Part shown: positions 1 to 64,000 of the stretch, one piece after another
Layout: the number at the start of each line of letters is the position of its first letter
How positions within the stretch are numbered: position 1 is the first letter of the stretch
Origin: an uncultured Flammeovirgaceae bacterium
GTDB taxonomy: Bacteria; Bacteroidota; Bacteroidia; Cytophagales; Cyclobacteriaceae
DNA length: 64,000 nt
NCBI GenBank assembly: GCA_913050055.1
Contig: CAJXAT010000001.1
Span: 1 to 64,000, forward strand
Direction: 5' to 3'
Made by a program: the position numbers and the translations under genes
Notes under the pieces: generated by a model
What the model was told of the DNA's origin: nothing
What the model saw: only the letters and a program-made list of their open reading frames with translations
Databases searched by the model: none

Positions 1-166
1 TATCGTAATAACTTACTATTGATACTCTATCTAAAAAAACTGATTTTATAGAGTCCTGCCAACTCCATAAAGATAGTGGATAATAACTCAAAGGTCTATA
101 ATCAGCATTTAAAACAAGTGCTGGACATTTTTCTAAAGGAACTTTCTCACTAGAAGCTATGATCAT
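1..166 (-). CDS. HNH endonuclease family protein (N-terminal part, cut by window edge)
   Basis: The minus strand encodes about 55 residues from an ATG at 166 and runs off the window at base 1. The visible segment contains the CPALVLNADYRPLSYYPLSL signature and then a WSWQD segment followed by FLDRV. I recognise this as the N-terminus of a small, highly conserved HNH endonuclease family that is best known from alphaproteobacteria and also occurs in Bacteroidota. The HNH zinc-finger core itself would lie beyond the window, so catalytic residues cannot be checked. The role in the cell is not established; these genes are usually chromosomal and solitary. Its neighbour at 330-1411 is a pseudogene on the same strand, with about 160 bases of AT-rich spacer between. 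Confidence 0.75.
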   Translation of the reverse strand, partial: MIIASSEKVPLEKCPALVLNADYRPLSYYPLSLWSWQDSIKSVFLDRVSIVSYYD

Positions 167-329
167 AATTTATGCTAACTTAAAGAAAAATATTTATCAA
201 GTTATAATTTTGTTACACTTAAACGTTTTATTTATATAGATTTTTTTTTAGAAGATAAGTCGTAAACTAAATACCTATTTCTTTACAAATCCATTCAAGA
301 TGAGCAAGTATTTTGGTAATCCGATTTAA

Positions 330-1411
330 TTAAATTAGGGTGTCAATTCTATTTTTTTTAATGGCCTGTTCAGCGATTAGGCTGATTTGCTTTATGGCGG
401 TGGGCAAAGAAGCGCATCGAGGATCTTGGGTAAGTCCTTGTTGATATCTATAATATATTTGATGGATGATCATGGCAATTTTTAATAATCCATAGGTATA
501 AAAAAAATGGGATTTTCCATGGTTCTACCAGTTTTTAACTCATATTGATGAATAATTTCTTCTCTAGTTAGATTACCAGCAAGGTGAGTGGGACTGAATT
601 GAAGGCCTTTCATTTCATCTGGATCACTTGGATTTACCCTATAGCTTAAACTCGTACCTAAATCCATTAGAGAATCCCCAAGAGTAGCCATTTCCCAATC
701 AAGAATATTAGAAACTTGAGTCCAGTTATCAGGATTAAGTATCAAATTATCATACTTGAAATTATTGTGAATGAGGCTTATATGGCAGGTGGTCACTTGG
801 TGTTCATTCAACCATTTGATGATGAAATCTATTTTTGAAAAATCATCTGTTTTGGCTTGTTAATACTTCTTACCCCAACCAGATATTTGTCGGACAACAT
901 ATTCTTTGGGTCTGCCTAAGTCACAGAGTCCTCCCTGTTGGGGATCTACTTCATGCAATTCTATCAGTGTATCTAACCAAGCGGTAGATATTTTCTTCAT
1001 TTTCTCAGCTTTAGGATGCATATCTAGAGGCATACCATGTCTTAATATGACACCTTTTCACCCTTTCCATTATATAAAAAGGAGCTCCCATAATACTGAG
1101 ATCTTCGGTATAATAAAATGGGGCGGGTACTTTGTGATTTACAGATTTAAGTCCACATAAAATACGGTATTCAGACCATATCGTGATCTGACTTGACTTT
1201 TGCTCCGATTGGGAGGTCGCCTAAGTACATATTAAGTATCACCCATTGAGATAAAATAGGTTAAATTGGAGTACCCTCCAGGGAATTGTTTGACTTTCAT
1301 GGAACCAGATACATTGGGTAGGTGATCCAAAAGGCATGCTTTTTGCCTTGAGATAGGAAGTTCCTCTCCAGCCCACGTAGTGATCGCCTCATCCTTCCAT
1401 TTTACATTCAT
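330..1411 (-). pseudogene. Decayed phosphotransferase-family (APH-like, LvaA/ACAD10-type) gene
   Basis: Reading the minus strand from ATG 1411 in three frames recovers a nearly complete aminoglycoside-phosphotransferase-fold protein. It begins MNVKWKDEAITTWAGEELP, continues through a KQFPGGYSNLTYF segment and an LIHNNFKYDN loop, and has the DWEMATLGDSLMDLG metal-binding segment. The C-terminus contains IHQIYYRYQQGLTQDPR. Lesions are an in-frame stop after the GGYSNLTYF segment, further frame changes near 1050-1230, a TAA at 860-862, and a frameshift in a run of eight T/A near 510. The catalytic HND motif reads HNN (codon at 761-763). The family acts with acyl-CoA dehydrogenases; LvaA-type members phosphorylate 4-hydroxyacyl-CoA. 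It would have followed the dehydrogenase gene in one operon. It cannot give a working kinase. Confidence 0.85.
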
Positions 1412-1440
1412 TTATATTTTAATAGGATTTGAGTCATTGG

Positions 1441-2621
1441 TTAACGGTAATTTTTTAAAATCTGTTTGGCAATGCTGCTTTTGTGTACTTCACCTGCGCC
1501 ATCATAGATACGAGCACTTCGTTCTAACCTAAACCAAGTTGCCGATATCATATCATCGGAGATACCCAAAGTACCATGCACTTGAATGCCTCGATCCAAA
1601 ACACTTTGCATTACATTGGCACAATAAAATTGTATCATTGAAATTTCAATTCTAGCCTTGGAACCAGCAATCGTATCAATTTTTTATGCAGCGTCTCTTA
1701 CCATTAATTTAGCGGCATGAATCTCGGTCCTACTTTCGGCAATCCAATGTTAAATTGTTTGTTTGTCAGCTAATGTTTTTCCAGGGAAAATTTCTTGAGA
1801 AACGGTACGCTTACATCAGTTCAAATGCCCTTTCACAGATACCGATCCATCGCATGCAGTGGTGAATTCTTCCAGGTCCTAATCTTTTTTGTACAATAGC
1901 AAAACCATCGCCTTCGCTTCTAGGGATATTGGTGATGGGTATTCGACAGTTTTCATATTTTATTTCTGCATGACTGTGCCATCCAGAGCCTTTTTCGCCC
2001 ATGACAGAAATATTACGAATCAGATTAAAACCAGGATTATCGTTGGAAGCAATGATCTGACTAGCCATACAATGACGATCAGTTCCATGGGGATCAGTGA
2101 CGACCATAAAAATGGCAAAAGCAGCACCATCAGTGGAAGAAGTGAACCATTTATGTCCATTGATGACATATTCTGCACCGTCCATGGTGGCAACGGTTCC
2201 AATGATGGTTGGGTTAGATCCAGGATGATCTGGTTCGGTCATAGAAAAACAGTTAGTGATCTCACCTGATAATAGGGGCATGAGATAGTGTTTTTTTTGA
2301 CTTTCAGTACCAAATTCGATTAAGATTTCCATATTGCCCGCATCTTGAGCTTGACAGTTGAAGCAATAATGCCCAAAAAGGACTGCTTCCCAATAATGCA
2401 CTGACTTCACCAAATGCAGCGACAGATAAACCTAGGCCGCCATATTCAGCAGGAATTTTAGGAATTCATAAACCTGCAGCTTTGACCTTTTCTCTGACTT
2501 TTTCTAGATGAGGAACCACCATATTTCACGGTTTACTATGGTATTTGGTCTCTAGAGGAAATATATCCTCATCCAGTGTGGCCTGAACTTTGACCAAGAT
2601 TTCTTTTAATTGATCACCCAT
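1441..2621 (-). pseudogene. Decayed acyl-CoA dehydrogenase gene (ACAD10/11 or LvaC type)
   Basis: Starting at ATG 2621, the minus strand gives a recognisable FAD-dependent acyl-CoA dehydrogenase in fragments: AEYGGLGLS near the N-terminus, FNCQAQDAGNMEIL, the CFSMTEPDHPGS substrate segment, the NGHKWFTSS loop, the GPGRIHHCMRWIGICERAF signature, and a C-terminal RSARIYDGAGEVHK segment. Lesions are TGA codons near 2530 and 2469 (the second where GLW is expected), a frameshift near 2385, a two-base loss after ELM near 1811, and two TAA codons near 1680-1760. The start overlaps the stop of the MaoC gene by 8 bases, so the intact ancestor was translationally coupled to it. The fragment 1811-2413 is the longest open piece, but it lacks the N-terminal domain and part of the C-terminal helical domain. 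Confidence 0.9.
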
Positions 2622-3102
2622 CTTTTTTAGTATAAGCTTGACCTATGAATTCAGCCACACAAACGGGCTTTTCAGTACCCTGACATTCGAAGACCACTTT
2701 AAACTTGTAGCGACCCCCTCCGTCAAATTCGTTGAATTCCATCAAGGACAATCGGCCCCGCACCTGGCTACCAGAACGTGTTGGATGAGGGAATCTCACT
2801 TTATCTAAGCCATAGTTTACGCCCATGGTGACGTCATTTATTTGGTAAGTCTCTTTAGCGAATTTAGCAGCAAAAGAGAGTACTAAGAAACCATGTGCTA
2901 CCGTTTGACCGTAAGGCGAATATTTTTTAGACTTTTCTTCATCAATATGAATCCATTGGGTATCCCCAGTGAGTTCAGCGAAAGTGTTGATCTTCTCTTG
3001 GGTGATTACATTCCATTCGGTAAGTCCCAATTCTGTTCCGATCGCATCTTTCAGATCCGTCAAATGATTAAATGAGGTTGCGTAGGGTTTATCTGTCATC
3101 AT
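2614..3102 (-). CDS. MaoC family dehydratase (R-specific enoyl-CoA hydratase type)
   Basis: This is a 162-residue hot-dog-fold protein predicted to hydrate trans-2-enoyl-CoA to (R)-3-hydroxyacyl-CoA in the cytoplasm. The conserved MaoC hydratase segment is present: TGDTQWIHID followed by the AHGFL motif, then MGVNYGLDKVRFPHP. ATG 3102 is chosen because an AGGA lies ten bases upstream; an upstream TTG at 3120 would overlap the preceding SDR stop and is less likely. It overlaps the start of the decayed acyl-CoA dehydrogenase gene by 8 bases. The gene is intact although both genes downstream of it in the operon are dead, so it may serve other CoA esters together with the adjacent SDRs and the thiolase at 8102. 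The family is clear; the substrate is not. Confidence 0.85.
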   Translation of the reverse strand: MMTDKPYATSFNHLTDLKDAIGTELGLTEWNVITQEKINTFAELTGDTQWIHIDEEKSKKYSPYGQTVAHGFLVLSFAAKFAKETYQINDVTMGVNYGLDKVRFPHPTRSGSQVRGRLSLMEFNEFDGGGRYKFKVVFECQGTEKPVCVAEFIGQAYTKKDG

Positions 3103-3109
3103 TTTATAT

Positions 3110-3883
3110 TTATCCTGCAATTAAAAACCCACCGTCCGCAGTAAAGGTTGAGCCCGTACAATAGCTAGATGCATCAGAAGCAAGAAAGAGGGCAAGTCCT
3201 GCAATTTCATCAGGTTCGGCCATGCGATTCAAAGCTAAATGCTTGGTAAACCGAGCCAAGTTTTTTTCATCTGACCATAAGGCTTTACTAAATTTAGTTT
3301 TAATCAAGCCAGGACAAATGACATTGCTTCGAATCCCTTGCTGGCCCCATTCTTTGGCTTGCGTTTTGGTAAGCATAATTAATCCTGCTTTGCTTATGCT
3401 GTAAAGACCTAAACCTGCACTGGGTTTAATTCCTTCTACGGATGAGATATTGATGATAGATCCACCCCCTCTTTCAACCATGGAGGGGCGGCACAGATTA
3501 CTCAGTAAAAAGCAGGCACGCAAATTGATGTTCATTATTTTGTCAAAGACCCCACCATCTGCTTGATCGATAGGTCCATAGACTGGATTGGCAGCCGCAT
3601 TATTAACTAAAAGATCTATTCCACCGAATTGGGCAATAGTTTCCTCAACCAGCATTTTGAGTTGCGCTTCATCTCCTATATTGCATACGATACCATGTGC
3701 ATTTAAACCTGCTGTGGTTAGGCTTTTAACAGTCTCGTCAATGCCTTCTTTTTTTCGACTGCTGATTACGACTTTGGCGCCTTGCTCGGCCAGTACCAAA
3801 GAAATAGCGGCACCAATTCCTTTACTTGCACCAGTAATGAGTGCAACTTTTCCCTTTATTTCAAATTTTTCTTTTAGGGTCAT
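3110..3883 (-). CDS. Short-chain dehydrogenase/reductase (SDR family oxidoreductase)
   Basis: This is a 257-residue classical SDR. It has the cofactor motif TGASKGIG around residues 18-25, the NNAAA structural motif near 92, the catalytic serine in ISSVEG near 146, and a YSISK catalytic tyrosine-lysine motif near 160. The C-terminus ends with the SDR segment TGSTFTADGG. It resembles DHRS4-like carbonyl or hydroxyacyl reductases more than FabG. It sits 11 bases from SDR2 upstream and 7 bases before the MaoC start, so the three genes form one operon with the dead dehydrogenase and phosphotransferase genes. Such SDRs commonly interconvert 3-hydroxyacyl-CoA and 3-ketoacyl-CoA, but the substrate cannot be read from the sequence. 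Confidence 0.85.
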   Translation of the reverse strand: MTLKEKFEIKGKVALITGASKGIGAAISLVLAEQGAKVVISSRKKEGIDETVKSLTTAGLNAHGIVCNIGDEAQLKMLVEETIAQFGGIDLLVNNAAANPVYGPIDQADGGVFDKIMNINLRACFLLSNLCRPSMVERGGGSIINISSVEGIKPSAGLGLYSISKAGLIMLTKTQAKEWGQQGIRSNVICPGLIKTKFSKALWSDEKNLARFTKHLALNRMAEPDEIAGLALFLASDASSYCTGSTFTADGGFLIAG

Positions 3884-3894
3884 AATTCTTTTTT

Positions 3895-4635
3895 TTAGAT
3901 AGCGAGAGCACCTCCGTTTACATGTAAGGTAAAGGCGGTTACAAATCCTGCTTCTTTCGAGGCTAAGAACAGATAAGCATGCCCAATATCATGGGCAGTA
4001 CCGATTCTCCCAACAGGAATCATGGCAATACCGGCATCGATCACCTCCTTTGGCATGCTGTCTGACATTTCAGACTTAATAAATCCTGGGGCGACGGCAT
4101 TTACGGTAATCCCATATTTTCCTGTTTCCCTTGCCAAAGATTTGGTAAAGCCAACAATACCCGCTTTGCTTGCTGCGTAATTGGTTTGTCCAAAAGCACC
4201 CATCGTACCATTGATGGAGGAAGTATTGATGATTCTACCATATTTTGCTTCTCGCATGATAGGAACCACTACTTTGCAGGTATTGAATGCACCCGTGAGG
4301 TTGACATTTAATACAGCATGCCATTCTTCATCAGTCATTTTTAGGAACGACTTGTCTCGGATGATGCCGGCATTATTGATCAGGATATCAATACGACCGA
4401 ATCGAGTCATGATTTCAGCTACTGCTGTTTCGACTTGACTTCTCTCGGTAATGTCTACTTTTTGAAAGAAGATCTCCCCGCCTTGTTTGGCGATTCGAGC
4501 GGCAGTGGGCTGACCATCGAGGACATCCCAAATAACCACTTTGGCGCCTGCCTGGCAAAAAACCTCCGAGGCACCTTCACCAATTCCTTGTGCACCTCCT
4601 GTGATGATGGCGACTTGGCAGTCTAGTTTGCTCAT
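3895..4635 (-). CDS. SDR family oxidoreductase, FabG / acetoacetyl-CoA reductase-like
   Basis: This is a 246-residue classical SDR with TGGAQGIG near residue 13, the NNAG motif (INNAGIIRD) near 87, catalytic serine in NTSSINGTMG near 140, and YAASK near 152. The PGFIKSEMSDSMP loop and the overall length match beta-ketoacyl or acetoacetyl-CoA reductases. It is the first gene of the minus-strand operon SDR2-SDR1-MaoC-ACAD-APH. An AT-rich gene-poor stretch of about 740 bases lies upstream and presumably carries the promoter, although no clear TAnnTTTG element was found close to the start. A second SDR directly downstream suggests the operon once ran consecutive redox steps on one CoA-ester pathway. 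Confidence 0.85.
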   Translation of the reverse strand: MSKLDCQVAIITGGAQGIGEGASEVFCQAGAKVVIWDVLDGQPTAARIAKQGGEIFFQKVDITERSQVETAVAEIMTRFGRIDILINNAGIIRDKSFLKMTDEEWHAVLNVNLTGAFNTCKVVVPIMREAKYGRIINTSSINGTMGAFGQTNYAASKAGIVGFTKSLARETGKYGITVNAVAPGFIKSEMSDSMPKEVIDAGIAMIPVGRIGTAHDIGHAYLFLASKEAGFVTAFTLHVNGGALAI

Positions 4636-5375
4636 TTTATTTTTTTTATTTTATTTTTTCGAATAATGAATAATTTAAAATCTTCTTTATTTTCAAACTT
4701 TGTAATTAGCCTAAGATTTATATTTCCACCCTTTTTTTCAAAGAGTGCTCTTATCTAATTTGCGAAAGAAGTAGACTATTTTCCTAATTTCATCAAATCC
4801 GAATATTCTCATATTTTTAGAGAGTTTACTTTCTGACAGTCATATTAAATGATAATTCTATCAATATACTCTAGGAAAGTGCCTAATACATAAATTATCT
4901 AACGCTTGAAGGGCTCTCGAATTAGTAATACCCAAAAAGCATAGCAGAATTAAAGATAATATGATCTTTCTTAATCTGACAATGAGTTGCGAAAGATTTT
5001 GTCTCCATATAAACGCTTGACTTACCTTGAATTAAAATTTATGAAAGGCCTATAGATCAGTTAATCAAAATTCTGAGGATTAAGATTTCGTTTATAAGGA
5101 CATATATTAATTATATTTTTAGATGTGATTGAATTAACAAAGACACAAATAATTAGATTTTGTGATCTTCTGGAAAATCTAAAAATGATTAAAGGCCAAA
5201 GGGATTAAAAAACAAATTTGTATGAGTTTGGAATGAGATTATTTACTTTTAAAAAAGAGTTGATCAAATAATTGTTTTTAATCTGAGACATGTTGCGGAA
5301 GGACAGACAAATCCCGCTTAGTATGTAAAATGGAATTTTTAGAATAACAATAAAAATATTAATTATGTTATTTAA
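4636..5375. other. Gene-free AT-rich spacer between divergent catabolic blocks
   Basis: No convincing coding sequence is visible on either strand. The only open frame of note, on the minus strand at 5205-5513, has biased composition, no family resemblance and runs over the start of the SDR pseudogene, so it was not called. Three imperfect copies of a TTGCG(A/G)AAG word occur near 4757, 4992 and 5293; the last two are preceded by similar AATCTGA(G)ACA-like sequence. A perfect 8-base inverted repeat lies at 5154-5181. The stretch may be decayed coding DNA or a divergent regulatory region. Confidence 0.5.
5154..5181. repeat. Small inverted repeat (8-bp arms, 12-base loop)
   Basis: TAGATTTT at 5154-5161 is mirrored by AAAATCTA at 5174-5181. 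The arms are AT-rich and are not followed by a T-run on either strand, so this is not a convincing terminator. It could be an operator-like site or chance in AT-rich DNA. Confidence 0.3.
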
Positions 5376-6090
5376 CGGGAAGTTATTGTAATTACTGGAG
5401 CAGCAGCGGTGAGGGTTTTTGCCAAAAAAGAGGCTTTTGTCGTACTGGCTGATATCTCCGCGGAAAAAATGGCAGGTATTTCCGAGTCTATTCCTATGAA
5501 ATGCATGATTCAAGAAACCGTTGTATCAAAATATGAGCAGATTTAAAGGTTGGTAGTTGCTGTAATTAAAAAATATGGGTGCACTGATGTATGGGTAAAT
5601 AATGAGGGTATTGGTCCGGATCAAATGCTGAAAACAGCAGATCATAGGTTACAAGATTGGGAACGTGTGATTGCGACTAATCAGTCGGATGCATTTTATG
5701 GCATGAAAGTAGTGCTACCCGTAATGTTAAAGTAAGGCAATGGAAATATCCTGAATGTCGCTTCACTTGCAGGATTAAGAGCCTCAGACAGTAATATTTC
5801 TAATGTAGCGAGCAAATTTGTAGTAGTCGGAATGACCAAGGCAGCCGCATTGGAATATGCAAAAAAATATCCGGATCAACGCGGTTTGTCCAGGATATAC
5901 CGATACGAATACGCTCTGTTAACTGTTGGAGGCCAAGCCTGATATAGAAGATAAATTAAAGAGCCACATACGTATGGGTCGTTTTGGAAAAGCAACAGAG
6001 GTGGCTACAGCTATAGGTTGGCTGGCCTCAGACGAAACACAATTCATGACCGGTCAAACCTTGGCATTGGACGGTGGAACCTCGCTCTGA
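5376..6090 (+). pseudogene. Decayed short-chain dehydrogenase gene
   Basis: Plus-strand translation in shifting frames recovers a classical SDR: VIVITGAAA at the start, VWVNNEGIGPDQ (a damaged NNAG motif), NILNVASLAGLRAS, a degenerate ASKFVVVGMTKAAALEYAK where YxxxK is expected, and a clean C-terminus GWLASDETQFMTGQTLALDG ending at TGA 6088-6090. The glycine-rich GxxxGIG cofactor loop is deleted between TGAAA and VRVF. In-frame stops lie near 5546 and 5733, there is at least one frameshift near 5890, and no good start codon remains. The original protein was probably about 250 residues and FabG-like. It lies upstream of the enoyl-CoA isomerase gene on the same strand and may once have led that operon. 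Confidence 0.85.
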
Positions 6091-6203
6091 TAACAAGCGA
6101 TGATCTCTGACCTAAATTATCCATTGTTTAGTTTTGACAGAGACCTCTTTGAAAGTACTTACCTTTACCGATGTGATGAGGAAAGCTTAGAGTTGGGAGT
6201 TAT

Positions 6204-6234
6204 GGGTCCGCTTACCAAGTTGATGAACGGACCC
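6204..6234. repeat. Inverted repeat downstream of the SDR pseudogene
   Basis: GGGTCCG at 6204-6210 is mirrored exactly by CGGACCC at 6228-6234 with a 17-base loop. It lies between the SDR pseudogene and the isomerase gene start at 6316. The 3' side is CTTCC rather than a T-run, so terminator function is uncertain; a regulatory hairpin or protein-binding site is also possible. Confidence 0.4.
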
Positions 6235-6315
6235 TTCCAAAACTTAGTATATAAAGGATCGGCATAATAAATGAAATGGTCTTTATAATATGGAAAAGAA
6301 TCAAAAAAGTAGTAT

Positions 6316-7095
6316 ATGATAATGGAAACATTAAAGATCACTAGGAAGGAAAATTATACCCTTGTTCAGCTCAGCCGGGGGAAGGCCAATCCGATCAATC
6401 ATCAGATGGTTAAAGATTTGAATACGACTTTTACCACTCTGCATGAAGAGGCTGAAATAAAAGGAGTGATTCTAACGGGGACGCCTAATTTTTTCTCAGC
6501 GGGTTTAGATGTAGTGGAGCTTTATGATTATGATGAAGATCAGATGAGAAATTTCATGATTGATTTTGGGGCCATGCACGTGCAGCTGTCGCGTTTTCCA
6601 AAGCCTATGATTTGTGCAATTTCTGGTTATTGTCCGGCGGGCGGAACGGTCATCGCGATTACTGCTGATTATAGGGTAATGAATGAAGATTCAAAGTTTT
6701 CTCTGGGCTTAAATGAAATGAAGGTGAATGTTCAAATCACGACAAACCTTATTGAAGCTTACACCTATTGGCTGGGTACAAGTCTGGCCAATAGATATAT
6801 TCTCGAAGGGAAATTGCTCACGCCTTCAGAGGCCCTAAAAGTACAGCTTGTAGATGAGATCTGCCCTGCTGATGAGGTCATGATGCGTGCAGAATTGAAG
6901 TTGCAAGAATTTCTTCAAGCAGATTCGGATATCTTTGGTTACACCAAATCACAATTGAGGACAAAATGGCATGCGAGTCAGGAGTTAAAAGGTGGAGCGG
7001 ATCTTGAACAAACGCTGAACATATGGTGGAAGCCTGAAATTAGAGCCAAAATAGCTTCTTTGATTGCGAGTTTTAAAAACAAAAAAAATGAATAA
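6316..7095 (+). CDS. Enoyl-CoA hydratase/isomerase family protein (Delta3,Delta2-enoyl-CoA isomerase-like)
   Basis: This 259-residue crotonase-fold protein probably shifts double bonds in, or hydrates, enoyl-CoA during fatty-acid breakdown. Visible features are NFFSAGLDVVELY near residues 58-70 (oxyanion-hole segment), SGYCPAGGTVIAI near 103-115 (second oxyanion glycines), and SLGLNEMKVNVQI near 131-143. The glutamate in the GLNE segment fits mitochondrial-type enoyl-CoA isomerases rather than dual-glutamate hydratases. The start could be ATG 6316 or ATG 6322; no strong ribosome-binding site decides this. The stop overlaps by 8 bases the ATG at 7088 of the MDR gene, so the two are coupled. 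The fold is clear; the isomerase assignment is moderate. Confidence 0.8.
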   Translation: MIMETLKITRKENYTLVQLSRGKANPINHQMVKDLNTTFTTLHEEAEIKGVILTGTPNFFSAGLDVVELYDYDEDQMRNFMIDFGAMHVQLSRFPKPMICAISGYCPAGGTVIAITADYRVMNEDSKFSLGLNEMKVNVQITTNLIEAYTYWLGTSLANRYILEGKLLTPSEALKVQLVDEICPADEVMMRAELKLQEFLQADSDIFGYTKSQLRTKWHASQELKGGADLEQTLNIWWKPEIRAKIASLIASFKNKKNE

Positions 7096-8072
7096 ACAAT
7101 TATTATTGATGAAAAGGCCTGTTGAATTCCCCTCGGAAGATACTTGGGCATTTACTAAGGAGCAGACGCCGGAGCCTAGAGAAGGTCAACTGTTGATTCG
7201 TCAACATTTGATTAGTTTAGATCCTGCCATGAGGGGTTGGATCAATGCATCTAGATCTTATATAGAAGCGGTAGAACTGGGCGATGTTATGCGAGCAGGG
7301 ACAGTGGGTCAAGGCAGTGAATCACCCAAAATTTAAAGAAGGAGACATGCTTTCGGGATGGGGTGGAGTGCAACAATTTACCCTTACAGATGGGAAAGGA
7401 TTCCATAAAATCAATACCGAACTAGCCGATCCAAAAGTACATATGAGTACTTTGGGGATGTCGGGAATGACGGCTTATTTTGGTATTTTAGAGGTAGGTA
7501 AAATTAAACTGGGGGATACCGTAGTCGTATCAGGTGCCGCGGGGGCTGTGGGCTCTGTAGTTGGTCAAATAGCTAAAATTAAAGGTTGCCGAGTAGTAGG
7601 GATTGTAGGTGGCGAAGAAAAATGCCATTATCTAAAAGAAGATTTAGGGTTTGATGAGGTCATTGATTATAAGTCAGGAAACCTCAGGAAAAATTTAAAA
7701 AAAGCTTGCCCGGAAGGCATAGATGTGTATTTTGATAATGTTGGTGGTTATACCCTTGATACGGTATTGACCAGAATTAATATGCAGGCACGAATTGTGA
7801 TTTGTGGGGCCATTTCCCAATACAATGAAAAAGTAATTCAGGGGCCAACAAATTATTTGTCCTTGCTTGTCAATCGTGCAACGATGGAAGGGATGGTCTT
7901 TGATTATGCCAAAAGGTATCCTGAGGCAGTCATACAATTGGTCCAATGGATGAACGAGGGTAAGCTGAAATCTCGTGAAGATGTTTACGTCGGCATTGAG
8001 CATTTTTATGAAACTTTTTGCCGTTTATTTTCGGGGGGAAAAATTGGGAAACTAATTTTAAATATAAAATAA
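7088..8072 (+). pseudogene. NADP-dependent MDR oxidoreductase gene (CurA/PTGR type) with one frameshift
   Basis: The first frame from ATG 7088 gives MNKQLLLMKRPVEFPSEDTW through a LDPAMRGWIN segment and RAGTVGQ, then stops at 7334-7336. The next frame resumes at about 7323 with VNHPKFKEGDMLSGWGG and runs to TAA at 8072, including SGAAGAVGSVVGQIAK (the nucleotide-binding loop) and YFDNVGG. Joined, this is a full-length protein of about 328 residues of the leukotriene B4 12-hydroxydehydrogenase / curcumin reductase family, which reduces alpha,beta-unsaturated carbonyls with NADPH. The only defect is one extra base near 7318-7322, not in a homopolymer. It is either a recent disruption or a sequence error. 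The order isomerase, MDR, thiolase suggests a CoA-ester degradation operon. Confidence 0.75.
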
Positions 8073-8101
8073 TAAACAAGCATATAATAAAAAGAGAAAT
8101 A

Positions 8102-9283
8102 ATGAAAGAAGCATTTATAGTATCCACGGCCAGAACACCTATAGGTAAGGCATATCGGGGTGCTTTGAATATGACTCAAGGAGCCACCCTAGGTGGATGG
8201 GTGATCAAGGAAGCTGTACATCGTTCTGGAGTGGCTCCTGAGGAGGTTGAAGACGTCATCATGGGTTGTGCCATGCAACAAGGAACCACAGGTGGAAATA
8301 TTGGGCGTCAGGCGGCATTGGCAGCAGATCTACCGGTCACGGTGCCAGGCATGAGTATGGACAGACAATGTTCTTCAGGTATGATGGCCATTGCAATGGC
8401 CGCTAAACAAGTATTGGTTGATGGTATGCAAGTGGCTGTGGGAGGAGGTATTGAATCCATCAGCTTGGTTCAAAATGAAAAGGCCAATACCCATATGGGG
8501 GTGGATAAAGCATTGGTGGCCAAGCACAATCATATTTACATGCCCATGCTGCAAACCGCAGAAATTGTGGCAAAGCGTTATGGAATATCAAGAGATGAGC
8601 AGGATACTTATGGACTTGAGAGCCAAAAACGGACGGCAGCAGCACAAGAGGCAGGTAAGTTTAACGATGAAATTATTCCGGTAACCACAACTAAGGCCTT
8701 ATTTAATAAAGAAACGAAGGAGTATACTTTTGAACAAGTAACTATAAATAAGGATGAAGGAAATAGACCTTCTACTAATATTGAGGGTCTTAATAGCTTA
8801 AATGTTGTTATTGAAGGAGGTTGTATTACCGCAGGAAATGCCAGTCAGCTATCAGATGGCGCTTCAGCTTCGGTGGTCATGGATAGCACATTGGTGACCC
8901 AGCGAGGGATCGCGCCGCTAGGTGCTTACCGAGGAATGGCTGTGGCCGGTTGTGAACCAGATGAAATGGGTATAGGACCTATTTTTGCAATTCCTAAGTT
9001 ATTGAAACAAAATGGGCTTACAATTCAGGATATTGGTCTTTGGGAATTAAATGAGGCCTTTGCTGTTCAGGTACTTTATTGCCAAGAAAAATTAGGGATT
9101 CCCATGGAACTCATGAATGTCAATGGAGGCGCAATTTCTATAGGCCACCCTTATGGAATGAGTGGTGCTAGAATGGTTGGTCATTCGCTTATTGAAGGCA
9201 AGCGAAGGGGAGCTAAGTATGTGGTAAGTACGATGTGTATCGGAGGAGGTATGGGTGCCGCAGGTCTATTTGAAGTATTTTAA
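8102..9283 (+). CDS. Acetyl-CoA C-acyltransferase (thiolase)
   Basis: This is a 393-residue thiolase, the normal length for the family, that cleaves 3-ketoacyl-CoA with CoA to acetyl-CoA and a shortened acyl-CoA, or runs in reverse. The nucleophilic cysteine is C90 in [15 protein letters not shown] lies at 317-320, the catalytic histidine is H349 in [10 protein letters not shown], and the second cysteine is C379 in [14 protein letters not shown] 8102 follows the MDR stop by 29 bases with AGAGAAATA before it. The gene sits among fatty-acid catabolism genes, which suggests degradation rather than polyhydroxyalkanoate or mevalonate synthesis. All key residues are intact in contrast with several neighbours. 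Specificity for chain length cannot be told from sequence. Confidence 0.9.
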
Positions 9284-9288
9284 AGTTT

Positions 9289-10269
9289 ATGAGCAAAGGA
9301 TCGTTTATTTTGGATCTTAAACTACCGATAGTGGTAGCGCCCATGTTTCTAATTTCAGGCCCACAAATGGTCATAGAATGTTGTAAAAATGGGGTAGTAG
9401 GGACTTTTCCTGCTTTGAACCATCGGTCTACAGAAGGGTTTGAACAATGGATTGTCGAAATTAAAACGACTCTGAAAGATTGGGAAGCAGCAACAGGAAA
9501 AAAAGCAGCCCCTTTTGGAGTTAATTTAATCGTCCACAAAACCAATCCAAGATTGCAAGCAGATTTGGAGATTGTGGTCAAGCACGAAGTGCCCTTAATC
9601 ATTACTTCCCTTGGCGCTGTCTCCGAGTTGATTCAGTCGGTTCATGATTATGGTGGCTTGGTGTTTCATGATGTGATTATGAAAAGACACGCCCAAAAAT
9701 CCGCTGCTGCAGGGGTAGATGGCTTGATACTAGTTTCTGCCGGTGCAGGAGGCCATGCAGGGACGATCAATCCCATGGCTTTAGTAGGTGAAATTCGGTC
9801 TTTTTTTGACAAAACTATTTTACTTGCAGGTTGCATCAGTACGGGACAAGACGTGGCTGCTGCGCTACAAATGGGTGCTGATCTGGCTTATATGGGAACA
9901 CGATTTATCAATACAACTGAGAGCGAAGCTTTACCTGAATATAAGCAAATGATTATTGAGTCCAGTGCGAGCGATGTTATTTACACAGCGGCGATTTCCG
10001 GAGTACCTGCCAATTTTTTAAGACCTAGTTTGGAGCAGATGGGCATTACAGAAGAGATGTGGAAAAAAACAGTTGATGTAAATTTTGGCAATGAACTGAT
10101 CGCCAATGATGAAGTCAAGGCGTGGAAAACCATTTGGTCCGCTGGACAAGGGATTACTAAAATAGGTGACAACCCGAAGACATCGATTTTGATAGCGCGA
10201 TTGAGAAAAGAGTTTAAGATCGCCATTGAAACCCAAAGTAAATTATTGTCACAATTCAATTTGGATTAG
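9289..10269 (+). CDS. Nitronate monooxygenase family flavoprotein
   Basis: This 326-residue FMN-dependent TIM-barrel protein is of the 2-nitropropane dioxygenase / nitronate monooxygenase family. Near the N-terminus is LPIVVAPMFLISGPQMV, then APFGVNLIVHKTNPR, the FMN phosphate segment SAGAGGHAGTINPM near 150-163, AGCISTGQDVAAALQMGADL, and MGTRFINTTES near 206. Members oxidise alkyl nitronates or propionate-3-nitronate and are often found next to acyl-CoA catabolism genes, where the physiological role is unclear. It starts 5 bases after the thiolase stop and is probably co-transcribed with it. It is the last intact plus-strand gene of the catabolic island; the next genes are on the other strand. 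Confidence 0.88.
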   Translation: MSKGSFILDLKLPIVVAPMFLISGPQMVIECCKNGVVGTFPALNHRSTEGFEQWIVEIKTTLKDWEAATGKKAAPFGVNLIVHKTNPRLQADLEIVVKHEVPLIITSLGAVSELIQSVHDYGGLVFHDVIMKRHAQKSAAAGVDGLILVSAGAGGHAGTINPMALVGEIRSFFDKTILLAGCISTGQDVAAALQMGADLAYMGTRFINTTESEALPEYKQMIIESSASDVIYTAAISGVPANFLRPSLEQMGITEEMWKKTVDVNFGNELIANDEVKAWKTIWSAGQGITKIGDNPKTSILIARLRKEFKIAIETQSKLLSQFNLD

Positions 10270-10284
10270 CTTTTGCCTTATTTT

Positions 10285-10904
10285 CTATAGAGGCTCCGAG
10301 ATTAAGTAAGGGCATTCAATTGCCTGTATCTCTATGAAACCTTCACCCTCATAAAGAATATCTAAGGTTTCCAAGGGATCACGATTAGAAATGGGCTTTC
10401 CAAAAATAGTTGCCGTTAGTCTTTGAGATGGGTCAAAAGAGGCCGCACTATAACGATCGGATCCAGAAACCCATTTTTTCCAGAGCTTTTTTCTAGACAA
10501 AATATGTCGTTGTTCTGGACTGATGATTTGCAGGTCAAAATAAGGGGCATAGGGTTTCATTTAATTGATCAGTTGATGAGCATGGGCCTGGTTGGTGATG
10601 AAATAGTCACCTGGTACCTTTAATTTGTTGAGGTAGGAGATGATCCCTTCACAAAGGTCACCTGTAAGGGAGATGCATTCAATATGATCTTGAAAATCAG
10701 TATACGTAGATATATCAAGGTCTATTCCCATGATGACGTCTATTTTAAATTGATACATAAGTGTCTCTGGCACTGAATCGGACAAACAGATCACTTGGGG
10801 GCCCACTCCAATAAGTCTTCTAGTTTTGAAAAGGGAAACGCTGTGAGGCGGTCAATGATGAGGGCAGGTTCCTGGTTTTCTTTGACCAAATGATGGGAAG
10901 ACAA
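10285..10904 (-). pseudogene. Broken thiamin pyrophosphokinase-like gene (Bacteroidota type)
   Basis: The minus strand from a TTG at 10904 reads SSHHLVKENQEPALIIDRL, then EDLLEWAP; after a one-base loss near 10797 it continues in another frame as VICLSDSVPETLMYQFKIDV. A TAA at 10561-10563 follows HAHQLIN, and the same frame continues with MKPYAPYFDLQIISPEQRH to ...GEGFIEIQ and a stop at 10285. The SSHH(I/L)V-E-QEPAL opening and the general layout match my memory of the Bacteroidota thiamin pyrophosphokinase-like family, which makes TPP from thiamin and ATP. The location, directly downstream of the riboswitch-controlled thiamin receptor gene, supports this. The exact family call is moderate; that the gene is interrupted is clear. 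Confidence 0.65.
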
Positions 10905-10981
10905 TGGATTAAAATTTAGAGGTTACTTAGCGTTTGAATTTAGCATTTAATTATTATTTTAAAAAAACGTTTGGAGAAAAG

Positions 10982-11018
10982 AAAAGTTTGAAAGGAGGTC
11001 TACTCCTTCCAAACTTTT
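10982..11018 (-). terminator. Rho-independent-type hairpin after the TonB receptor gene
   Basis: Bases 10982-10990 pair with 11110-less-92 equivalents, i.e. 11010-11018 (nine pairs); after one A-C mismatch, 10992-10997 pair with 11003-11008 (six pairs), closing a five-base loop. The outer arms are A4/T4, so a U-run sits at the hairpin foot on both strands. It lies 7 bases past the TonB receptor stop, separating it from the pyrophosphokinase remnant. Confidence 0.7.
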
Positions 11019-11024
11019 TATCCA

Positions 11025-13484
11025 TTAGAATTTCAATGAAATTCCCATCAAGAAATTGATTCCAGCTTGCGGGTAATAATTATTTTGTTGATAAAGCGAT
11101 CCATCAGAAAGATAGCCCCAGGTATATCCATTAGATTCATAGGTAACATTCAGCAAATTATTAATCAAGAAATTTAATTCTATTTTTTGCATTCCAAAGG
11201 CTTGAAATTTATAAGCTAATCTTAGGTCATTGATTAAATAACTTTCAATCATACGGTCTTCATTGGACGTATTATCTAGGAATTGATTTCCTACAAATTT
11301 AGTGAGTAGCTGTGAGCTAAAACCTTGATGGCTGAAGGTGATGTCATTCCCTATCACGACATTGGGGCTAAAGGCAATATCGGTATTTGTAAATTCATTT
11401 TCTACGATATAGCGGTCATCAGTGAAGGCATAGTCAAAAACAATTTCAGTAAATTTTTTTATTTTGTTTCTACTCATGGCCACATTAAAGCCCCAATTCC
11501 AACGATCAGTTACGTTTACACCTAAAACCATTTCTATTCCTGCCCGATAACTATCAGGGGTATTGACCCTAATAGATGAACCAACATCATTGACGGCTCC
11601 TGTGAGGATGAGCTGATTGGTATAATCCATCAAATATACATTTGTTTCCAATTGGATGTTGTTCAAATTACCTCTGAATCCAAATTCAAAATTCTGAAGT
11701 TGCTCAGGACTTGGAATGTCTCCAACGGGAGCATCTATAAAGTCAGCACGCACAGGTTCTCTTTGGGCTATGGCAAATGATCCGTAAAGCTGAAAATTAG
11801 CATTAAGCTTATAAGTCAATCCAAATTTCGGATTAAAAAAAGTATACTTTTCTCCTACTTGATAGTTTGAAAGATCATTATCAGTACCTTCAGTTTCGTA
11901 ATCAATAGTACGCATTTGAAGATCACCAAAAATATTGATATTCGATGAAAGTTGATAATTGGTTTTTAAGAATACGTTAAAATCATTTTTAGTACTTGAT
12001 CCTTCATAATAACGATCTCTTATCTCGCTGGTACTGGCAAATTCAGACCATATAATTTCACCAAAATGCTTTCCCTTATAAGTGTTATATCCACCCCCGA
12101 GGGTCATTTGGAGATTGTCTTTGTTGTAATTTAAAGCATACGTAAATCCATAGAAGTCATTGTTAAGCCACCTACGTCTGATGAGATCCGTTTGGGTAAT
12201 TGTATCGTTTCCAACAATTATATTATCTAATTTATATTCAGTTAGATTGTCATTTGTCCGGTATTGCTCGTAGTAGCCCTCCCCGTGGGTATAGTGTCCT
12301 GAAACTGCCAGATTCAAATCATCATTGAAGGCGTGGTTTATGTGTAATTGGTTATGGTCCTGCTCGTAATGATCAATTTCATTTTCATAGAGATAATAAT
12401 TGAATCTTCGATCACTATTGAGTAGGTTATCTATTTGTTCATTACTATTATATTCCCCTGAATTATCAATTACTGCTTGCAGTTTAGTTTCATTTCCGGT
12501 CAATCGGGCTTCAGGGGTACCGTACCATGCTTGATATCCTTCCTCTTGTCCTCCGAAAATGAGGGACTTAATTGTTGTTTTTTCCCCGTAATATCCACCC
12601 GTTAAAAAATAAGAGTAAAGATCAGATTGTGCTCGATCTATGTATGCATCAGAAGTGATGCGCGATAAGCGACCTTCAAAATTAAAATTATTTTTAATGA
12701 GACCTGTATTGAACTGCGCATTAGTTTTTAGGGTATTGAAAGAGCCAATGGTTTGATTAATTTGAGCAAAGGCATCCTTAGATAGACCGCTAGATTGTAG
12801 ATTCACAGTGGCTCCAAATGCGGCGGCTCCATTAGAGGAGGTTCCTACTCCACGCTGAATTTGAATTTTATCTAGAGAAGAGGACAAATCGGGCATGTTA
12901 ACCCAATACACACCATGAGACTCAGAATCATTGATGGGTATCCCATTTAAAGTTACATTTATACGAGTCGCATCACTCCCTCTGATTCTCATTCCAGTGT
13001 AACCAATTCCCGCTCCAGCATCTGAAGTAGTAACCATTGAAGGCGTATATTTCAATAATATGGGTAAGTCCAATCCAAGGTTTCTTTCTTCGATTTTTTC
13101 TTTTGATACATTAGTATAGGTAGTTGGAGTTAATTCATTGGCCTTAATAGAAAAGTTAATGACCTCATCCCCAAAAACAGTAAGGGCTTTTAGTTCCTTC
13201 ACTTTGATGGGCATCCTGATGACTACTTTTGATTGTGAGCCGACTATAACTTGCTGAGTCACATAGCCTACAGCACTTACAATTAAGGTCTTTTGCTGTT
13301 CGGGGACATTCAGCTCAAAATATCCATCTATATTGGTGATGGTGCCGAAATCAAGATTTTTTATAACCACTGAGGCTCCAGGAATACCTTCATTATTTTC
13401 ATCCCAAACAGTTCCTGACACCATTCTTTGGGCATAGGATAGATAGTTAACCACGAGTAAGGTGGCATATATTAAGATTCTCAT
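11025..13484 (-). CDS. TonB-dependent outer-membrane receptor, probable thiamin transporter
   Basis: This 819-residue protein has a signal peptide (MRILIYATLLVVNYLSYAQ), a carboxypeptidase-regulatory-like domain at about 20-105 (VSGTVWDENNEGIPGASVVI), a plug domain at about 120-235 (MRIRGSDATRINVTLNGIPI), and a 22-strand barrel ending in the aromatic-aliphatic residues MGISLKF. It imports a ligand across the outer membrane using TonB energy. The ligand is inferred to be thiamin or a derivative because the mRNA leader carries a TPP riboswitch and a PnuC/PnuT-like transporter gene is next to it. Expression should fall when TPP is plentiful. A hairpin terminator follows at 10982-11018. The gene is full-length with no sign of damage. 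Confidence 0.9.
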   Translation of the reverse strand: MRILIYATLLVVNYLSYAQRMVSGTVWDENNEGIPGASVVIKNLDFGTITNIDGYFELNVPEQQKTLIVSAVGYVTQQVIVGSQSKVVIRMPIKVKELKALTVFGDEVINFSIKANELTPTTYTNVSKEKIEERNLGLDLPILLKYTPSMVTTSDAGAGIGYTGMRIRGSDATRINVTLNGIPINDSESHGVYWVNMPDLSSSLDKIQIQRGVGTSSNGAAAFGATVNLQSSGLSKDAFAQINQTIGSFNTLKTNAQFNTGLIKNNFNFEGRLSRITSDAYIDRAQSDLYSYFLTGGYYGEKTTIKSLIFGGQEEGYQAWYGTPEARLTGNETKLQAVIDNSGEYNSNEQIDNLLNSDRRFNYYLYENEIDHYEQDHNQLHINHAFNDDLNLAVSGHYTHGEGYYEQYRTNDNLTEYKLDNIIVGNDTITQTDLIRRRWLNNDFYGFTYALNYNKDNLQMTLGGGYNTYKGKHFGEIIWSEFASTSEIRDRYYEGSSTKNDFNVFLKTNYQLSSNINIFGDLQMRTIDYETEGTDNDLSNYQVGEKYTFFNPKFGLTYKLNANFQLYGSFAIAQREPVRADFIDAPVGDIPSPEQLQNFEFGFRGNLNNIQLETNVYLMDYTNQLILTGAVNDVGSSIRVNTPDSYRAGIEMVLGVNVTDRWNWGFNVAMSRNKIKKFTEIVFDYAFTDDRYIVENEFTNTDIAFSPNVVIGNDITFSHQGFSSQLLTKFVGNQFLDNTSNEDRMIESYLINDLRLAYKFQAFGMQKIELNFLINNLLNVTYESNGYTWGYLSDGSLYQQNNYYPQAGINFLMGISLKF

Positions 13485-13533
13485 TGTATTATTTTTAAAT
13501 TAACCAAAATAGGAGGAGGGGACCTCCATACGG

Positions 13534-13640
13534 TTATCATACGTCCCTTTTCGGCATTATCCGAGCAGGTTCAATGGGTATGATCTCAGCCCGAACTTAT
13601 CTTTTTTTTCAAAAAAGTAGGGCACCCCTTAACGCTACAA
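13534..13640 (-). promoter_or_regulatory. TPP (THI-box) riboswitch in the leader of the TonB receptor gene
   Basis: On the minus strand the leader contains, in order, AAGGGGTGCCC, GGCTGAGATCATACCC, GAACCTG, CGGATAATGCCG and AAGGGA. These are the conserved elements of the thiamin-pyrophosphate aptamer, including the CUGAGA pyrimidine-sensing loop and the P4/P5 arm. GCGT and ACGT at the ends can close P1 with one G-U pair. Downstream, before the ATG at 13484, a GGAGG/CCTCC hairpin (13515-13527) followed by TATTTT could be the expression platform. Binding of TPP would switch off the receptor. Confidence 0.93.
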
Positions 13641-13655
13641 AGATAGGATATTATT

Positions 13656-14180
13656 TTAGATATTCTGCAATAATTTTATGGCACAGGCCAATCTTTCGTC
13701 TTCAATACCCTTTACGATACCATAAGGAAGTTGATTATTTTTAAGATAGTTCAAATAAATATTAAAAAGTTCTTTTCTTCTGTGTGGATGCTCCCTTTGC
13801 GGATCATCCGTCCAAGGAATGTCGATGTCGGAGAGCAGATAAAAGTCATATTTTCGTTGAGCAATTTGACCAAGAATCCAAGGGTCTGTTCTACTATATT
13901 TATCATGACTCCAAATTTTTAAAACAATCAAGTTGGTGTCACAAAACAGATATTTATTAGCCGAAGTGGCGCGATCGTCTTCCCAAGTAAGTTGTGCTTT
14001 CGCAATTTCTAATAAGTCAGCCTCTCGATAATCTCTATCTAGGCGATCCAAATAAAATCTAGCAAATTCTGGAACCCATTCGGTGTAATAGGAAACCGCC
14101 AATTCTTGGGCTAATTTGCTTTTACCTGTAGACTCAGGACCTATGATTGCAATTCTTTTTATTTCAGTTTTATGTTCCAT
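13656..14180 (-). CDS. NadR-like nucleoside/vitamin kinase (AAA_28-type P-loop ATPase)
   Basis: This 174-residue P-loop protein has GPESTGKS at residues 14-21 (Walker A), a VPEFARFYLDRL segment near 35-46, FCDTNLIVLKIW near 78-89 (Walker B region), and DIPWTDDPQREHP near 118-130. It matches the kinase half of NadR, without the nucleotidyltransferase or DNA-binding parts. The start at ATG 14180 overlaps the pnuC-like gene by 22 bases, so the two are coupled. In Bacteroidota such kinases next to PnuT transporters are thought to trap the imported vitamin by phosphorylation; here thiamin is the likely substrate because of the adjacent riboswitch and receptor. Nicotinamide riboside is the alternative. 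The NadR-like fold is clear; the substrate is inferred. Confidence 0.82.
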   Translation of the reverse strand: MEHKTEIKRIAIIGPESTGKSKLAQELAVSYYTEWVPEFARFYLDRLDRDYREADLLEIAKAQLTWEDDRATSANKYLFCDTNLIVLKIWSHDKYSRTDPWILGQIAQRKYDFYLLSDIDIPWTDDPQREHPHRRKELFNIYLNYLKNNQLPYGIVKGIEDERLACAIKLLQNI

Positions 14181-14752
14181 GTTAAGTAGCCCCATATGGC
14201 AATTATGGTAAATATTAAGAATTGAAAGCTGGTCAAAGGCAAACCTTTGTAGATATAAAGTGGAACAGATATGCTGTCCACTATGATCCAAGCAATCCAA
14301 TGTTCAATTTTTTTTCTAGCCATCAACCACATACCCGTGATCGCGAGGGCAGAAGTAAGCGCATCCCAGCCAGGGACATCACTATCTGTGAGCCCGAGTA
14401 CAAACCGTATCAATAAAAAAGAAATTAGGAACATCAAAAAAACGATTGTATTTTCTTGCTTATTGTTTTTTGAAATGGGAACGGGGGTGCGGATTCCTTT
14501 ACCATGGGTCCAAAAGTACCATCCGTACATACTCATGACAAAATAATAGATCTGAATGCCCATATCACCATACAGCTTGTATTGAAAGGTAATACCGATG
14601 TAAATGATGATACTGATGATTCCTGTTGGATATACCCAAATTTGTTCTTTTTTGGCATACCAGACGCTTACTAAGCCGAAAAAAACAGCGGTCATTTCTG
14701 GGTAAGACGTATTGACCAATTGAGAGATAAATAAGCGTTGAAAGTCAGTCAT
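14159..14752 (-). CDS. PnuC-family inner-membrane vitamin transporter, probable thiamin importer (PnuT)
   Basis: This 197-residue membrane protein has about seven hydrophobic segments and the PnuC hallmarks: a YPTGIISIIIYIGI segment, the YGWYFW motif near 76-81, and a C-terminal WIIVDSISVPLYIYKGLPLT segment followed by IAIWGYLTW. PnuC proteins carry nicotinamide riboside by facilitated diffusion; the PnuT subgroup carries thiamin and is found with TPP riboswitches. Coupling to the NadR-like kinase and nearness to the TPP-controlled receptor support PnuT. The riboswitch lies downstream of this gene, not upstream, so this pair is not obviously under its control. A divergent guaB gene starts 95 bases away. 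Confidence 0.87.
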   Translation of the reverse strand: MTDFQRLFISQLVNTSYPEMTAVFFGLVSVWYAKKEQIWVYPTGIISIIIYIGITFQYKLYGDMGIQIYYFVMSMYGWYFWTHGKGIRTPVPISKNNKQENTIVFLMFLISFLLIRFVLGLTDSDVPGWDALTSALAITGMWLMARKKIEHWIAWIIVDSISVPLYIYKGLPLTSFQFLIFTIIAIWGYLTWNIKLK

Positions 14753-14807
14753 ACCGCAATTATAAAATTAATAATCAAACAATCTTTTTATTAAGGCGGA
14801 ATGTTGA

Positions 14808-14815
14808 TAATTTTG
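14808..14815 (+). promoter_or_regulatory. Possible -7 promoter element for guaB
   Basis: TAATTTTG matches the Bacteroidota TAnnTTTG -7 consensus exactly and sits 31 bases before the guaB ATG, which suits a short leader. No clear -33 TTG was seen at the right distance, so this is a match by one half-site only. Confidence 0.4.
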
Positions 14816-14846
14816 CTTTGCAAATAATGCTCCTACTTATTTGCTT

Positions 14847-16319
14847 ATGAATATTAACCAAGATAGAATTATTTTTGAAGCACTTACCTACGATGATGTG
14901 CTTCTTTTGCCTGGCTATTCTGAAATTCTCCCACGAGACACCGAAATAAAAACATTTTTGACGCGAAACATTGAAGTCAATATCCCATTTCTGTCAGCAG
15001 CGATGGACACGGTTACGGAATCCAGTATGGCGATATCCATGGCGCTTGATGGGGGCATAGGTCTGATTCATAAAAACATGACCATTGCCCAGCAGGCGAT
15101 TGAAGTAAGAAAAGTCAAGCGGTCACAAAGTGGTATGATCTTAGATCCTATCACCCTCAACGAAAAGGCTTTGGCTGGAGATGCTGAGAAAATCATGCGT
15201 GAAAATAATATTGGAGGGATTCCTGTGGTCAATGATCAAGGGATTTTAATAGGGATCATTACCAATAGGGATTTGAGGTTTCAGAAAGAAATGAGTAAGC
15301 CCATACAAGATATTATGACCCGTGAAAAACTCATTACTGCGAACGTTGAGGTGGGCTTAAGAGAAGCGGAAGAAATCTTACAAGAATATAAAATCGAAAA
15401 ACTTCCAATCGTCGATGAAAATTATAGATTGACGGGATTGATTACCTATAAAGACATATTAAAAAACAGAGATCGACCCAACGCTTGTAAAGATAAATTC
15501 GGACGCCTAAGGGTAGGCGCAGCTGTAGGAGTCACTCCTGATGTGACTCAGAGGATTTCAGCTTTGGTGGATGCTGGAGTAGATGTAATCAGTATTGATA
15601 CGGCACATGGACATTCCAAAGGGGTCATTGAGGCGACGAAAATGGTAAAGTATCAATTTCCTGATTTAGAGCTTATTGTGGGCAATGTGGCTACGGCTGA
15701 AGGGGCTTTGGCCTTGGTTGAAGCAGGAGCCGATGCTGTGAAAGTGGGCGTTGGACCGGGGAGTATTTGTACGACAAGAATTATTGCGGGTGTGGGCGTT
15801 CCCCAATTATCTGCCGTTTATGAATCGGCCAATGCCTTAAAAGGGACAGGCATCCCTGTCATCGCAGATGGAGGGATTAGATTTTCCGGAGATGTAGTCA
15901 AAGCTTTGGCAGCGGGGGCTAATGCTGTGATGATAGGATCTTTACTTGCAGGAACCGAAGAGGCACCGGGAGAAGTCATTCTGTATGAGGGGAGGAAGTT
16001 TAAGAGTTATCGAGGCATGGGATCTGTCGAGGCTATGGAGGATGGTTCAAAAGATCGCTATTTTCAGGATGCAGAAGACGACATAAAAAAATTAGTACCC
16101 GAAGGCATTGTCGGTAGGGTACCTTTCAAAGGGATGGTTTCCGAAGTTCTTTATCAAATGGTGGGAGGACTTAGAGCAGGCATGGGTTATTGTGGGGCGC
16201 GTAATATTGAGGAATTGCACCTAGCAAAATTTGTTAAAATTACCTCAGCTGGATCTGTAGAAAGTCATCCACATGATGTCTATGTGACCCGAGAGGCGCC
16301 CAATTATTCGACTCGATAG
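14847..16319 (+). CDS. guaB: IMP dehydrogenase
   Basis: This 490-residue enzyme converts IMP to XMP with NAD+, the committed step of GMP synthesis in the cytoplasm. The (beta/alpha)8 barrel begins with [21 protein letters not shown] tandem CBS-domain insert lies at about 93-205. The catalytic cysteine is C308 in [11 protein letters not shown], and the [12 protein letters not shown] phosphate-binding segment follows. The mobile flap contains the YRGMGS and RVPFKG segments. ATG 14847 is chosen over an in-frame TTG six bases earlier. Length is normal. It is followed 28 bases later by a periplasmic folding-factor gene, so guaB may be read as part of a longer operon with the SurA pair and moxR. 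Confidence 0.97.
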
Positions 16320-16347
16320 TTAAGAAGTTAAATTTAGATTTATAAAT

Positions 16348-17220
16348 TTGAAAGCATCATATCAAAAGAGTTTATGTCTGCTATTGTTTTTGGGGTTTTT
16401 TTTAAGCTGTGACTACCTCAATAAAAAGCAGGAACTCACTTCCGGTCCCATTGCTCGCGTAGGAGATAATTATTTATATGGAGAAAATATAGCCCAGGAT
16501 ATGCCTCTGGGCCTTTCGTTTTCAGACAGTAGTAGACTCGTGGATAAATATGTGGATGATTGGGTAAAGAAGCAGTTGTTAATCATTAAAGCCAATGAGG
16601 AATTAAGTATCAATGCAATAAACATTGACCGTAAAGTCGAGGATTACCGCTATACATTGATCATGCATGAGTTTGAGAAGATTTATATAGGCTCACATTT
16701 AAATACCCAAGTCACTCAGGAGGAGATTGAATCTTATTATCATGAACGATCAGAAAATTTTTTATTGAAGCAAAATATCGTACAATGCATCTTTGCTAAG
16801 ATTCCGAGTAGTGCACCAGACATTTCCCAGATTCGCAGAAACATAAGAAATTTTCCCAACACGGAAATTGAGGATATTAAAAATTACTGTTATCAATTTG
16901 CCGATTTATCATTTCTTGATGATTCTGTGTGGATAGGTCTTGATGAGTTGGTGATAAATACACCGCTTGCTAGTTTGCAAAATAAAACTCAATTTTTAGA
17001 GAAAACCGTTTACAGTGAAACTAGAGACGAGAGTTATATTTATTTATTTAGAATTGTTGAATATAAAATATCTGATCAGGTTGCACCGTTAGAATATGTC
17101 AAAGAAGATATAGAAAATATTATCATTAATAAGCGTAAACTTGCACTTAAGAAGGAATTACACGAGACGATTTATGAAGAAGCACTCAAAACGAAGAAAT
17201 TTGAAGTTTATCGCAATTAG
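16348..17220 (+). CDS. Lipoprotein related to periplasmic peptidyl-prolyl isomerases (SurA companion, no clear parvulin core)
   Basis: This 290-residue protein begins at TTG 16348; no ATG occurs in frame between the preceding stop (16321) and this point. It has a lipoprotein signal LLLFLGFFLSC with the lipobox cysteine near residue 24, then ARVGDNYLYGENI, a helical chaperone-like stretch resembling SurA N-domains, and a QNIVQCIFAKI segment where a parvulin domain would begin. The parvulin core motifs (GG, DLG or FGYH-type) are not recognisable. The family occurs beside SurA in Bacteroidota and is probably a membrane-anchored outer-membrane-protein chaperone. Its 3' end overlaps the SurA start by 47 bases, suggesting coupling. 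Function by context only. Confidence 0.72.
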   Translation: MKASYQKSLCLLLFLGFFLSCDYLNKKQELTSGPIARVGDNYLYGENIAQDMPLGLSFSDSSRLVDKYVDDWVKKQLLIIKANEELSINAINIDRKVEDYRYTLIMHEFEKIYIGSHLNTQVTQEEIESYYHERSENFLLKQNIVQCIFAKIPSSAPDISQIRRNIRNFPNTEIEDIKNYCYQFADLSFLDDSVWIGLDELVINTPLASLQNKTQFLEKTVYSETRDESYIYLFRIVEYKISDQVAPLEYVKEDIENIIINKRKLALKKELHETIYEEALKTKKFEVYRN

Positions 17221-18532
17221 TAGCGTTATTTTTTGGCTTTCCCTCCATGCGGTAATTGGTCAGTCTCAAGAGTTATTGGTCGATAGAATTATTGTTAAAG
17301 TAGATGATTATATCGTATTAAAATCAGATTTAGAACAGACCTATCTTGAGTATCTTTCTCAAGGAGAAGTAAATAGTGGCGCGTTGAGGTGCCAAGTATT
17401 AGAAAATTTAGTCATCAATAAGTTATTGGTGGCAAAAGCAGAAATTGATTCGGTCATTGTATTAGATGAAGAAGTACAAAATAATCTAGATCAAAGAATG
17501 GCTTATATGATCTCTCAGATTGGCTCGGCCAAAGAAATAGAAGCGTATTATGGTAAGAGTTTAGGACAAATAGAGGAAGAATTATTTGATCAGGTCAAGG
17601 AACAAAAAATAATTGAGACCATGCAGCGGACTATTACCAGTGACATTAAGGTAACACCCAGTGAGGTAAAACAATTTTTCAATAAAATACCCAAAGATTC
17701 CTTGCCCTATTTTTCAACCGAAGTTCAGGTCGGTCAATTGGTGATGAAGCCTGAGCCAGGAGCCGAGCAGCTAGGTAAGGTCGAACGGCAATTATTAGAA
17801 ATCAGAGGCAAAATTTTGAGGGGGACAGAGACCTTTGAAAATATGGCAAGGAGGTATTCAGAAGATCCAGGATCGGGATCTCGTGGGGGTCAGCTTCCGT
17901 TTTATAAGCGAGGCGAACTGGCTCCAGAGTTCGAAGAGTCTGCTATGACAATGGAGGTTGGAGAGCTTTCAATGCCTGTCAAATCAGATTTTGGATATCA
18001 TTTGATTGAGTTACAAGAAAGAAGGGGAAATACGTTTAGGTCTAGGCATATACTGATCATTCCTAAACCTTCTGCCGATGATATTAATGTGGCGGAAAAT
18101 AAACTGGATAGCATAAGAAATTTAATATTTGACAGTCTAACAACTTTTAGAGTGGCAGCAAAAGAATTTTCAGCAGACAAGGAAACGGCATCAAATGGAG
18201 GTTTCTATACCGGAACCGATGGTTCAGTGAGGGTTTCAGTTGAGCAATTAGACCCTAATATATTTTTCACTGTCGATACCATGAGCATAGGCTCCTTGAC
18301 AAAGCCATTGAAGTTTTCAATGGTCGATGGAACTACGGCTTTTAGATTGATTTTTTATCAAGATAGAATACCCCCTCATCAAGCTAATTTGAATGATGAC
18401 TATCAAAAGTTGGCTGAATATGCACTCAATGCAAAAAAAGGGAAATTATTAGATAAGTGGTTTGAGAAGGCCAAAGGTGAAGTCTACGTGGATGTTGATC
18501 CTGCCTACAACTATTGTGATATAATGAAATAA
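17174..18532 (+). CDS. surA: SurA-like periplasmic peptidyl-prolyl cis-trans isomerase/chaperone
   Basis: This 452-residue protein has a signal peptide (ISSVIFWLSLHAVIGQ) and a SurA N-terminal chaperone domain beginning LVDRIIVKVDDYIVLKSDLE. Two parvulin-type domains follow: one at about 175-275 with MARRYSEDPGSGSRGGQLP and VKSDFGYHLIEL, and one at about 280-390 with RSRHILIIPKP and AAKEFSADKETASNGG. It would help fold outer-membrane proteins such as the TonB receptor and Wzi/Wza-type proteins. ATG 17174 is preferred because the signal peptide follows it directly. It lies inside the 3' end of the upstream lipoprotein gene and is followed 6 bases later by moxR. The second parvulin domain is less well conserved. 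Confidence 0.88.
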   Translation: MKKHSKRRNLKFIAISSVIFWLSLHAVIGQSQELLVDRIIVKVDDYIVLKSDLEQTYLEYLSQGEVNSGALRCQVLENLVINKLLVAKAEIDSVIVLDEEVQNNLDQRMAYMISQIGSAKEIEAYYGKSLGQIEEELFDQVKEQKIIETMQRTITSDIKVTPSEVKQFFNKIPKDSLPYFSTEVQVGQLVMKPEPGAEQLGKVERQLLEIRGKILRGTETFENMARRYSEDPGSGSRGGQLPFYKRGELAPEFEESAMTMEVGELSMPVKSDFGYHLIELQERRGNTFRSRHILIIPKPSADDINVAENKLDSIRNLIFDSLTTFRVAAKEFSADKETASNGGFYTGTDGSVRVSVEQLDPNIFFTVDTMSIGSLTKPLKFSMVDGTTAFRLIFYQDRIPPHQANLNDDYQKLAEYALNAKKGKLLDKWFEKAKGEVYVDVDPAYNYCDIMK

Positions 18533-18538
18533 TTAGGT

Positions 18539-19501
18539 ATGATTGAGAAAAATGAAAAAGAATTAGCAGACGAGTTTTTAGAAAAATGTAATACACTCCA
18601 TGAGGAAATAGCTCGAATAATTATGGGTCAAGAAGAGGCGGTTCGGTTATTGATTATTTCTATTTTTTGTAGCGGTCATTCGTTATTGGTTGGTGTCCCG
18701 GGACTTGCCAAAACCTTACTAATAAATACGCTGGCTCAAGCCCTCAATTTGGATTTCAGTAGGATTCAATTTACCCCTGATTTAATGCCTTCAGATATCA
18801 TTGGTGCTGAAACTTTGGATCGTGATCGAAATTTCAAATTCATCAAAGGGCCCATTTTTTCCAATGTAGTCTTGGCGGATGAAATCAATAGGACGCCACC
18901 CAAAACCCAATCTGCCTTGCTTGAAAGTATGCAAGAATATTCGGTTACCATAGGAGGGACTAAGCATAAATTAGATCGACCCTTTTTTGTTTTAGCCACA
19001 CAAAATCCGATTGAACAAGAAGGTACTTATCCCTTGCCTGAAGCACAACTCGATCGTTTCATGTTGATGATTAAATTAGATTATCCTGATTATCAAACCG
19101 AAGTAGAAGTTATAAAAAATACGACGAAAGATACGTACATAGCAGTGAAAAACGTAATTTCAAAAGACGAAATCCTTACTTTCCAAAATTTAGTCAGAAG
19201 CGTACCGGTAGTAGATAACGTCTATGAGTATGCCGTTTCGTTGGTTCATAAAACAAGGCCAGGAAGAGCGGGATCCAGTACATTGGCAAACGATTATCTA
19301 GAGTGGGGAGCAGGCCCCAGAGCCAGTCAGTTTTTAATTCTGGGTGCCAAATGTCATTCTTTGATGACAGGCAAGTATGCGCCGGACATTGAGGACGTTA
19401 AGGCGGTGGCAAAATCAGTTTTAAGACATAGAATTGTGAGGAACTTCAAGGCTGAAGCCGCAGGAATTTCAGAAACTCAAATCATTCAAGACTTACTTTA
19501 A
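18539..19501 (+). CDS. MoxR family AAA+ ATPase
   Basis: This 320-residue ATPase has Walker A GVPGLAKT at about 52-59, the substrate-loop region QFTPDLMPSDIIG, Walker B VVLADEINRTPP near 115, sensor 1 FVLATQNPIEQEGTYPLPEAQLDRF, and a C-terminal lid domain. MoxR proteins act as chaperone-like activators of partner proteins, often containing von Willebrand A domains; no such partner is encoded in the window. The link guaB-lipoprotein-surA-moxR suggests envelope maturation. The stop at 19501 directly touches the stop of convergent pheS at 19502 with no spacer. The family assignment is firm; the client is unknown. Confidence 0.92.
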   Translation: MIEKNEKELADEFLEKCNTLHEEIARIIMGQEEAVRLLIISIFCSGHSLLVGVPGLAKTLLINTLAQALNLDFSRIQFTPDLMPSDIIGAETLDRDRNFKFIKGPIFSNVVLADEINRTPPKTQSALLESMQEYSVTIGGTKHKLDRPFFVLATQNPIEQEGTYPLPEAQLDRFMLMIKLDYPDYQTEVEVIKNTTKDTYIAVKNVISKDEILTFQNLVRSVPVVDNVYEYAVSLVHKTRPGRAGSSTLANDYLEWGAGPRASQFLILGAKCHSLMTGKYAPDIEDVKAVAKSVLRHRIVRNFKAEAAGISETQIIQDLL

Positions 19502-20521
19502 TTACAATCCATTGAATTGGCGTAAAAAGCGGATGTCATTTTCAGAAAACAGTCGAATATCATCAATTTCATATTTGAGCATGGCAATACGTTCTATACC
19601 CATGCCAAAAGCGAACCCACTAAATTCTTTCGAATCAATACCGCAATTCTCCAATACATTGGGGTCCACCATTCCTGAACCACCGATCTCGACCCAACCA
19701 CTGTTTTTACAAATTTTACAGCCCTTCCCTTTACAGATGAAACAGCTGATATCTACCTCGGCGCTGGGTTCAGTAAAGGGGAAATAGGAGGGTCTGAATC
19801 TAATCTGTGTATCTTTTCCGAAAAATTCACGCGAAAAATGATAAATAGATTGTTTGAGGTCTTTGAAGCCAACATTACGATCAATATACAAACCTTCTAC
19901 TTGGTGAAAGAAACAATGTGCCCTTGCAGAGATGGCTTCGTTCCGATAAACCCGTCCTGGCATGATAGATCTAAAAGGAGGCTTTCCATGCTCCATTAAT
20001 CTTATTTGTACTGTAGAGGTATGGGTCCGTAATAGTCTGTCAGGATCTTTTTCTAGAAAATATGTATCCTGCATTTCTCTAGCTGGGTGATTTTTAGGAA
20101 AATTGAGGGCCGTGAAATTATGCCAATCATCTTCCATTTCAGGTCCTTCAGATACGTTAAACCCTTGTCTTTCAAATATTTCGATCATTCTGTTTTTGAC
20201 AATATTGATCGGATGTAACCCACCTATTTGAAAAGGAGTTGAGGGAAGTGAAATATCAGGGTATTCCGAAGGATGGGATGTAGTAGACTGAAGATGGTCC
20301 ACCAAAGATTGAAATTTGGTATTGGCCTCTTTTTTTAGCTCATTAAGGGCTGCTCCAAAAGCTTTTTTTTGATCATTGGGGACCGTTTTAAATGCATCAA
20401 ATAGACCGCTAATCACACTTTTTTTACCAATGAATCTGATCCGAAAAGTTTCTAATTCAGAGGCGTTCGCGACGAGGGCTTTAGCTAATTCTTTGTGTAC
20501 TTTTTCAACCTGATCAAACAT
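19502..20521 (-). CDS. pheS: Phenylalanine-tRNA ligase alpha subunit
   Basis: This 339-residue class II synthetase subunit charges tRNA-Phe together with PheT. It has the N-terminal coiled-coil region (about 1-90), the FTALNFPKNHPAREMQDTYF motif, motif 2 GRVYRNEAISARAHCFFHQV near 189, and motif 3 GFAFGMGIERIAML near 310. A Cys4 knuckle at C260, C263, C268 and C271 (CFICKGKGCKICK) sits between motifs 2 and 3; such an insert occurs in Bacteroidota PheS and may bind zinc. pheT is not in the window, so the two subunits are encoded apart. Length is typical. The gene ends head-to-head with moxR with zero spacing. Confidence 0.97.
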   Translation of the reverse strand: MFDQVEKVHKELAKALVANASELETFRIRFIGKKSVISGLFDAFKTVPNDQKKAFGAALNELKKEANTKFQSLVDHLQSTTSHPSEYPDISLPSTPFQIGGLHPINIVKNRMIEIFERQGFNVSEGPEMEDDWHNFTALNFPKNHPAREMQDTYFLEKDPDRLLRTHTSTVQIRLMEHGKPPFRSIMPGRVYRNEAISARAHCFFHQVEGLYIDRNVGFKDLKQSIYHFSREFFGKDTQIRFRPSYFPFTEPSAEVDISCFICKGKGCKICKNSGWVEIGGSGMVDPNVLENCGIDSKEFSGFAFGMGIERIAMLKYEIDDIRLFSENDIRFLRQFNGL

Positions 20522-20613
20522 GGTATAGCAAAGGGTTTTGGATTATTAAGGGATAAAGATAATTAAGGACATCAAGGTAATAAAGAAATTCCTTGTTCTT
20601 TGTAAACTATGGG

Positions 20614-21990
20614 CTAATACGCTGTATCTTGTCCTTTAATGAGCTCAATGAATGTGATGAAGATAATCTTTACATCTAAGAAAGCAGACCAATTATTTAA
20701 ATAGAATCGGTCTAATGTGACTCTATTTTTAATTGCTCTTAAATCTTTTATTTCACCACGATGTCCCAACGCTTGTGCCAATCCAGTAATCCCGGGCTTG
20801 AAGGTATGCCTTTGAGAATAACTTTTGATTTGATTAATGTATTGATCATTCAGTTTCACAGGCAAGGGTCTGGGGCCTACGATGGTCATATCTCCAATTA
20901 GGACATTAATTAGTTGTGGAAGTTCATCTAAACTAGTCCTTCTTAAGATTGCACCAAAGGGGGTCACTCGGGGATCATTTTTTGTTGCCCATTTATGGTC
21001 TGCTCCTTCATTTAAGTACATGGTACGGAATTTTAAGCAGCGAAAAATTTCATTATTCTTACCATTTCGACGTTGCTTAAATAAAATGGGACCAGGAGAC
21101 TCAAAAAAGATTAGGAGGGCAATGATGGGATAGAGCCAACTAAGAACAAAAAGCAACATCATTGATGAGAATAAAACATCAAAAGAGCGCTTTAAAAATC
21201 TATTAAAAGCATGGTCCAAGGGCAAATAATTGACATCGATGATATTGATGTTGTCTATTAACTTGAGCGTATAAGATTTTAAAAAATCTGTTTTGAAATG
21301 AGGCAATAATTTTACCTTGACAAATGAGGCATCAGCCAATTCAATAATTTGATTCAATTCCTCTCGCACAATATTTTCACTGACATAAACGAAATCAATG
21401 TTTTCTAAGTCTGAATTAAGAAAGGCCTGAACGTTTCCTTTAAGGGGGTAATTTTTGTATGTTTGCGTGCTACTTCCGTATAATCCAGTACAGCGGATAC
21501 CTATATTTCGGTTTTTATTAATGGCATCAAACAAGGAAAAACCCAATTGATCATAACCGATGATGGTTGCATTGCGATAATTCCCCCCCCACTTACGATA
21601 TTTATTAACAACTAAGTGGATGATTACGCGCTCTGTTGGAATAAATAGAAATAATAACCCAGCAAAATACAAAACGAAGGTTCTTGACAGAATTTGTGGA
21701 TTACTGAAAATCACAAAAAACGAAAATAATGCCAAGAAAACAGCAATGGTTTTAAAGCCTTTGGTAATTGACTTTTCATATCCTGAGGGTCTGCCTATTT
21801 TGAAATCTTTGCCGAGCAAAGACGAGCTTGTCCAACTTAATAGAAGAAAAAATAATGTTTCTATGTTGTAATTTTCTAAAGGGAACGAGACACCAATCAC
21901 CTTTTGGGTCGTCACGAAAGCGATGGAAACCACTAAAAGATCAACGAGTATAAATAGGATGGGGAAAAAGAAATAAAATCGCTTTCTCAT
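20614..21990 (-). CDS. Exopolysaccharide polyprenyl-glycosylphosphotransferase (initiating sugar transferase)
   Basis: This 458-residue membrane enzyme attaches the first sugar-1-phosphate of the repeat unit to undecaprenyl phosphate. It has about four N-terminal membrane segments (1-120), a Rossmann-like CoA-binding-type domain (NATIIGYDQLGFSLF), and a C-terminal bacterial sugar transferase domain with a re-entrant helix (SFDVLFSSMMLLFV), KFRTMYLNEGADHKWA, RTSLDELPQLINVLIGDM and GPRPLP. A C-terminal EIKDLRAIKNRVTLDRFYLN stretch follows. It lies at the left border of the polysaccharide locus, divergent from the Wzi-like genes. The family is firm (WcaJ/WbaP type); the sugar is not known. Confidence 0.92.
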   Translation of the reverse strand: MRKRFYFFFPILFILVDLLVVSIAFVTTQKVIGVSFPLENYNIETLFFLLLSWTSSSLLGKDFKIGRPSGYEKSITKGFKTIAVFLALFSFFVIFSNPQILSRTFVLYFAGLLFLFIPTERVIIHLVVNKYRKWGGNYRNATIIGYDQLGFSLFDAINKNRNIGIRCTGLYGSSTQTYKNYPLKGNVQAFLNSDLENIDFVYVSENIVREELNQIIELADASFVKVKLLPHFKTDFLKSYTLKLIDNINIIDVNYLPLDHAFNRFLKRSFDVLFSSMMLLFVLSWLYPIIALLIFFESPGPILFKQRRNGKNNEIFRCLKFRTMYLNEGADHKWATKNDPRVTPFGAILRRTSLDELPQLINVLIGDMTIVGPRPLPVKLNDQYINQIKSYSQRHTFKPGITGLAQALGHRGEIKDLRAIKNRVTLDRFYLNNWSAFLDVKIIFITFIELIKGQDTAY

Positions 21991-22009
21991 TAGATTTATT
22001 TATAAAAAT

Positions 22010-22017
22010 CAAAAATA
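22010..22017 (-). promoter_or_regulatory. Possible -7 promoter element for the initiating sugar transferase
   Basis: On the minus strand this reads TATTTTTG, an exact TAnnTTTG match, 20 bases upstream of the ATG at 21990. AT-rich sequence makes chance matches likely, and no -33 element was identified. Confidence 0.35.
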
Positions 22018-22234
22018 AGGTTTTCGAATGAATAATTCACTATTAATTAATAACATAAATAGCTGATCTTACAAACTAATGCAGTTTGGTAACGTTATTA
22101 TTTCCTTTTTAAAAATTATTATTTGGTATTCTCCTATTTACTTATAAAATGATTGCATTTTTACGGTGAATTAATATTTTAAACGATTAGGTTTAAACTC
22201 GCGTAAGAAAATCCCTCAAAACTCTATAAGTGCG

Positions 22235-22876
22235 TTGCGTAATAAAATCTTAAATTTCATCACCTTCAGCACAGCAGTAATGCTTTGGTCATGTGTTTCA
22301 GATATCGATCGTGAGACACTCATATATGATAATAATTTTGAGACGGTAGATTTGACAAAGATTGAGGGAGGTATTGTCACCTCTTATTTGGGACAAAACA
22401 TATTGGGCACTTACAACAATGGAGGGTTTAAACTGACTCTTGAAGGCTTGGGGACACATGATTATGTTCAAATTCAAGTCTTACTTTATGTTCACGACTC
22501 TTGGGATGGTAATGCGGAGTCCCCTGATGGCACGGATTATTGGGGGGTCATGCTAGATTCTTCAGAAGTAGATGTTTTTAAAACCTCATTCTCCAATTCA
22601 CCCTGTTACAATAATTACTGTCTGATGCAATCCTATCCTGAACGGCACCCCTTTTTAACTTTCCCTAGAACCGGAGCCTCAGCCGTTGATCTACCTGCCT
22701 TTTGCAAGTCTGATGGAACGACCTCGGCGTACGAGATCGAGCTCATTTTCCCACATCGTAAAGGTCAAGTTGAAATTGTATTTTGGGACGAATTGAATCA
22801 GCCTAATACATCTGATGCTCAATGTGATGAAAGTTGGTCGCTGAACAATATTCAAGTAAAATTATTATCAATTTGA
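22235..22876 (+). CDS. Secreted lipoprotein of unknown function
   Basis: This 213-residue protein starts at TTG 22235 and has a lipoprotein signal FITFSTAVMLWSC with cysteine near residue 20. The mature part has a beta-rich look with GGFKLTLEGLGTHDYVQIQV, HDSWDGNAESPDGTDYWGVM and four paired cysteines, and ends with ESWSLNNIQVKLL. The W-D-G-N...P-D-Y-W pattern recalls extracellular beta-sandwich domains found in calcium- or carbohydrate-binding modules, but I do not recognise a named family. Its stop overlaps the start of the first Wzi-like gene (TTGA), so it is coupled to two outer-membrane proteins of the capsule locus and may be their surface partner. Confidence is for the coding call, not a function. 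Confidence 0.75.
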   Translation: MRNKILNFITFSTAVMLWSCVSDIDRETLIYDNNFETVDLTKIEGGIVTSYLGQNILGTYNNGGFKLTLEGLGTHDYVQIQVLLYVHDSWDGNAESPDGTDYWGVMLDSSEVDVFKTSFSNSPCYNNYCLMQSYPERHPFLTFPRTGASAVDLPAFCKSDGTTSAYEIELIFPHRKGQVEIVFWDELNQPNTSDAQCDESWSLNNIQVKLLSI

Positions 22877-24453
22877 AAAAGCAAATCATTTTGATTTTTT
22901 TTATAAGTATCACTTGGTTAACGGTGCTGGTCTCATTACGAGCCCAATCGTTGCCCGTAGGTTTTCCCTTGATCGAAGAAGGTTTGCGAAGAGGGCAACT
23001 GCTTGGGACGGTTGATTCTCTCTTGTCATTTGATATAAGGTCGCTCAATGACATTGAAACACTGCAGCAAAATAAGCCTTCTTTTACTTTTGGTTCTGCG
23101 CTCAGAAAGTCTGAAAATGAGCAATTCAATGTGCAATTATTACCTATATCGAATCAAACAGAGCATACTAGCAACATTCCTTATCACACCAATAATGGGC
23201 TCATGCTGCCGATAGCGGGATTTCAGTCGAGCCTCTCAGCAGGAGTTTATGCTAAGCTAGGCATCTTATCGCTTCAATTATACCCCACCCTCTATTATGG
23301 AATGAATCGAGAAGTTGACGGATATTCAAATATCAATAAAACGGATTGGGGACAGTCCCAAATAGCAGTATCCTATAAATTATTTACTTTGGCCTTGTCC
23401 AATCAAAATATGTGGTGGGGACCATGTAAAAACAACGCCCTGATCCTATCCAACAATGCGGCAGGCTTCAAGCACATTTCTTTTAAATCAAGTCGACCGG
23501 TCAATATTTTTATTGGTCATTTGGAATGGGAACTCGTAGGTGGGCGGTTGGATAATTCGCTTTATACTTCACATTACCCCACTCAAGGCTATACAAGTAT
23601 ACCCTTTCTTGGACCGGCCAATCAGGACGCGCGGTACATGAATGGCATCAGTATCTCCTATCAGCCCAAATGGGTACGCGGCTTGTTTTTAGGGGTCAAT
23701 CGTGCGGTACAAATGTACCGTCAGACAGCGATTGATTATAATGAATATCTTCCGGTTTTTGGAGATCTTTTTAGAGGAGGGGAGGAGGACGTGGGGACAG
23801 ATGGACAAATATCCATAACGACGCGATACATGATGCCTGCCGCTCGGGCGGAGCTTTATTTTGAGTATGGTAGAAATGATGCGGCTATGAGCATCAGAGA
23901 TTTTGCCATGATACCTCAACATTCTCGTGCTTATGTTTTTGGGATTACCAAGATCGTTGAAACTCAAAAAGAACACAAGTTCATTTCTATGGAGTTTGAA
24001 ATGATTCAAATGGAGCAATCTATTGATCGATTGGTCAGAGGTGCGGGGAGTTGGTATACACACGGGCAAGTACATCAAGGCTTTACCCATCAGGGACAAG
24101 TATTAGGTGCAGGGGTAGGGCCCAGTGGCAATCAGCAAGATGTTAAATTTTTGCTGATCAATCAGGAGACCCAATTAAAATATGGATTTTCACTCAGGCG
24201 TGTGGTACACAACAATGATTTCCTGTATGTCGCTTTTGGAGATCTAGATGAGCGCAAACGTTATTGGACAGACTTATCTTTGGGATTGGAAGCTGGAGGC
24301 TTTTACAAAAGGTTCATTTTCGAGGGTCAGCTCACCTACATTTATTCCCTGAATTATCAATGGGAGTTATTAAATGAATTAAACGCACCATTGTCTAAAG
24401 GCAATAATCAATCGAATGTATTTTTGGGGATCAAAACGGCCTATCAATTTTGA
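22873..24453 (+). CDS. Wzi-like capsule assembly outer-membrane protein (first copy)
   Basis: This 526-residue protein begins at TTG 22873, overlapping the lipoprotein stop as TTGA; the signal peptide QIILIFFISITWLTVLVSLR follows directly. The mature protein starts VGFPLIEEGLRRGQLLG and is a predicted 18-stranded barrel of the capsule assembly Wzi type, with the family hallmark NQNMWWGPCKNNALIL near residues 178-193 and YQPKWVRGLFLGV near 263. Wzi anchors capsule or exopolysaccharide to the outer membrane. It shares its whole layout with the next gene, so the two arose by tandem duplication. The stop overlaps the next start in the same TTGA manner. Confidence 0.85.
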   Translation: MKKQIILIFFISITWLTVLVSLRAQSLPVGFPLIEEGLRRGQLLGTVDSLLSFDIRSLNDIETLQQNKPSFTFGSALRKSENEQFNVQLLPISNQTEHTSNIPYHTNNGLMLPIAGFQSSLSAGVYAKLGILSLQLYPTLYYGMNREVDGYSNINKTDWGQSQIAVSYKLFTLALSNQNMWWGPCKNNALILSNNAAGFKHISFKSSRPVNIFIGHLEWELVGGRLDNSLYTSHYPTQGYTSIPFLGPANQDARYMNGISISYQPKWVRGLFLGVNRAVQMYRQTAIDYNEYLPVFGDLFRGGEEDVGTDGQISITTRYMMPAARAELYFEYGRNDAAMSIRDFAMIPQHSRAYVFGITKIVETQKEHKFISMEFEMIQMEQSIDRLVRGAGSWYTHGQVHQGFTHQGQVLGAGVGPSGNQQDVKFLLINQETQLKYGFSLRRVVHNNDFLYVAFGDLDERKRYWTDLSLGLEAGGFYKRFIFEGQLTYIYSLNYQWELLNELNAPLSKGNNQSNVFLGIKTAYQF

Positions 24454-26141
24454 AAAAAAAATCATTATATATAGTCGTATTGACATTTTTTCAGATGAGC
24501 GTAAGTGTGGGGCAAGTCATTGATGTGGGTACGCCCATCGTGGAAGAGCAATTGCGGAGACTTCAGTTAACATCAGATTCAGCTATACATTATTCTTTTT
24601 TCAAGCGGCCATTGAACATGAGCTATTTTGGTCACACATTGATGAAAGATCATTGGTTTGGAAATTCAATACTTAGCCAGAAGTCGTTCAAATTGATTTT
24701 TCTAAATGCACGAGTGGATTTGGATTTCAATTCAAATCATCCCTATGAACGCAATAATGGGAATTTTAACCCTGCAAAAGGCTTGCAATACAGAAGATCG
24801 ATAGGTCTTTACGCCAAATGGGAATTCATAGAAATACAAGTTAAACCCGATTGGCTTTTTGCTCAAAATGAGGACTATGAGGGATTTTCAGAGGCTAAAG
24901 GACAAAGAATTTGGTGGACGCGTTATAATTGGTGGACCTATGCGGATCACCCTGAGCAGCATGGAGCCACAGATGAATGGCGACTCAGGCCGGGACAATC
25001 CTATTTAAAGTTTAATTATCGTAAGTTTTCTTTAGGCCTTTCCAGTCAAAATTTATGGTGGGGTCCTGGAAAAAAGAATTCCCTTCTGATGACGAATGCA
25101 GCTGAGGGGTTTTGGCACCTCTCGTTAGAGACTCAGATGCCGATTGATACTAAAATTGGTACTTTTGAAGGGCAATTCATAGGAGGTATTTTAAATAATT
25201 CGGATTATAGCCCTCCCGATACGTTACGGCAGTACGGGGGTAAGACCAATTTATATGTTCCCTTTAGAGACGCAGAGCGGTATTTATCTGGAATTCATAT
25301 TTCCTACCAACCTAAATGGGTGGAGGGGCTGTTTTTTGGCTTTTCCTATGTCAATCAGCAGTATTTAGAGGATGCTCAAGACAATGGAGATATGTTGGCT
25401 GCTCTGACAGATGTCTTTAGTCGAAATGAAGGGATAGATGATCGGATGCGACCGGATAGATATGCTTCCTTATCTTTGCGTTGGATTTGGAAGGAGGCCC
25501 ATGCTGAAGTGTATTTTGAAGGTGGGAAAAATAAGTTTCAGGGCTTTAAAGAGTTTTTAATGGTCCCTGAAAAAGATGCTGGATTTGTTTTGGGATTCAA
25601 TAAACTATTTGATTTGCCCCGACCCAACAACTTCCTAGAAGTAGGAATGGAGCTGACCAAATTGGCCCAATCCACTGATTATAGTCTAGCAGAACTGAAC
25701 AGTTGGTACCTTGATCAAAATATCAGGCATGGATACACGCACAAGGGGCAGTGGATTGGGGCAGGTATTGGCCCAGGAAGTAACCTAGCCACTATTGATC
25801 TCAGTTGGCTCAATACAGACTATAAACTGGGCCTCGTTTTGGAGCGAGCGCTTCACAACAGTGATTTCTATTATTTGGCATTTGCACACAATCGAGATTG
25901 GAATAAATACTGGGTTGATTACAGTATTGGGATTCAGGGATATACGCAGATCAAAGACCTCATGATCCAGGGAAGCATTACGCGTATTACCTCACTCAAT
26001 TATCAGTGGGTAAATATTCGAAATAATCCAGATGACGACTATATCCGCCCGGGTAATGATCTGCTCAATTGGAACTTTAATTTGAGTGTGATTTATCATC
26101 TACCCACCAAAAGAAGGCAAAAGAAAGAGAAAAGAGCTTAA
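24450..26141 (+). CDS. Wzi-like capsule assembly outer-membrane protein (second copy)
   Basis: This 563-residue paralogue of the preceding protein starts at TTG 24450 in a TTGA overlap. It has a signal peptide (SLYIVVLTFFQMSVSVGQ), the opening PIVEEQLRRLQL, the NLWWGPGKKNSLLMT hallmark near 201-215, YQPKWVEGLFFGF, and a C-terminal barrel strand followed by a basic tail RRQKKEKR. It has an insert of about 20 residues relative to its neighbour (WWTRYNWWTYADHPEQHG, near 155-172). The role is predicted to be polysaccharide anchoring or export at the outer membrane. No transporter or polymerase follows on the same strand until the flippase after a 339-base gap. Confidence 0.85.
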   Translation: MKKKSLYIVVLTFFQMSVSVGQVIDVGTPIVEEQLRRLQLTSDSAIHYSFFKRPLNMSYFGHTLMKDHWFGNSILSQKSFKLIFLNARVDLDFNSNHPYERNNGNFNPAKGLQYRRSIGLYAKWEFIEIQVKPDWLFAQNEDYEGFSEAKGQRIWWTRYNWWTYADHPEQHGATDEWRLRPGQSYLKFNYRKFSLGLSSQNLWWGPGKKNSLLMTNAAEGFWHLSLETQMPIDTKIGTFEGQFIGGILNNSDYSPPDTLRQYGGKTNLYVPFRDAERYLSGIHISYQPKWVEGLFFGFSYVNQQYLEDAQDNGDMLAALTDVFSRNEGIDDRMRPDRYASLSLRWIWKEAHAEVYFEGGKNKFQGFKEFLMVPEKDAGFVLGFNKLFDLPRPNNFLEVGMELTKLAQSTDYSLAELNSWYLDQNIRHGYTHKGQWIGAGIGPGSNLATIDLSWLNTDYKLGLVLERALHNSDFYYLAFAHNRDWNKYWVDYSIGIQGYTQIKDLMIQGSITRITSLNYQWVNIRNNPDDDYIRPGNDLLNWNFNLSVIYHLPTKRRQKKEKRA

Positions 26142-26480
26142 GATCGTGCGGAAAGCGATACCTAATATATTACTGATGGGATCGATCTAGTTCCATGTGT
26201 TTTTTGGATGATTTTTTTTGAGTTAACGGAAGAAAGAATAGGTTTTATTCGAGAGGTTTTACAATAAGAGGATAATCATGGGCCAAAAAGCACTAAATGA
26301 CATATATTTGATAGCGATACTAAACATTACCTAAAAACAGGGGGACAAGAGTTGTTGAGTTCTTGTTCACATAAACGTTAAAAAAAGCAAAATTTCAATC
26401 ATGTTCATTGAAGTTTATTAAGACCAAAAATCAATTCATGACTTGCATCATTTCAAAAGGGATCCGCAATTAACTAGAAA
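26142..26480 (+). other. Non-coding spacer between Wzi-like and flippase genes
   Basis: No coding potential, terminator with U-run or exact promoter element was recognised. A weak ACAAGA...TCTTGT inverted repeat lies near 26347-26369. The spacer probably holds the 3' end of the Wzi-like transcript and the flippase promoter. Confidence 0.4.
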
Positions 26481-27731
26481 ATGAAGTGGAATAGATTGAT
26501 TATCCAGAGCGTGGGTTCCTTGGGTGTCCTGCAAATGACCAATTATTTGGTGCCTGTTTTAGTCATTCCACTGCTTTTGGCTCGTGTGGGACTTGAAGGT
26601 TATGGGACGATTATTTTGGCGCAAGGTATCATGAATTTTGCGGTTGCCATTACTGATTTTGGTCTGAATTTAACGGGGACACGCTTGATTAGTCAGGCCA
26701 AAGGAGATCTCAGTTTGGAGCGGACGTTGACCCAAAAAATTTTGGTGATTAAAATAGTTCTATTGTTAGGAACGTTTATTGGATTGGCTTTTTTGGTAAA
26801 AACAGTTTTCCCATGGCAGCCTTATGAATATATAATATTGACTTCTTATTTTATTGTCATTGGCAATACATTGATGCCCGTTTGGTATTTCCAAGGGATT
26901 CAAAAAATGACATGGTTGGCTTTATTGAATTTCCTGAGTAGGGTGTTTTACGTTGGGGCCGTACTTTTTTTTATACAATCGAGTGATGATTTGCTGTGGG
27001 TGAATGTTTGTAATGGGTTGGGGTGGTGTATCGCTGCCTTTTTTGGATGGGTGGTATTGTTGATAAAAATGAAATTCCGATTTGAAAAACAATCGTTCAA
27101 AGCAATTTATGAATTTGGGTATCAAAACGTTCCAATTTTTCTCTCGGAAGGGGTGACTACGTTTTATAGAAATATTGGTATAGTCATCGCTGGATTTTTT
27201 CTGAGTGCTCCTCTCATGGGGATTTATGTAATTATTGACCGAATCATGATGCTGATAGCTAATTCATATACCTTGGTATACCGGGCGATCTTTCCGATGC
27301 TATGCAATTTTGTGAAGGAATCAGATCGTGTTTTGAGAGATTTTTTATACTCGATTTTTTCAAAGCTGTTGGTTGTGGTGTTATTAGGAATGGCTATCAT
27401 CATCTTTTTTGGAGGGACACTTATTGAGCTACTTTCCGATGAAATTATCCTCTCGGATATAGGACCTTTTTTATGGATATTACCTGTATTTATTTTGTTA
27501 CTTTTTTGTAATCTTCCGCTGAGCTTATTAATTATCGCTTTGGATAATAAAAAAATGTATTTCAACTATCACCTGATCGGTCTGATTACAGCACTCTTTT
27601 TACTTCCTTTTTTGATTTCTTTTTTGGAGATCAATGGATTATTGATCAGTATAGCTTTAGCAGAATTGGCGATGGTTATTTTTGGTGCAACGGTATTATA
27701 TAGAATCTATCGGATGCCCATCAATCCATAA
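26481..27731 (+). CDS. Oligosaccharide flippase, Wzx/MOP type
   Basis: This 416-residue, strongly hydrophobic protein has about 12 membrane segments. The N-terminus reads MTNYLVPVLVIPLLLARVGLEGYG, a pattern of polysaccharide biosynthesis (RfbX/Wzx) flippases, followed by MNFAVAITDFGLNLTGTR. It would flip the lipid-linked repeat unit across the inner membrane for Wzy polymerisation. It is the only gene of the core locus on the plus strand, and its last 25 bases overlap the 3' end of the convergent glycosyltransferase gene (27707-28834). Length is normal for the family. The family call is firm; substrate is unknown. Confidence 0.9.
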   Translation: MKWNRLIIQSVGSLGVLQMTNYLVPVLVIPLLLARVGLEGYGTIILAQGIMNFAVAITDFGLNLTGTRLISQAKGDLSLERTLTQKILVIKIVLLLGTFIGLAFLVKTVFPWQPYEYIILTSYFIVIGNTLMPVWYFQGIQKMTWLALLNFLSRVFYVGAVLFFIQSSDDLLWVNVCNGLGWCIAAFFGWVVLLIKMKFRFEKQSFKAIYEFGYQNVPIFLSEGVTTFYRNIGIVIAGFFLSAPLMGIYVIIDRIMMLIANSYTLVYRAIFPMLCNFVKESDRVLRDFLYSIFSKLLVVVLLGMAIIIFFGGTLIELLSDEIILSDIGPFLWILPVFILLLFCNLPLSLLIIALDNKKMYFNYHLIGLITALFLLPFLISFLEINGLLISIALAELAMVIFGATVLYRIYRMPINP

Positions 27732-28834
27732 ATGGAGTCTAAATATTGATCACAGACATGATCCCAGGTATATTTTTTTGAAATACCGGATCTTGAACGA
27801 TTCTTTAAGTCCATGACTTTTTTTGGATGAAGATCAAAGTCCTTGATTTTTTCGTTAACGGAATCAACGGATTTATTAAAAAAATCACCAAAGCTACCAT
27901 CGGCTAACATTTCATCATTAAAAGGAGTTTTTAAGGCAATAATGGCACAGCCATAGGCCATGGCCTTGAGCATGGTGGGATTGGTGCCTCCGAATTCATG
28001 TCCATGAAGATAGGCGTAACAATGGTGATACAGTTCTGCTAGGGTTTCGGCCCCATTTACATAACCGGTCATGATGACGCGGTCCGTGGTTTGGGACCGG
28101 GCCTTCATTTTTTTAGCAAAGGCATCTTGAAAAGGAACGTCACCCACAATAACAAGTTTCTTATCCGAGAGACTCTGTAAAAAGCCTTCTAAAATGAGGT
28201 CTGAATTATTATCTGGAATCAGTCTACCCACTATCAAATAATAGCTATTGGGTTGGAGACCCCATTTTTCAATCAACGAAGGATTCTGTGAGTATCTAGG
28301 CTCGGCTCCATAAGCAATGACTTTAGAATCCGTTTGAAATTCTTTTTTATATACCCGTTGCATCTCGAGAGAATCATTGATGATCAAATCAAAAAAACGG
28401 GCCGCCTGCTTTGAAGACCAATAAAAAAATTTGGAGCCTAAACCTTGCCATTTGGGACGCATCCATTCTAAGCCATCCACATTGATCATGGTTTTTTTTC
28501 GGAACAATCTGGTCAATAAACCAAACGGTCCGTTGGCTGAGTTGACGGCAAGTACAACATCGTAGGGTTGCCAGCAAGCATGCAAAAACGCAAAAAGGGA
28601 ATGGCTCAATTGACTGAATATTTTAGTTTCGATGGCCGGAAGGTAGACGAGATGGATCCCTTTTATTTGCTTGGGCCGGTGTTCAAAAAGATTCTTATGA
28701 CAATAAATAGTCACCTTGATCCCTTTTTCAACCAGGCGTTCCGAGAGTTCTTTAGCAAAGGTTTCATAGCCACTGTACACATAGGGATAGCCTCGCGTAC
28801 CAATCAGGGCAATACTGGGGGGGTTAGCGTTCAT
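27707..28834 (-). CDS. Glycosyltransferase with DUF1972 domain (rhamnosyltransferase-like, GT4 fold)
   Basis: This 375-residue GT-B enzyme opens with IALIGTRGYPYVYSGYETF, the DUF1972 hallmark found in rhamnosyltransferases and related capsule enzymes. The C-terminal donor-binding half has YYLIVGRLIPDNNSDLIL and HGHEFGGTNPTMLKAMAYG, which contains the GT4 glutamate-type E-x7-E region in altered form. It would add a sugar to the lipid-linked repeat in the cytoplasm. The ATG overlaps the upstream GT4 stop by 11 bases, and the 3' end runs into wzx on the other strand. dTDP-sugar genes at 42.7-45.1 kb make a rhamnose-like donor plausible, though not shown. Confidence 0.87.
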   Translation of the reverse strand: MNANPPSIALIGTRGYPYVYSGYETFAKELSERLVEKGIKVTIYCHKNLFEHRPKQIKGIHLVYLPAIETKIFSQLSHSLFAFLHACWQPYDVVLAVNSANGPFGLLTRLFRKKTMINVDGLEWMRPKWQGLGSKFFYWSSKQAARFFDLIINDSLEMQRVYKKEFQTDSKVIAYGAEPRYSQNPSLIEKWGLQPNSYYLIVGRLIPDNNSDLILEGFLQSLSDKKLVIVGDVPFQDAFAKKMKARSQTTDRVIMTGYVNGAETLAELYHHCYAYLHGHEFGGTNPTMLKAMAYGCAIIALKTPFNDEMLADGSFGDFFNKSVDSVNEKIKDFDLHPKKVMDLKNRSRSGISKKYTWDHVCDQYLDSIYGLMGIR

Positions 28835-29966
28835 GGATTACAGTAAGGAGTTGCATGATGTTTTTTTCAAAGGAGACCAGTGAAAAGTCGGCATTCACTT
28901 TTTGTTGAGCCACTTGCCCCATAGCCCTACGTATTTTTTTATCAGACAAGTAAGGGAAAATAATTTTGGCAGCCTCTTGCGCATTGTCTGGAGGAATATG
29001 GATACCTGAAACTTGATGTTCAATCATTTCTAAGGCCCCGCCTTGTGCCGTAGCAATGACCGTTTTCTGACAAGACATCGCTTCTAATATAACGGTAGGA
29101 AAGGGATCGGGTGCCGTGGAGGGAAGGATAAAGAGATCTAGTGTATTGAGAATGGCTATGATGTCTTCTCGATAACCTAGATTGATAAAATGGCTTTTGA
29201 GTCCAAGGGTTTCTAGTTTCGCATTCAATTCATCATAAAGGTATTCATTGCCAGGATAGGCATCACCGACCATGATAAAAGTAAGTGCTGATTTTTTTTG
29301 CAGCAACGCTTCGGCAAGGTCTATAAAATAGCTTTGACCTTTCCATGGATGCACTCTGGCAATCATGCCAATGATCAGATGGTTTGGACGGAGAGATAAT
29401 TCTTTAGATAAATTTTGATTCGACGATAAAGATGAATAATCTAATCCATTATAGATGATAGAAATTTTGTGTTGTGGGATGAATGTGGATAGGTGGTCTT
29501 TGACCGCACCAGATACCGCTATTACATGATCGACATTTCTTGCGATCATCTTATGAATTAAAAAAGCAAACCAAGAGGGGGATTGTATGATTTCATGTAT
29601 GTGAAACACATGTTTGAGCCGGCATTTTCTGGCCACCCAGCTGCCCACGATAACCGCCGCCGTATTGGAGTAGATCAAATCAATATTTTCTTGAATGCAT
29701 AATTCAGTCAATTGATTTTTTGCGATCCAAAGAGTCCTAAACCTATTGATTAGGCCTTTGAAATTAAAGTATTTTCTTCTGATGATGCCGAGTTTAATAA
29801 AGCGGACCTCAATGTGTTCCTTTTTTAATGCTTGGCTTAATAATCCATCTTCAGATAGCACCACGAGAGGTTTATGGCCATTTTTTTTAAGCATTTCCAG
29901 GGTGATCAGCAAAATTTTACTGGCACCGTACATGTCAGAGGAGCTATGTAAGAAAAGGATGCGCAA
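28824..29966 (-). CDS. Glycosyltransferase family 4 protein
   Basis: This 380-residue GT-B enzyme starts at TTG 29966, the codon right after the acyltransferase stop; no ATG fits. The N-terminal half has FLHSSSDMYGASKILL and GSWVARKCRLKHVFHIHEI; the C-terminal half has IGMIARVHPWKGQSYFIDLA and the donor-site LPSTAPDPFPTVILEAMSC (E-x7-E type region), followed by GGALEMIEH. It transfers a hexose or similar sugar during repeat-unit assembly in the cytoplasm. It lies between an acyltransferase and another glycosyltransferase on one long minus-strand operon with tight overlaps. The specific sugar is unknown. Confidence 0.9.
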   Translation of the reverse strand: MRILFLHSSSDMYGASKILLITLEMLKKNGHKPLVVLSEDGLLSQALKKEHIEVRFIKLGIIRRKYFNFKGLINRFRTLWIAKNQLTELCIQENIDLIYSNTAAVIVGSWVARKCRLKHVFHIHEIIQSPSWFAFLIHKMIARNVDHVIAVSGAVKDHLSTFIPQHKISIIYNGLDYSSLSSNQNLSKELSLRPNHLIIGMIARVHPWKGQSYFIDLAEALLQKKSALTFIMVGDAYPGNEYLYDELNAKLETLGLKSHFINLGYREDIIAILNTLDLFILPSTAPDPFPTVILEAMSCQKTVIATAQGGALEMIEHQVSGIHIPPDNAQEAAKIIFPYLSDKKIRRAMGQVAQQKVNADFSLVSFEKNIMQLLTVIHER

Positions 29967-30629
29967 TTAGGTTCGTGTTTTTAATTTTTTCGCAGGATTA
30001 CCGCCCATGACCGAGTAGGGTGCAACGTCTTTAGTTATCACACTGCCTGCGGCGATTACAGATCCTTTTCCTATGCGTACCCCGGATAGGATGATGCAGT
30101 TGGCGGCAATCCAGCAGTCGTCTTCGATAATAATAGGAGCTGTGGCTACGCCTTGATCTTTCATGGGGACATCGATAGAATCAAAATTATGATTTTCAGC
30201 GTATAAACTCACTCTGGGGGCCATCATCACGTTATTACCAATTTCTATATATCCTGAACATCCAATATAACTGTAGGGCCCTATATTCGAGTGATTACCT
30301 ATTTTGAGGCCCATTCCAACGGCGCCACCATATAAGTTACTAGGCCGGATGGTAGCGTAACTTCCGATGGTAACTTTTTCACCCAATTGAATACCTTCAG
30401 AGCAGATACAATTAATTTCAGCACCTCTTTCTATAATGAAGTTTTTGCCTACAGATAATTTGTGCCCGGAAATAATTTTGACCGATGGGCCTATCAAAAC
30501 AAGCCCCTTACTTGAGCGCCAAAATAAACGGAAAAACAGTCCCCTAATGAACCAAATAAATAATGTGAATAGAGAAGATAGGGTATTCCACCTCCCCCAA
30601 CCAGCTTTATATTTATCACTGAGTATCAT
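29967..30629 (-). CDS. Left-handed beta-helix acyltransferase (hexapeptide-repeat, WcaF/serine-acetyltransferase type)
   Basis: This 220-residue protein has one N-terminal hydrophobic stretch (TLFIWFIRGLFFRLFW) then repeated hexapeptides such as IGNHSNIGPYSYIGCSG and IGKGSVIAAGSVITKDVAP. The catalytic histidine type segment AENHNFD is near 140, and the C-terminal YSVMGGNPAKKL closes the fold. It probably adds an acetyl group from acetyl-CoA to a sugar of the repeat unit. It sits between two glycosyltransferase genes, with the stop touching the next start. The fold is certain; acceptor and acyl group are inferred. Confidence 0.9.
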   Translation of the reverse strand: MILSDKYKAGWGRWNTLSSLFTLFIWFIRGLFFRLFWRSSKGLVLIGPSVKIISGHKLSVGKNFIIERGAEINCICSEGIQLGEKVTIGSYATIRPSNLYGGAVGMGLKIGNHSNIGPYSYIGCSGYIEIGNNVMMAPRVSLYAENHNFDSIDVPMKDQGVATAPIIIEDDCWIAANCIILSGVRIGKGSVIAAGSVITKDVAPYSVMGGNPAKKLKTRT

Positions 30630-30634
30630 TAATC

Positions 30635-31735
30635 CTAAGCAATGTAATTTTCAATTCCATTAAGAAAATTCTTTTTGGAAAATTCTTTCAACCGCAATTT
30701 ACCATTCTTTATGAGGTCATTTCTAAGATTGGATGAGTTTATCAGCTTTTTCATTGCTGTGGACCAAGCTTGAGGGTCTAAAGACTGGGCAGAAAGACCC
30801 CCGGTGCCTGCGATTTCATTGATGGCTTCATTTTCCGACAAGATGACCGGTAAGCCATAGGAAAAGGCTTCAAGTACGGGAATACCAAACCCTTCCTCAA
30901 TAGAGGGAAATGTGTAAGCCCAGGCATTTTCATAAAACCATTTGAGCTGATTCGCTGAAGCATATCCCGTAAAGAGAACGTGCTTGTCTAGATTCAGTTG
31001 ACGTACCAGAATTTTAAGCGTTTGATAATCATCTAAATCCTTTGCGGGTCCTTTTTGACCTACCAAGACCAGTTTGTAGTCAGGGAATTCTTTCAAAAAA
31101 AGAGCAAATCCTTTAACCAAAACAGCCAGATTTTTACGCTTTTCAAGTACACCTACGTGTAAAAAGTAGGATTGATGGACTAATTTTTCATAAGGTTCTG
31201 CGACGGCTCTTAGATCAACTTCTGGGACACTCTGATAAACGGTTTGAATGGGGAAAGATGGTAGCAAAGATCGAATTTTTTTTTCTGTAGTTCGAGAAGC
31301 ACTGATTATTCTACTGTCACCATGGAGACCATGTAAGACATTCCATTTAAAGTACTTTAACCACCATTTATTGTAATTTTGTGGTATTTCCCAAAAAAAG
31401 GCATCATGAAAAACGACGATTTTGGAACAAGAAAGCTTCCAAATAGGGGCATGAAAATCAGGAAAAATAATTGCTCTAGGTTGGTGTATAAAAACTAAAA
31501 TAGGGATAATAATTTGCTTCCAAAGCAAAGTATAAAAATGGAATAAAATATGGCGCCATTTATTATGATGCTTGAAAAAATTATTTTTTTCAATTTGATA
31601 TAAGTTGGGATAGATCAAATATTCATACTTATTGGATTGGGCCGTAGCCGCGAGCAATTCTTGGATATACGTATTGAGACCTGTTTTGGCCATCAGTAAA
31701 TATTGAATATCGATGATGACTTTTTCTTTAGTCAT
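30635..31735 (-). CDS. Glycosyltransferase family 4 protein (mannosyltransferase-like)
   Basis: This enzyme of about 366 residues has an N-terminal domain with IDIQYLLMAKTGLNTYIQEL and a C-terminal domain with YFLHVGVLEKRKNLAVLVKGF, FTGYASANQLKWFYENA and the donor-site segment PSIEEGFGIPVLEAFSYGLP, which carries the E-x7-E motif. It is most similar in pattern to mannosyl or glucosyl GT4 enzymes of capsule loci. ATG 31735 is chosen because it overlaps the upstream polymerase stop in the common ATG-in-stop arrangement; another ATG lies 12 bases earlier at 31747. It acts in the cytoplasm on the lipid-linked intermediate. Confidence 0.9.
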   Translation of the reverse strand: MTKEKVIIDIQYLLMAKTGLNTYIQELLAATAQSNKYEYLIYPNLYQIEKNNFFKHHNKWRHILFHFYTLLWKQIIIPILVFIHQPRAIIFPDFHAPIWKLSCSKIVVFHDAFFWEIPQNYNKWWLKYFKWNVLHGLHGDSRIISASRTTEKKIRSLLPSFPIQTVYQSVPEVDLRAVAEPYEKLVHQSYFLHVGVLEKRKNLAVLVKGFALFLKEFPDYKLVLVGQKGPAKDLDDYQTLKILVRQLNLDKHVLFTGYASANQLKWFYENAWAYTFPSIEEGFGIPVLEAFSYGLPVILSENEAINEIAGTGGLSAQSLDPQAWSTAMKKLINSSNLRNDLIKNGKLRLKEFSKKNFLNGIENYIA

Positions 31736-33134
31736 GAGGTATCGCATTAGGTAAAATGGCCGTACTGTTCTTTATTTTCACACTTTGACCCACCATCCAC
31801 CAGCTAATTAAGGATACGAACAGATAGAGTTCCGCATTTGCCGTGAATAAGGGCAAGAGTAAGGCAAATTTGGTAGTTCCAGCTACAAATGAAATGATTT
31901 GGTCATTGGGGGTGAGTGCCTTTCGATAGGTTTGAATACTGGTTTTTATGGCCAGGTATAGTAGATTGACATAAAGAAAAAGGCCTAAAACGCCCATTTG
32001 AACGCCAAAAATGAGAAATTGATTTTCTCCTCCTACGCTATTTTCATTATCGACGCCATTCCCATTACCACTCATGGCCAGGCCGATCCCCTCTGGAAAT
32101 TCAATCATACTTTCGAGGCCTTCAAACCATTCAATAAGGTGACCCAAACTCGAAGCATTTTCAAAAGTCAACGTATCCAAAATAAAAAAATATAAATCCT
32201 CTGAGGCAAAATACATGATATAAATAATGGAAGAAAATATGAAAAAGACACCCGCCCAAAGCAAGCGGTAGTATTTGAATATAAAAGCAATAAAGATTAA
32301 TTCTACAATAAAAGCGGCCAGAGAAGCCCGTGAGTAAGCGAAAAAGAGTGATCCAACGATAGCCATCATGAAGCCTCCGTAAAGCATTTGATTGGTTCTG
32401 TGTGGGGTCTTTATAAAAAAAATAAACGCTATGGGAAAAGCGAGTAGGGAGGCGCTGGCAAGATCTAAAGGATTAGCGAAAAATGCACCAAATCTTTTCA
32501 CACCAGATTGGGTCTCAAAGGTCCATGATAGTCCATAATTTCCAGTAGGCTCAACGTCGTTTATGACATTTTGAAAATTACCATAATTGACAAGTGTATG
32601 AAAATGTATACCACTGGCGAATTCTGCTAAATTGATGCAAAAAGCACCTAAAGCGATGCCAAGAATGAGCTTAAGCGTCAGTTGTGTTTGATGGTTACTC
32701 AAGGTCATATTTCTTCCTAAAAAATAAACGAGACCCATGAGTAGGATGTTCTTGAAATAGGCGGCTTTGGCCAAAAAGGCAACTTCTCCTATCGGCAATA
32801 CCAGAAAAATAAAGGCCAAAATTATAAAAGCGCCAAATACGAGGTCTATTTTGTTAAACTTGAATTTTTTTCTAATCAGATCCGATTGATAAAAGATGAA
32901 GACCGCCAGGGCAATAAATAACGCAAATTCTTTGAGGTATTGAATGATAAATACCCCTATAGGGCTTTTGGTTTGTTGAAAAACAAAGCTTTGCAAAGTG
33001 ATGTACATGGGTAAATACAATATAAAGAAGATAAGAAAGTACCATTCTTTTCCTGTTTTTATCAAAAGAAAAATAAGATATCCTGTGCCTAAAAGGAGGG
33101 TGAGGGCAATTAATATGAAAATGAGGATGGACAT
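31728..33134 (-). CDS. O-antigen polymerase/ligase-like membrane protein (Wzy candidate)
   Basis: This 468-residue protein has about 11-12 hydrophobic segments and a large periplasmic loop around residues 300-370 (ending near NGNGVDNENSVGGENQFL), the layout of Wzy and WaaL proteins. The loop includes an arginine-poor, acidic stretch typical of polymerase loops. With Wzx, Wzz and Wza in the same locus it is the best candidate for the Wzy polymerase joining repeat units at the periplasmic face. Low sequence conservation is normal for this family. The alternative is an O-antigen ligase; no lipid A core genes nearby support that. Confidence 0.8.
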   Translation of the reverse strand: MSILIFILIALTLLLGTGYLIFLLIKTGKEWYFLIFFILYLPMYITLQSFVFQQTKSPIGVFIIQYLKEFALFIALAVFIFYQSDLIRKKFKFNKIDLVFGAFIILAFIFLVLPIGEVAFLAKAAYFKNILLMGLVYFLGRNMTLSNHQTQLTLKLILGIALGAFCINLAEFASGIHFHTLVNYGNFQNVINDVEPTGNYGLSWTFETQSGVKRFGAFFANPLDLASASLLAFPIAFIFFIKTPHRTNQMLYGGFMMAIVGSLFFAYSRASLAAFIVELIFIAFIFKYYRLLWAGVFFIFSSIIYIMYFASEDLYFFILDTLTFENASSLGHLIEWFEGLESMIEFPEGIGLAMSGNGNGVDNENSVGGENQFLIFGVQMGVLGLFLYVNLLYLAIKTSIQTYRKALTPNDQIISFVAGTTKFALLLPLFTANAELYLFVSLISWWMVGQSVKIKNSTAILPNAIPHD

Positions 33135-33218
33135 GATTTTTTAGGTACTCATGATCATTTGCTGAATGTTTGGGCAAAGGGGGATCATATCAATGTAGTA
33201 GATCAGCATAAATAAGTG

Positions 33219-34118
33219 TCACAATTGTGTTGAATATCCCTCTAAAAAACCTTTCCAAGATATTTTTAATTTTTTCCTTCGTCGCTTCAATATGAAATAT
33301 ACACTATAACTGATTATTTTCAATAAAAGACAAAGATGAGCGTTGATAGCATGAATGCCTCTAGCGTGCAATCTGGCAAGAAAAATATGATTTCTTATAT
33401 TTAAGTAATGAACAAATGGAGATAGAAATCCCTCTTCCATTTTTTTTTTATTTTTACTGCTGGCCCCTATCTTATGATAAATCGGAAGGGTCGGGTTGTA
33501 AGCCAGAAGATAGCCCAATTTCCTAATTCTTAAAGACCAATCCACATCTTCGTAATAGGCAAAAAAGTGTTCGTTCAACAATCCCACTTCGGTGATTATT
33601 TCTGATTTCAGAAGGATGCAACAACCCGTGATCCAATCGACATACCTAAACTCATTATATTTTTCAGTATCTGTCTGGTTGTGTCCAATGATTCTAGTTG
33701 ATGCATTCAATGGATAATAAATACCCCCTGCATTCCATACCTTATTAAGATTATTATGGAACATTATTTTTGGCTGTACCGCGGCAATATGAGGATTAGA
33801 ATGGAGGGTCATTAAAAGGGGATCTATAAAATTTTTGGGGGCGATGGTGTCATTATTTAACAACATGATATACTCAGCATTTAAAGTTAACCCATATTTA
33901 ATGCCAATATTATTGGCTCCTGTAAAGCCCAGGTTTTTTTTTTGAGGTAGGAGGGTGATGTTTGGAAAGTTACTTTTTAATTTTTCGGCAGATTCTTTTT
34001 GACTTTCATTGTCTACCACTATAATGCTAAGATCGGTATTTTTGGTCTGATGTAGGGATTTTAGGCAATCTTGCGTGTCATCATAATTTTTCCAATTAAC
34101 TACAATAATAGCGACCAT
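33219..34118 (-). CDS. Glycosyltransferase family 2 protein (rhamnosyltransferase-like)
   Basis: This 299-residue GT-A enzyme opens with VAIIVVNWKNYDDTQDCLKS and has LSIIVVDNESQKES, NLGFTGANNIGIKYGL, YIMLLNNDTIAPKNF (DxD-type metal site) and FAYYEDVDWSLRIRKLGY near 190-207. This resembles rhamnosyltransferase WbbL-type enzymes. A C-terminal hydrophobic stretch (LCLLLKIISYSVYFI) suggests membrane association. It is transcribed between wzz-like and wzy-like genes; 85 bases separate it from the polymerase gene. Likely donor is dTDP-rhamnose or a related sugar, but only the family is certain. Confidence 0.92.
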   Translation of the reverse strand: MVAIIVVNWKNYDDTQDCLKSLHQTKNTDLSIIVVDNESQKESAEKLKSNFPNITLLPQKKNLGFTGANNIGIKYGLTLNAEYIMLLNNDTIAPKNFIDPLLMTLHSNPHIAAVQPKIMFHNNLNKVWNAGGIYYPLNASTRIIGHNQTDTEKYNEFRYVDWITGCCILLKSEIITEVGLLNEHFFAYYEDVDWSLRIRKLGYLLAYNPTLPIYHKIGASSKNKKKMEEGFLSPFVHYLNIRNHIFLARLHARGIHAINAHLCLLLKIISYSVYFILKRRRKKLKISWKGFLEGYSTQL

Positions 34119-34124
34119 GTGGGG

Positions 34125-35183
34125 TTAAGAAATTGGCATCAATTTTTCCCACACGTATTTAAATATGAAAAAAAGCAGCATAAAGATCCCACCAATCAAT
34201 CCACTAGTAGCGATTAACTTCAGCGGTTTGGCTTTATCAATAGCAAGAGGCCTGACAGGTTCATCTATAATTTGAATTAAAGGCTTTTTATTTCTGTGCG
34301 TGATTTTGGCCATTTCTAAATTTTTGACAATTTCTTGATACACTGCGGCAGATGCCTCAATATCAATTTGTAGTTTTTGGAAAGGGACTTGATTGGTATA
34401 ATACAGGGGATTGGGATTGGGCTGAAGTTCGGATATTTGTGCCAATTGATCGAGCGAATGGTCTAGTATAATACGCGTACTATCCGCTTGATTTTGCAGA
34501 ACTCTTAGATTTTCGCCTGTTTTCTTTGTACTGGTTCTTTCATAAAAATTATTTACAATTTCCACTAAAACAGTATTAAATTTTTCAGCAAAAAAGGGAT
34601 CATGATCTTCTACTTTCACACTTAAAATCATGAGCTTTCTATTGGGCTTGGCAATGATCAGTTGCTTTTCCTTAAAGTCATCGATGACCTCCATTAAAAG
34701 ACTGTCATGTTTGACACCCATATCAGTTGCTGGAATTTCAAAGCTGAAGTCTTGTAATTCCTCATCATTTTGCCATCTCTTGAGTAATTTTTTTCCTTTG
34801 GCATAGCGAGTGATCAAACGCTCGCTATCTGCATTACCTGAGCGTGTTAAAAAAGCTGATTTTAACATTTTATAGGACTTGTAGAGCTCCACTATATGAT
34901 CGGTATCGAAGAGCTGACTGTCATCAGAGATGCTGTTTAAATTAATACCTACAACGGAAGCCAAGGATCCCAATTGAGACATATCACCCTCTCCTACCTC
35001 AATGATGAAGGTAGTTTCAGCAGTATGGATAGTGTCTCTAAATACTTCATAGGAGATTATTAAACCAGCTATGATCAAAGTGCCCAACACCATCTTTTTC
35101 CAATGAAGTAAGAGATATTTGATTAAGCCTCGTACCTTATTAATGAAGTCACGAAAGGAGATGCGCTCTTCGTCTATATACAT
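34125..35183 (-). CDS. Polysaccharide chain-length determinant (Wzz-type, no kinase domain)
   Basis: This 352-residue inner-membrane protein has a first membrane segment near 24-46 (MVLGTLIIAGLIISYEVF), a long coiled-coil periplasmic domain, and a second membrane segment at the C-terminus (IATSGLIGGIFMLLFFIF) preceded by a proline-rich DEPVRPLAIDKAKPL motif. This is the Wzz/PCP layout. There is no tyrosine kinase domain after the second segment, so control of chain length must involve a separate kinase, if any. ATG 35183 is chosen; the in-frame TTG 12 bases earlier abuts the wza-like stop. It is directly downstream of the Wza-like gene, so the two probably interact as the periplasmic bridge. 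Confidence 0.9.
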   Translation of the reverse strand: MYIDEERISFRDFINKVRGLIKYLLLHWKKMVLGTLIIAGLIISYEVFRDTIHTAETTFIIEVGEGDMSQLGSLASVVGINLNSISDDSQLFDTDHIVELYKSYKMLKSAFLTRSGNADSERLITRYAKGKKLLKRWQNDEELQDFSFEIPATDMGVKHDSLLMEVIDDFKEKQLIIAKPNRKLMILSVKVEDHDPFFAEKFNTVLVEIVNNFYERTSTKKTGENLRVLQNQADSTRIILDHSLDQLAQISELQPNPNPLYYTNQVPFQKLQIDIEASAAVYQEIVKNLEMAKITHRNKKPLIQIIDEPVRPLAIDKAKPLKLIATSGLIGGIFMLLFFIFKYVWEKLMPIS

Positions 35184-35195
35184 AGGGTCATTCAA

Positions 35196-37808
35196 TTATG
35201 GATTGTTTAGTAAGGTGACACCTATCAAGGTCAAAGAGGTAATTAAGGAAGTCGAAATGGCAATAACATCTCCTGTATTAATCCCTACTTTATTGGGTTT
35301 TTCAGGCACAATAATTTCAGCTCCGGGAGCCATTTTAGGATAGGATTTTATACCCAGAAAACTATTGGTTCTTGCAGCATTACCATTGGCATAAACAACG
35401 TAGGCATTTCTTTTTTTGGCCCTATTATTGAAGCCACCCGCTTCATTGATATAATATTTGAGTCCCTTGGAAGATTCAAATCCTATGGTATTGGGATATA
35501 AAACATTACCGATTACCCTGATTGTGCTCATCTTTTTGGGAATATTAATAATATCACCATCCTCCAAAACTAAATCATCAATGGATCCTGGTTTTGATAA
35601 AATCTTATTCAAATTTAAGGCGATAGATTCAGCTTCTTTTGGATTGATATCTATATCGGAGTTATTGTTAGAGATTTCTTTTATTCTATTTTTTTGAGCA
35701 AGGTCCGACAAATTTTCATTCTCAGGGTTGTATTTATTTTGATCATAGCCCAATTCCTCATTTATTTTATCGATGACGACTAAATCGGATTCGCTGTAAA
35801 AGCTGGTATCCATATGGTTTAAAAAATTCAGGAGATTAGATTTCTTTTCCTGTTGATCATTACTGTTGCGGTTAAATTCGGATTTTCGAATTAAGGTAGC
35901 CCCTGCGGCATAGGCAAATTCATTTAGGCCATTTGCCTTGCGTATGACATCCGAAATCCTTTCATCAGCAGATTCGATAGGATAAGTTCCGGGTAAATGT
36001 ACTTGTCCTAAAATTTGAATAGATTTCTCTTCAAAATAATTAGGATTTTTTCTAATGGTGATGTGATCAAAGGGTCTTAGGAGAAACTCATTAGCTGAGA
36101 TTTCAAGATCTTCATTTATCGCCAATTGTTCTGTTTCGATTTGGGCATAGGCAGATTGTTGAAGCGGCCTTCTTGAAATAAAAGCAGTGCCTCCGATCGC
36201 TGCTTTTTTAAATCCTTTGGCTTGAAAAATCAAATCTTCCATTGAGAGATTATCAGAAAAGCGATAAACGCCAGGATTATTTATTTCGCCCGTAATGCGG
36301 ACAAATTGTTCCTCTTCAAAATCATAAATAGAATTGATCTGAAGGACGTCTTCTTTTTGCAGTGTTACCTCCCCCATTTCACCACTTAGAATTTTTTCAA
36401 GGTTTAAGGTGAGTGTTTCAACGCTATAATCTGGATGCATTCTCGTTAACAAGGCCCGTCCCGTAAAGGCATCCCCTGTTAAACCATCGGCTAGGTCTAT
36501 CAATTTTTTTAAGTTTAAATCATCCGTCAAAGCATAAGGCCCAGGTCTAAAGACTGAACCTTTTATAATTACACGATTTTCAAATCTATTTTGAATTTCT
36601 CCTATGCTGAATACATCACCATCGTGCAGGTTAAATTCGTTGAATTGAGATTTATAGATATCTAATACTTGCTTTGAAGCGTCGTTATTACGGATGACAC
36701 TGATTCTTTTCTCATAGGCATTGGAAGTAAAACCACTCGCGTAGGTGAGCAAATCCCCAAATGTTTCATTTTCCAGAGTTTCATAGAAGCCGGGACGTTT
36801 GACGGCCCCTTGCAATTCAATTCTATTGGCATAAGGTCCGATAATGATGACATCATCATGCTGGAGATGCACATTGCTATTCGTATTGCCTTTCAATAAA
36901 AAATCATATATATCAACCGTAGCGATCTGCTCACTTTGTCGGTACACCTTGATGTCTCTGAGGGTGCCCATCAAAGTTGGCCCACCGGCAGCATATAACG
37001 CATTGAATACCGTAGATAGCGCATTGATGGTGTACGTCCCCGGGACGTTTACTTCACCTACAATGTTGATACTGATGTTTCGAATCATACCAATAGACAC
37101 CTGTAAAAAAGTACTGGGTGCGGCACCAGATAACTCAACATAAACCCCAGCAAGTCGATTTTTTATTTTTGTCTGGGCTTCCTTCAAAGTGAGTCCATTC
37201 AAATAAATGGGCCCCACATTACTCAGGAATAGTTGGCCATTGGGTTGAATGGATTCGGTATAATTCCATTCGGAGGCGCCAAAAATATCAATGACGATTT
37301 CATCACCGACTCCGAGCACATAATCTGGCGGGGGCGGAAAATTGAGGCTGGTTTCAAAGCTCAATTCTCTGGAATCGTCATTAAAAACACTATAACCAAA
37401 GTTTTGATTTATGGGTAAATCTTCTAGTTCTATTTCTTTTTTCTCTTCCTCGAAAGCCAACTGTGTCAAATAATCGGTCAACACTTCTTTCTTTTTTTCT
37501 TCTTGAAAATCAGAAAGGCTTGATTTTCGTTTATTGTCTGCGGCACGTATTTTGTTGATTCTCCTTGAGAGTTTGCTGATTTCCATGGCAGACAAACCTT
37601 CTGATCTCGCATATTGGACAATATTTTGATCAGAATAGCCCATGCCTTTGGCACGCTGCATCATCATGCGTATCTGATCATCAGAAAGATTGTCAACTTT
37701 CACAGATTGGGCTTTTCCCATACTTTGCGCGGTGACCATTTCTAGACTACAGGTCCCGATGAATAAAGCAAAAAAGAGGATTACAGAAATCCTAGAATAT
37801 TTGTGCAT
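35196..37808 (-). CDS. Wza-like polysaccharide export protein with multiple SLBB domains
   Basis: This 870-residue protein has a signal peptide (SVILFFALFIGTCSLEMVTAQ), an N-terminal helical segment with VDNLSDDQIRMMMQRAKGMG, a Poly_export domain starting DYVLGVGDEIVIDIFGASEW near 160-180, and at least five SLBB repeats marked by INIVGEVNVPGTY, IELQGAVKRPGFYE, VIIKGSVFRPGPY, VRITGEINNPGVY and IQILGQVHLPGTY. A C-terminal hydrophobic segment ends the protein. E. coli Wza is under 400 residues; the long form with extra SLBB units is usual in Bacteroidota. It forms the outer-membrane export channel. ATG 37808 is chosen over an upstream TTG at 37835, because the signal peptide follows it. Confidence 0.92.
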   Translation of the reverse strand: MHKYSRISVILFFALFIGTCSLEMVTAQSMGKAQSVKVDNLSDDQIRMMMQRAKGMGYSDQNIVQYARSEGLSAMEISKLSRRINKIRAADNKRKSSLSDFQEEKKKEVLTDYLTQLAFEEEKKEIELEDLPINQNFGYSVFNDDSRELSFETSLNFPPPPDYVLGVGDEIVIDIFGASEWNYTESIQPNGQLFLSNVGPIYLNGLTLKEAQTKIKNRLAGVYVELSGAAPSTFLQVSIGMIRNISINIVGEVNVPGTYTINALSTVFNALYAAGGPTLMGTLRDIKVYRQSEQIATVDIYDFLLKGNTNSNVHLQHDDVIIIGPYANRIELQGAVKRPGFYETLENETFGDLLTYASGFTSNAYEKRISVIRNNDASKQVLDIYKSQFNEFNLHDGDVFSIGEIQNRFENRVIIKGSVFRPGPYALTDDLNLKKLIDLADGLTGDAFTGRALLTRMHPDYSVETLTLNLEKILSGEMGEVTLQKEDVLQINSIYDFEEEQFVRITGEINNPGVYRFSDNLSMEDLIFQAKGFKKAAIGGTAFISRRPLQQSAYAQIETEQLAINEDLEISANEFLLRPFDHITIRKNPNYFEEKSIQILGQVHLPGTYPIESADERISDVIRKANGLNEFAYAAGATLIRKSEFNRNSNDQQEKKSNLLNFLNHMDTSFYSESDLVVIDKINEELGYDQNKYNPENENLSDLAQKNRIKEISNNNSDIDINPKEAESIALNLNKILSKPGSIDDLVLEDGDIINIPKKMSTIRVIGNVLYPNTIGFESSKGLKYYINEAGGFNNRAKKRNAYVVYANGNAARTNSFLGIKSYPKMAPGAEIIVPEKPNKVGINTGDVIAISTSLITSLTLIGVTLLNNP

Positions 37809-37832
37809 AGGTATGCTTTTATTGACAGTCAG

Positions 37833-37840
37833 CAAATTTA
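37833..37840 (-). promoter_or_regulatory. Possible -7 promoter element for the polysaccharide export operon
   Basis: TAAATTTG on the minus strand matches TAnnTTTG exactly and lies 24 bases before the Wza-like ATG. A TTTTTTG sits upstream but only 13 bases away, too close for the usual -33 spacing. If real, it would drive the operon from wza through the DUF1972 glycosyltransferase. Confidence 0.4.
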
Positions 37841-37925
37841 ATTAATTAATAATCAAAAAAGCACGCATCTATTTATTTCCATTGGGGAATGTTATAGGTG
37901 GGGGGATGGAAAAATGATTTTCCTA

Positions 37926-38690
37926 TCAGAAGTTTTTTTCTTTTCCCTGAACTAAAAAATAGGGATTTAATAAGTTTTCTTTATTATAGTTTACGGGAGT
38001 TTGAGAGTTTTGGATGATCACCTTGCCTCCTGCTTCTTCAACGATTATTTGAGCAGCAGCGGTATCCCATTCCATTGTAGGAGCAAACCGAGGATATAAA
38101 TGGGCTTCGCCTTCTGCAACCATGAGCAGTTTCAATGAACTGCCTTTAGATAGGATTTCGGGTTTGATTAAGTTATCTAAAAATACTTGAGTCTCGGCGT
38201 TGAGGTGAGAGCGAGAGGCCACCACATTAAGTCCAGATTGTTGGAGATCAAAGGAGGTACACTGAATCATTTGTCCATTTTTTTGAGCGCCGGATGCTTT
38301 GATGGCAGAATATAGATCAGCAGTGACGGGCGTTTGCACAACTCCGAGTATGGGCTGATGATGGTGTATCAGGGCAATGTTCACGGTGAACTCTCCATTC
38401 CTTTTGATAAATTCTTTAGTCCCATCTAATGGATCTATCAGCCAAAAAGTTTCCCAACTTTTTCTTTGTGAAAAAGGAATTTGAGCGCCTTCCTCACTTA
38501 AAATTGGAATACCGGTTTTTTCGAGTACGGCGGCAATGACCTGATGGGCCGCTTGATCTGCGCGGGTCAGTGGGGATTGATCATCTTTGGCTTCTATTTC
38601 AAAATCACCAGAATGATAGACTTTGAGTATTTCCTCACTGGCCATGCTTGCCGCAATTTTGGCCTGTTCGAGTAATGAATTTAGGTTCAT
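37926..38690 (-). CDS. cysQ: 3'(2'),5'-bisphosphate nucleotidase
   Basis: This 254-residue inositol-monophosphatase-fold enzyme removes the 3'-phosphate from PAP (and PAPS), recycling the by-product of sulfotransfer in the cytoplasm. Metal-binding residues are visible as EE at 66-67 (LSEEGAQ), DPLDGT at 86-91 and WDTAAAQ near 208. It is the last gene of the block cysC-cysD-cysN-cysQ on the minus strand. CysQ is needed when PAPS is used by a reductase or sulfotransferase; neither is encoded here. Length is normal and all key residues are present. Confidence 0.93.
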   Translation of the reverse strand: MNLNSLLEQAKIAASMASEEILKVYHSGDFEIEAKDDQSPLTRADQAAHQVIAAVLEKTGIPILSEEGAQIPFSQRKSWETFWLIDPLDGTKEFIKRNGEFTVNIALIHHHQPILGVVQTPVTADLYSAIKASGAQKNGQMIQCTSFDLQQSGLNVVASRSHLNAETQVFLDNLIKPEILSKGSSLKLLMVAEGEAHLYPRFAPTMEWDTAAAQIIVEEAGGKVIIQNSQTPVNYNKENLLNPYFLVQGKEKNF

Positions 38691-38704
38691 AATAGAGAAT
38701 GGAT

Positions 38705-39964
38705 TTAAATGATCATACCTGCGGCCACGGTTTCATGGGTGGACTCATCTATTAAAATAATACTACCCGTTGTTCTGTTTTTTCTATAGGCATCCGTTAA
38801 CAAAGGCTTGGTAGTACGCAGTTGTACTCGCGCCACGTCGTTCATGCCAATGTTGAGGTTTTCAACATTCCGATGCAGGGTATTTACATCTAACTCGTAT
38901 CGAATATTTTTAATAATGGCTTTGGCTTCTGATGTGGTATGCTTAATGATGTATTTTGATTTAGGATGGGGCGCTTTAGTATCGAGCCAACACATCATGA
39001 TCTCAATGTCTTGATTGAGGTCGGGTTGATTATTGGACCTCACCAACATATCGCCCCGGCTTACATCTACATCATCGGTGAGCTGTATGACAACCGACAT
39101 CGGAGCAAAGGCTTCAGATAGCGGACCGTTGAAGGTCTCAATAGATTTGATTGTTGATGTGAACCCTGAAGGGAGCACCGTAATTTCATCTCCCGGTTTG
39201 AAGACACCTCCTGCAATTCTTCCCGCATAGCCTCTGAAGTCGTGATAGGGGGCCATTTTGGGTCGAATGACCGTCTGTACAGGAAATCGACAATCAATGT
39301 GATTGTAATCACTACCGATATGTAAATTTTCTAAGGTGTAGAGAAGGGTAGATCCTTCATACCAAGACATTTTTTCACTGCGATTGACTACGTTGTCTCC
39401 ATTGAGGGCACTGATGGGGATAAAGCGGATGTCTGTGATATCTAACTTGGAAGAAAAACTTTCAAAATCTTTTTTAATTTTTTGAAAAACGGGTTCTTGG
39501 TAGTCAATCAAATCCATTTTATTTATACAAACGATCAGATGTGGGATTTGAAGTAAAGAAGCGATGATGGCATGTCTACAAGTTTGCTCCGCCACGCCAT
39601 GGCGAGCATCTATAAGGACCAAAGCGCAATTGGCAGTAGATGCGCCAGTGATCATATTCCTAGTGTATTGAATGTGACCGGGAGTATCTGCAATGATGAA
39701 TTTTCTTTTGGGTGTGGCGAAATAGCGATAGGCCACATCAATGGTGATGCCCTGTTCTCGTTCGGCTTTGAGTCCATCGGTAAGCAGAGATAAATCTGCC
39801 TGCGCCAATCCTTGGCGATTGCTCGATCTCTTGACTTGATCTAGCTGATCTTCAAAAATTGATTTGGTATCAAAAAGAAGTCTACCGATCAAGGTGCTTT
39901 TACCATCATCTACACTACCGGCTGTAGTGAACCGTAATAATTCCATATCTAAATAGGCATTCAT
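38705..39964 (-). CDS. cysN: Sulfate adenylyltransferase subunit 1 (GTPase)
   Basis: This 419-residue EF-Tu-like GTPase stimulates ATP sulfurylase. It has the P-loop GSVDDGKST at 16-24, the switch segment EREQGITIDVAYRYF, DTPGH near 93, and NKMD near 148, then two beta-barrel domains. It partners with CysD to make adenosine 5'-phosphosulfate from ATP and sulfate. There is no CysC domain fused at the C-terminus; a separate cysC lies upstream. It sits 12 bases after cysD, indicating co-transcription. Confidence 0.96.
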   Translation of the reverse strand: MNAYLDMELLRFTTAGSVDDGKSTLIGRLLFDTKSIFEDQLDQVKRSSNRQGLAQADLSLLTDGLKAEREQGITIDVAYRYFATPKRKFIIADTPGHIQYTRNMITGASTANCALVLIDARHGVAEQTCRHAIIASLLQIPHLIVCINKMDLIDYQEPVFQKIKKDFESFSSKLDITDIRFIPISALNGDNVVNRSEKMSWYEGSTLLYTLENLHIGSDYNHIDCRFPVQTVIRPKMAPYHDFRGYAGRIAGGVFKPGDEITVLPSGFTSTIKSIETFNGPLSEAFAPMSVVIQLTDDVDVSRGDMLVRSNNQPDLNQDIEIMMCWLDTKAPHPKSKYIIKHTTSEAKAIIKNIRYELDVNTLHRNVENLNIGMNDVARVQLRTTKPLLTDAYRKNRTTGSIILIDESTHETVAAGMII

Positions 39965-39976
39965 ATTGGTGAATTT

Positions 39977-40882
39977 TTAAAAATAACCTTGTTTTTTTCG
40001 ATCTTCCATAGATGTTTCAGATCGCTTATCGTCTGCTCGATTACCTCGCTCAGTCTGACGCGCTGCAGCTACTTCATCTACGATTTTCTCTAATGTGTCG
40101 GCATCTGATTCATCCCCTCCTGTGATAGTGATGTCGCCCAAAGTACGAAAACGAATTTTTTTGTGTATCGGGGTTTCTGTTTCGTTCAAATGGATGTGCT
40201 CTGATACGGGCAGCCAGGTGTCATTGCGACGGATGACTTCGCGTTGGTGCGCAAAATAAAGGGACGGAATCTGAATATTTTCGGCTAAAATGTATTGCCA
40301 AACATCCATTTCTGTCCAATTGCTCAAGGGAAACACTCGAAAATGCTCTCCATGATCATGTTTGCCATTGAACATATTCCATAATTCTGGACGTTGATTT
40401 TTAGGATCCCATTGTCCAAATTCATCTCGATGCGAAAAAAACCTTTCTTTAGCCCGGGCTTTTTCTTCGTCCCGTCGCGCGCCACCCACACAAGCATCAA
40501 ACTGATGTAAATCGATGGTGTCGAGAAGGGTATTGGTTTGCAGGACATTTCTGGAAGCATTTTTACCTCGTTCCTCCGTAGATCTTCCAGAATGAATAGA
40601 ATCTTGAACCAATCCTACGATGAGTCGGACGTCTAAATCAGCTACTATTTGATCTCTGAATATCATGGTTTCAGGAAAATTATGTCCCGTATCAATGTGA
40701 ACCAGAGGAAAGGGAATTTTAGCTGGATAAAAGGCTTTTTTAGTAAGATGTGTTACTACGATGGAATCTTTACCTCCTGAGAAAAGGATGCAGGGATTTT
40801 CAAATTGTGCAAAAACTTCGCGAAGAATAAAAATAGATTCACTTTCTAATTCATCTAAATGTGTAAGGTTATAATTACTCAT
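39977..40882 (-). CDS. cysD: Sulfate adenylyltransferase subunit 2
   Basis: This 301-residue PP-loop ATPase forms APS from sulfate and ATP with CysN. The PP-loop SGGKDS is at 35-40, followed by HIDTGHNFPETM, and the C-terminal TGGDESDADTLEKIVDEV segment with an arginine-rich tail typical of CysD. The start ATG overlaps the cysC stop as ATGA, so the genes are coupled. Length matches the family. The block lies inside a polysaccharide locus rather than next to sulfite reductase genes, which hints at a role in sulfation. Confidence 0.97.
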   Translation of the reverse strand: MSNYNLTHLDELESESIFILREVFAQFENPCILFSGGKDSIVVTHLTKKAFYPAKIPFPLVHIDTGHNFPETMIFRDQIVADLDVRLIVGLVQDSIHSGRSTEERGKNASRNVLQTNTLLDTIDLHQFDACVGGARRDEEKARAKERFFSHRDEFGQWDPKNQRPELWNMFNGKHDHGEHFRVFPLSNWTEMDVWQYILAENIQIPSLYFAHQREVIRRNDTWLPVSEHIHLNETETPIHKKIRFRTLGDITITGGDESDADTLEKIVDEVAAARQTERGNRADDKRSETSMEDRKKQGYF

Positions 40883-41475
40883 TCAAGCTTTAGTTTGGGT
40901 TCAATAAAATCAAGTAATTTTTTTAAGGATAACTCTGGAGGGTCCGTTTCAGTATTGACGGTCAAGTCGGGTTCCTTTGGATTCTCAAAGGGGGCATCAA
41001 TTCCCGTAAAATTAGGGATTAATCCTTTACGGGCTTTGTCATAGAGGCCTTTAACGTCCCTTTTTTCACATACGCGCAAGGGGCAATCGATAAAAATCTC
41101 TATAAAATTTTCGGAACCGATCAGTCTTTGCGCTTGCGCACGATCAGCTGCAAGTGGAGAAATAAAAGCGGACAATACAATGATACCGGCCTCGTTGAAC
41201 AACCGAGCCACTTCTGCAATTCGACGAATATTCTCTGTCCGATCCTTACTGGAAAATCCTAAGTCATTATTAAGACCTAAACGAATATTGTCGCCATCTA
41301 ATAGGTAAGTTTTATAACCTTTTTGATGCAAAATAGCCTCTATATTTCCAGCGAGGGTAGATTTACCCGAGCCTGAAAGGCCAACCAACCAAATCACCTT
41401 AGCTTGGTGGCCATTATTTTTCAATCGATCGGACTTGCCGATCGGATGGGTATGCCGGATGAGGTTTTCATTCAT
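40879..41475 (-). CDS. cysC: Adenylylsulfate kinase
   Basis: This 198-residue kinase phosphorylates APS to PAPS, the universal sulfate donor. It has the P-loop GLSGSGKST at 32-40, LLDGDNIRLGLNNDLGFS near 60-77, the ENIRRIAEVARLF segment, and FIDCPLRVCEKRDVKGLYDKA near 130. ATG 41475 is chosen because it overlaps the upstream DUF2061 stop by 8 bases; an in-frame ATG at 41514 would overlap much further. It is coupled to cysD downstream. Free-standing CysC in an exopolysaccharide region suggests PAPS for sulfated products. Confidence 0.95.
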   Translation of the reverse strand: MNENLIRHTHPIGKSDRLKNNGHQAKVIWLVGLSGSGKSTLAGNIEAILHQKGYKTYLLDGDNIRLGLNNDLGFSSKDRTENIRRIAEVARLFNEAGIIVLSAFISPLAADRAQAQRLIGSENFIEIFIDCPLRVCEKRDVKGLYDKARKGLIPNFTGIDAPFENPKEPDLTVNTETDPPELSLKKLLDFIEPKLKLE

Positions 41476-41689
41476 TTTTTCGACCAAATTTGATACTGAA
41501 CCATACGCGTTCATGAAAATAGTAAAGCACCATTTTGAGGATAGTTTCAGCTATGGCCACACCGGTAGCTTTTTTAATAGCCTGAGCATCATCTCCAAAA
41601 AAGGCCAAGGCCAATAAGAAAGTCGTGGTAGAGGCAATGATGCGCCAGGTGATTGCCTTTGAAATATGTCTTAGTTTATTTTGATCCAT
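41468..41689 (-). CDS. DUF2061 small membrane protein
   Basis: This 73-residue protein opens LRHISKAITWRIIASTTTFLL, the hallmark of DUF2061 membrane proteins, and has two hydrophobic segments (about 13-30 and 42-58) with the YYFHERVWFSIKFG ending that is strongly conserved in the family. Its function is unknown. Members are often linked to sulfate activation or sulfated-product genes; here it is coupled to cysC by an 8-base overlap. It could help in sulfate uptake or in envelope delivery of sulfated material, but neither is shown. Confidence 0.85.
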   Translation of the reverse strand: MDQNKLRHISKAITWRIIASTTTFLLALAFFGDDAQAIKKATGVAIAETILKMVLYYFHERVWFSIKFGRKNE

Positions 41690-41749
41690 TAGTTAATTCT
41701 TACCGCAAGATTAGATAAAAGATCATTAATCTTTATCCTGCTCCTCCTA

Positions 41750-42694
41750 TTATTTCTCTGGTTTCCTTATTGGCTTAAAGGTGTCTACCGTTATTTTGAG
41801 GCCTTCTGATCTTGTAAATTGGGGTCTCCAGTCCAGCAGTTCTTTGGCTAAGGAAATGTCAGGTTTTCGTTGTTTGGGATCGTCTTCTGGCAAGGCCTGA
41901 TAGCTGATGGTGGATGAACTTTGGGTGAGTTGCAAAATTTCTTGAGCAAATTCATTGATGGTAACTTCCTGAGGGTTTCCAATATTTACAGGATAGGCAT
42001 AGTCGCTGAGAAGTAACCTAAAAATACCCTCTATCAAATCATCAACATAGGTGAAGGATCTTGTTTGGCTGCCATCTCCAAAAGCAGTGAGCGGCTTATC
42101 CTGAAGTGCTTGCCCAAAAAAGGTAGGAAGTACCCGACCGTCATTTAATCTCATTCGAGGGCCGAAGGTATTGAAAATACGTACAATTCTCGTTTCCAAT
42201 TGATGGTAGGTATGGTAAGCCATGGTCAATGCTTCTTGGAATCGCTTGGCTTCATCATAAACACCTCTTGGACCAATGGGATTTACATTGCCCCAATAAT
42301 CTTCCTTTTGGGGGTGTACCAAGGGGTCTCCATAAACTTCCGAGGTAGAGGCAATCAATATTCTTGCTTTTTTTTCTTTGGCCAAACCGAGGCAGTTTAA
42401 GGTACCTAAGGATCCTACCTTCATCGTTTGAATGGGCATTTTCAGATAATCGATGGGGCTCGCAGGAGAGGCAAAATGTAAAATGTAATCTAAAGGTCCG
42501 GGTACATGAATGAACTTGGTGACGTCGTGCTCATGAAATTCGAAATTTGATTTTTTAAATAGATGTTCGATGTTTTCTATGGATCCCGTACTTAAATTAT
42601 CCATGGCGATGACCTGGTAATTTTCTTTGATGAATCGATCACATAAATGAGAGCCTAAAAATCCAGCACCCCCAGTGACTAATATTTTTTTCAT
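41750..42694 (-). CDS. UDP-glucuronate decarboxylase (UDP-xylose synthase)-like SDR
   Basis: This 314-residue extended SDR has [10 protein letters not shown] at the N-terminus, [20 protein letters not shown] near 69-88 (a UXS hallmark), [15 protein letters not shown], the catalytic YDEAK in [13 protein letters not shown] near 145, and [17 protein letters not shown]. It would convert UDP-glucuronate to UDP-xylose with bound NAD+. The start overlaps the rfbC stop by 4 bases. UDP-xylose would feed the glycosyltransferases of this locus. No UDP-glucose dehydrogenase gene is present in the window to supply its substrate. Confidence 0.9.
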
Positions 42695-43230
42695 AATTCG
42701 TCTTCAATTTCATTAAAACTTTGACTGGCCAAATCTTTAGGAGAGAACAAGGCGCCTTTAAAATCTTCCGTGATGTTAAGTTTTGGATCATAGATACTCA
42801 AACTACGTTCTGAGGCCGCGCGATAGGGCCGATCTACCGCATATTGAAAACAGGTATGGTCTTCCAAGGTAAAATAGCCATGAGCAAAGCCTTTAGGAAC
42901 CCACAAGGCTTTATCTGGGCTATCTAATTTTATTTTGTAATATTTTAGATAAGTTTCAGATGTTTTTCTTAAATCAACAACCAGGTCAATGACCGCTCCG
43001 CTGAGTGCCAAAACAATTTTCGTTTGCGCAAAGGGATGCAGCTGAAAATGAAGACCCCTGAATACATTTTTTTTTGACTGCGCAATATTGATTTGTTCAA
43101 CAGAAAAATCGAGTCCAAATTTTTTAAATCGGGTAAGATTGAAGGCTTCCATAAAATAGCCACGGTCATCACCATGCAAATCATGATGAATCACAAAGCA
43201 ATCTTTGAGCGGCGTGGGTTTAATTTCCAT
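42691..43230 (-). CDS. rfbC: dTDP-4-dehydrorhamnose 3,5-epimerase
   Basis: This 179-residue cupin-type enzyme epimerises dTDP-4-keto-6-deoxyglucose at C3 and C5. It has [39 protein letters not shown] with the active-site histidine in the RGLHFQ motif near 59, and a [13 protein letters not shown] segment near 110. The ATG lies within the rfbA stop region (11-base overlap). Together with RfbA and RfbB this gives dTDP-4-keto-L-rhamnose; the reductase RfbD is not encoded nearby. Confidence 0.95.
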
Positions 43231-44086
43231 CGACTAATTTTATTATATAATTACCATAACCACTTTTTTGCAAGGGGACCGCAATCTGGTGGAGTTGATC
43301 CGCATCGATGAAGCCCATTTTATAGGCAACTTCTTCAATACAACCAATCTTAAGTCCTTGGCGAGATTCAATGGCCCTGACAAAATCACCTGCCTCCAAC
43401 AGGGATTCAATGGTTCCTGTATCTAACCAGGCGGTCCCTCGATCTAATACTTCTACTGTTAATTTTCCCTGCTTTAAATATTCGTTATTTACGGCAGTAA
43501 TTTCCAGTTCACCTCGGGCACTGGGCTCGATATTTTTTGCAATGTCCACCACGTCTTGATCGTAAAAATACAAACCGGGAACCGCATATTTTGATTTGGG
43601 ATGCGTAGGTTTTTCTTCAATTGACAAGGCCTTTTTTTGATCGTCAAATACCACGACACCATATCTTTCGGGATCATTTACTCGATAAGCAAAGATGATC
43701 CCACCCTGTGGATTGATGCAATTTTGTAATTTTTGAGACAATCCAGAGGCATAAAAAATATTATCACCCAAGACCAATGCAACTTTTTCTCTCCGGATGA
43801 ATTCCGCTCCGATGATAAAAGCTTGAGCCAAACCTTCGGGTTCGGGTTGAACCGCATATTCAAAATGACAGCCTAAATTCGCTCCGTTGCCGAGCAGTTG
43901 CTGGAACACTGGGAGGTCTCTTGGCGTGGAGATGATTAGGATTTCCCGGATGCCTGCTAGCATCAAAACTGACAGGGGATAATAAATCATGGGTTTGTCG
44001 TATACAGGAAGCATTTGTTTGCTTATTGCAAGGGTCAATGGGTGCAATCGAGTTCCTGAGCCACCCGCCAAAATCATGCCTTTCAT
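43220..44086 (-). CDS. rfbA: Glucose-1-phosphate thymidylyltransferase
   Basis: This 288-residue nucleotidyltransferase joins dTTP and glucose-1-phosphate to make dTDP-glucose. It opens [20 protein letters not shown], with [29 protein letters not shown] (metal site DN) and [16 protein letters not shown] near 219. The C-terminus binds the allosteric dTDP-rhamnose in typical members. It begins 5 bases after the rfbB stop, so the three rfb genes and the xylose synthase form one operon. Confidence 0.97.
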
Positions 44087-44091
44087 ATCTT

Positions 44092-45138
44092 TTAGTTATA
44101 ATGAGTTTGATAATAGGCTTGGTAAGCACCCGAAGTCACATGGCTTAACCAATGTTCATTTTCAAGATACCATTTTACCGTTTTTTTGAGGCCTTCTTCA
44201 AATTGTAAAGAGGGTTGCCAGCCCAGCTCATTGGCCAATTTTGAGGCGTCAATGGCATACCTTAAATCATGACCCGAGCGATCATTTACAAAAGCAATGA
44301 GCTGCGCCGAGGTGCCTGATGGCCGTTCCATGGCCTCGTCCATGAGGCGGCACAATAGATGGATCAAGTCTATGTTTTTCCATTCATTGAATCCACCAAT
44401 ATTATAGGTGTCCCCAACCTTTCCTTGGTGGAAAATAACGTCAATTGCACGGGCATGATCAATAACATAGAGCCAGTCTCGAATGTTTTCTCCTTTTCCA
44501 TAAATAGGAATGGGTTGTTTGTTTTTAATATTGTTGATGGCCAAGGGAATGAGTTTCTCAGGGAAATGATTGGGGCCGTAATTGTTGGAGCAATTGCTGA
44601 TGACTATGGGGAGGTCATAGGTGTTGTGATAGGCCCGCACAAAATGGTCAGAACAGGCTTTAGAAGCCGAATAGGGGCTTTTGGGATCGTAAGCGGTGGT
44701 TTCAGTAAACAAGACTTTTTCCCCAAGAGAGCCATATACCTCATCGGTCGAAACATGGTAAAATCTTTTATCAGAGGGCTCTTTTCCCCACGCATCTTTG
44801 GTTACGTTCAGTAAATTGACCGTTCCCAATACATTGGTTTGAACAAAATCCATGGGATGGGATATCGATCGATCCACATGAGACTCGGCTGCCAAATGGA
44901 TCACGCCGTCGAGTTCATGCTTGCTGAAAAGACTTTGTACTAAGGCAGTATCACAAATATCACCCATGATAAAATGATAATTGGGTGCCTGCTCAACATC
45001 AACGAGATTTTGCAGATTGCCGGCATAGGTCAGCTTATCAAGATTAAAAATTTCGTAGTGGGGATATTGTTGTACAAATCTTCGAACTACATGAGAGCCA
45101 ATGAATCCTGCACCTCCGGTAATGAGAATTTTTTTCAT
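44092..45138 (-). CDS. rfbB: dTDP-glucose 4,6-dehydratase
   Basis: This 348-residue extended SDR oxidises and dehydrates dTDP-glucose to dTDP-4-keto-6-deoxyglucose. It starts [20 protein letters not shown], with [11 protein letters not shown] near 82, [14 protein letters not shown], catalytic YSASKA near 161, and [21 protein letters not shown] 45138 is preferred because the Rossmann motif follows at the usual distance; upstream in-frame codons would add 15 unlikely residues. It heads the minus-strand nucleotide-sugar operon, and a candidate -7 element lies at 45171-45178. Confidence 0.96.
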
Positions 45139-45170
45139 GAAAGAATATATCAATATTGAATAGATTTTGG

Positions 45171-45178
45171 CAAATATA
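45171..45178 (-). promoter_or_regulatory. Possible -7 promoter element for the rfbBAC-xylose synthase operon
   Basis: TATATTTG on the minus strand fits TAnnTTTG exactly, 32 bases upstream of the rfbB ATG. The -33 half was not identified. Confidence 0.4.
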
Positions 45179-45348
45179 GCCATAGTTTATAAGTGTGTTT
45201 GTTAAAGCTTAATAGTTTTTGTTTTTAATTCTTTTACCCACTGATCAGCCGAAGCACATAAGGGGTTTAATGAAGGTGTTTTTCTTGGATGAAGGATTAT
45301 TCCTTGTAAATGCGTAAAACCCTCGGCTTTCAACCTTATTTTTGTTTC

Positions 45349-45999
45349 ATGGATCAGATCATCGCCTTGATAAAGAAAGATTTATTGGTTGATTTTAGAC
45401 AAAAATACGTCGTTGCGGGGATCGCATTATATGTTTTTGCGACCATTTATATTGCTTATTTGGCCTTCAATAACGTGATTACTCCCGCCATTTGGAATGC
45501 GCTTTTTTGGTTGATTTTGTTATTTTCAAGTATCACAGGCCTCGGCAAAAGTTTTGGCCAGGAGGCCCATCGTTCTCATTATTATTATTACCTAGCGAAG
45601 CCGGTCCATATTTTAACTGCCAAACTTATTTATTACGGTTTTTATGAGATTTTGTTGGTCGTATTATTGACTGGGATATTCAATCTTTTTTTGGGATTTC
45701 CTGTTGAGAATCCGTCTCTGTTTTTAGTTAATCTGTTGGCAGGAGCGAGCGGCTTGTCGGTATGCTTCACGCTGATCGCTTCTATTGCGGCGAAATCTGA
45801 CAATGGATCTCATCTCATGCCCATACTGGCTTTTCCAGTAATTATTCCTGTTTTATTACTTGCTGTAACCAATTCTAGAAAAATTGTTTTTGGAGCCTCT
45901 TTAGCTGATATTTCTGGAAACCTCTTGGTATTGGTCTGTTTTAATGTGATTATCATTGCACTGTCATTTATTTTATTCCCTTACAGTTGGAAAAATTGA
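45349..45999 (+). CDS. ccmB: Heme exporter protein CcmB (cytochrome c maturation ABC permease)
   Basis: This 216-residue membrane protein has six hydrophobic segments and the CcmB opening IALIKKDLLVDFRQKY, then LGKSFGQEAHRSHYYYYLAKPVH near 62-84. CcmB works with CcmA, an ATPase that releases heme from CcmE; ccmA is not in this window. ATG 45349 is chosen because the family begins here. It leads the operon ccmB-C-D-E-F, with the next start one base after its stop. Confidence 0.9.
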   Translation: MDQIIALIKKDLLVDFRQKYVVAGIALYVFATIYIAYLAFNNVITPAIWNALFWLILLFSSITGLGKSFGQEAHRSHYYYYLAKPVHILTAKLIYYGFYEILLVVLLTGIFNLFLGFPVENPSLFLVNLLAGASGLSVCFTLIASIAAKSDNGSHLMPILAFPVIIPVLLLAVTNSRKIVFGASLADISGNLLVLVCFNVIIIALSFILFPYSWKN

Positions 46000-46000
46000 T

Positions 46001-46675
46001 ATGAAATACTTAATGAAAGCGTATTGGTGGAAACTATTGACTGTAATTTTGCTAATTTATACAGTGATTGGAGGGTTCTTAATGCCAGCACCTAGATTGC
46101 CGATTCTCAATGAAACCATCAGAATTTTACATTTTCACGTCCCTATGTGGTTTGGCATGATTATTATGTTTACTGTTTCTGTATTTTATGCCATCAAATA
46201 TTTATCCACCAAAAATTTAATGTACGACTTGTATGCCGAGCATTTGGTCAATATTGGGGTCATGTTTGGTGTCTTAGGCATCGTTTCAGGGATGGTTTGG
46301 GCTAATTTTACTTGGGGAGAGCCCTGGAGCAATGATCCTAAACAAAACGCATCTGCGGTTGCCTTGCTGATATATTTTGCACTGATTATTTTAAGGGGAT
46401 CTTTACAAGATGATCATCAGAAGGCCAGATTGGGTGCGGTATACAATATTTTTGCCTTTGCTGTTTTAATTCCCTTATTGTTTGTACTCCCTAGAATGAC
46501 GGACAGTTTGCATCCGGGCAATGGTGGAAATCCTGCCTTTGGACAATATGATTTGGACAGTGATTTGAGAATGGTATTCTATCCAGCCGTCTTGGGGTGG
46601 ACTTTTTTAGGGTTTTGGATGGCGATCCTAAAAATAAGAGTGGCGCGTCTTCAAAAACATTTAGATTATGAATAA
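46001..46675 (+). CDS. ccmC: Heme handling protein CcmC
   Basis: This 224-residue protein has six hydrophobic segments and the tryptophan-rich heme-handling motif VWANFTWGEPWSNDPKQNAS near 103-122, which replaces the WGTWWVWD form of proteobacteria. Flanking histidines in ILHFHVPMWFG and DSLHPGNGG are candidate heme ligands. CcmC attaches heme to CcmE at the outer face of the inner membrane. It lies between ccmB and a CcmD-like gene, overlapping the latter by 8 bases. Confidence 0.92.
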   Translation: MKYLMKAYWWKLLTVILLIYTVIGGFLMPAPRLPILNETIRILHFHVPMWFGMIIMFTVSVFYAIKYLSTKNLMYDLYAEHLVNIGVMFGVLGIVSGMVWANFTWGEPWSNDPKQNASAVALLIYFALIILRGSLQDDHQKARLGAVYNIFAFAVLIPLLFVLPRMTDSLHPGNGGNPAFGQYDLDSDLRMVFYPAVLGWTFLGFWMAILKIRVARLQKHLDYE

Positions 46676-46892
46676 AAGAATGAAATTATTGTTTTTGCTC
46701 TTCTTTGTAAGCCTTCAGTTGATTGCCCGATCTCAATCTCAGATTGAGATGGCAGATGATTTTAGAGGAGAAGGAAAAATTTATGTGGTGATCATGGTAG
46801 TACTTCTTTTATTAGGTGGAATTTTTTTCACCTTATTTAGGTTCGATAGAAGACTAAGTCAATTGGAAAAGCAAATGGGAGAGGAAAAATGA
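46668..46892 (+). CDS. CcmD-like small membrane protein
   Basis: This 74-residue protein has a signal-like N-terminus (LLFLLFFVSLQLIARSQ), then one membrane segment (IYVVIMVVLLLLGGIFFTLF) and a charged tail RFDRRLSQLEKQMGEEK. It fits the CcmD family, which stabilises the CcmC-CcmE complex and aids heme transfer. Sequence is weakly conserved, so position between ccmC and ccmE is the main support. The cleavable-looking signal ahead of the membrane segment is a Bacteroidota feature. Confidence 0.82.
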   Translation: MNKRMKLLFLLFFVSLQLIARSQSQIEMADDFRGEGKIYVVIMVVLLLLGGIFFTLFRFDRRLSQLEKQMGEEK

Positions 46893-47293
46893 AAAAGTCA
46901 CACATCATAGGCATTGTGGTCATTGCCATGGCCATAGGAATTATCCTCACTACTGCTGGAGACGCCAGTAGTTATGTCACTTTTGAGGAGGCGAAGCGCC
47001 GTGAATCTGATGGGGATAGGTCCAAAATTCATGTGGTAGGAAAGCTCAAAAAAAGTGAGACAGATCAAGTAACGGGTATTATACCTATGGATGACCAACT
47101 CTCTTTTACTTTTGTGATGTTAGACGAGAATGAGGCAGAGCAAAAAGTATTTCACCCCAATCCCATTCCACAAGATTTTGATCGATCTGAACAAGTAGTG
47201 GTCGTGGGTTCCTATCGAAAAGACGTATTTGTCGCCGACAAAATTCTTTTAAAATGCCCTTCCAAATATCAGGAAGAAGAAATTAAAATTTAG
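46889..47293 (+). CDS. ccmE: Heme chaperone CcmE (CxxxY variant)
   Basis: This 134-residue periplasmic heme chaperone has an N-terminal anchor (IIGIVVIAMAIGIIL) and an OB-fold core with KIHVVGKLKKS and VVVVGSYRKDVFVADKILLKC. In proteobacteria heme is bound covalently by a histidine in an HxxxY motif. Here the position is cysteine C123 with Y127 (CPSKY), the CxxxY form known from some bacteria and archaea. The tail is short (QEEEIKI). The gene overlaps the CcmD-like gene by 4 bases and lies 3 bases before ccmF. Confidence 0.92.
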   Translation: MKKSHIIGIVVIAMAIGIILTTAGDASSYVTFEEAKRRESDGDRSKIHVVGKLKKSETDQVTGIIPMDDQLSFTFVMLDENEAEQKVFHPNPIPQDFDRSEQVVVVGSYRKDVFVADKILLKCPSKYQEEEIKI

Positions 47294-47296
47294 CGG

Positions 47297-49816
47297 ATGG
47301 TTCATTATTTGATAGGTAACCTAGGCCATCTGATGATCATTCTTTCATTGGTCACCGCACTCGTTTCTTGCGTTGCTTATTTCAAAGCAACACAAAGAAA
47401 TGACCGTGCGTGGGAGCGGTATGCGGATTGGAGCTATTATGGCCACGTATTGAGTTTGATCGGCGTTTTGACAGTGCTGTTTGTAATCATTAATAAGCAT
47501 TATTTTGAATACCATTATGCATGGAATTATTCATCCAAATACTTGCCTATTTACTATCAGATTTCTAGTTTTTGGAATGGGCAAGAAGGATCCTTTCTTC
47601 TTTGGATGTTTTGGAATGCGATGTTGGGCTTGGTATTGATTAAAACCAATAAATTTTGGAAACCTTCGGTAATGGCCGTCATGACCTTTACCCAATTTTG
47701 TTTGACAACCTTGATACTAGGCGTTGTTATTTTTGAATTGAAGATCGGTAGTTCTCCCTTTTTATTACTTCGAGATGTAGTTCAGGATGCCATTTTTGTA
47801 GTGAATCCTGAATTCATTCCTGAAGATGGCAATGGCTTGAATCCTTTACTTCAAAATTATTGGATGGTCATCCATCCCCCGACGTTGTTCTTAGGATTTG
47901 CGAGTACCGTAGTTCCTTTTGCTTATGCGATTGCGGGCTTGTGGTTAGGTAAATACAAGGAATGGGTTAGACCTGCACTGCCCTGGGCACAATTTGCCGC
48001 CATGATTTTGGGTATAGGCATATTAATGGGTGCCTATTGGGCTTATGAAACCTTGAATTTTGGAGGCTATTGGAACTGGGATCCTGTTGAGAATGCCATC
48101 TATATTCCTTGGCTCACTTTGATCGCAGCCATTCATACGATGATTGCTTATAAAAAGAATGAAAATGCGTTAAAGGCAGCCCTCATATTGATCTTAGTGA
48201 CCTATTTGCTTATTTTGTACTCTACCTTTCTCACTCGGAGCGGGGTGCTTGGAGAGACCTCAGTGCACTCTTTTACTGACCTCGGATTATCCGGGCAGTT
48301 GCTGCTTTTTCTAGTTTTATTCCTAGTGGGATGTATTTTGCTGTTGGTGCGTGTTTGGGAAAAAATACCCTCAACAAATGAGGAAATGTCTGCTTATTCT
48401 AGAGAATTTTGGATTTTCATGGGGGCAACGGTACTTTGCTTGATGGCCTTTCAAATTATTATACCTACTTCCATACCTGTATACAATGAGGTATTGGATC
48501 TTTTTGGTATTGTCTCCAATTTAGCTCCTCCGGCCGATCCAGTACAATTTTATTCTAAATTTCAATTGTGGTTTGCAGTAGGTATTGCCCTATTATCGGG
48601 GACAGGTCAGTTTTTTTGGTGGAAGCGGATGAACTTTCAAGATTTCAAAATAGAAATTCAAAGGCCCTTAATGATTTCATTATTAATCTCAGCACTGATA
48701 TTTGTTTTAGCGGAAGTACGAGAAGTTCCTTACATGATTTTATTGACTGCCAGTATCTATTCAATTACTGCCAATTTTGCTATTTTATTACGTTTGAAGA
48801 GGACCAATGTTAAACTTTCAGGAGGTTCCATTGCGCACATGGGTGTAGGATTGATGTTGATTGGGATTCTCTTTTCTTCTGGATATAGTAAAATTCTTTC
48901 TAAAAACAATACAGGATTGCTCTACAGTAATGAGTTTCCCGATGAAATTAATTTGAATAATCTATTGCTTTTTTTGAATGAACCGCGGGAGATGGGTGAT
49001 TATTCGCTGGTGTATAAAGGCATGCGCAAAAAGACCACGGATTTGGGATATGTTGATGCCAATTTACTCACGGAAACAGACAATCCATTGATTTTGAAGG
49101 CCACTGATGATATTTATGTTGCCTCAGCATTGAGGGCATCTAAGGGAGATCAGGTTCGTATTACCAATAATGAAAACTCGTATTTTGAAGTATTGTATGA
49201 CAAGGAAAATGGCGATCATTTTGCGTTATACCCACGCGTGCAGTTGAATGACCAAATGGGCACCGTTTACTCACCTGACATCAGTAGAACTCTTACTGCA
49301 GACATGTATACTCATGTAAGAACGTTCCCTGATCCGGCTCAGGAAACCGACTGGGGAGAGGTTCAAGTGTACCAAGTGGCGGTTGGGGATGACTTTTTTA
49401 TTAATGATTATGTCGCAACATTTAAAAAAATGGAACGTGTTGAGCAAGTAGAGGGCATGACATTGATGAAAAACGACGTAGCGGTAAAAGCCGTTATTGA
49501 GATACAAGGAGAATATCAAAATTATCTAGCCACTCCGATTTATTTGATCAAAGATCAGATGGCGGGCAAAATACCTGCTACAGTCTATGATCTAGCGGCA
49601 CGGATTACTGTTGAGTCCATAGATCCTGAAACAGACAGTTTCACTTTTGGGGTGCAACGGACTCAAAAAGATTGGATCATCATGGAGGCAGTAGAAAAGC
49701 CCTACATCAACTTGCTTTGGATCGGTGCTTTATTACTGTGCTTTGGATTTTTTATTGCTATTTTACGTAGATATGAAGAGTTCATGATTTTTCGTAACAA
49801 AGAATTGGAGTCATAA
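47297..49816 (+). CDS. ccmF: Cytochrome c heme lyase subunit CcmF
   Basis: This 839-residue membrane protein has about 13-15 hydrophobic segments, the VIHPPTLFLGFAS segment (about 191-203), and the WWD-type heme-presenting motif GGYWNWDPVENA at about 256-267. A large periplasmic domain of about 270 residues sits before the last membrane segment. CcmF ligates heme from CcmE to apocytochrome c. Reductive partners CcmG and CcmH are not encoded in the window. The length exceeds that of proteobacterial CcmF (about 650) because of the long C-terminal periplasmic part, which is common in Bacteroidota. Confidence 0.95.
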   Translation: MVHYLIGNLGHLMIILSLVTALVSCVAYFKATQRNDRAWERYADWSYYGHVLSLIGVLTVLFVIINKHYFEYHYAWNYSSKYLPIYYQISSFWNGQEGSFLLWMFWNAMLGLVLIKTNKFWKPSVMAVMTFTQFCLTTLILGVVIFELKIGSSPFLLLRDVVQDAIFVVNPEFIPEDGNGLNPLLQNYWMVIHPPTLFLGFASTVVPFAYAIAGLWLGKYKEWVRPALPWAQFAAMILGIGILMGAYWAYETLNFGGYWNWDPVENAIYIPWLTLIAAIHTMIAYKKNENALKAALILILVTYLLILYSTFLTRSGVLGETSVHSFTDLGLSGQLLLFLVLFLVGCILLLVRVWEKIPSTNEEMSAYSREFWIFMGATVLCLMAFQIIIPTSIPVYNEVLDLFGIVSNLAPPADPVQFYSKFQLWFAVGIALLSGTGQFFWWKRMNFQDFKIEIQRPLMISLLISALIFVLAEVREVPYMILLTASIYSITANFAILLRLKRTNVKLSGGSIAHMGVGLMLIGILFSSGYSKILSKNNTGLLYSNEFPDEINLNNLLLFLNEPREMGDYSLVYKGMRKKTTDLGYVDANLLTETDNPLILKATDDIYVASALRASKGDQVRITNNENSYFEVLYDKENGDHFALYPRVQLNDQMGTVYSPDISRTLTADMYTHVRTFPDPAQETDWGEVQVYQVAVGDDFFINDYVATFKKMERVEQVEGMTLMKNDVAVKAVIEIQGEYQNYLATPIYLIKDQMAGKIPATVYDLAARITVESIDPETDSFTFGVQRTQKDWIIMEAVEKPYINLLWIGALLLCFGFFIAILRRYEEFMIFRNKELES

Positions 49817-49828
49817 AAAAGAGACAAT

Positions 49829-50599
49829 GTGTCTTTAAGAATAGCTATTATTGGAGGTGGAAATGTAGCTACCCATTTTTTTAAGTCACTTGGTGAGAGA
49901 GGTGTCCGGAAAATTTTTGTGCGAAAAAAAGAAGAAAATTTGCACCTCCCTTTGGCGCTTTTATCCGAGTCCAAAGATTTAAGAACATTAGACTTAGCCA
50001 TAATTATCATCGCTGTATCGGATGATCAAATTATAAATGTGATGACTAACTACCATTTTGATCCGGATCAGATCATTCTTCATACTGCAGGATCTGTGGA
50101 CATGGACGTAATCCATCAAAAGCACGCAAAATGTGGTGTGCTTTACCCGCTAATGACCCTTTCCAAAGAAGACATTATTGATTATGAGCAGATGCCCTTA
50201 TTAATTGAAGGAAGTGAGGAATCTGTTTTGTTGATCACCCAACTGGCTGAAAGTATCAGTCAGCGTGTGGCTTATTTTGATTCTCAAAATCGAAAAATTA
50301 TTCATTTGGCCGCTGTTATTTCTAATAATTTCACCACTTCACTTCTTTTGGATGTAGAGAAGATTCTTAAAAAACATCAACTGGATAAGCATTTACTGGT
50401 ACCTCTTATGGAACAGACCATACATAAAGCTTTCAACTTGGGGGGTGCAAAATCTATGACAGGGCCTGCGGTCAGAAAGGATCAGAAGATTATAGATGTG
50501 CAGTCAGGTTTATTAAATCAGGATCCTGAAATACTCGATTTATATCAATTTTTCACCCATCGCATTCAAAAAGCTAAAAGTGAGTCATCTGATAGCTAA
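49829..50599 (+). CDS. Rossmann-like and DUF2520 domain-containing protein
   Basis: This 256-residue protein starts at GTG 49829 and has an N-terminal NAD(P)-binding motif IAIIGGGNVATHFFKSLG, ILHTAGSVDMDVI near 90-102 and YPLMTLSKE near 115, then a C-terminal DUF2520 helical domain with VISNNFTTSLLLDVEKIL and GPAVRKDQKII. It resembles the 6-phosphogluconate-dehydrogenase-like superfamily, but the substrate is unknown. In Bacteroidota this gene is commonly grouped with a UbiA-type gene, as here; the two overlap by 20 bases. The domain call is firm; the role is open. Confidence 0.88.
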   Translation: MSLRIAIIGGGNVATHFFKSLGERGVRKIFVRKKEENLHLPLALLSESKDLRTLDLAIIIIAVSDDQIINVMTNYHFDPDQIILHTAGSVDMDVIHQKHAKCGVLYPLMTLSKEDIIDYEQMPLLIEGSEESVLLITQLAESISQRVAYFDSQNRKIIHLAAVISNNFTTSLLLDVEKILKKHQLDKHLLVPLMEQTIHKAFNLGGAKSMTGPAVRKDQKIIDVQSGLLNQDPEILDLYQFFTHRIQKAKSESSDS

Positions 50600-51437
50600 T
50601 ATAAAAGGTTTTACCAAAGCCATTAGAATTCCCCATCTTTTTGGTATTGTAGTTGTGCAATTCTTAACGGCATCCTATCTCATCAAAGCCCCAAATGAGG
50701 TGGTTTTAAGTTGGGAATTTATCTTGCTAACAGCTTCAATTACGATGCTTGGCGCAGCAGGATATTTGATCAATGATTATTATGATCAAAAGATTGATTT
50801 AATCAATCGACCGGATCAGGTCGTCGTGGGCATACATCTGCATCGTCGTCGGGCAATGGCAGCGCATATGGGCTTATCAATTTTAGCGATTATGATTGGT
50901 TTATGGATAGACCGTTGGCTGTGCATTTTTAATTTTTTTGCTTCTTTTATGTTATGGCTCCATAGTAACTATTTCAGGAGAGTATTGCTGTTGGGTAATA
51001 TTATGGTGGCCCTGATGCATGTCATGATCATCTTGGTGGTTGCTATGTATTTCCAAGCCTACAACTCCTATTTATTGGTCTATTCTTTGTTCGCTTTTGT
51101 GACTATTTTTATCCGAGAAGTCGTCAAAGATCTTAGGTGCGTAAAGGGCGATGCCGTTCATGGATTGGAAACTATTTCGGTAATCTGGGGGATTAGAACG
51201 GCTAAAAAACTTATTTATCTATTTATTTTCTGTGGTATTATTTTTATGATCTATTTTTTGGAAGCCGTGCTTCCCACGAATTCAGGCATCTATTTTTTAG
51301 CTTTATTGCCTTTTTTGGGTTGGTTTATTTATCGAATCCAATTAGCCGATACCCAATCACATTATCGAACTCTGAAAAAGAGTATTGATTGGATCATTTT
51401 ATCTGGTATCTTAAGTATATTTTTACTTTATGAATAA
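50580..51437 (+). CDS. UbiA-family prenyltransferase (geranylgeranylglycerol-phosphate geranylgeranyltransferase-like)
   Basis: This 285-residue membrane enzyme starts at GTG 50580. It has about eight to nine membrane segments, the first prenyl-diphosphate motif NDYYDQKID at 65-73 and a second aspartate motif KDLRCVKGD at 183-191. It would transfer a polyprenyl chain to an acceptor. The Bacteroidota members are annotated after archaeal GGGP prenyltransferases; their acceptor is not known. Alternatives are menaquinone or heme O biosynthesis, but the ND-x-x-D and loop pattern does not match MenA or CtaB closely. It overlaps the DUF2520 gene at its start and purN at its end. Confidence 0.85.
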   Translation: MSHLIANIKGFTKAIRIPHLFGIVVVQFLTASYLIKAPNEVVLSWEFILLTASITMLGAAGYLINDYYDQKIDLINRPDQVVVGIHLHRRRAMAAHMGLSILAIMIGLWIDRWLCIFNFFASFMLWLHSNYFRRVLLLGNIMVALMHVMIILVVAMYFQAYNSYLLVYSLFAFVTIFIREVVKDLRCVKGDAVHGLETISVIWGIRTAKKLIYLFIFCGIIFMIYFLEAVLPTNSGIYFLALLPFLGWFIYRIQLADTQSHYRTLKKSIDWIILSGILSIFLLYE

Positions 51438-52002
51438 GTGTAGCATTGCCATTTTTGCTTCAGGGGAGGGGTCTAATGCAGAGAATATCGTTAACTATTT
51501 CAAAGGCAATGACGCTGTTAATGTGGTGCTTATTGTCTCAAACAGAGCAGGTGCTGGAGTGCTCCAACGTGCTGAGAAACTAGAAGTGCCCCATTTACTT
51601 TCTCAGCGAGAGGAATTAAATAATCCAACATTTCTGCTCTTATTGGAGCAGCAAAAAATTGACCTGATCGTTTTAGCTGGATTTCTTTTGAAAATCCCTA
51701 CCTACTTAATTGCCGCTTTTTCTGATCGGATCATCAATATACATCCTGCTTTGCTCCCCAAATATGGAGGCAGAGGTATGTATGGTGATCAGGTTCATAA
51801 GTCCGTTTTGTTCAATAAAGAGCGTCAATCAGGGATTACCATTCATTTGGTTAACGAGCACTATGATGAAGGTAAAATACTTTTCCAAAAAAGTTGTGAA
51901 GTCATGATAGATGATGAGATCAGGGATTTGGCCGAAAGAATTCATCAACTTGAATATCAATATTTTCCTAAAATCATAGAAGATTATATTAATAGATTCT
52001 GA
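51430..52002 (+). CDS. purN: Phosphoribosylglycinamide formyltransferase
   Basis: This 190-residue enzyme adds a formyl group from 10-formyltetrahydrofolate to GAR in purine synthesis. The GSN phosphate site (SGEGSNAENI) is at 11-20, and the catalytic triad reads N103, H105 (INIHPALLPKYGG) and D146 (HYDEGKI). The start overlaps the UbiA-like gene by 8 bases. It precedes purH by 45 bases; both belong to IMP synthesis, which feeds GuaB encoded at 14.8 kb. Confidence 0.95.
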   Translation: MNKCSIAIFASGEGSNAENIVNYFKGNDAVNVVLIVSNRAGAGVLQRAEKLEVPHLLSQREELNNPTFLLLLEQQKIDLIVLAGFLLKIPTYLIAAFSDRIINIHPALLPKYGGRGMYGDQVHKSVLFNKERQSGITIHLVNEHYDEGKILFQKSCEVMIDDEIRDLAERIHQLEYQYFPKIIEDYINRF

Positions 52003-52020
52003 TCTTTTTTTAATTGTGTT

Positions 52021-52028
52021 TACTTTTG
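52021..52028 (+). promoter_or_regulatory. Possible -7 promoter element for purH
   Basis: TACTTTTG fits TAnnTTTG exactly, 19 bases before the purH ATG and 18 bases past the purN stop. No clear -33 TTG lies at the usual distance. It would allow purH to be transcribed apart from purN. Confidence 0.4.
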
Positions 52029-52047
52029 CATTTTAGAAAAATAATTC

Positions 52048-53574
52048 ATGCAAAACTGTACCATAAAATCTGCCCTAATTTCGGTTTTCAATAAAGAGGG
52101 ACTCGAACCCATCGTTAAAAAATTATCTCGCCTAGGCATAGAGATATATTCTACTGGCGGCACCTATGCTTTCATTGATCAATTGGGTATAAAAGCGACA
52201 TTAGTCGAAGATGTGACGGAATACCCATCTATTTTTGGAGGGAGGGTCAAAACCTTACATCCTAAAATTTTTGGAGGCATATTGAACAGAAGAGCAGATG
52301 CTGGAGATGCTGCGGAGAAAAAGAAATATAATATTCCAGATATTGACTTAGTGATCGTAGACCTTTATCCTTTTGAGGAAACGGTTACTTCTGGGGGAAC
52401 CATGGAGGAAATTATCGAGAAAATAGACATCGGAGGCATTGCCTTGATCCGAGGAGCAGCTAAAAATTTCACTGATGTGCTGATTATCTCCTCTAGAAAT
52501 TATTATGGGGCATTTTTAGACTTGCTTGAGAAGGGCGATGGCTTGACAACGGTGGATCAAAGAAAATCATTTGCATTACAAGCTTTCCATGTTTCCTCTC
52601 ATTATGACACTGCCATTTTTAATTTTATGAATGGATCCAAGGAGTTGCCCGTGCACAAAGTCAGCTATGAGCAAAAAAAATCCTTAAGATACGGTGAAAA
52701 CCCACATCAAGAAGGAGTTTTCTACGGCGATTTGGATGCCTATTTTGATCAATTGGGAGGTAAGGAGATTTCTTATAATAATTTAATAGATATTGAAGCT
52801 GCGGTCCAAATCATTGCTGAATTTTATGAAGAACTAGCGTTTGGTATTTTAAAGCATAACAATACTTGTGGCTTTGCTGTAGACTCAAATGTGAAAGCAG
52901 CATATCTTAAGGCGTATCAAGCGGACAGTACTTCGGCCTTTGGGGGAATTTTAGTCTGTAATAAAGAAATAGACCTGTCCGCGGCCAAAGAAATTCATAA
53001 ACTATTTTTTGAAATCATTATTGCACCTTCCTATGCCAAAGAGGCCTTGAAATTGCTGCAACAAAAAACAAACAGGATTATCCTTGTTCAGAAAAAAAGT
53101 TTTGAGGGTAAAGAGCAATTCAAATCTTTGTTAAATGGTATCGTTATTCAGGACTATAACGATGCAACGGATCAGTTAAGTGATTTGAAGCGTGTAACTC
53201 AAAGGGAGCCTTCGCAAGCAGAAATTGACAACTTACTTTTTGCATCAAAGTTGTGCAAGCATTCCAAATCAAATACGATTGTGCTGACTAATAATCAACA
53301 GTTATTGGCCAGCGGTGTAGGGCAGACCTCTCGAGTAGATGCCTTAGAGCAGGCGATTGTAAAGGCAAAGAAGTTTGGATTTGATTTACATGGAGCCGTG
53401 ATGGCCTCTGATGCCTTTTTTCCATTTCCAGACTGCGTAGAAATAGCTGGAGTTGCAGGTATTACCGCCATAATTCAACCGGGAGGATCTGTAAAAGATC
53501 AGTTATCCATTGATATGTGTGATCAGAAAAATTTAGCTATGGTCTTTAGTGGATGTCGTCATTTTAAACATTAG
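52048..53574 (+). CDS. purH: Bifunctional AICAR transformylase / IMP cyclohydrolase
   Basis: This 508-residue enzyme performs the last two steps of IMP synthesis. The N-terminal MGS-like cyclohydrolase domain (about 1-190) has IKSALISVFNKEGL, STGGTYAFIDQLG and VKTLHPKIFGGIL. The AICAR transformylase domain follows with SLRYGENPHQEGVFYG near 210, AFGILKHNNTCGFAV near 264-278 (active-site lysine-histidine) and AFGGILVCNKEIDLS. The C-terminal SDAFFPFPDCVEIAG and IQPGGSVKD are also conserved. The length is typical of the Bacteroidota form. All catalytic motifs look intact. Confidence 0.97.
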   Translation: MQNCTIKSALISVFNKEGLEPIVKKLSRLGIEIYSTGGTYAFIDQLGIKATLVEDVTEYPSIFGGRVKTLHPKIFGGILNRRADAGDAAEKKKYNIPDIDLVIVDLYPFEETVTSGGTMEEIIEKIDIGGIALIRGAAKNFTDVLIISSRNYYGAFLDLLEKGDGLTTVDQRKSFALQAFHVSSHYDTAIFNFMNGSKELPVHKVSYEQKKSLRYGENPHQEGVFYGDLDAYFDQLGGKEISYNNLIDIEAAVQIIAEFYEELAFGILKHNNTCGFAVDSNVKAAYLKAYQADSTSAFGGILVCNKEIDLSAAKEIHKLFFEIIIAPSYAKEALKLLQQKTNRIILVQKKSFEGKEQFKSLLNGIVIQDYNDATDQLSDLKRVTQREPSQAEIDNLLFASKLCKHSKSNTIVLTNNQQLLASGVGQTSRVDALEQAIVKAKKFGFDLHGAVMASDAFFPFPDCVEIAGVAGITAIIQPGGSVKDQLSIDMCDQKNLAMVFSGCRHFKH

Positions 53575-53631
53575 ATCTAGATTTAAAAAGATTGATTATA
53601 TTGTAAACAAATAAATAATTGGAGTAATAAT

Positions 53632-54660
53632 ATGGGCATTTTTGACTTTTTTTCTAGTGATATAGCCATTGATTTGGGAACGGCTAATACTTTAATTATC
53701 CACAAAGATAAGGTAGTGGTAGATGAACCCTCCATTATTGCCATTGACATGGAGACTACTAAAGTATTGGCTATTGGCCGTGAAGCGATGCAGATGCATG
53801 AAAAAACCCATCATAACATAAAGACCATAAGGCCTTTGAAAGATGGTGTTATTGCAGATTTTCATGCTGCGGAGCACATGATTCGCGGAATGATCAAGAT
53901 GATGGATAAAGATAAAAGAAGCTGGTTCCCCTCCTCCCATAGAATGGTCATTTGTATTCCTTCTGGTATCACAGAGGTAGAAAAAAGAGCAGTTCGAGAT
54001 TCTGCAGAACACGCGGGGGCAAAGGAAGTTTATATGATTCATGAACCCATTGCTGCCGCCATTGGAATTGGCATTAACATAAGTCAACCCAACGGATCAA
54101 TGATTGTTGATATCGGTGGTGGGACTACAGAAATTGCGGTCATTGCACTTTCAGGAATCGTGGCTGACCAATCAATACGCGTGGCTGGAGATTCTTTTAC
54201 CAAAGATATCTTAGACTACATGCGAAGACAGCATAATTTGTTAATTGGTGAGCGTACTGCAGAGCGAGTGAAAATCGAGATAGGTTCTGCCTTAACGGAG
54301 TTAGATGATGGGCCGGAAGATTTTGAGGTCAGAGGGAGGGATCTGATGACAGGAATTCCTAAAGTAATAAAAATATCTTATCCAGAGATAGCTTTTGCTA
54401 TCGATAAGTCAGTCTCTAAAATTGAAGAGGCCGTATTAAAAGCGCTTGAAATATCTCCGCCAGAACTTTCTGCGGATATATATGAAAACGGAATTTATTT
54501 AACAGGAGGGGGTGCGATGCTGCGTGGTTTAGATAAGCGACTTTCACTCAAAACTAAATTACGTATTCATATTGCTGAAGATCCACTGAGGGCAGTAGTT
54601 AGGGGAACGGGTTTAGCCCTCAAAGAGCTCGAAAATTATAAACCTGTATTGATGACTTAA
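53632..54660 (+). CDS. mreB: Rod shape-determining protein MreB
   Basis: This 342-residue actin homologue forms membrane-associated filaments that organise side-wall synthesis. The ATP-binding motifs are present: IDLGTANTLI near 14-23, VDIGGGTTEIAVIAL near 160-174, and GIYLTGGGAMLRGLDKRL near 283. It is the first gene of mreB-mreC-mreD-mrdA-rodA, all overlapping or adjacent. An AGT-rich GGAGTAATAAT spacer precedes the ATG. Presence of the full set implies a rod-shaped cell. Confidence 0.98.
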   Translation: MGIFDFFSSDIAIDLGTANTLIIHKDKVVVDEPSIIAIDMETTKVLAIGREAMQMHEKTHHNIKTIRPLKDGVIADFHAAEHMIRGMIKMMDKDKRSWFPSSHRMVICIPSGITEVEKRAVRDSAEHAGAKEVYMIHEPIAAAIGIGINISQPNGSMIVDIGGGTTEIAVIALSGIVADQSIRVAGDSFTKDILDYMRRQHNLLIGERTAERVKIEIGSALTELDDGPEDFEVRGRDLMTGIPKVIKISYPEIAFAIDKSVSKIEEAVLKALEISPPELSADIYENGIYLTGGGAMLRGLDKRLSLKTKLRIHIAEDPLRAVVRGTGLALKELENYKPVLMT

Positions 54661-55464
54661 ATGCAGCAATTATTTGCCTTTTTATTTCGTAGTCGGGTTT
54701 TAGGATTTTTTCTTTTTTTGGAGTTAATCTCATTTTGGCTCATTTTTTCATATAATAACCTTTACAATTCATATCTATTTAATACCTCTAATATATTTGC
54801 GGGTTCCGTCCTTGAAACGAATCATAATATTGATCAGTACTTTCAATTGGATGAAATTAATGAGAAACTTCTTGCCGAAAATGCATTATTGAGAGAAGAA
54901 TTAGCAAAAAAAAACTTAGGGATGATGGGCTACGATACAATCAAAGGGAATGCCCATGTGATTCCAGCGCGCGTAATAAATAATGAGTTTCGAAAACCGG
55001 AAAATTACCTGACCCTAGACAAGGGATCCTTATCTCAAATTGAACCCGGTATGGCAGTTATTTCAAGAGAGGGAGCGGTGGGGATCATTAAGTCGGTCAG
55101 CAGTCATTTTTCTACGGTTGCTTCCATTTTGAACAGAAAATTAATGACGTCCAGTCAGCTCAATAAGACAAATACTTTGTGTACGGTCCAATGGAACTTA
55201 GAGAGTCCTTTGGTGGCAGACGTAAAATATATTCCTCGCCATATCAATATAGGCATTGGAGATACGGTAAGTACCTCAGGTTACAATGCAGTTTTTCCTG
55301 CAGAAATTATGTTAGGCACTATTGTTTCCTATCAATTACCCGATGAGTCTCCTTTTTATGTTGCTAAGATTAAATTATCTTCAGATTTATCATCGATAGA
55401 TGCTGTTTATGTGATAAGAAATCCATTAAAAGGGGAGTTGGATAGTCTGCAAACTGTTTTATGA
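54661..55464 (+). CDS. mreC: Rod shape-determining protein MreC
   Basis: This 267-residue protein has one N-terminal membrane segment (FFLFLELISFWLIFSY), a coiled coil at about 70-90 (LDEINEKLLAENALLREELA), and the MreC beta-barrel domain with NYLTLDKGSLSQIEPGMAVI, EGAVGIIKSVSSHFSTV and GDTVSTSGYNAVFP. It links MreB to the periplasmic wall machinery. The ATG follows the mreB stop with no gap, and the 3' end overlaps mreD by 4 bases. Confidence 0.94.
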   Translation: MQQLFAFLFRSRVLGFFLFLELISFWLIFSYNNLYNSYLFNTSNIFAGSVLETNHNIDQYFQLDEINEKLLAENALLREELAKKNLGMMGYDTIKGNAHVIPARVINNEFRKPENYLTLDKGSLSQIEPGMAVISREGAVGIIKSVSSHFSTVASILNRKLMTSSQLNKTNTLCTVQWNLESPLVADVKYIPRHINIGIGDTVSTSGYNAVFPAEIMLGTIVSYQLPDESPFYVAKIKLSSDLSSIDAVYVIRNPLKGELDSLQTVL

Positions 55465-55976
55465 ATAGAGTCAGTTGGAAATTGTTAACGTTTTATTTTG
55501 TGGGATATGTCATCTTGCAAATACCATTACTGCATAAATTTGTATTGTTCAACGTAGCTTTTAGTTTTTTCTACTTGGGATTTTTAGTCTTTTTCCCTTT
55601 GGGACAAAATCCTATATTAAGGTTGATAATAGGGTTTTTAACAGGTTTATATATTGATCTTTTTTCCAATACGCCCGGTCTTCATGCAAGTGTATGCACT
55701 TTCATCATGCTTTTTAGAGATACTTGGTTAATGGCTATTTTAGAAAATCAAAAAGGAATTTTAGATATAAATATTTATATCCTAAAAATGAGAGGGGTAT
55801 GGCTTTACGTTTTGCCTCTTATTTTCCTTCATCACCTTATGATATTTTGGATTAATTATGGCAGTTGGATGGGTTTATTTATGACATTTGACCAAATTTC
55901 GTCAAGTACTATTTTTTCTCTTCTGAGCATTTTACTCATTAATTTGGTTATTTCTAAAAAGCCAATTCGGATATGA
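55461..55976 (+). CDS. mreD: Rod shape-determining protein MreD
   Basis: This 171-residue protein has about five hydrophobic segments and the MreD-like loop IIGFLTGLYIDLFSNTPGLHA near 68-88. The family is weakly conserved, so position between mreC and the PBP2 gene is an important part of the assignment. It overlaps both neighbours by 4 bases. Confidence 0.85.
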   Translation: MNRVSWKLLTFYFVGYVILQIPLLHKFVLFNVAFSFFYLGFLVFFPLGQNPILRLIIGFLTGLYIDLFSNTPGLHASVCTFIMLFRDTWLMAILENQKGILDINIYILKMRGVWLYVLPLIFLHHLMIFWINYGSWMGLFMTFDQISSSTIFSLLSILLINLVISKKPIRI

Positions 55977-57772
55977 AAAGTCGGATTTTAGGTATAAAAT
56001 TTTTTGTGATTATTACCATTTCTGTACTGTCCATCAGATTATTTAGTATTCAAATTATGGATACAGATTATCAAGAAATTGCCAATCGTAATGTAATTCA
56101 AAAAGGCATTGAATACCCCTACAGAGGTCTTATATTTGACAGACATGGGAAGCTTTTGTTGTATAATGATCCTGTTTTTGATTTAATGATCACGCCTAAA
56201 AATGTAGATTTATCAGATTCATTGTTAATTAAAAAATTACTGTTCATTACGCAAAGGGAGTTTGACCAGGCCTACCTAAAGGCAACATCTTTCTCTAGAC
56301 ATTTGCCCTCTATCTTTTATAAACAGCTGTCCAATGAAAAATTTGCAGCATTCCAAGATATAATGAGAGATTTGGAAGGATTTAATATCAACTCACGAAC
56401 TACACGGGGTTACGCTGAAATAGGATTGGCAAATATATTAGGTTACGTGGGGGAGGTGACTCAAAATCAGTTAAATATGGATACCACGGGCTATTATAAG
56501 TCTGGCGATAATATAGGGATCACGGGGATTGAAAAAACTTATGAAAGATCAATAAGAGGATTGAGAGGGGTTAAATACCGTAATGTAGATGTACAAGGGA
56601 TCAATATGGGTTCCTTCGAGAATGGAGCTTATGATACTTTGCCTCAACCAGGACAGAATCTGGTACTGACTATAGAGGGAGCACTTCAGAAATATGCAGA
56701 GAGACTTATGGAGGGAAAAATAGGGAGTCTGGTTGCCATAGATCCTTCGTCTGGCGAAATACTCGCCTTGGTTTCAGCTCCGTCTTATGATCCATCATTG
56801 TTTTCAGGTAGGGCATTTTCTCAGAATTTCGCAAAGATTCAAAAGGACTCACTTAAACCTTTATTTAATCGCCCCTTACAAGCCATGTATCCACCGGGAT
56901 CCATGTTTAAGACCATTCAAGCTTTGGTTGCATTAGAGCAAGATCAAGTGAAGGCCGATGAAATTATTACTGTAAATGGTCAACTTATTGGCGATCATGC
57001 GCCACCAGGGAGATACGATATGGAGCGTGCGATTACTAAATCTTCAAATAATTATTTTTTTAAAGTCTTTCGCCGTGTCATTCAGCAAGGAAAAGATCCG
57101 AGTCCTTTTATTGACAGTAGAATTGGTTATAACAAGTGGCGGGATTATGTGTTGCAGTTCGGTTTTGGTAAAATGTTGGATATAGATCTTCCCAATGAAG
57201 AGGCAGGTTTTGTTCCAAGTTTAGAATCTTATGATAAAATTTATGGGGAAAACAGGTGGAAGTTTTCTAATATTTATTCTTTGAGTATCGGTCAAGGAGA
57301 GCTTTTGGTGACTCCCCTTCAAATGGCTAATCTGGGCGTAATATTGGCCAATAGAGGGTATTATTTTACCCCACATTTGGTCAGAAAAGTGGGTACCGAA
57401 AATTTAGATTTTAGTCAAAAGAAGTCCATAGCAATAGATTCTGAACATTTTGAGAGCGTGTTGAATGGGATGCAGGCATTGGTATCTGTACCTGGATCAA
57501 GGGCATATATTCCTGATTTGATTTTTTGTGGTAAAACCAGTACTGTTGAAAATCCGCAGGGTTTGGATCATTCGGGATTCATGGGCTTTGCTCCTAGGGA
57601 TAATCCAAAAATAGCCATTTCGGTCTATGTAGAAAATGCGGGTTGGGGAGCACGTGCGGCATTGTCAACAGCTAGTTTGGTTATTGAAAAGTATTTAAAC
57701 GGGTCAGTTAAAAAGAAATGGCTTGAGAACTATGTTTTAAAAGGGGATTTTCAAGATGCGAAGCCAGAATAG
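55973..57772 (+). CDS. mrdA: Penicillin-binding protein 2 (peptidoglycan transpeptidase)
   Basis: This 599-residue class B PBP has one N-terminal membrane anchor (IKFFVIITISVLSIRLF), a dimerisation domain with RGLIFDRHGKLLLYND, and the transpeptidase domain. Catalytic motifs are SMFK at 310-313 (YPPGSMFKTIQA), SSN at 357-359, and KTS at 521-523. The HAPPGRYDMERAITKSSNN stretch matches elongasome PBP2. It crosslinks peptides during cell elongation together with RodA, whose gene overlaps by 17 bases. Length is normal and no damage is visible. Confidence 0.96.
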   Translation: MKSRILGIKFFVIITISVLSIRLFSIQIMDTDYQEIANRNVIQKGIEYPYRGLIFDRHGKLLLYNDPVFDLMITPKNVDLSDSLLIKKLLFITQREFDQAYLKATSFSRHLPSIFYKQLSNEKFAAFQDIMRDLEGFNINSRTTRGYAEIGLANILGYVGEVTQNQLNMDTTGYYKSGDNIGITGIEKTYERSIRGLRGVKYRNVDVQGINMGSFENGAYDTLPQPGQNLVLTIEGALQKYAERLMEGKIGSLVAIDPSSGEILALVSAPSYDPSLFSGRAFSQNFAKIQKDSLKPLFNRPLQAMYPPGSMFKTIQALVALEQDQVKADEIITVNGQLIGDHAPPGRYDMERAITKSSNNYFFKVFRRVIQQGKDPSPFIDSRIGYNKWRDYVLQFGFGKMLDIDLPNEEAGFVPSLESYDKIYGENRWKFSNIYSLSIGQGELLVTPLQMANLGVILANRGYYFTPHLVRKVGTENLDFSQKKSIAIDSEHFESVLNGMQALVSVPGSRAYIPDLIFCGKTSTVENPQGLDHSGFMGFAPRDNPKIAISVYVENAGWGARAALSTASLVIEKYLNGSVKKKWLENYVLKGDFQDAKPE

Positions 57773-59018
57773 ATACCAAATAGATACCTTATCCGTGGTT
57801 TATTTTTTATCACTTGTCATGCTAGGGTGGATTAATATATATGCTGCGGACTATGATATGGATGGGACTACCTCATTTTTTGATTTAAATCAAAGTTCAA
57901 CAAGGCAACTTCTTTGGATTGGGGCTTCTTTCTTTTTGATTGTAGTCATTTTTATTTTGGATTATCGGTTTTACGATTCATTTGGTTATATAATTTGGGG
58001 TGTATCCGTTTTTTTTCTTTTGGCCGTATTATTTTTCGGCAAAGAAGTTGCAGGTTCAACCTCTTGGTTTGAGATTGGATTCATAAAAATCCAACCATCT
58101 GAGTTTGCTAAAATTGCTACGGCTATCGGATTGGCAAAACACCTTAGTTCACAGAATGTTGGATTATTTGGTAAGTATAAGTTAGTTATTTCTGTATTTT
58201 TATTTTTAATTCCGATGGGACTCATTATTATGCAAGGTGACTTGGGAACCGCGATGGTGTTTGGAAGTTTGATCCTGGTCTTATATAGAGAAGGCCTTTC
58301 CGCAAAGCTATTGTTTTTCTCTTTCTATGTAGTTCTATTGTTCTTATTAACTCTTTTGATAGATCAATGGATACTACTTTTTTTGGTACTTGCCTTTTTT
58401 TTGTTAGGCTTAGGTTTATTCATAAAGAATAGAAAAGCCCTCATTTTTATATTTGGTTTATCTATATTCAGTTGTGGATTAATTAAGAGTGTTGATTTTG
58501 TATTGAATCAAGTACTTAAGGAGCATCAGCAACTGAGGGTCATGTCCCTGATCAATCCAAATGCAGACCCGCTCGGTATCGGATGGAATGTGATGCAATC
58601 TAAAATAGCCATTGGTTCGGGCGGTTTTAGGGGTAAAGGTTTTTTGAAAGGGACGCAAACTAAATTTGATTTTGTGCCTGCCCAAACTACGGATTTCATT
58701 TTTTGTACCGTAGGAGAAGAACATGGGTGGTTAGGAGCGACTTTAATTATGATATTGTTTGGGGCTTTCTTTTTGCGGCTATTGACCATAGCGGAACGCC
58801 AAAAATCGAGTTTTGTAAGAATTTATGGTTACTCAGTGGTATCTATAATGTTTTTTCATTTCGCTATAAATATAGCCATGACCATTGGTTTATTTCCGGT
58901 TATAGGGATACCGCTTCCTTTTTTCAGTTATGGTGGATCGAGTCTTTGGACTTTTACCATGCTACTCTTTATTCTCCTTAAGCTGGACAGTCAAAGAATG
59001 GAACAACTAGAGCATTGA
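57756..59018 (+). CDS. rodA: Rod shape-determining protein RodA (SEDS glycosyltransferase)
   Basis: This 420-residue SEDS membrane protein polymerises glycan strands in complex with PBP2. It has about ten membrane segments, the STSWFEIGFIKIQPSEFAKI segment near 106-125, GDLGTAMVFGSLILV, the FVPAQTTDFIFCTVGEEHGW segment near 306 (the region containing the catalytic aspartate in this family) and IGIPLPFFSYGGSSLWTF near 384. The stop at 59018 touches the stop of a convergent gene at 59019 with no spacer. Confidence 0.96.
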   Translation: MRSQNRYQIDTLSVVYFLSLVMLGWINIYAADYDMDGTTSFFDLNQSSTRQLLWIGASFFLIVVIFILDYRFYDSFGYIIWGVSVFFLLAVLFFGKEVAGSTSWFEIGFIKIQPSEFAKIATAIGLAKHLSSQNVGLFGKYKLVISVFLFLIPMGLIIMQGDLGTAMVFGSLILVLYREGLSAKLLFFSFYVVLLFLLTLLIDQWILLFLVLAFFLLGLGLFIKNRKALIFIFGLSIFSCGLIKSVDFVLNQVLKEHQQLRVMSLINPNADPLGIGWNVMQSKIAIGSGGFRGKGFLKGTQTKFDFVPAQTTDFIFCTVGEEHGWLGATLIMILFGAFFLRLLTIAERQKSSFVRIYGYSVVSIMFFHFAINIAMTIGLFPVIGIPLPFFSYGGSSLWTFTMLLFILLKLDSQRMEQLEH

Positions 59019-60671
59019 TTAGCGAAATTTTCTGAAGATAATTTTTAATAGTTCCTTTACAATTTTAGCATTCATATCCCATTGATATTCCTTAGCATCA
59101 TTTCGGATTAAATACTCCACAGCGGCATCAAAATTTTCTAAGTGCTCAATTTTTGTGATGGTAGCTATAAATTTCTCCTCACTGTCGCCAAATAATTCTT
59201 TCACAAACATGTACTGATGATTGATTGAAATATTAGATAAAATACTGGTAATCCGTTCTTCCTGATGGGTGTCTGCTATCGTTTTGGTTTCAGATTGGAA
59301 TTGCTCATTGATAGTTCCAAAGTCTAACTTTGATAATTCAGGTTCTTTCTTGTAGCCCAAGTCACCGTTGAGGTCTTCTAGTGCGATTGAAGCATCTTTC
59401 TTATTTTTATAAACTTCAACGATGGGATCTTCTAATGGGAAATCATCAAGTTCATCTTGTTTTCTAGCGTCTGGATCAATTTCATCTAAAGTTTGAAATT
59501 GATCCATTGAGACATCCTTATCAGTTTCCAAAGAAAAGTCACTTGTTGATCTTTCTAATTCATCATTTTCAAAATCAACGTTTTTTGTTGCGTCCTGCTC
59601 ACGGATTGATAAAGTGTCTTCACTAGATGAAGAGGTTTCTGACGGATCTATCTTTTCAACAGAGTCCTCGGAAGGGGCATCATCTATTTGCGCTTTGGCG
59701 GCTTCAGAGAGGGCTTCCTTGTCATCTGGCCGATCTGAGGTAGATTGATTACTACTTGTTGAATGTGCTACTAGATCTTCATTTTCTGGGCTCGGCGGGT
59801 TTTCTTTCATCTTTGCCTTGGGATCATCTTGCACTTTTGAGGCCATTTCTACCTCATGAGGGCTCGCTGATTCGGCTTCAGGAGCACTTTTTTCAATATC
59901 TACTTCTGATGGTGGATCACTATCTTTTGGGTCTGAGTGGTCTTCAGCGCTGTCCATTTGATGGATGGTTTCTTGTATTTTATCTTCAACATCGTCATGC
60001 CCGCCAGAAAGCTCTCTGATGATTAAATTTCGTTTATTATTTTTTTTAATGGATGTACTAATCTCGAATAATTCTTGTTTTTCTATAATGAGAATTTCGG
60101 ATAGCTGCTCAATAAGTGGATACTTATCCAGCGTTTCTTTCTCAAAAAAAGTAACGGCGTACTTTTTTAGGTTTTTGAGATCATGAATGTTAAAGTTATT
60201 TAGAAACTCTAATATTAAGGATTTATTAAACACTAAGTATTTTGCAAACTGTGGGACCAATTTTTTAGTTTTGAGTAATTCTGGTCTTTTTTTGATTTCA
60301 TTATCTAAGTAGGTTGCAGGATCGAAATTGAGAATAATAAGATCTTCGACTGCTTTTTCGATGATAGGTTTGAGATTCTCAGCATTGATAAAAATATTTT
60401 GGGAAAGAATATTCATGAACTTCGAAATCATTACTTTCACTTCTGTTGCATGATAATCAAAATAAGGGCTTTCAATCCTTTTCATCTCCTCTTGCCAGCG
60501 TTCGAAGAGAGACTTAATGATGAATAGATTTAACTGTTTGATAGGTGAGATATATAGAATTTCTTTACCTGTGAGCTTTTCTTTTTCATTGAATGCCTGC
60601 GCAATCAGTTGCTCCGAAAAAACAGTTTTATATCGACTGATAAAGGATGAGTTTAATTTTTCTTGTATCAT
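59019..60671 (-). CDS. Large acidic protein of unknown function
   Basis: This 550-residue protein has three parts: a helical N-terminal region of about 220 residues (KLNSSFISRYKTVFSEQLI..., FDPATYLDNEIKKRP); a highly acidic, serine-rich low-complexity middle of about 230 residues (e.g. SEDSVEKIDPSETSSSSEDT); and a C-terminal domain of about 90 residues with SISINHQYMFV-type and NDAKEYQWDMNAKIV segments. The C-terminal pattern (N-x-x-x-x-F-x-x-x-LFG-D, then a terminal W) resembles a module found at the end of several Bacteroidota proteins of unknown role. No signal peptide or membrane segment is visible. It lies head-on to rodA. I do not recognise a named family. Confidence 0.78.
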   Translation of the reverse strand: MIQEKLNSSFISRYKTVFSEQLIAQAFNEKEKLTGKEILYISPIKQLNLFIIKSLFERWQEEMKRIESPYFDYHATEVKVMISKFMNILSQNIFINAENLKPIIEKAVEDLIILNFDPATYLDNEIKKRPELLKTKKLVPQFAKYLVFNKSLILEFLNNFNIHDLKNLKKYAVTFFEKETLDKYPLIEQLSEILIIEKQELFEISTSIKKNNKRNLIIRELSGGHDDVEDKIQETIHQMDSAEDHSDPKDSDPPSEVDIEKSAPEAESASPHEVEMASKVQDDPKAKMKENPPSPENEDLVAHSTSSNQSTSDRPDDKEALSEAAKAQIDDAPSEDSVEKIDPSETSSSSEDTLSIREQDATKNVDFENDELERSTSDFSLETDKDVSMDQFQTLDEIDPDARKQDELDDFPLEDPIVEVYKNKKDASIALEDLNGDLGYKKEPELSKLDFGTINEQFQSETKTIADTHQEERITSILSNISINHQYMFVKELFGDSEEKFIATITKIEHLENFDAAVEYLIRNDAKEYQWDMNAKIVKELLKIIFRKFR

Positions 60672-60962
60672 AAGTGCATCAAAAAATGCTAGGTCTAATA
60701 ATTCTAGTGCGAGGTAAAGCTATTGATTAGGAGGATAAAAATGAAAGCCTAAAGATTATTTTATAGTATAAAATGAATTTCTTAATAAGATAATTAAAAT
60801 GATAGTATGCCAATCTTCAAAATTTTTAACAGTTCCTGATATTTTAAAATTATTTTTACGTGGTATCTTTAAATCAGTTTTAAAGATTAAGATTATGGAA
60901 TGCATTAGGCATGAAATATATTTAAGGTAAGTCATTGTTAAAAAGAGCTAAATTATTTTATG

Positions 60963-61485
60963 ATGGGGCAAATTGAAGTGATATGTGGGCCCATGTTTGC
61001 AGATAAAACGGAAGTCCTTATTGGAAGATTAACCGAGGCTTCAAAGGGGGGGCCGTGTCCAAATTATCAAACCACATTTAGATAATCGGTATGCTGAAAA
61101 GGGGATTATGTCACACAATTCAAAGAGCTTGCCCGCTTTGCCTGTGCGCAAGGCAAAGGACAGACTGAGCAAAATTAACTATTGTGATGTTGTGGGTATT
61201 TATAAGGTTCAGTTTTTTGATGATGGGCTTATCAATGGGATCAATATTTTGGCCAATAAGCGCGCAATCCTCTCAGGCTTAGATATGGATTATCTTGGCA
61301 AACCTTTTGATTTAGTTGCCCGTCTCATGAGTATAGCCGAATATGTTACTAAATTACAGGGGATATGTACGCAATGCGGAGCTGGCGCTTTTTTTTCACC
61401 TAGATTGTCGAAGTCCAAATGGAAAATATTACTTGGAGAGCGAAAAGAGTATGAAGTATTGTGCAGAGCATGTTTTTATGATTAG
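60963..61485 (+). pseudogene. tdk: Decayed thymidine kinase gene
   Basis: From ATG 60963 the plus strand reads MGQIEVICGPMFADKTEVLI, then a run of seven G near 61036-61042 shifts the frame. The second frame continues RVQIIKPHLDNRYAEKGI to a stop at 61485, through LDMDYLGKPF, a SIAEYVTKLQGICTQCG segment and LCRACF. This is a complete type II thymidine kinase of about 173 residues. Besides the +1 shift, the P-loop is GPMFADKTE where GPMFSGKTE is expected, and the DEAQFFD segment with its catalytic glutamate reads YKVQFFDDG. So it would be inactive even with the frame restored. The stop overlaps the porZ start by 8 bases. Confidence 0.9.
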
Positions 61486-63631
61486 AAAGAGCATTTGTTT
61501 CGTTCTTGTTGTAATGGTATTTTATCAAACCTCCTTGCCGGCACAGCAGATGGCTGTAGGATCTTGGGAGAGTCATTTTAGTTATGCTGAAGGACGCCAT
61601 CTTACCCTTGGGAATGGTACTGTGTTTTGTGCTGCTTCTCATGGGCTTTTCAGTGTGAAGGAGAATATTGTGGAAGTCATGGATAAAAATAGGGGGCTTT
61701 CCGGTGTCAGTATTTCAGCGCTAAATTTTTTCGAAGAGGCACAGTTATTAGTGATTGGTTATGAAGAGGGCATCATTGATCTGGTTTATACGGATCACAT
61801 AGTTTCGATTCAAACGATAAGGAATATCGAAATGATTACTTCAAAAGCGATCAATGATTTTGTGAGTCAGGGGGATTATATTTATCTGGCAACAGATATG
61901 GGCATCGCCTTACTTGATTTGACTACTGAAGAGATCAGTGATTTTTATAGTGAAATTGGTCCTGATGGAGGGGTGGCGTCTGTTCAGGATTTATATATAC
62001 ATAATGATAGTTTGTTTGCTATCTCAAACGAAGGCATTTTGGTGGCAGATTTAAATTCAAACCTTTTTGATTTTAATAATTGGGGTTTTTACTCAGAAAC
62101 ATCGATTCTTAAACCCAAGACTATATTTGATCTTTCGGATGGTCTAGCTGTTTTAAATGAAGATTATTTGTTTATAAAATCTAATGAGGTTTGGGATACC
62201 TTGTTGCACCTGCCAGAAGTAATGAATCAAGTGATTTCCACGAATCAAAACACCTATTTTTTATCAGATCAAGGGGTTTATGAAATGGTAGAGAGAGCCG
62301 TTGTGCCCTTAATACAAGAGCGTTTTAGTTCGGGTCATGACCTCATAGTGAATGGAGAAGAATTTTGGATTGCTGATGGAGATTTGGGTTTGATTCATAT
62401 CACTAAAGATATGGATGAACAGGTGAGGCCCAATGGTCCTCTATACGATAACATATCAGGAATGGATATCATTGGAGACAATTTATTTGTCTTTCATGCC
62501 CCTGATCCAGATATATCATTGTCTGAAACTATCGAGGGTTATTCCATATTTAGTAGAGATCAATGGGAAGTACACGAGATTGAGGGCTTCAATAATATTT
62601 CAGGGGCAGTAGAGTTTAGGGGTCAGTTGTTTTTATCCTCCCATGGAAAGGGCCTGTATGATTATGCGGGTGGAAAATTACTTAACGATCCAGAATTAAA
62701 AAATGCTTTGATTACCGACATGTGGTCTACGGATGATTTTTTATGGTTTACTAATTATATGAGTCAGGTACCTTTAGGCAGCTTTGATGGAGAAAGCCTT
62801 TCTTTTTTATCTAGCGATCAATTGGGGACTACTATTCCGTTGTCCTTAAATGGTTCATCTGAAAATGTATTATGGATTAAAAATAGTTCCATTGAGGGTT
62901 ATGGAGTTATAGTTTTTGATTCTTCAAAAAATTTAATTTGGGGGTTGGGGCCTTCATCGAATACTCCTTCAACTACTGTCAATGATATTGAAGTGAATCG
63001 AGATGATGAGCTTTGGATAGCTACGAAAGGGGGCCCGGCTTATTTTATAGATGCCTCTTTCATTTCCGAAGAAGCGCAAGCTTATGTACCTTATTTTGAG
63101 AATGAGGTCCTATTTGAAGATGAAAATGTTACTGCGGTGGCATTTGATGGTGGAGATCGATTGTGGTTGGGTAGCGAACGAGGTTTATGGGCCTTTAGCA
63201 AAACACTTCAGACGCAGATGCATCATTTTACAAGTGGAAATTCATTTTTACCTTCAAATACGATTTTGGAATTAGCTTATGATGGTCAATCAGGAGTTCT
63301 CTTCGTGTTAACGGAAGAGGGCTTAGTCTCTTACCAAACCAATTCATCGGCATCTCTATCATCAAACAGTCAGGTTACCATCTATCCCAATCCCATTACG
63401 GCTAGTTATGACGGAGATCTGATTATTTCTGGGATCGTCGGGGATGCTTTGATAAAGTTTGCTACGATTGAGGGGACAATTTTATATGAGACCCAAGCCA
63501 ATGGAAGTACGGCCTCTTGGGATTTGATAAAGTTTAATGGGGAGCGGTTATTAAATGGAATATATTTAGTCTTTGTTACAGACTTAAATGGGTTGGAAAA
63601 ATGGATTGGAAAATTTGCTATTGTGAGATGA
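61478..63631 (+). CDS. porZ: Type IX secretion system protein PorZ (beta-propeller, sortase-associated)
   Basis: This 717-residue protein starts at ATG 61478 and has a signal peptide (SICFVLVVMVFYQTSLPAQ). The body is a two-component-regulator-type beta-propeller: repeats such as GLFSVKENIVEVMDKNRGL, DNISGMDIIGDNLFVF and ELWIATKGGPAYF. The C-terminal domain starts VTIYPNPITASYDGDLIISG and ends GKFAIVR, similar to the T9SS sorting-type beta-sandwich. PorZ is part of the attachment complex that anchors secreted proteins to A-LPS at the cell surface. Its position directly before recO is the usual Bacteroidota arrangement. The call is supported by layout and context; other propeller proteins share the folds. 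Confidence 0.85.
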   Translation: MIRKSICFVLVVMVFYQTSLPAQQMAVGSWESHFSYAEGRHLTLGNGTVFCAASHGLFSVKENIVEVMDKNRGLSGVSISALNFFEEAQLLVIGYEEGIIDLVYTDHIVSIQTIRNIEMITSKAINDFVSQGDYIYLATDMGIALLDLTTEEISDFYSEIGPDGGVASVQDLYIHNDSLFAISNEGILVADLNSNLFDFNNWGFYSETSILKPKTIFDLSDGLAVLNEDYLFIKSNEVWDTLLHLPEVMNQVISTNQNTYFLSDQGVYEMVERAVVPLIQERFSSGHDLIVNGEEFWIADGDLGLIHITKDMDEQVRPNGPLYDNISGMDIIGDNLFVFHAPDPDISLSETIEGYSIFSRDQWEVHEIEGFNNISGAVEFRGQLFLSSHGKGLYDYAGGKLLNDPELKNALITDMWSTDDFLWFTNYMSQVPLGSFDGESLSFLSSDQLGTTIPLSLNGSSENVLWIKNSSIEGYGVIVFDSSKNLIWGLGPSSNTPSTTVNDIEVNRDDELWIATKGGPAYFIDASFISEEAQAYVPYFENEVLFEDENVTAVAFDGGDRLWLGSERGLWAFSKTLQTQMHHFTSGNSFLPSNTILELAYDGQSGVLFVLTEEGLVSYQTNSSASLSSNSQVTIYPNPITASYDGDLIISGIVGDALIKFATIEGTILYETQANGSTASWDLIKFNGERLLNGIYLVFVTDLNGLEKWIGKFAIVR

Positions 63632-64000
63632 TCATCAAAACAGAGGGTATCGTGATCAATTATATTAAGTACAAGGAGTCATCTATCATCATCAAAATAT
63701 TGACCCAAGAGTATGGGTTGCAATCCTTCATATTTAATGGAGTCCGAAGTGTAAGATCAAAAAAGAGCATAGGTTTTTTTCAGTCTTTAAATGTACTAGA
63801 ATTGGTGGCTTATAAATCTCCTCAAGCAGACCTTTATCGGCTCAATGAGGTTAAAATTCTTCATATGACCCCTTCTTTTCAGATTAATTTAAAAAAAAGT
63901 GCCATGGTGATGTTTTGTACCGAACTTCTGAGCAAAACCTTATTTCATGAACGAAGTGAGAATCTGGACCTGTATCAGTTCTTAAAGAATGAAATTATTA
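63628..64000 (+). CDS. recO: DNA repair protein RecO (N-terminal part, cut by window edge)
   Basis: The plus strand from ATG 63628 gives about 124 residues: MIIKTEGIVINYIKYKESSI, an OB-fold opening, then SFIFNGVRSVRSKKSIGFFQ and LADLYRLNEVKILH-like sequence. This matches the RecO N-terminal OB domain, which helps load RecA with RecR. The start overlaps the porZ stop as ATGA. The zinc-finger half lies beyond the window. Confidence 0.93.
   Translation, partial: MIIKTEGIVINYIKYKESSIIIKILTQEYGLQSFIFNGVRSVRSKKSIGFFQSLNVLELVAYKSPQADLYRLNEVKILHMTPSFQINLKKSAMVMFCTELLSKTLFHERSENLDLYQFLKNEII

Follow-up and report, generated by a model that had tools for sequence, protein, structure and literature searches.

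The window, the 64,000-nucleotide stretch of DNA analysed here, probably contains the uptake and activation locus of a thiamin auxotroph, one that works without thiamin pyrophosphokinase (TPK), via a NadR-like kinase and ThiL. A pnuC-like gene, the NadR-like kinase gene, a TPP-type aptamer, a TonB receptor gene, and a broken TPK-like gene were all found on the minus strand, where the earlier note had placed them. Thiamin would cross the outer membrane through the receptor and presumably the inner membrane through the PnuC-type carrier. The stand-alone kinase would then trap it as thiamin monophosphate, its predicted product, and ThiL, encoded elsewhere and presumably present in the source genome (G000), would convert thiamin monophosphate to TPP. 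The aptamer preceding the receptor gene is predicted to stop uptake when thiamin is abundant. Gene content, gene order, co-occurrence, and selection were established directly, and co-occurrence across class, family, and order samples supports the route through the NadR-like kinase and ThiL, already suggested in the earlier note, well enough to make it the best explanation. The same co-occurrence points to the formation of thiamin monophosphate by the kinase and then of TPP by ThiL.

The PnuC/PnuT-type vitamin transporter (14159 to 14752; 197 aa) was intact, matched PF04973 (5.6e-57) and the NCBIfam PnuC family (1.6e-26), and represented the single PF04973 match in G000. It is a putative thiamin-specific PnuT, given that pnuC has an aptamer immediately in front of it in G024 and a Niabella record. 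The TonB-dependent outer-membrane receptor (11025 to 13484; 819 aa), named OMR1/OMthi type by context, was also intact and carried a TonB barrel (PF00593, 1.5e-24), a plug (PF07715, 2.5e-11), and a carboxypeptidase-regulatory domain. In one congener (G004), both receptor and PnuC were split, which looks like sequencing error. Directly ahead of the receptor gene lay a short-J4/5 variant of the TPP riboswitch aptamer (13526 to 13639), which matched RF00059 at 41.4 bits in a 251-base search (E 4.3e-7), below the Rfam gathering score of 54.3, and is missed by a standard scan. The aptamer does not directly control the kinase gene, which in this locus is located upstream of it.

The kinase gene (13656 to 14180) encodes a stand-alone NadR-like P-loop protein of 174 aa (PF13521, 3.4e-30), the proposed thiamin kinase. 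Its match to the NCBIfam NadR family TIGR01526 (5e-26) covered the kinase half only (positions 162 to 318 of 325), and neither Pfam nor NCBIfam gave a domain match to the NMN adenylyltransferase half within the 174 aa. NadR supplied the nearest solved folds (8x7f, Foldseek 3.6e-11, and 1lw7) to its AF2 model (pLDDT 95.7), with thymidylate kinases also among the nearest. The protein matched PF13521 and NadR-type folds rather than the aminoglycoside-phosphotransferase/choline-kinase fold of ThiK/YcfN, a choline-kinase-like thiamin kinase. The reading that all kinase matches were NadR was rejected; two-domain NadR proteins, found beside or near PnuC in G026, G033, and G046 (320 to 323 aa with both halves), were set apart by length and domain, and the stand-alone kinases lacked the adenylyltransferase half that NadR carries. 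A lid motif (P after D in 73 of 103 kinases no longer than 260 aa; G, G, S, Q, and P in five two-domain NadR proteins) gave no clean separation and was abandoned as a marker for stand-alone kinases. These results upheld the intact receptor gene under a TPP aptamer, the aptamer falling below the gathering score though, as well as the intact PnuC-like and NadR-like kinase genes that had been read from the sequence.

The broken TPK-like gene comprised three pieces: piece 1 (10782 to 10904; the SSHH...QEPAL start, 41 aa, residues 1 to 41 of the read-through, in a different frame from piece 2), piece 2 (10561 to 10806, with TAA at its end), and the C-terminal piece 3 (10285 to 10560). The frame opened at TTG 10904, changed within 10782 to 10803 next to a C/G run, met an in-frame TAA at 10563 to 10561, and was then open to 10285. 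Read through with X at the breaks, the gene was 87 to 89% identical to the intact 210-aa genes of three congeners, located behind the same receptor; it is therefore a real broken gene rather than a chance frame, as the frameshift and internal TAA in the earlier description had implied. Between G000 and its congeners, the kinase was under purifying selection (dN/dS 0.09 to 0.22, six congeners) while the TPK-like gene decayed (0.34 to 0.87 overall, at a low divergence of dS 0.08 to 0.16; 0.34 to 0.42 for piece 2 against intact congeners and 0.67 to 0.87 for piece 3). Corresponding values for the receptor and PnuC were 0.11 to 0.15 and 0.17 to 0.24, respectively (five congeners each). The position of the frame change at a C/G run, and the error-like splits in G004, would fit assembly or sequencing errors in a gene that is intact in the cell. 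We regard this as quite improbable given a second, independent lesion (the TAA) in the same gene, the raised dN/dS of its pieces, two stops and a frame break in G003, one stop in G007, and three congeners (G001, G005, and G009) in which the gene was not found behind the receptor. Even were the gene intact, the main conclusion would stand because the TPK motifs are absent.

GDFD, (K)TDLEK, and GRRADH, which we take to be the active-site motifs of TPK, were all missing from 22 of 22 TPK-like homologues (the three intact congener genes and 19 others) aligned with two PF04263-positive references, and from the window's own pieces. A TPK merely missed by Pfam was rejected on the absence of these catalytic motifs. 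The proposed link of the remnant to the TPK family fared unevenly: pieces 2 and 3, the two scanned, had no match in Pfam or NCBIfam at E<=1, PF04263 included, but the TPK-like protein aligned to a PF04263-positive protein of G046 (44% over 66 aa, E 4.8e-8), showing shared descent with a true TPK. This homology, a conserved N-terminal motif, and a position behind the receptor kept in several genera would also suit a divergent but active TPK family, in which case the genus would obtain TPP otherwise, for example by uptake of TPP or thiamin monophosphate. Such a scenario is very unlikely, considering the loss of all three motifs in every homologue and that PnuC-type carriers are expected to take unphosphorylated substrates. 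Moreover, three genus members carry the gene in broken form (G000, G003, and G007) and a further three (G001, G005, and G009) showed no copy behind the receptor, so its product cannot be the needed enzyme in these six. The TPK-like gene thus appears not to encode a working TPK even where intact, and within the best explanation it is probably an old pseudoenzyme now being lost in the genus.

To place the locus in a wider context, PF04263 (TPK_catalytic) matches were sought among related genomes. G000 and nine congeners gave none (0 of 10 for the genus), which led to rejection of a further canonical TPK elsewhere in the genome, one of the explanations offered earlier, or in other genus members. 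As a positive control, PF04263 matched 7 of 14 named genomes, including a Bacteroides. Only 2 of the 59 genomes searched had a match; because TPK was missing in the other 57, the route is not peculiar to a single genome. Taken with the loss of the motifs from intact homologues, this also indicates that TPK was lost long before the TPK-like gene broke, contrary to the view of that gene as the usual final enzyme until recently. Neither ThiC nor ThiE was found in any genus member (0 of 10 for each), on which ground a de novo origin of thiamin monophosphate was rejected for the genus. The expected ThiL was not found over the cut-off on the contigs of G000 (84.9% complete), nor in G001 (90%) or G009 (67%), but it was in 7 of 10 genus members. 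Exactly one aptamer match was recorded in nine of the ten, and in the tenth (G002) the locus is cut by a contig end.

Co-occurrence tables for the class, family, and order samples were compiled by hand from search results; ThiL was counted in the genus and order sample. Both ThiE and TPK were lacking in 39 genomes of the order sample (n = 59), and the kinase was present in 36 of these, 33 of which also encoded ThiL. The exceptions were G013 (a broken kinase trace only), G033 (two-domain NadR only), and G057. The kinase also occurred in 11 of 18 genomes with ThiE and without TPK. For these counts ThiE was called at about 90 bits or more, with weaker TMP-TENI matches scored absent; G013 (remnant), G033, and G046 (both two-domain NadR) were scored as lacking a stand-alone kinase, and G037, G039, G045, G056, and G058 as positive on weak matches (53 to 84 bits), as was G002 on a fragment. 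ThiL alone proves little because G044 keeps it with TPK and without ThiE. The 73 ThiE-lacking genomes of the class sample (n = 119) comprised 18 with TPK only, 50 with the kinase only, none with both, and 5 with neither (G083, G092, G146, G155, and G161), giving a Fisher test of 6e-13 on samples that contain related genomes. Counted by family, 8 had TPK only, 25 the kinase only, none both, and 4 neither (Fisher 1.3e-5). Among class genomes with ThiE and without TPK, 5 of 39 carried the kinase. Kinase and TPK occurred together in G122 and G158, where the kinase was fused to DUF4301 (by Pfam in the former; judged from a 736-aa frame in the latter). ThiE was called here at 117 bits or more, and the kinase was scored present in 53 genomes with at least 144.9 bits and in four with weaker or split matches (G066, G086, G111, and G162), while 23 further genomes with matches only below 30 bits were scored negative.

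Kinase neighborhoods were consistent with a role in thiamin use. PnuC accompanied the kinase in 22 of 29 class loci, and a receptor lay within the 1.5-kb flank in 8 of 29. A pattern scan, which was no census, returned at least 54 named kinase loci (44 from titled Bacteroidota taxa and 10 others); among the matches listed (54), 21 had an aptamer, 18 a receptor, and 33 neither in the stretch examined. By position, TMP-TENI genes lay beside the kinase in ten class genomes; five neighbors were tested, of which three exceeded the Pfam cut-off, one fell below it, and one had no match. A 208-aa gene upstream in three Flavobacteriaceae-type loci looked by eye like something other than TMP-TENI. This adjacency was set aside as a general link to the kinase, and the case does not rest on it.

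Names, fold, and nearest solved structures, all NadR, would fit an ordinary nicotinamide-riboside salvage pair of PnuC and kinase located beside a thiamin receptor by chance, with an undetected enzyme making TPP, as would the two-domain NadR beside or near PnuC in three genomes and the lack of a clean split by the lid motif. We nonetheless consider it unlikely: the distribution of a nicotinamide kinase would not be expected to follow those of TPK and ThiE, as that of this kinase does; in several families it has thiamin receptors and TPP aptamers for neighbors; and it lacks the adenylyltransferase half. The one-for-one replacement of TPK in the co-occurrence profile could alternatively mean that the kinase forms TPP in a single step by pyrophosphate transfer. 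This is highly improbable, since the nearest folds, NadR and thymidylate kinases, transfer single phosphates, and ThiL was kept in 33 of the 36 genomes that have the kinase but neither ThiE nor TPK, though the usual supplier of thiamin monophosphate is absent there. Taken together, the data suggest that the kinase performs the first of two activation steps, as it seems to in many relatives unable to make thiamin, with ThiL performing the second.

The P4-P5 arm of the window aptamer (13546 to 13569), on which we assume positions C77 and G78 of thiM can be placed, had a reduced pyrophosphate-contact loop in both sequence and aptamer alignment. In Escherichia coli thiM, the J4/5 nucleotides C77 and G78 contact the pyrophosphate of TPP (PMC7824784). 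This CG step was missing from the window aptamer and from 24 others of short or nearly continuous form, while the CUGAGA pyrimidine-binding segment was kept in the window aptamer and in 20 of 20 short-form aptamers. The variant type accounted for 25 of 89 matches (86 places, three being carried under two locus ids), a share that is no population estimate because most loci were picked for kinase or high aptamer score, and for 9 of 9 genus loci examined. Because the pyrophosphate-binding nucleotides are missing and the pyrimidine pocket is kept, the ligand of the variant may be other than TPP. Tentatively, and with considerable doubt, Bacteroidota unable to make thiamin could have replaced TPK with a NadR-derived thiamin kinase plus ThiL, and in part of them the TPP riboswitch may have been rebuilt to sense thiamin or thiamin monophosphate. 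There, the loop that binds pyrophosphate would have shrunk to a G-A pair within a lengthened helix, or be almost completely paired, with the pyrimidine pocket intact.

Gene lists are what genome surveys use to infer which B1 compound an organism requires. The kinase is annotated as a nicotinamide or NadR protein, and 50 of the 73 ThiE-lacking class genomes lack TPK; unless the kinase is included, they have no recognised enzyme to start thiamin salvage. Should it prove to be a thiamin kinase, the salvage route would be complete in many of these genomes, a wrong annotation would be corrected, and a second, unrelated thiamin kinase family would be known. A different ligand for the variant aptamer would offer a direct test of how riboswitch specificity changes by losing one half of the binding site, and a thiamin or thiamin monophosphate sensor would read the imported vitamin, not the finished coenzyme.

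The proposed chemistry resembles that of E. coli, in which thiamin is converted by ThiK to thiamin monophosphate and by ThiL to TPP; unlike ThiK, the window kinase belongs to PF13521. The aptamer shares overall architecture, the CUGAGA pocket, and a position before a thiamin receptor with RF00059, but its J4/5 is shortened, the reported pyrophosphate-contact nucleotides are missing, and its score is below the gathering cut-off. Flavobacteriales and Cytophagales MAGs with omr1 and ThiL but without biosynthesis show a comparable salvage pattern, for which the relevant passages of PMC12236431 name no enzyme between imported thiamin and ThiL. Compared with the ribosylnicotinamide kinase half of NadR (1lw7, 8x7f, and 6gye; PMC7221760), the window kinase has the same fold, P-loop, PnuC neighbor, and proposed role of phosphorylating an imported vitamin to trap it, but lacks the adenylyltransferase half and lies in a thiamin context. 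A similar layout is found in the PnuT-Tnr3 and OMthi uptake system of Bacteroides thetaiotaomicron, described in PMC5613172, with a TonB receptor, a PnuC-type inner carrier, TPP aptamers, and an activating enzyme encoded beside the carrier. That enzyme is the TPK Tnr3, whereas in the window the TPK-like gene is motif-less and broken and a NadR-like kinase occupies the place beside the carrier.

The locus in the window runs along the minus strand from 14752 to 10285 and is composed as the earlier note described it. A pnuC-like gene (14752-14159) overlaps the gene encoding a stand-alone, NadR-like P-loop kinase of 174 aa (14180-13656), and a TPP-type aptamer (13639-13526) starts 17 bases behind the kinase gene, followed by the gene for a TonB-dependent outer-membrane receptor (13484-11025) and a broken gene resembling thiamin pyrophosphokinase (TPK; 10904-10285). 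Read through its two breaks (each scored as X), this remnant was 87 to 89% identical to intact 210-aa genes in three congeners (G004, G006, and G008). Two further congeners carry a broken copy, G003 with a frame break plus two stops and G007 with one TAG. In G001, G005, and G009, a tblastn search of the sequence behind the receptor gave no match up to E 10; G002, whose contig ends within the kinase gene, was left out of this comparison. In G004, the receptor lies in two frames and PnuC is broken (L093), which looks like sequencing error and calls for caution when reading breaks from single genomes.

Homologs of the remnant were found in 26 of the 59 genomes of the order sample, the source genome (G000) included, and a link between the family and TPK comes from the G046 member, which Pfam identifies as a true TPK (1.6e-25). 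Once the 22 unbroken homologs other than that of G046 were aligned with two references positive for PF04263 (TPK_catalytic), the GDFD, TDLEK, and GRRADH motifs were missing in all 22, including the three intact congeners. Since these catalytic motifs are gone, the intact gene is, as judged from its sequence, already a pseudoenzyme, and the process in the genus is loss of a pseudoenzyme. The earlier reading of a local TPK loss was thus mistaken in time and scale, the intact homologs lacking the motifs and PF04263 having matches in just two of the 59 genomes. The 22 homologs (L005-L029) keep a nearly identical SSHH-x-QEPAL start and, close to the C-terminus, a KW motif, suggesting that these TPK-descended proteins retained some noncatalytic role. 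dN/dS of the G000 pieces against intact congeners was 0.34 to 0.87 at low divergence (dS 0.08 to 0.16); values were 0.09 to 0.22 for the kinase (six congeners), 0.11 to 0.15 for the receptor, and 0.17 to 0.24 for PnuC (five congeners each), with G001 and G007 left out.

A second TPK, which would have made the local break trivial, was not found: PF04263 had no match in any of the 10 genus members, the G000 assembly (2,774,807 bases, 209 contigs) being 84.9% complete, and the same search gave matches in 7 of 14 control genomes, one Bacteroides among them. ThiE and ThiC were likewise absent from all 10. ThiL, the other enzyme of the proposed bypass, was above cut-off in seven members; G000 itself, G001, and G009 had weaker matches only (83 to 86 bits). 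The kinase and PnuC were encoded in all 10 (in G002 the contig breaks off within the kinase gene and leaves a fragment of it, and in G004 PnuC is in two pieces), and nine had exactly one TPP-type aptamer match, in each case between kinase and receptor.

Across the order sample, 39 genomes had neither ThiE nor TPK. The stand-alone kinase was present in 36 of them, and ThiL in 33 of these 36, the remaining three being G000, G001, and G009. The three lacking the kinase were G057, at 1.1 Mb, G033, 89% complete and with NadR in the two-domain form alone, and G013, where a trace of 22 bits, interrupted by stops, lies next to the aptamer. Where ThiE was present and TPK absent, 11 of 18 genomes had the kinase (vs. 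36 of 39; Fisher, 0.0075). In the class sample, 119 genomes evenly drawn across the class, the 73 without ThiE comprised 18 with TPK only, 50 with the kinase only, none with both, and five with neither (Fisher, 6e-13). One vote per family, which partly controls for kinship, gave 8, 25, 0, and 4, respectively (Fisher, 1.3e-5). Only 5 of 39 class genomes with ThiE and without TPK had the kinase (families f40, f60, and f61). Families f22, f32, f50, and f64 each contain genomes that have ThiE and lack the kinase alongside genomes in the opposite state, while f55 holds one genome with TPK and ThiE and two with the kinase only. The five genomes with none of the three were G083 (0.5 Mb), G146 (85% complete; both family-mates have ThiE), G155 (a ThiE fragment in an 86-aa frame; its family-mate has ThiE), G161 (both family-mates have the kinase), and G092, a complete genome and unexplained. 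TPK and kinase co-occurred only in G122, where the kinase is fused to DUF4301, and in G158, whose 736-aa frame suggests a similar fusion.

The order pnuC, kinase, aptamer, receptor was found at eight genus loci, at a ninth (G004) with pnuC and receptor split, and cut in G002; it recurred in G014, G016, G018, G020, G021, G023, G034, G036, and G043, with one extra gene and a second aptamer ahead of the receptor in G022. Within 1.5-kb flanks of 29 class kinase loci, PnuC was found in 22 and the receptor in 8. Among the matches listed, 44 of 54 named kinase loci were titled as Bacteroidota taxa, as were all of the 21 most similar to G000; of the 54, 34 had PnuC, 21 an aptamer (Flavobacterium, Winogradskyella, Dokdonia, Arenibacter, Pontibacter, Hymenobacter, Crocinitomicaceae, and Saprospiraceae among them), 18 a receptor scoring >200 bits, and 13 DUF4301, and 33 had neither aptamer nor receptor within the sequence available. 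An aptamer immediately preceded PnuC in G024 and a Niabella record.

Other families recurred at these loci. DUF4301 is fused to the kinase in L175 (G122), L193, and L203 and lies directly behind it in eleven named loci (L208, L210, and L212-L220), any aptamer within the sequence being further downstream. A DUF6687 gene (PF20392 in four of four: L105, L123, L126, and L134, from G022, G032, G036, and G054) sits between receptor and TPK-like gene or, in G054, between aptamer and PnuC, making it a candidate thiamin-linked family by position. Near a TPP aptamer in five genomes lie two divergent genes, one ThiE-like and one ThiL-like, each scoring below its family cut-off (G018:C149:25936-28490, G022:C1:5241593-5244145, G034:C1:604199-606758, G036:C38:428-3105, and G046:C34:30670-33259).

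The window aptamer scores below the Rfam gathering score, likely because its P4-P5 arm (13569-13546) is without the usual 3x3 J4/5 loop. A model built in this analysis gave 89 aptamer matches at 86 places, in a sampling that favored kinase loci; 57 had the canonical pattern, 20 a short form (15 distinct arms), five nearly continuous P4-P5 helices (L203, L210, L217, L218, and L220), and seven other forms. The short form (the window and L091-L098, L177-L179, L193, L208, L212, L213, L215, L216, L219, and L234), which includes all nine genus loci examined, reads CCU, G, a 5-bp P5, loop, P5, A, AGG. Its junction is G-A in 15 of 15 arms, the five P5 positions form standard pairs of several types in 13, 15, 13, 14, and 15 of them (the outermost in the window is a C-A mismatch), and CUGAGA is intact in all 20. 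The CG step missing from the short form we take to be C77 and G78. As described in PMC7824784, C77 and G78 of the TPP riboswitch form direct bonds with the pyrophosphate, and G42 and A43 flank the pyrimidine, which is bonded to G40 and G19. All 25 short or nearly continuous aptamers from this sampling were in kinase loci, a receptor following in 23; in L215 and L219 the sequence ends too early to tell. The ligand of these variants may not be TPP. Our searches of open-access literature brought up no description of a short-J4/5 variant, nor of a thiamin kinase role for a NadR-like protein; subscription papers may mention either.

On this comparative evidence of profile and context, the kinase plus ThiL bypass put forward earlier is well supported as a proposal, though not proven. 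Thiamin would enter through the receptor and then the PnuC carrier, the kinase would convert it to thiamin monophosphate as a metabolic trap, and ThiL would follow. A kinase is favored over a pyrophosphokinase because ThiL is kept in genomes without ThiE and the fold transfers single phosphates. The aptamer, taken as a repressor of the receptor, lies behind the kinase gene and therefore does not control it directly here. The kinase AF2 model (mean pLDDT 95.7) best matched NadR 8x7f (E 3.6e-11, TM 0.87); further NadR structures, 1lw7 among them, ranked next, ahead of thymidylate and adenylate kinases. Unlike two-domain NadR (G026, G033, G046, L202, and L209), the stand-alone kinase is without the adenylyltransferase half; the lid motif did not cleanly separate the two. 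Among known systems, a gut-genome reconstruction assigns the last B1 step to ThiL or ThiN and salvage to ThiK, ThiM, and ThiN (PMC6593275), Bacteroides has a PnuT-Tnr3 arrangement (PMC5613172), and the omr1 receptor with ThiL and without biosynthesis, termed salvage, is reported in eight Flavobacteriales and three Cytophagales MAGs (PMC12236431).
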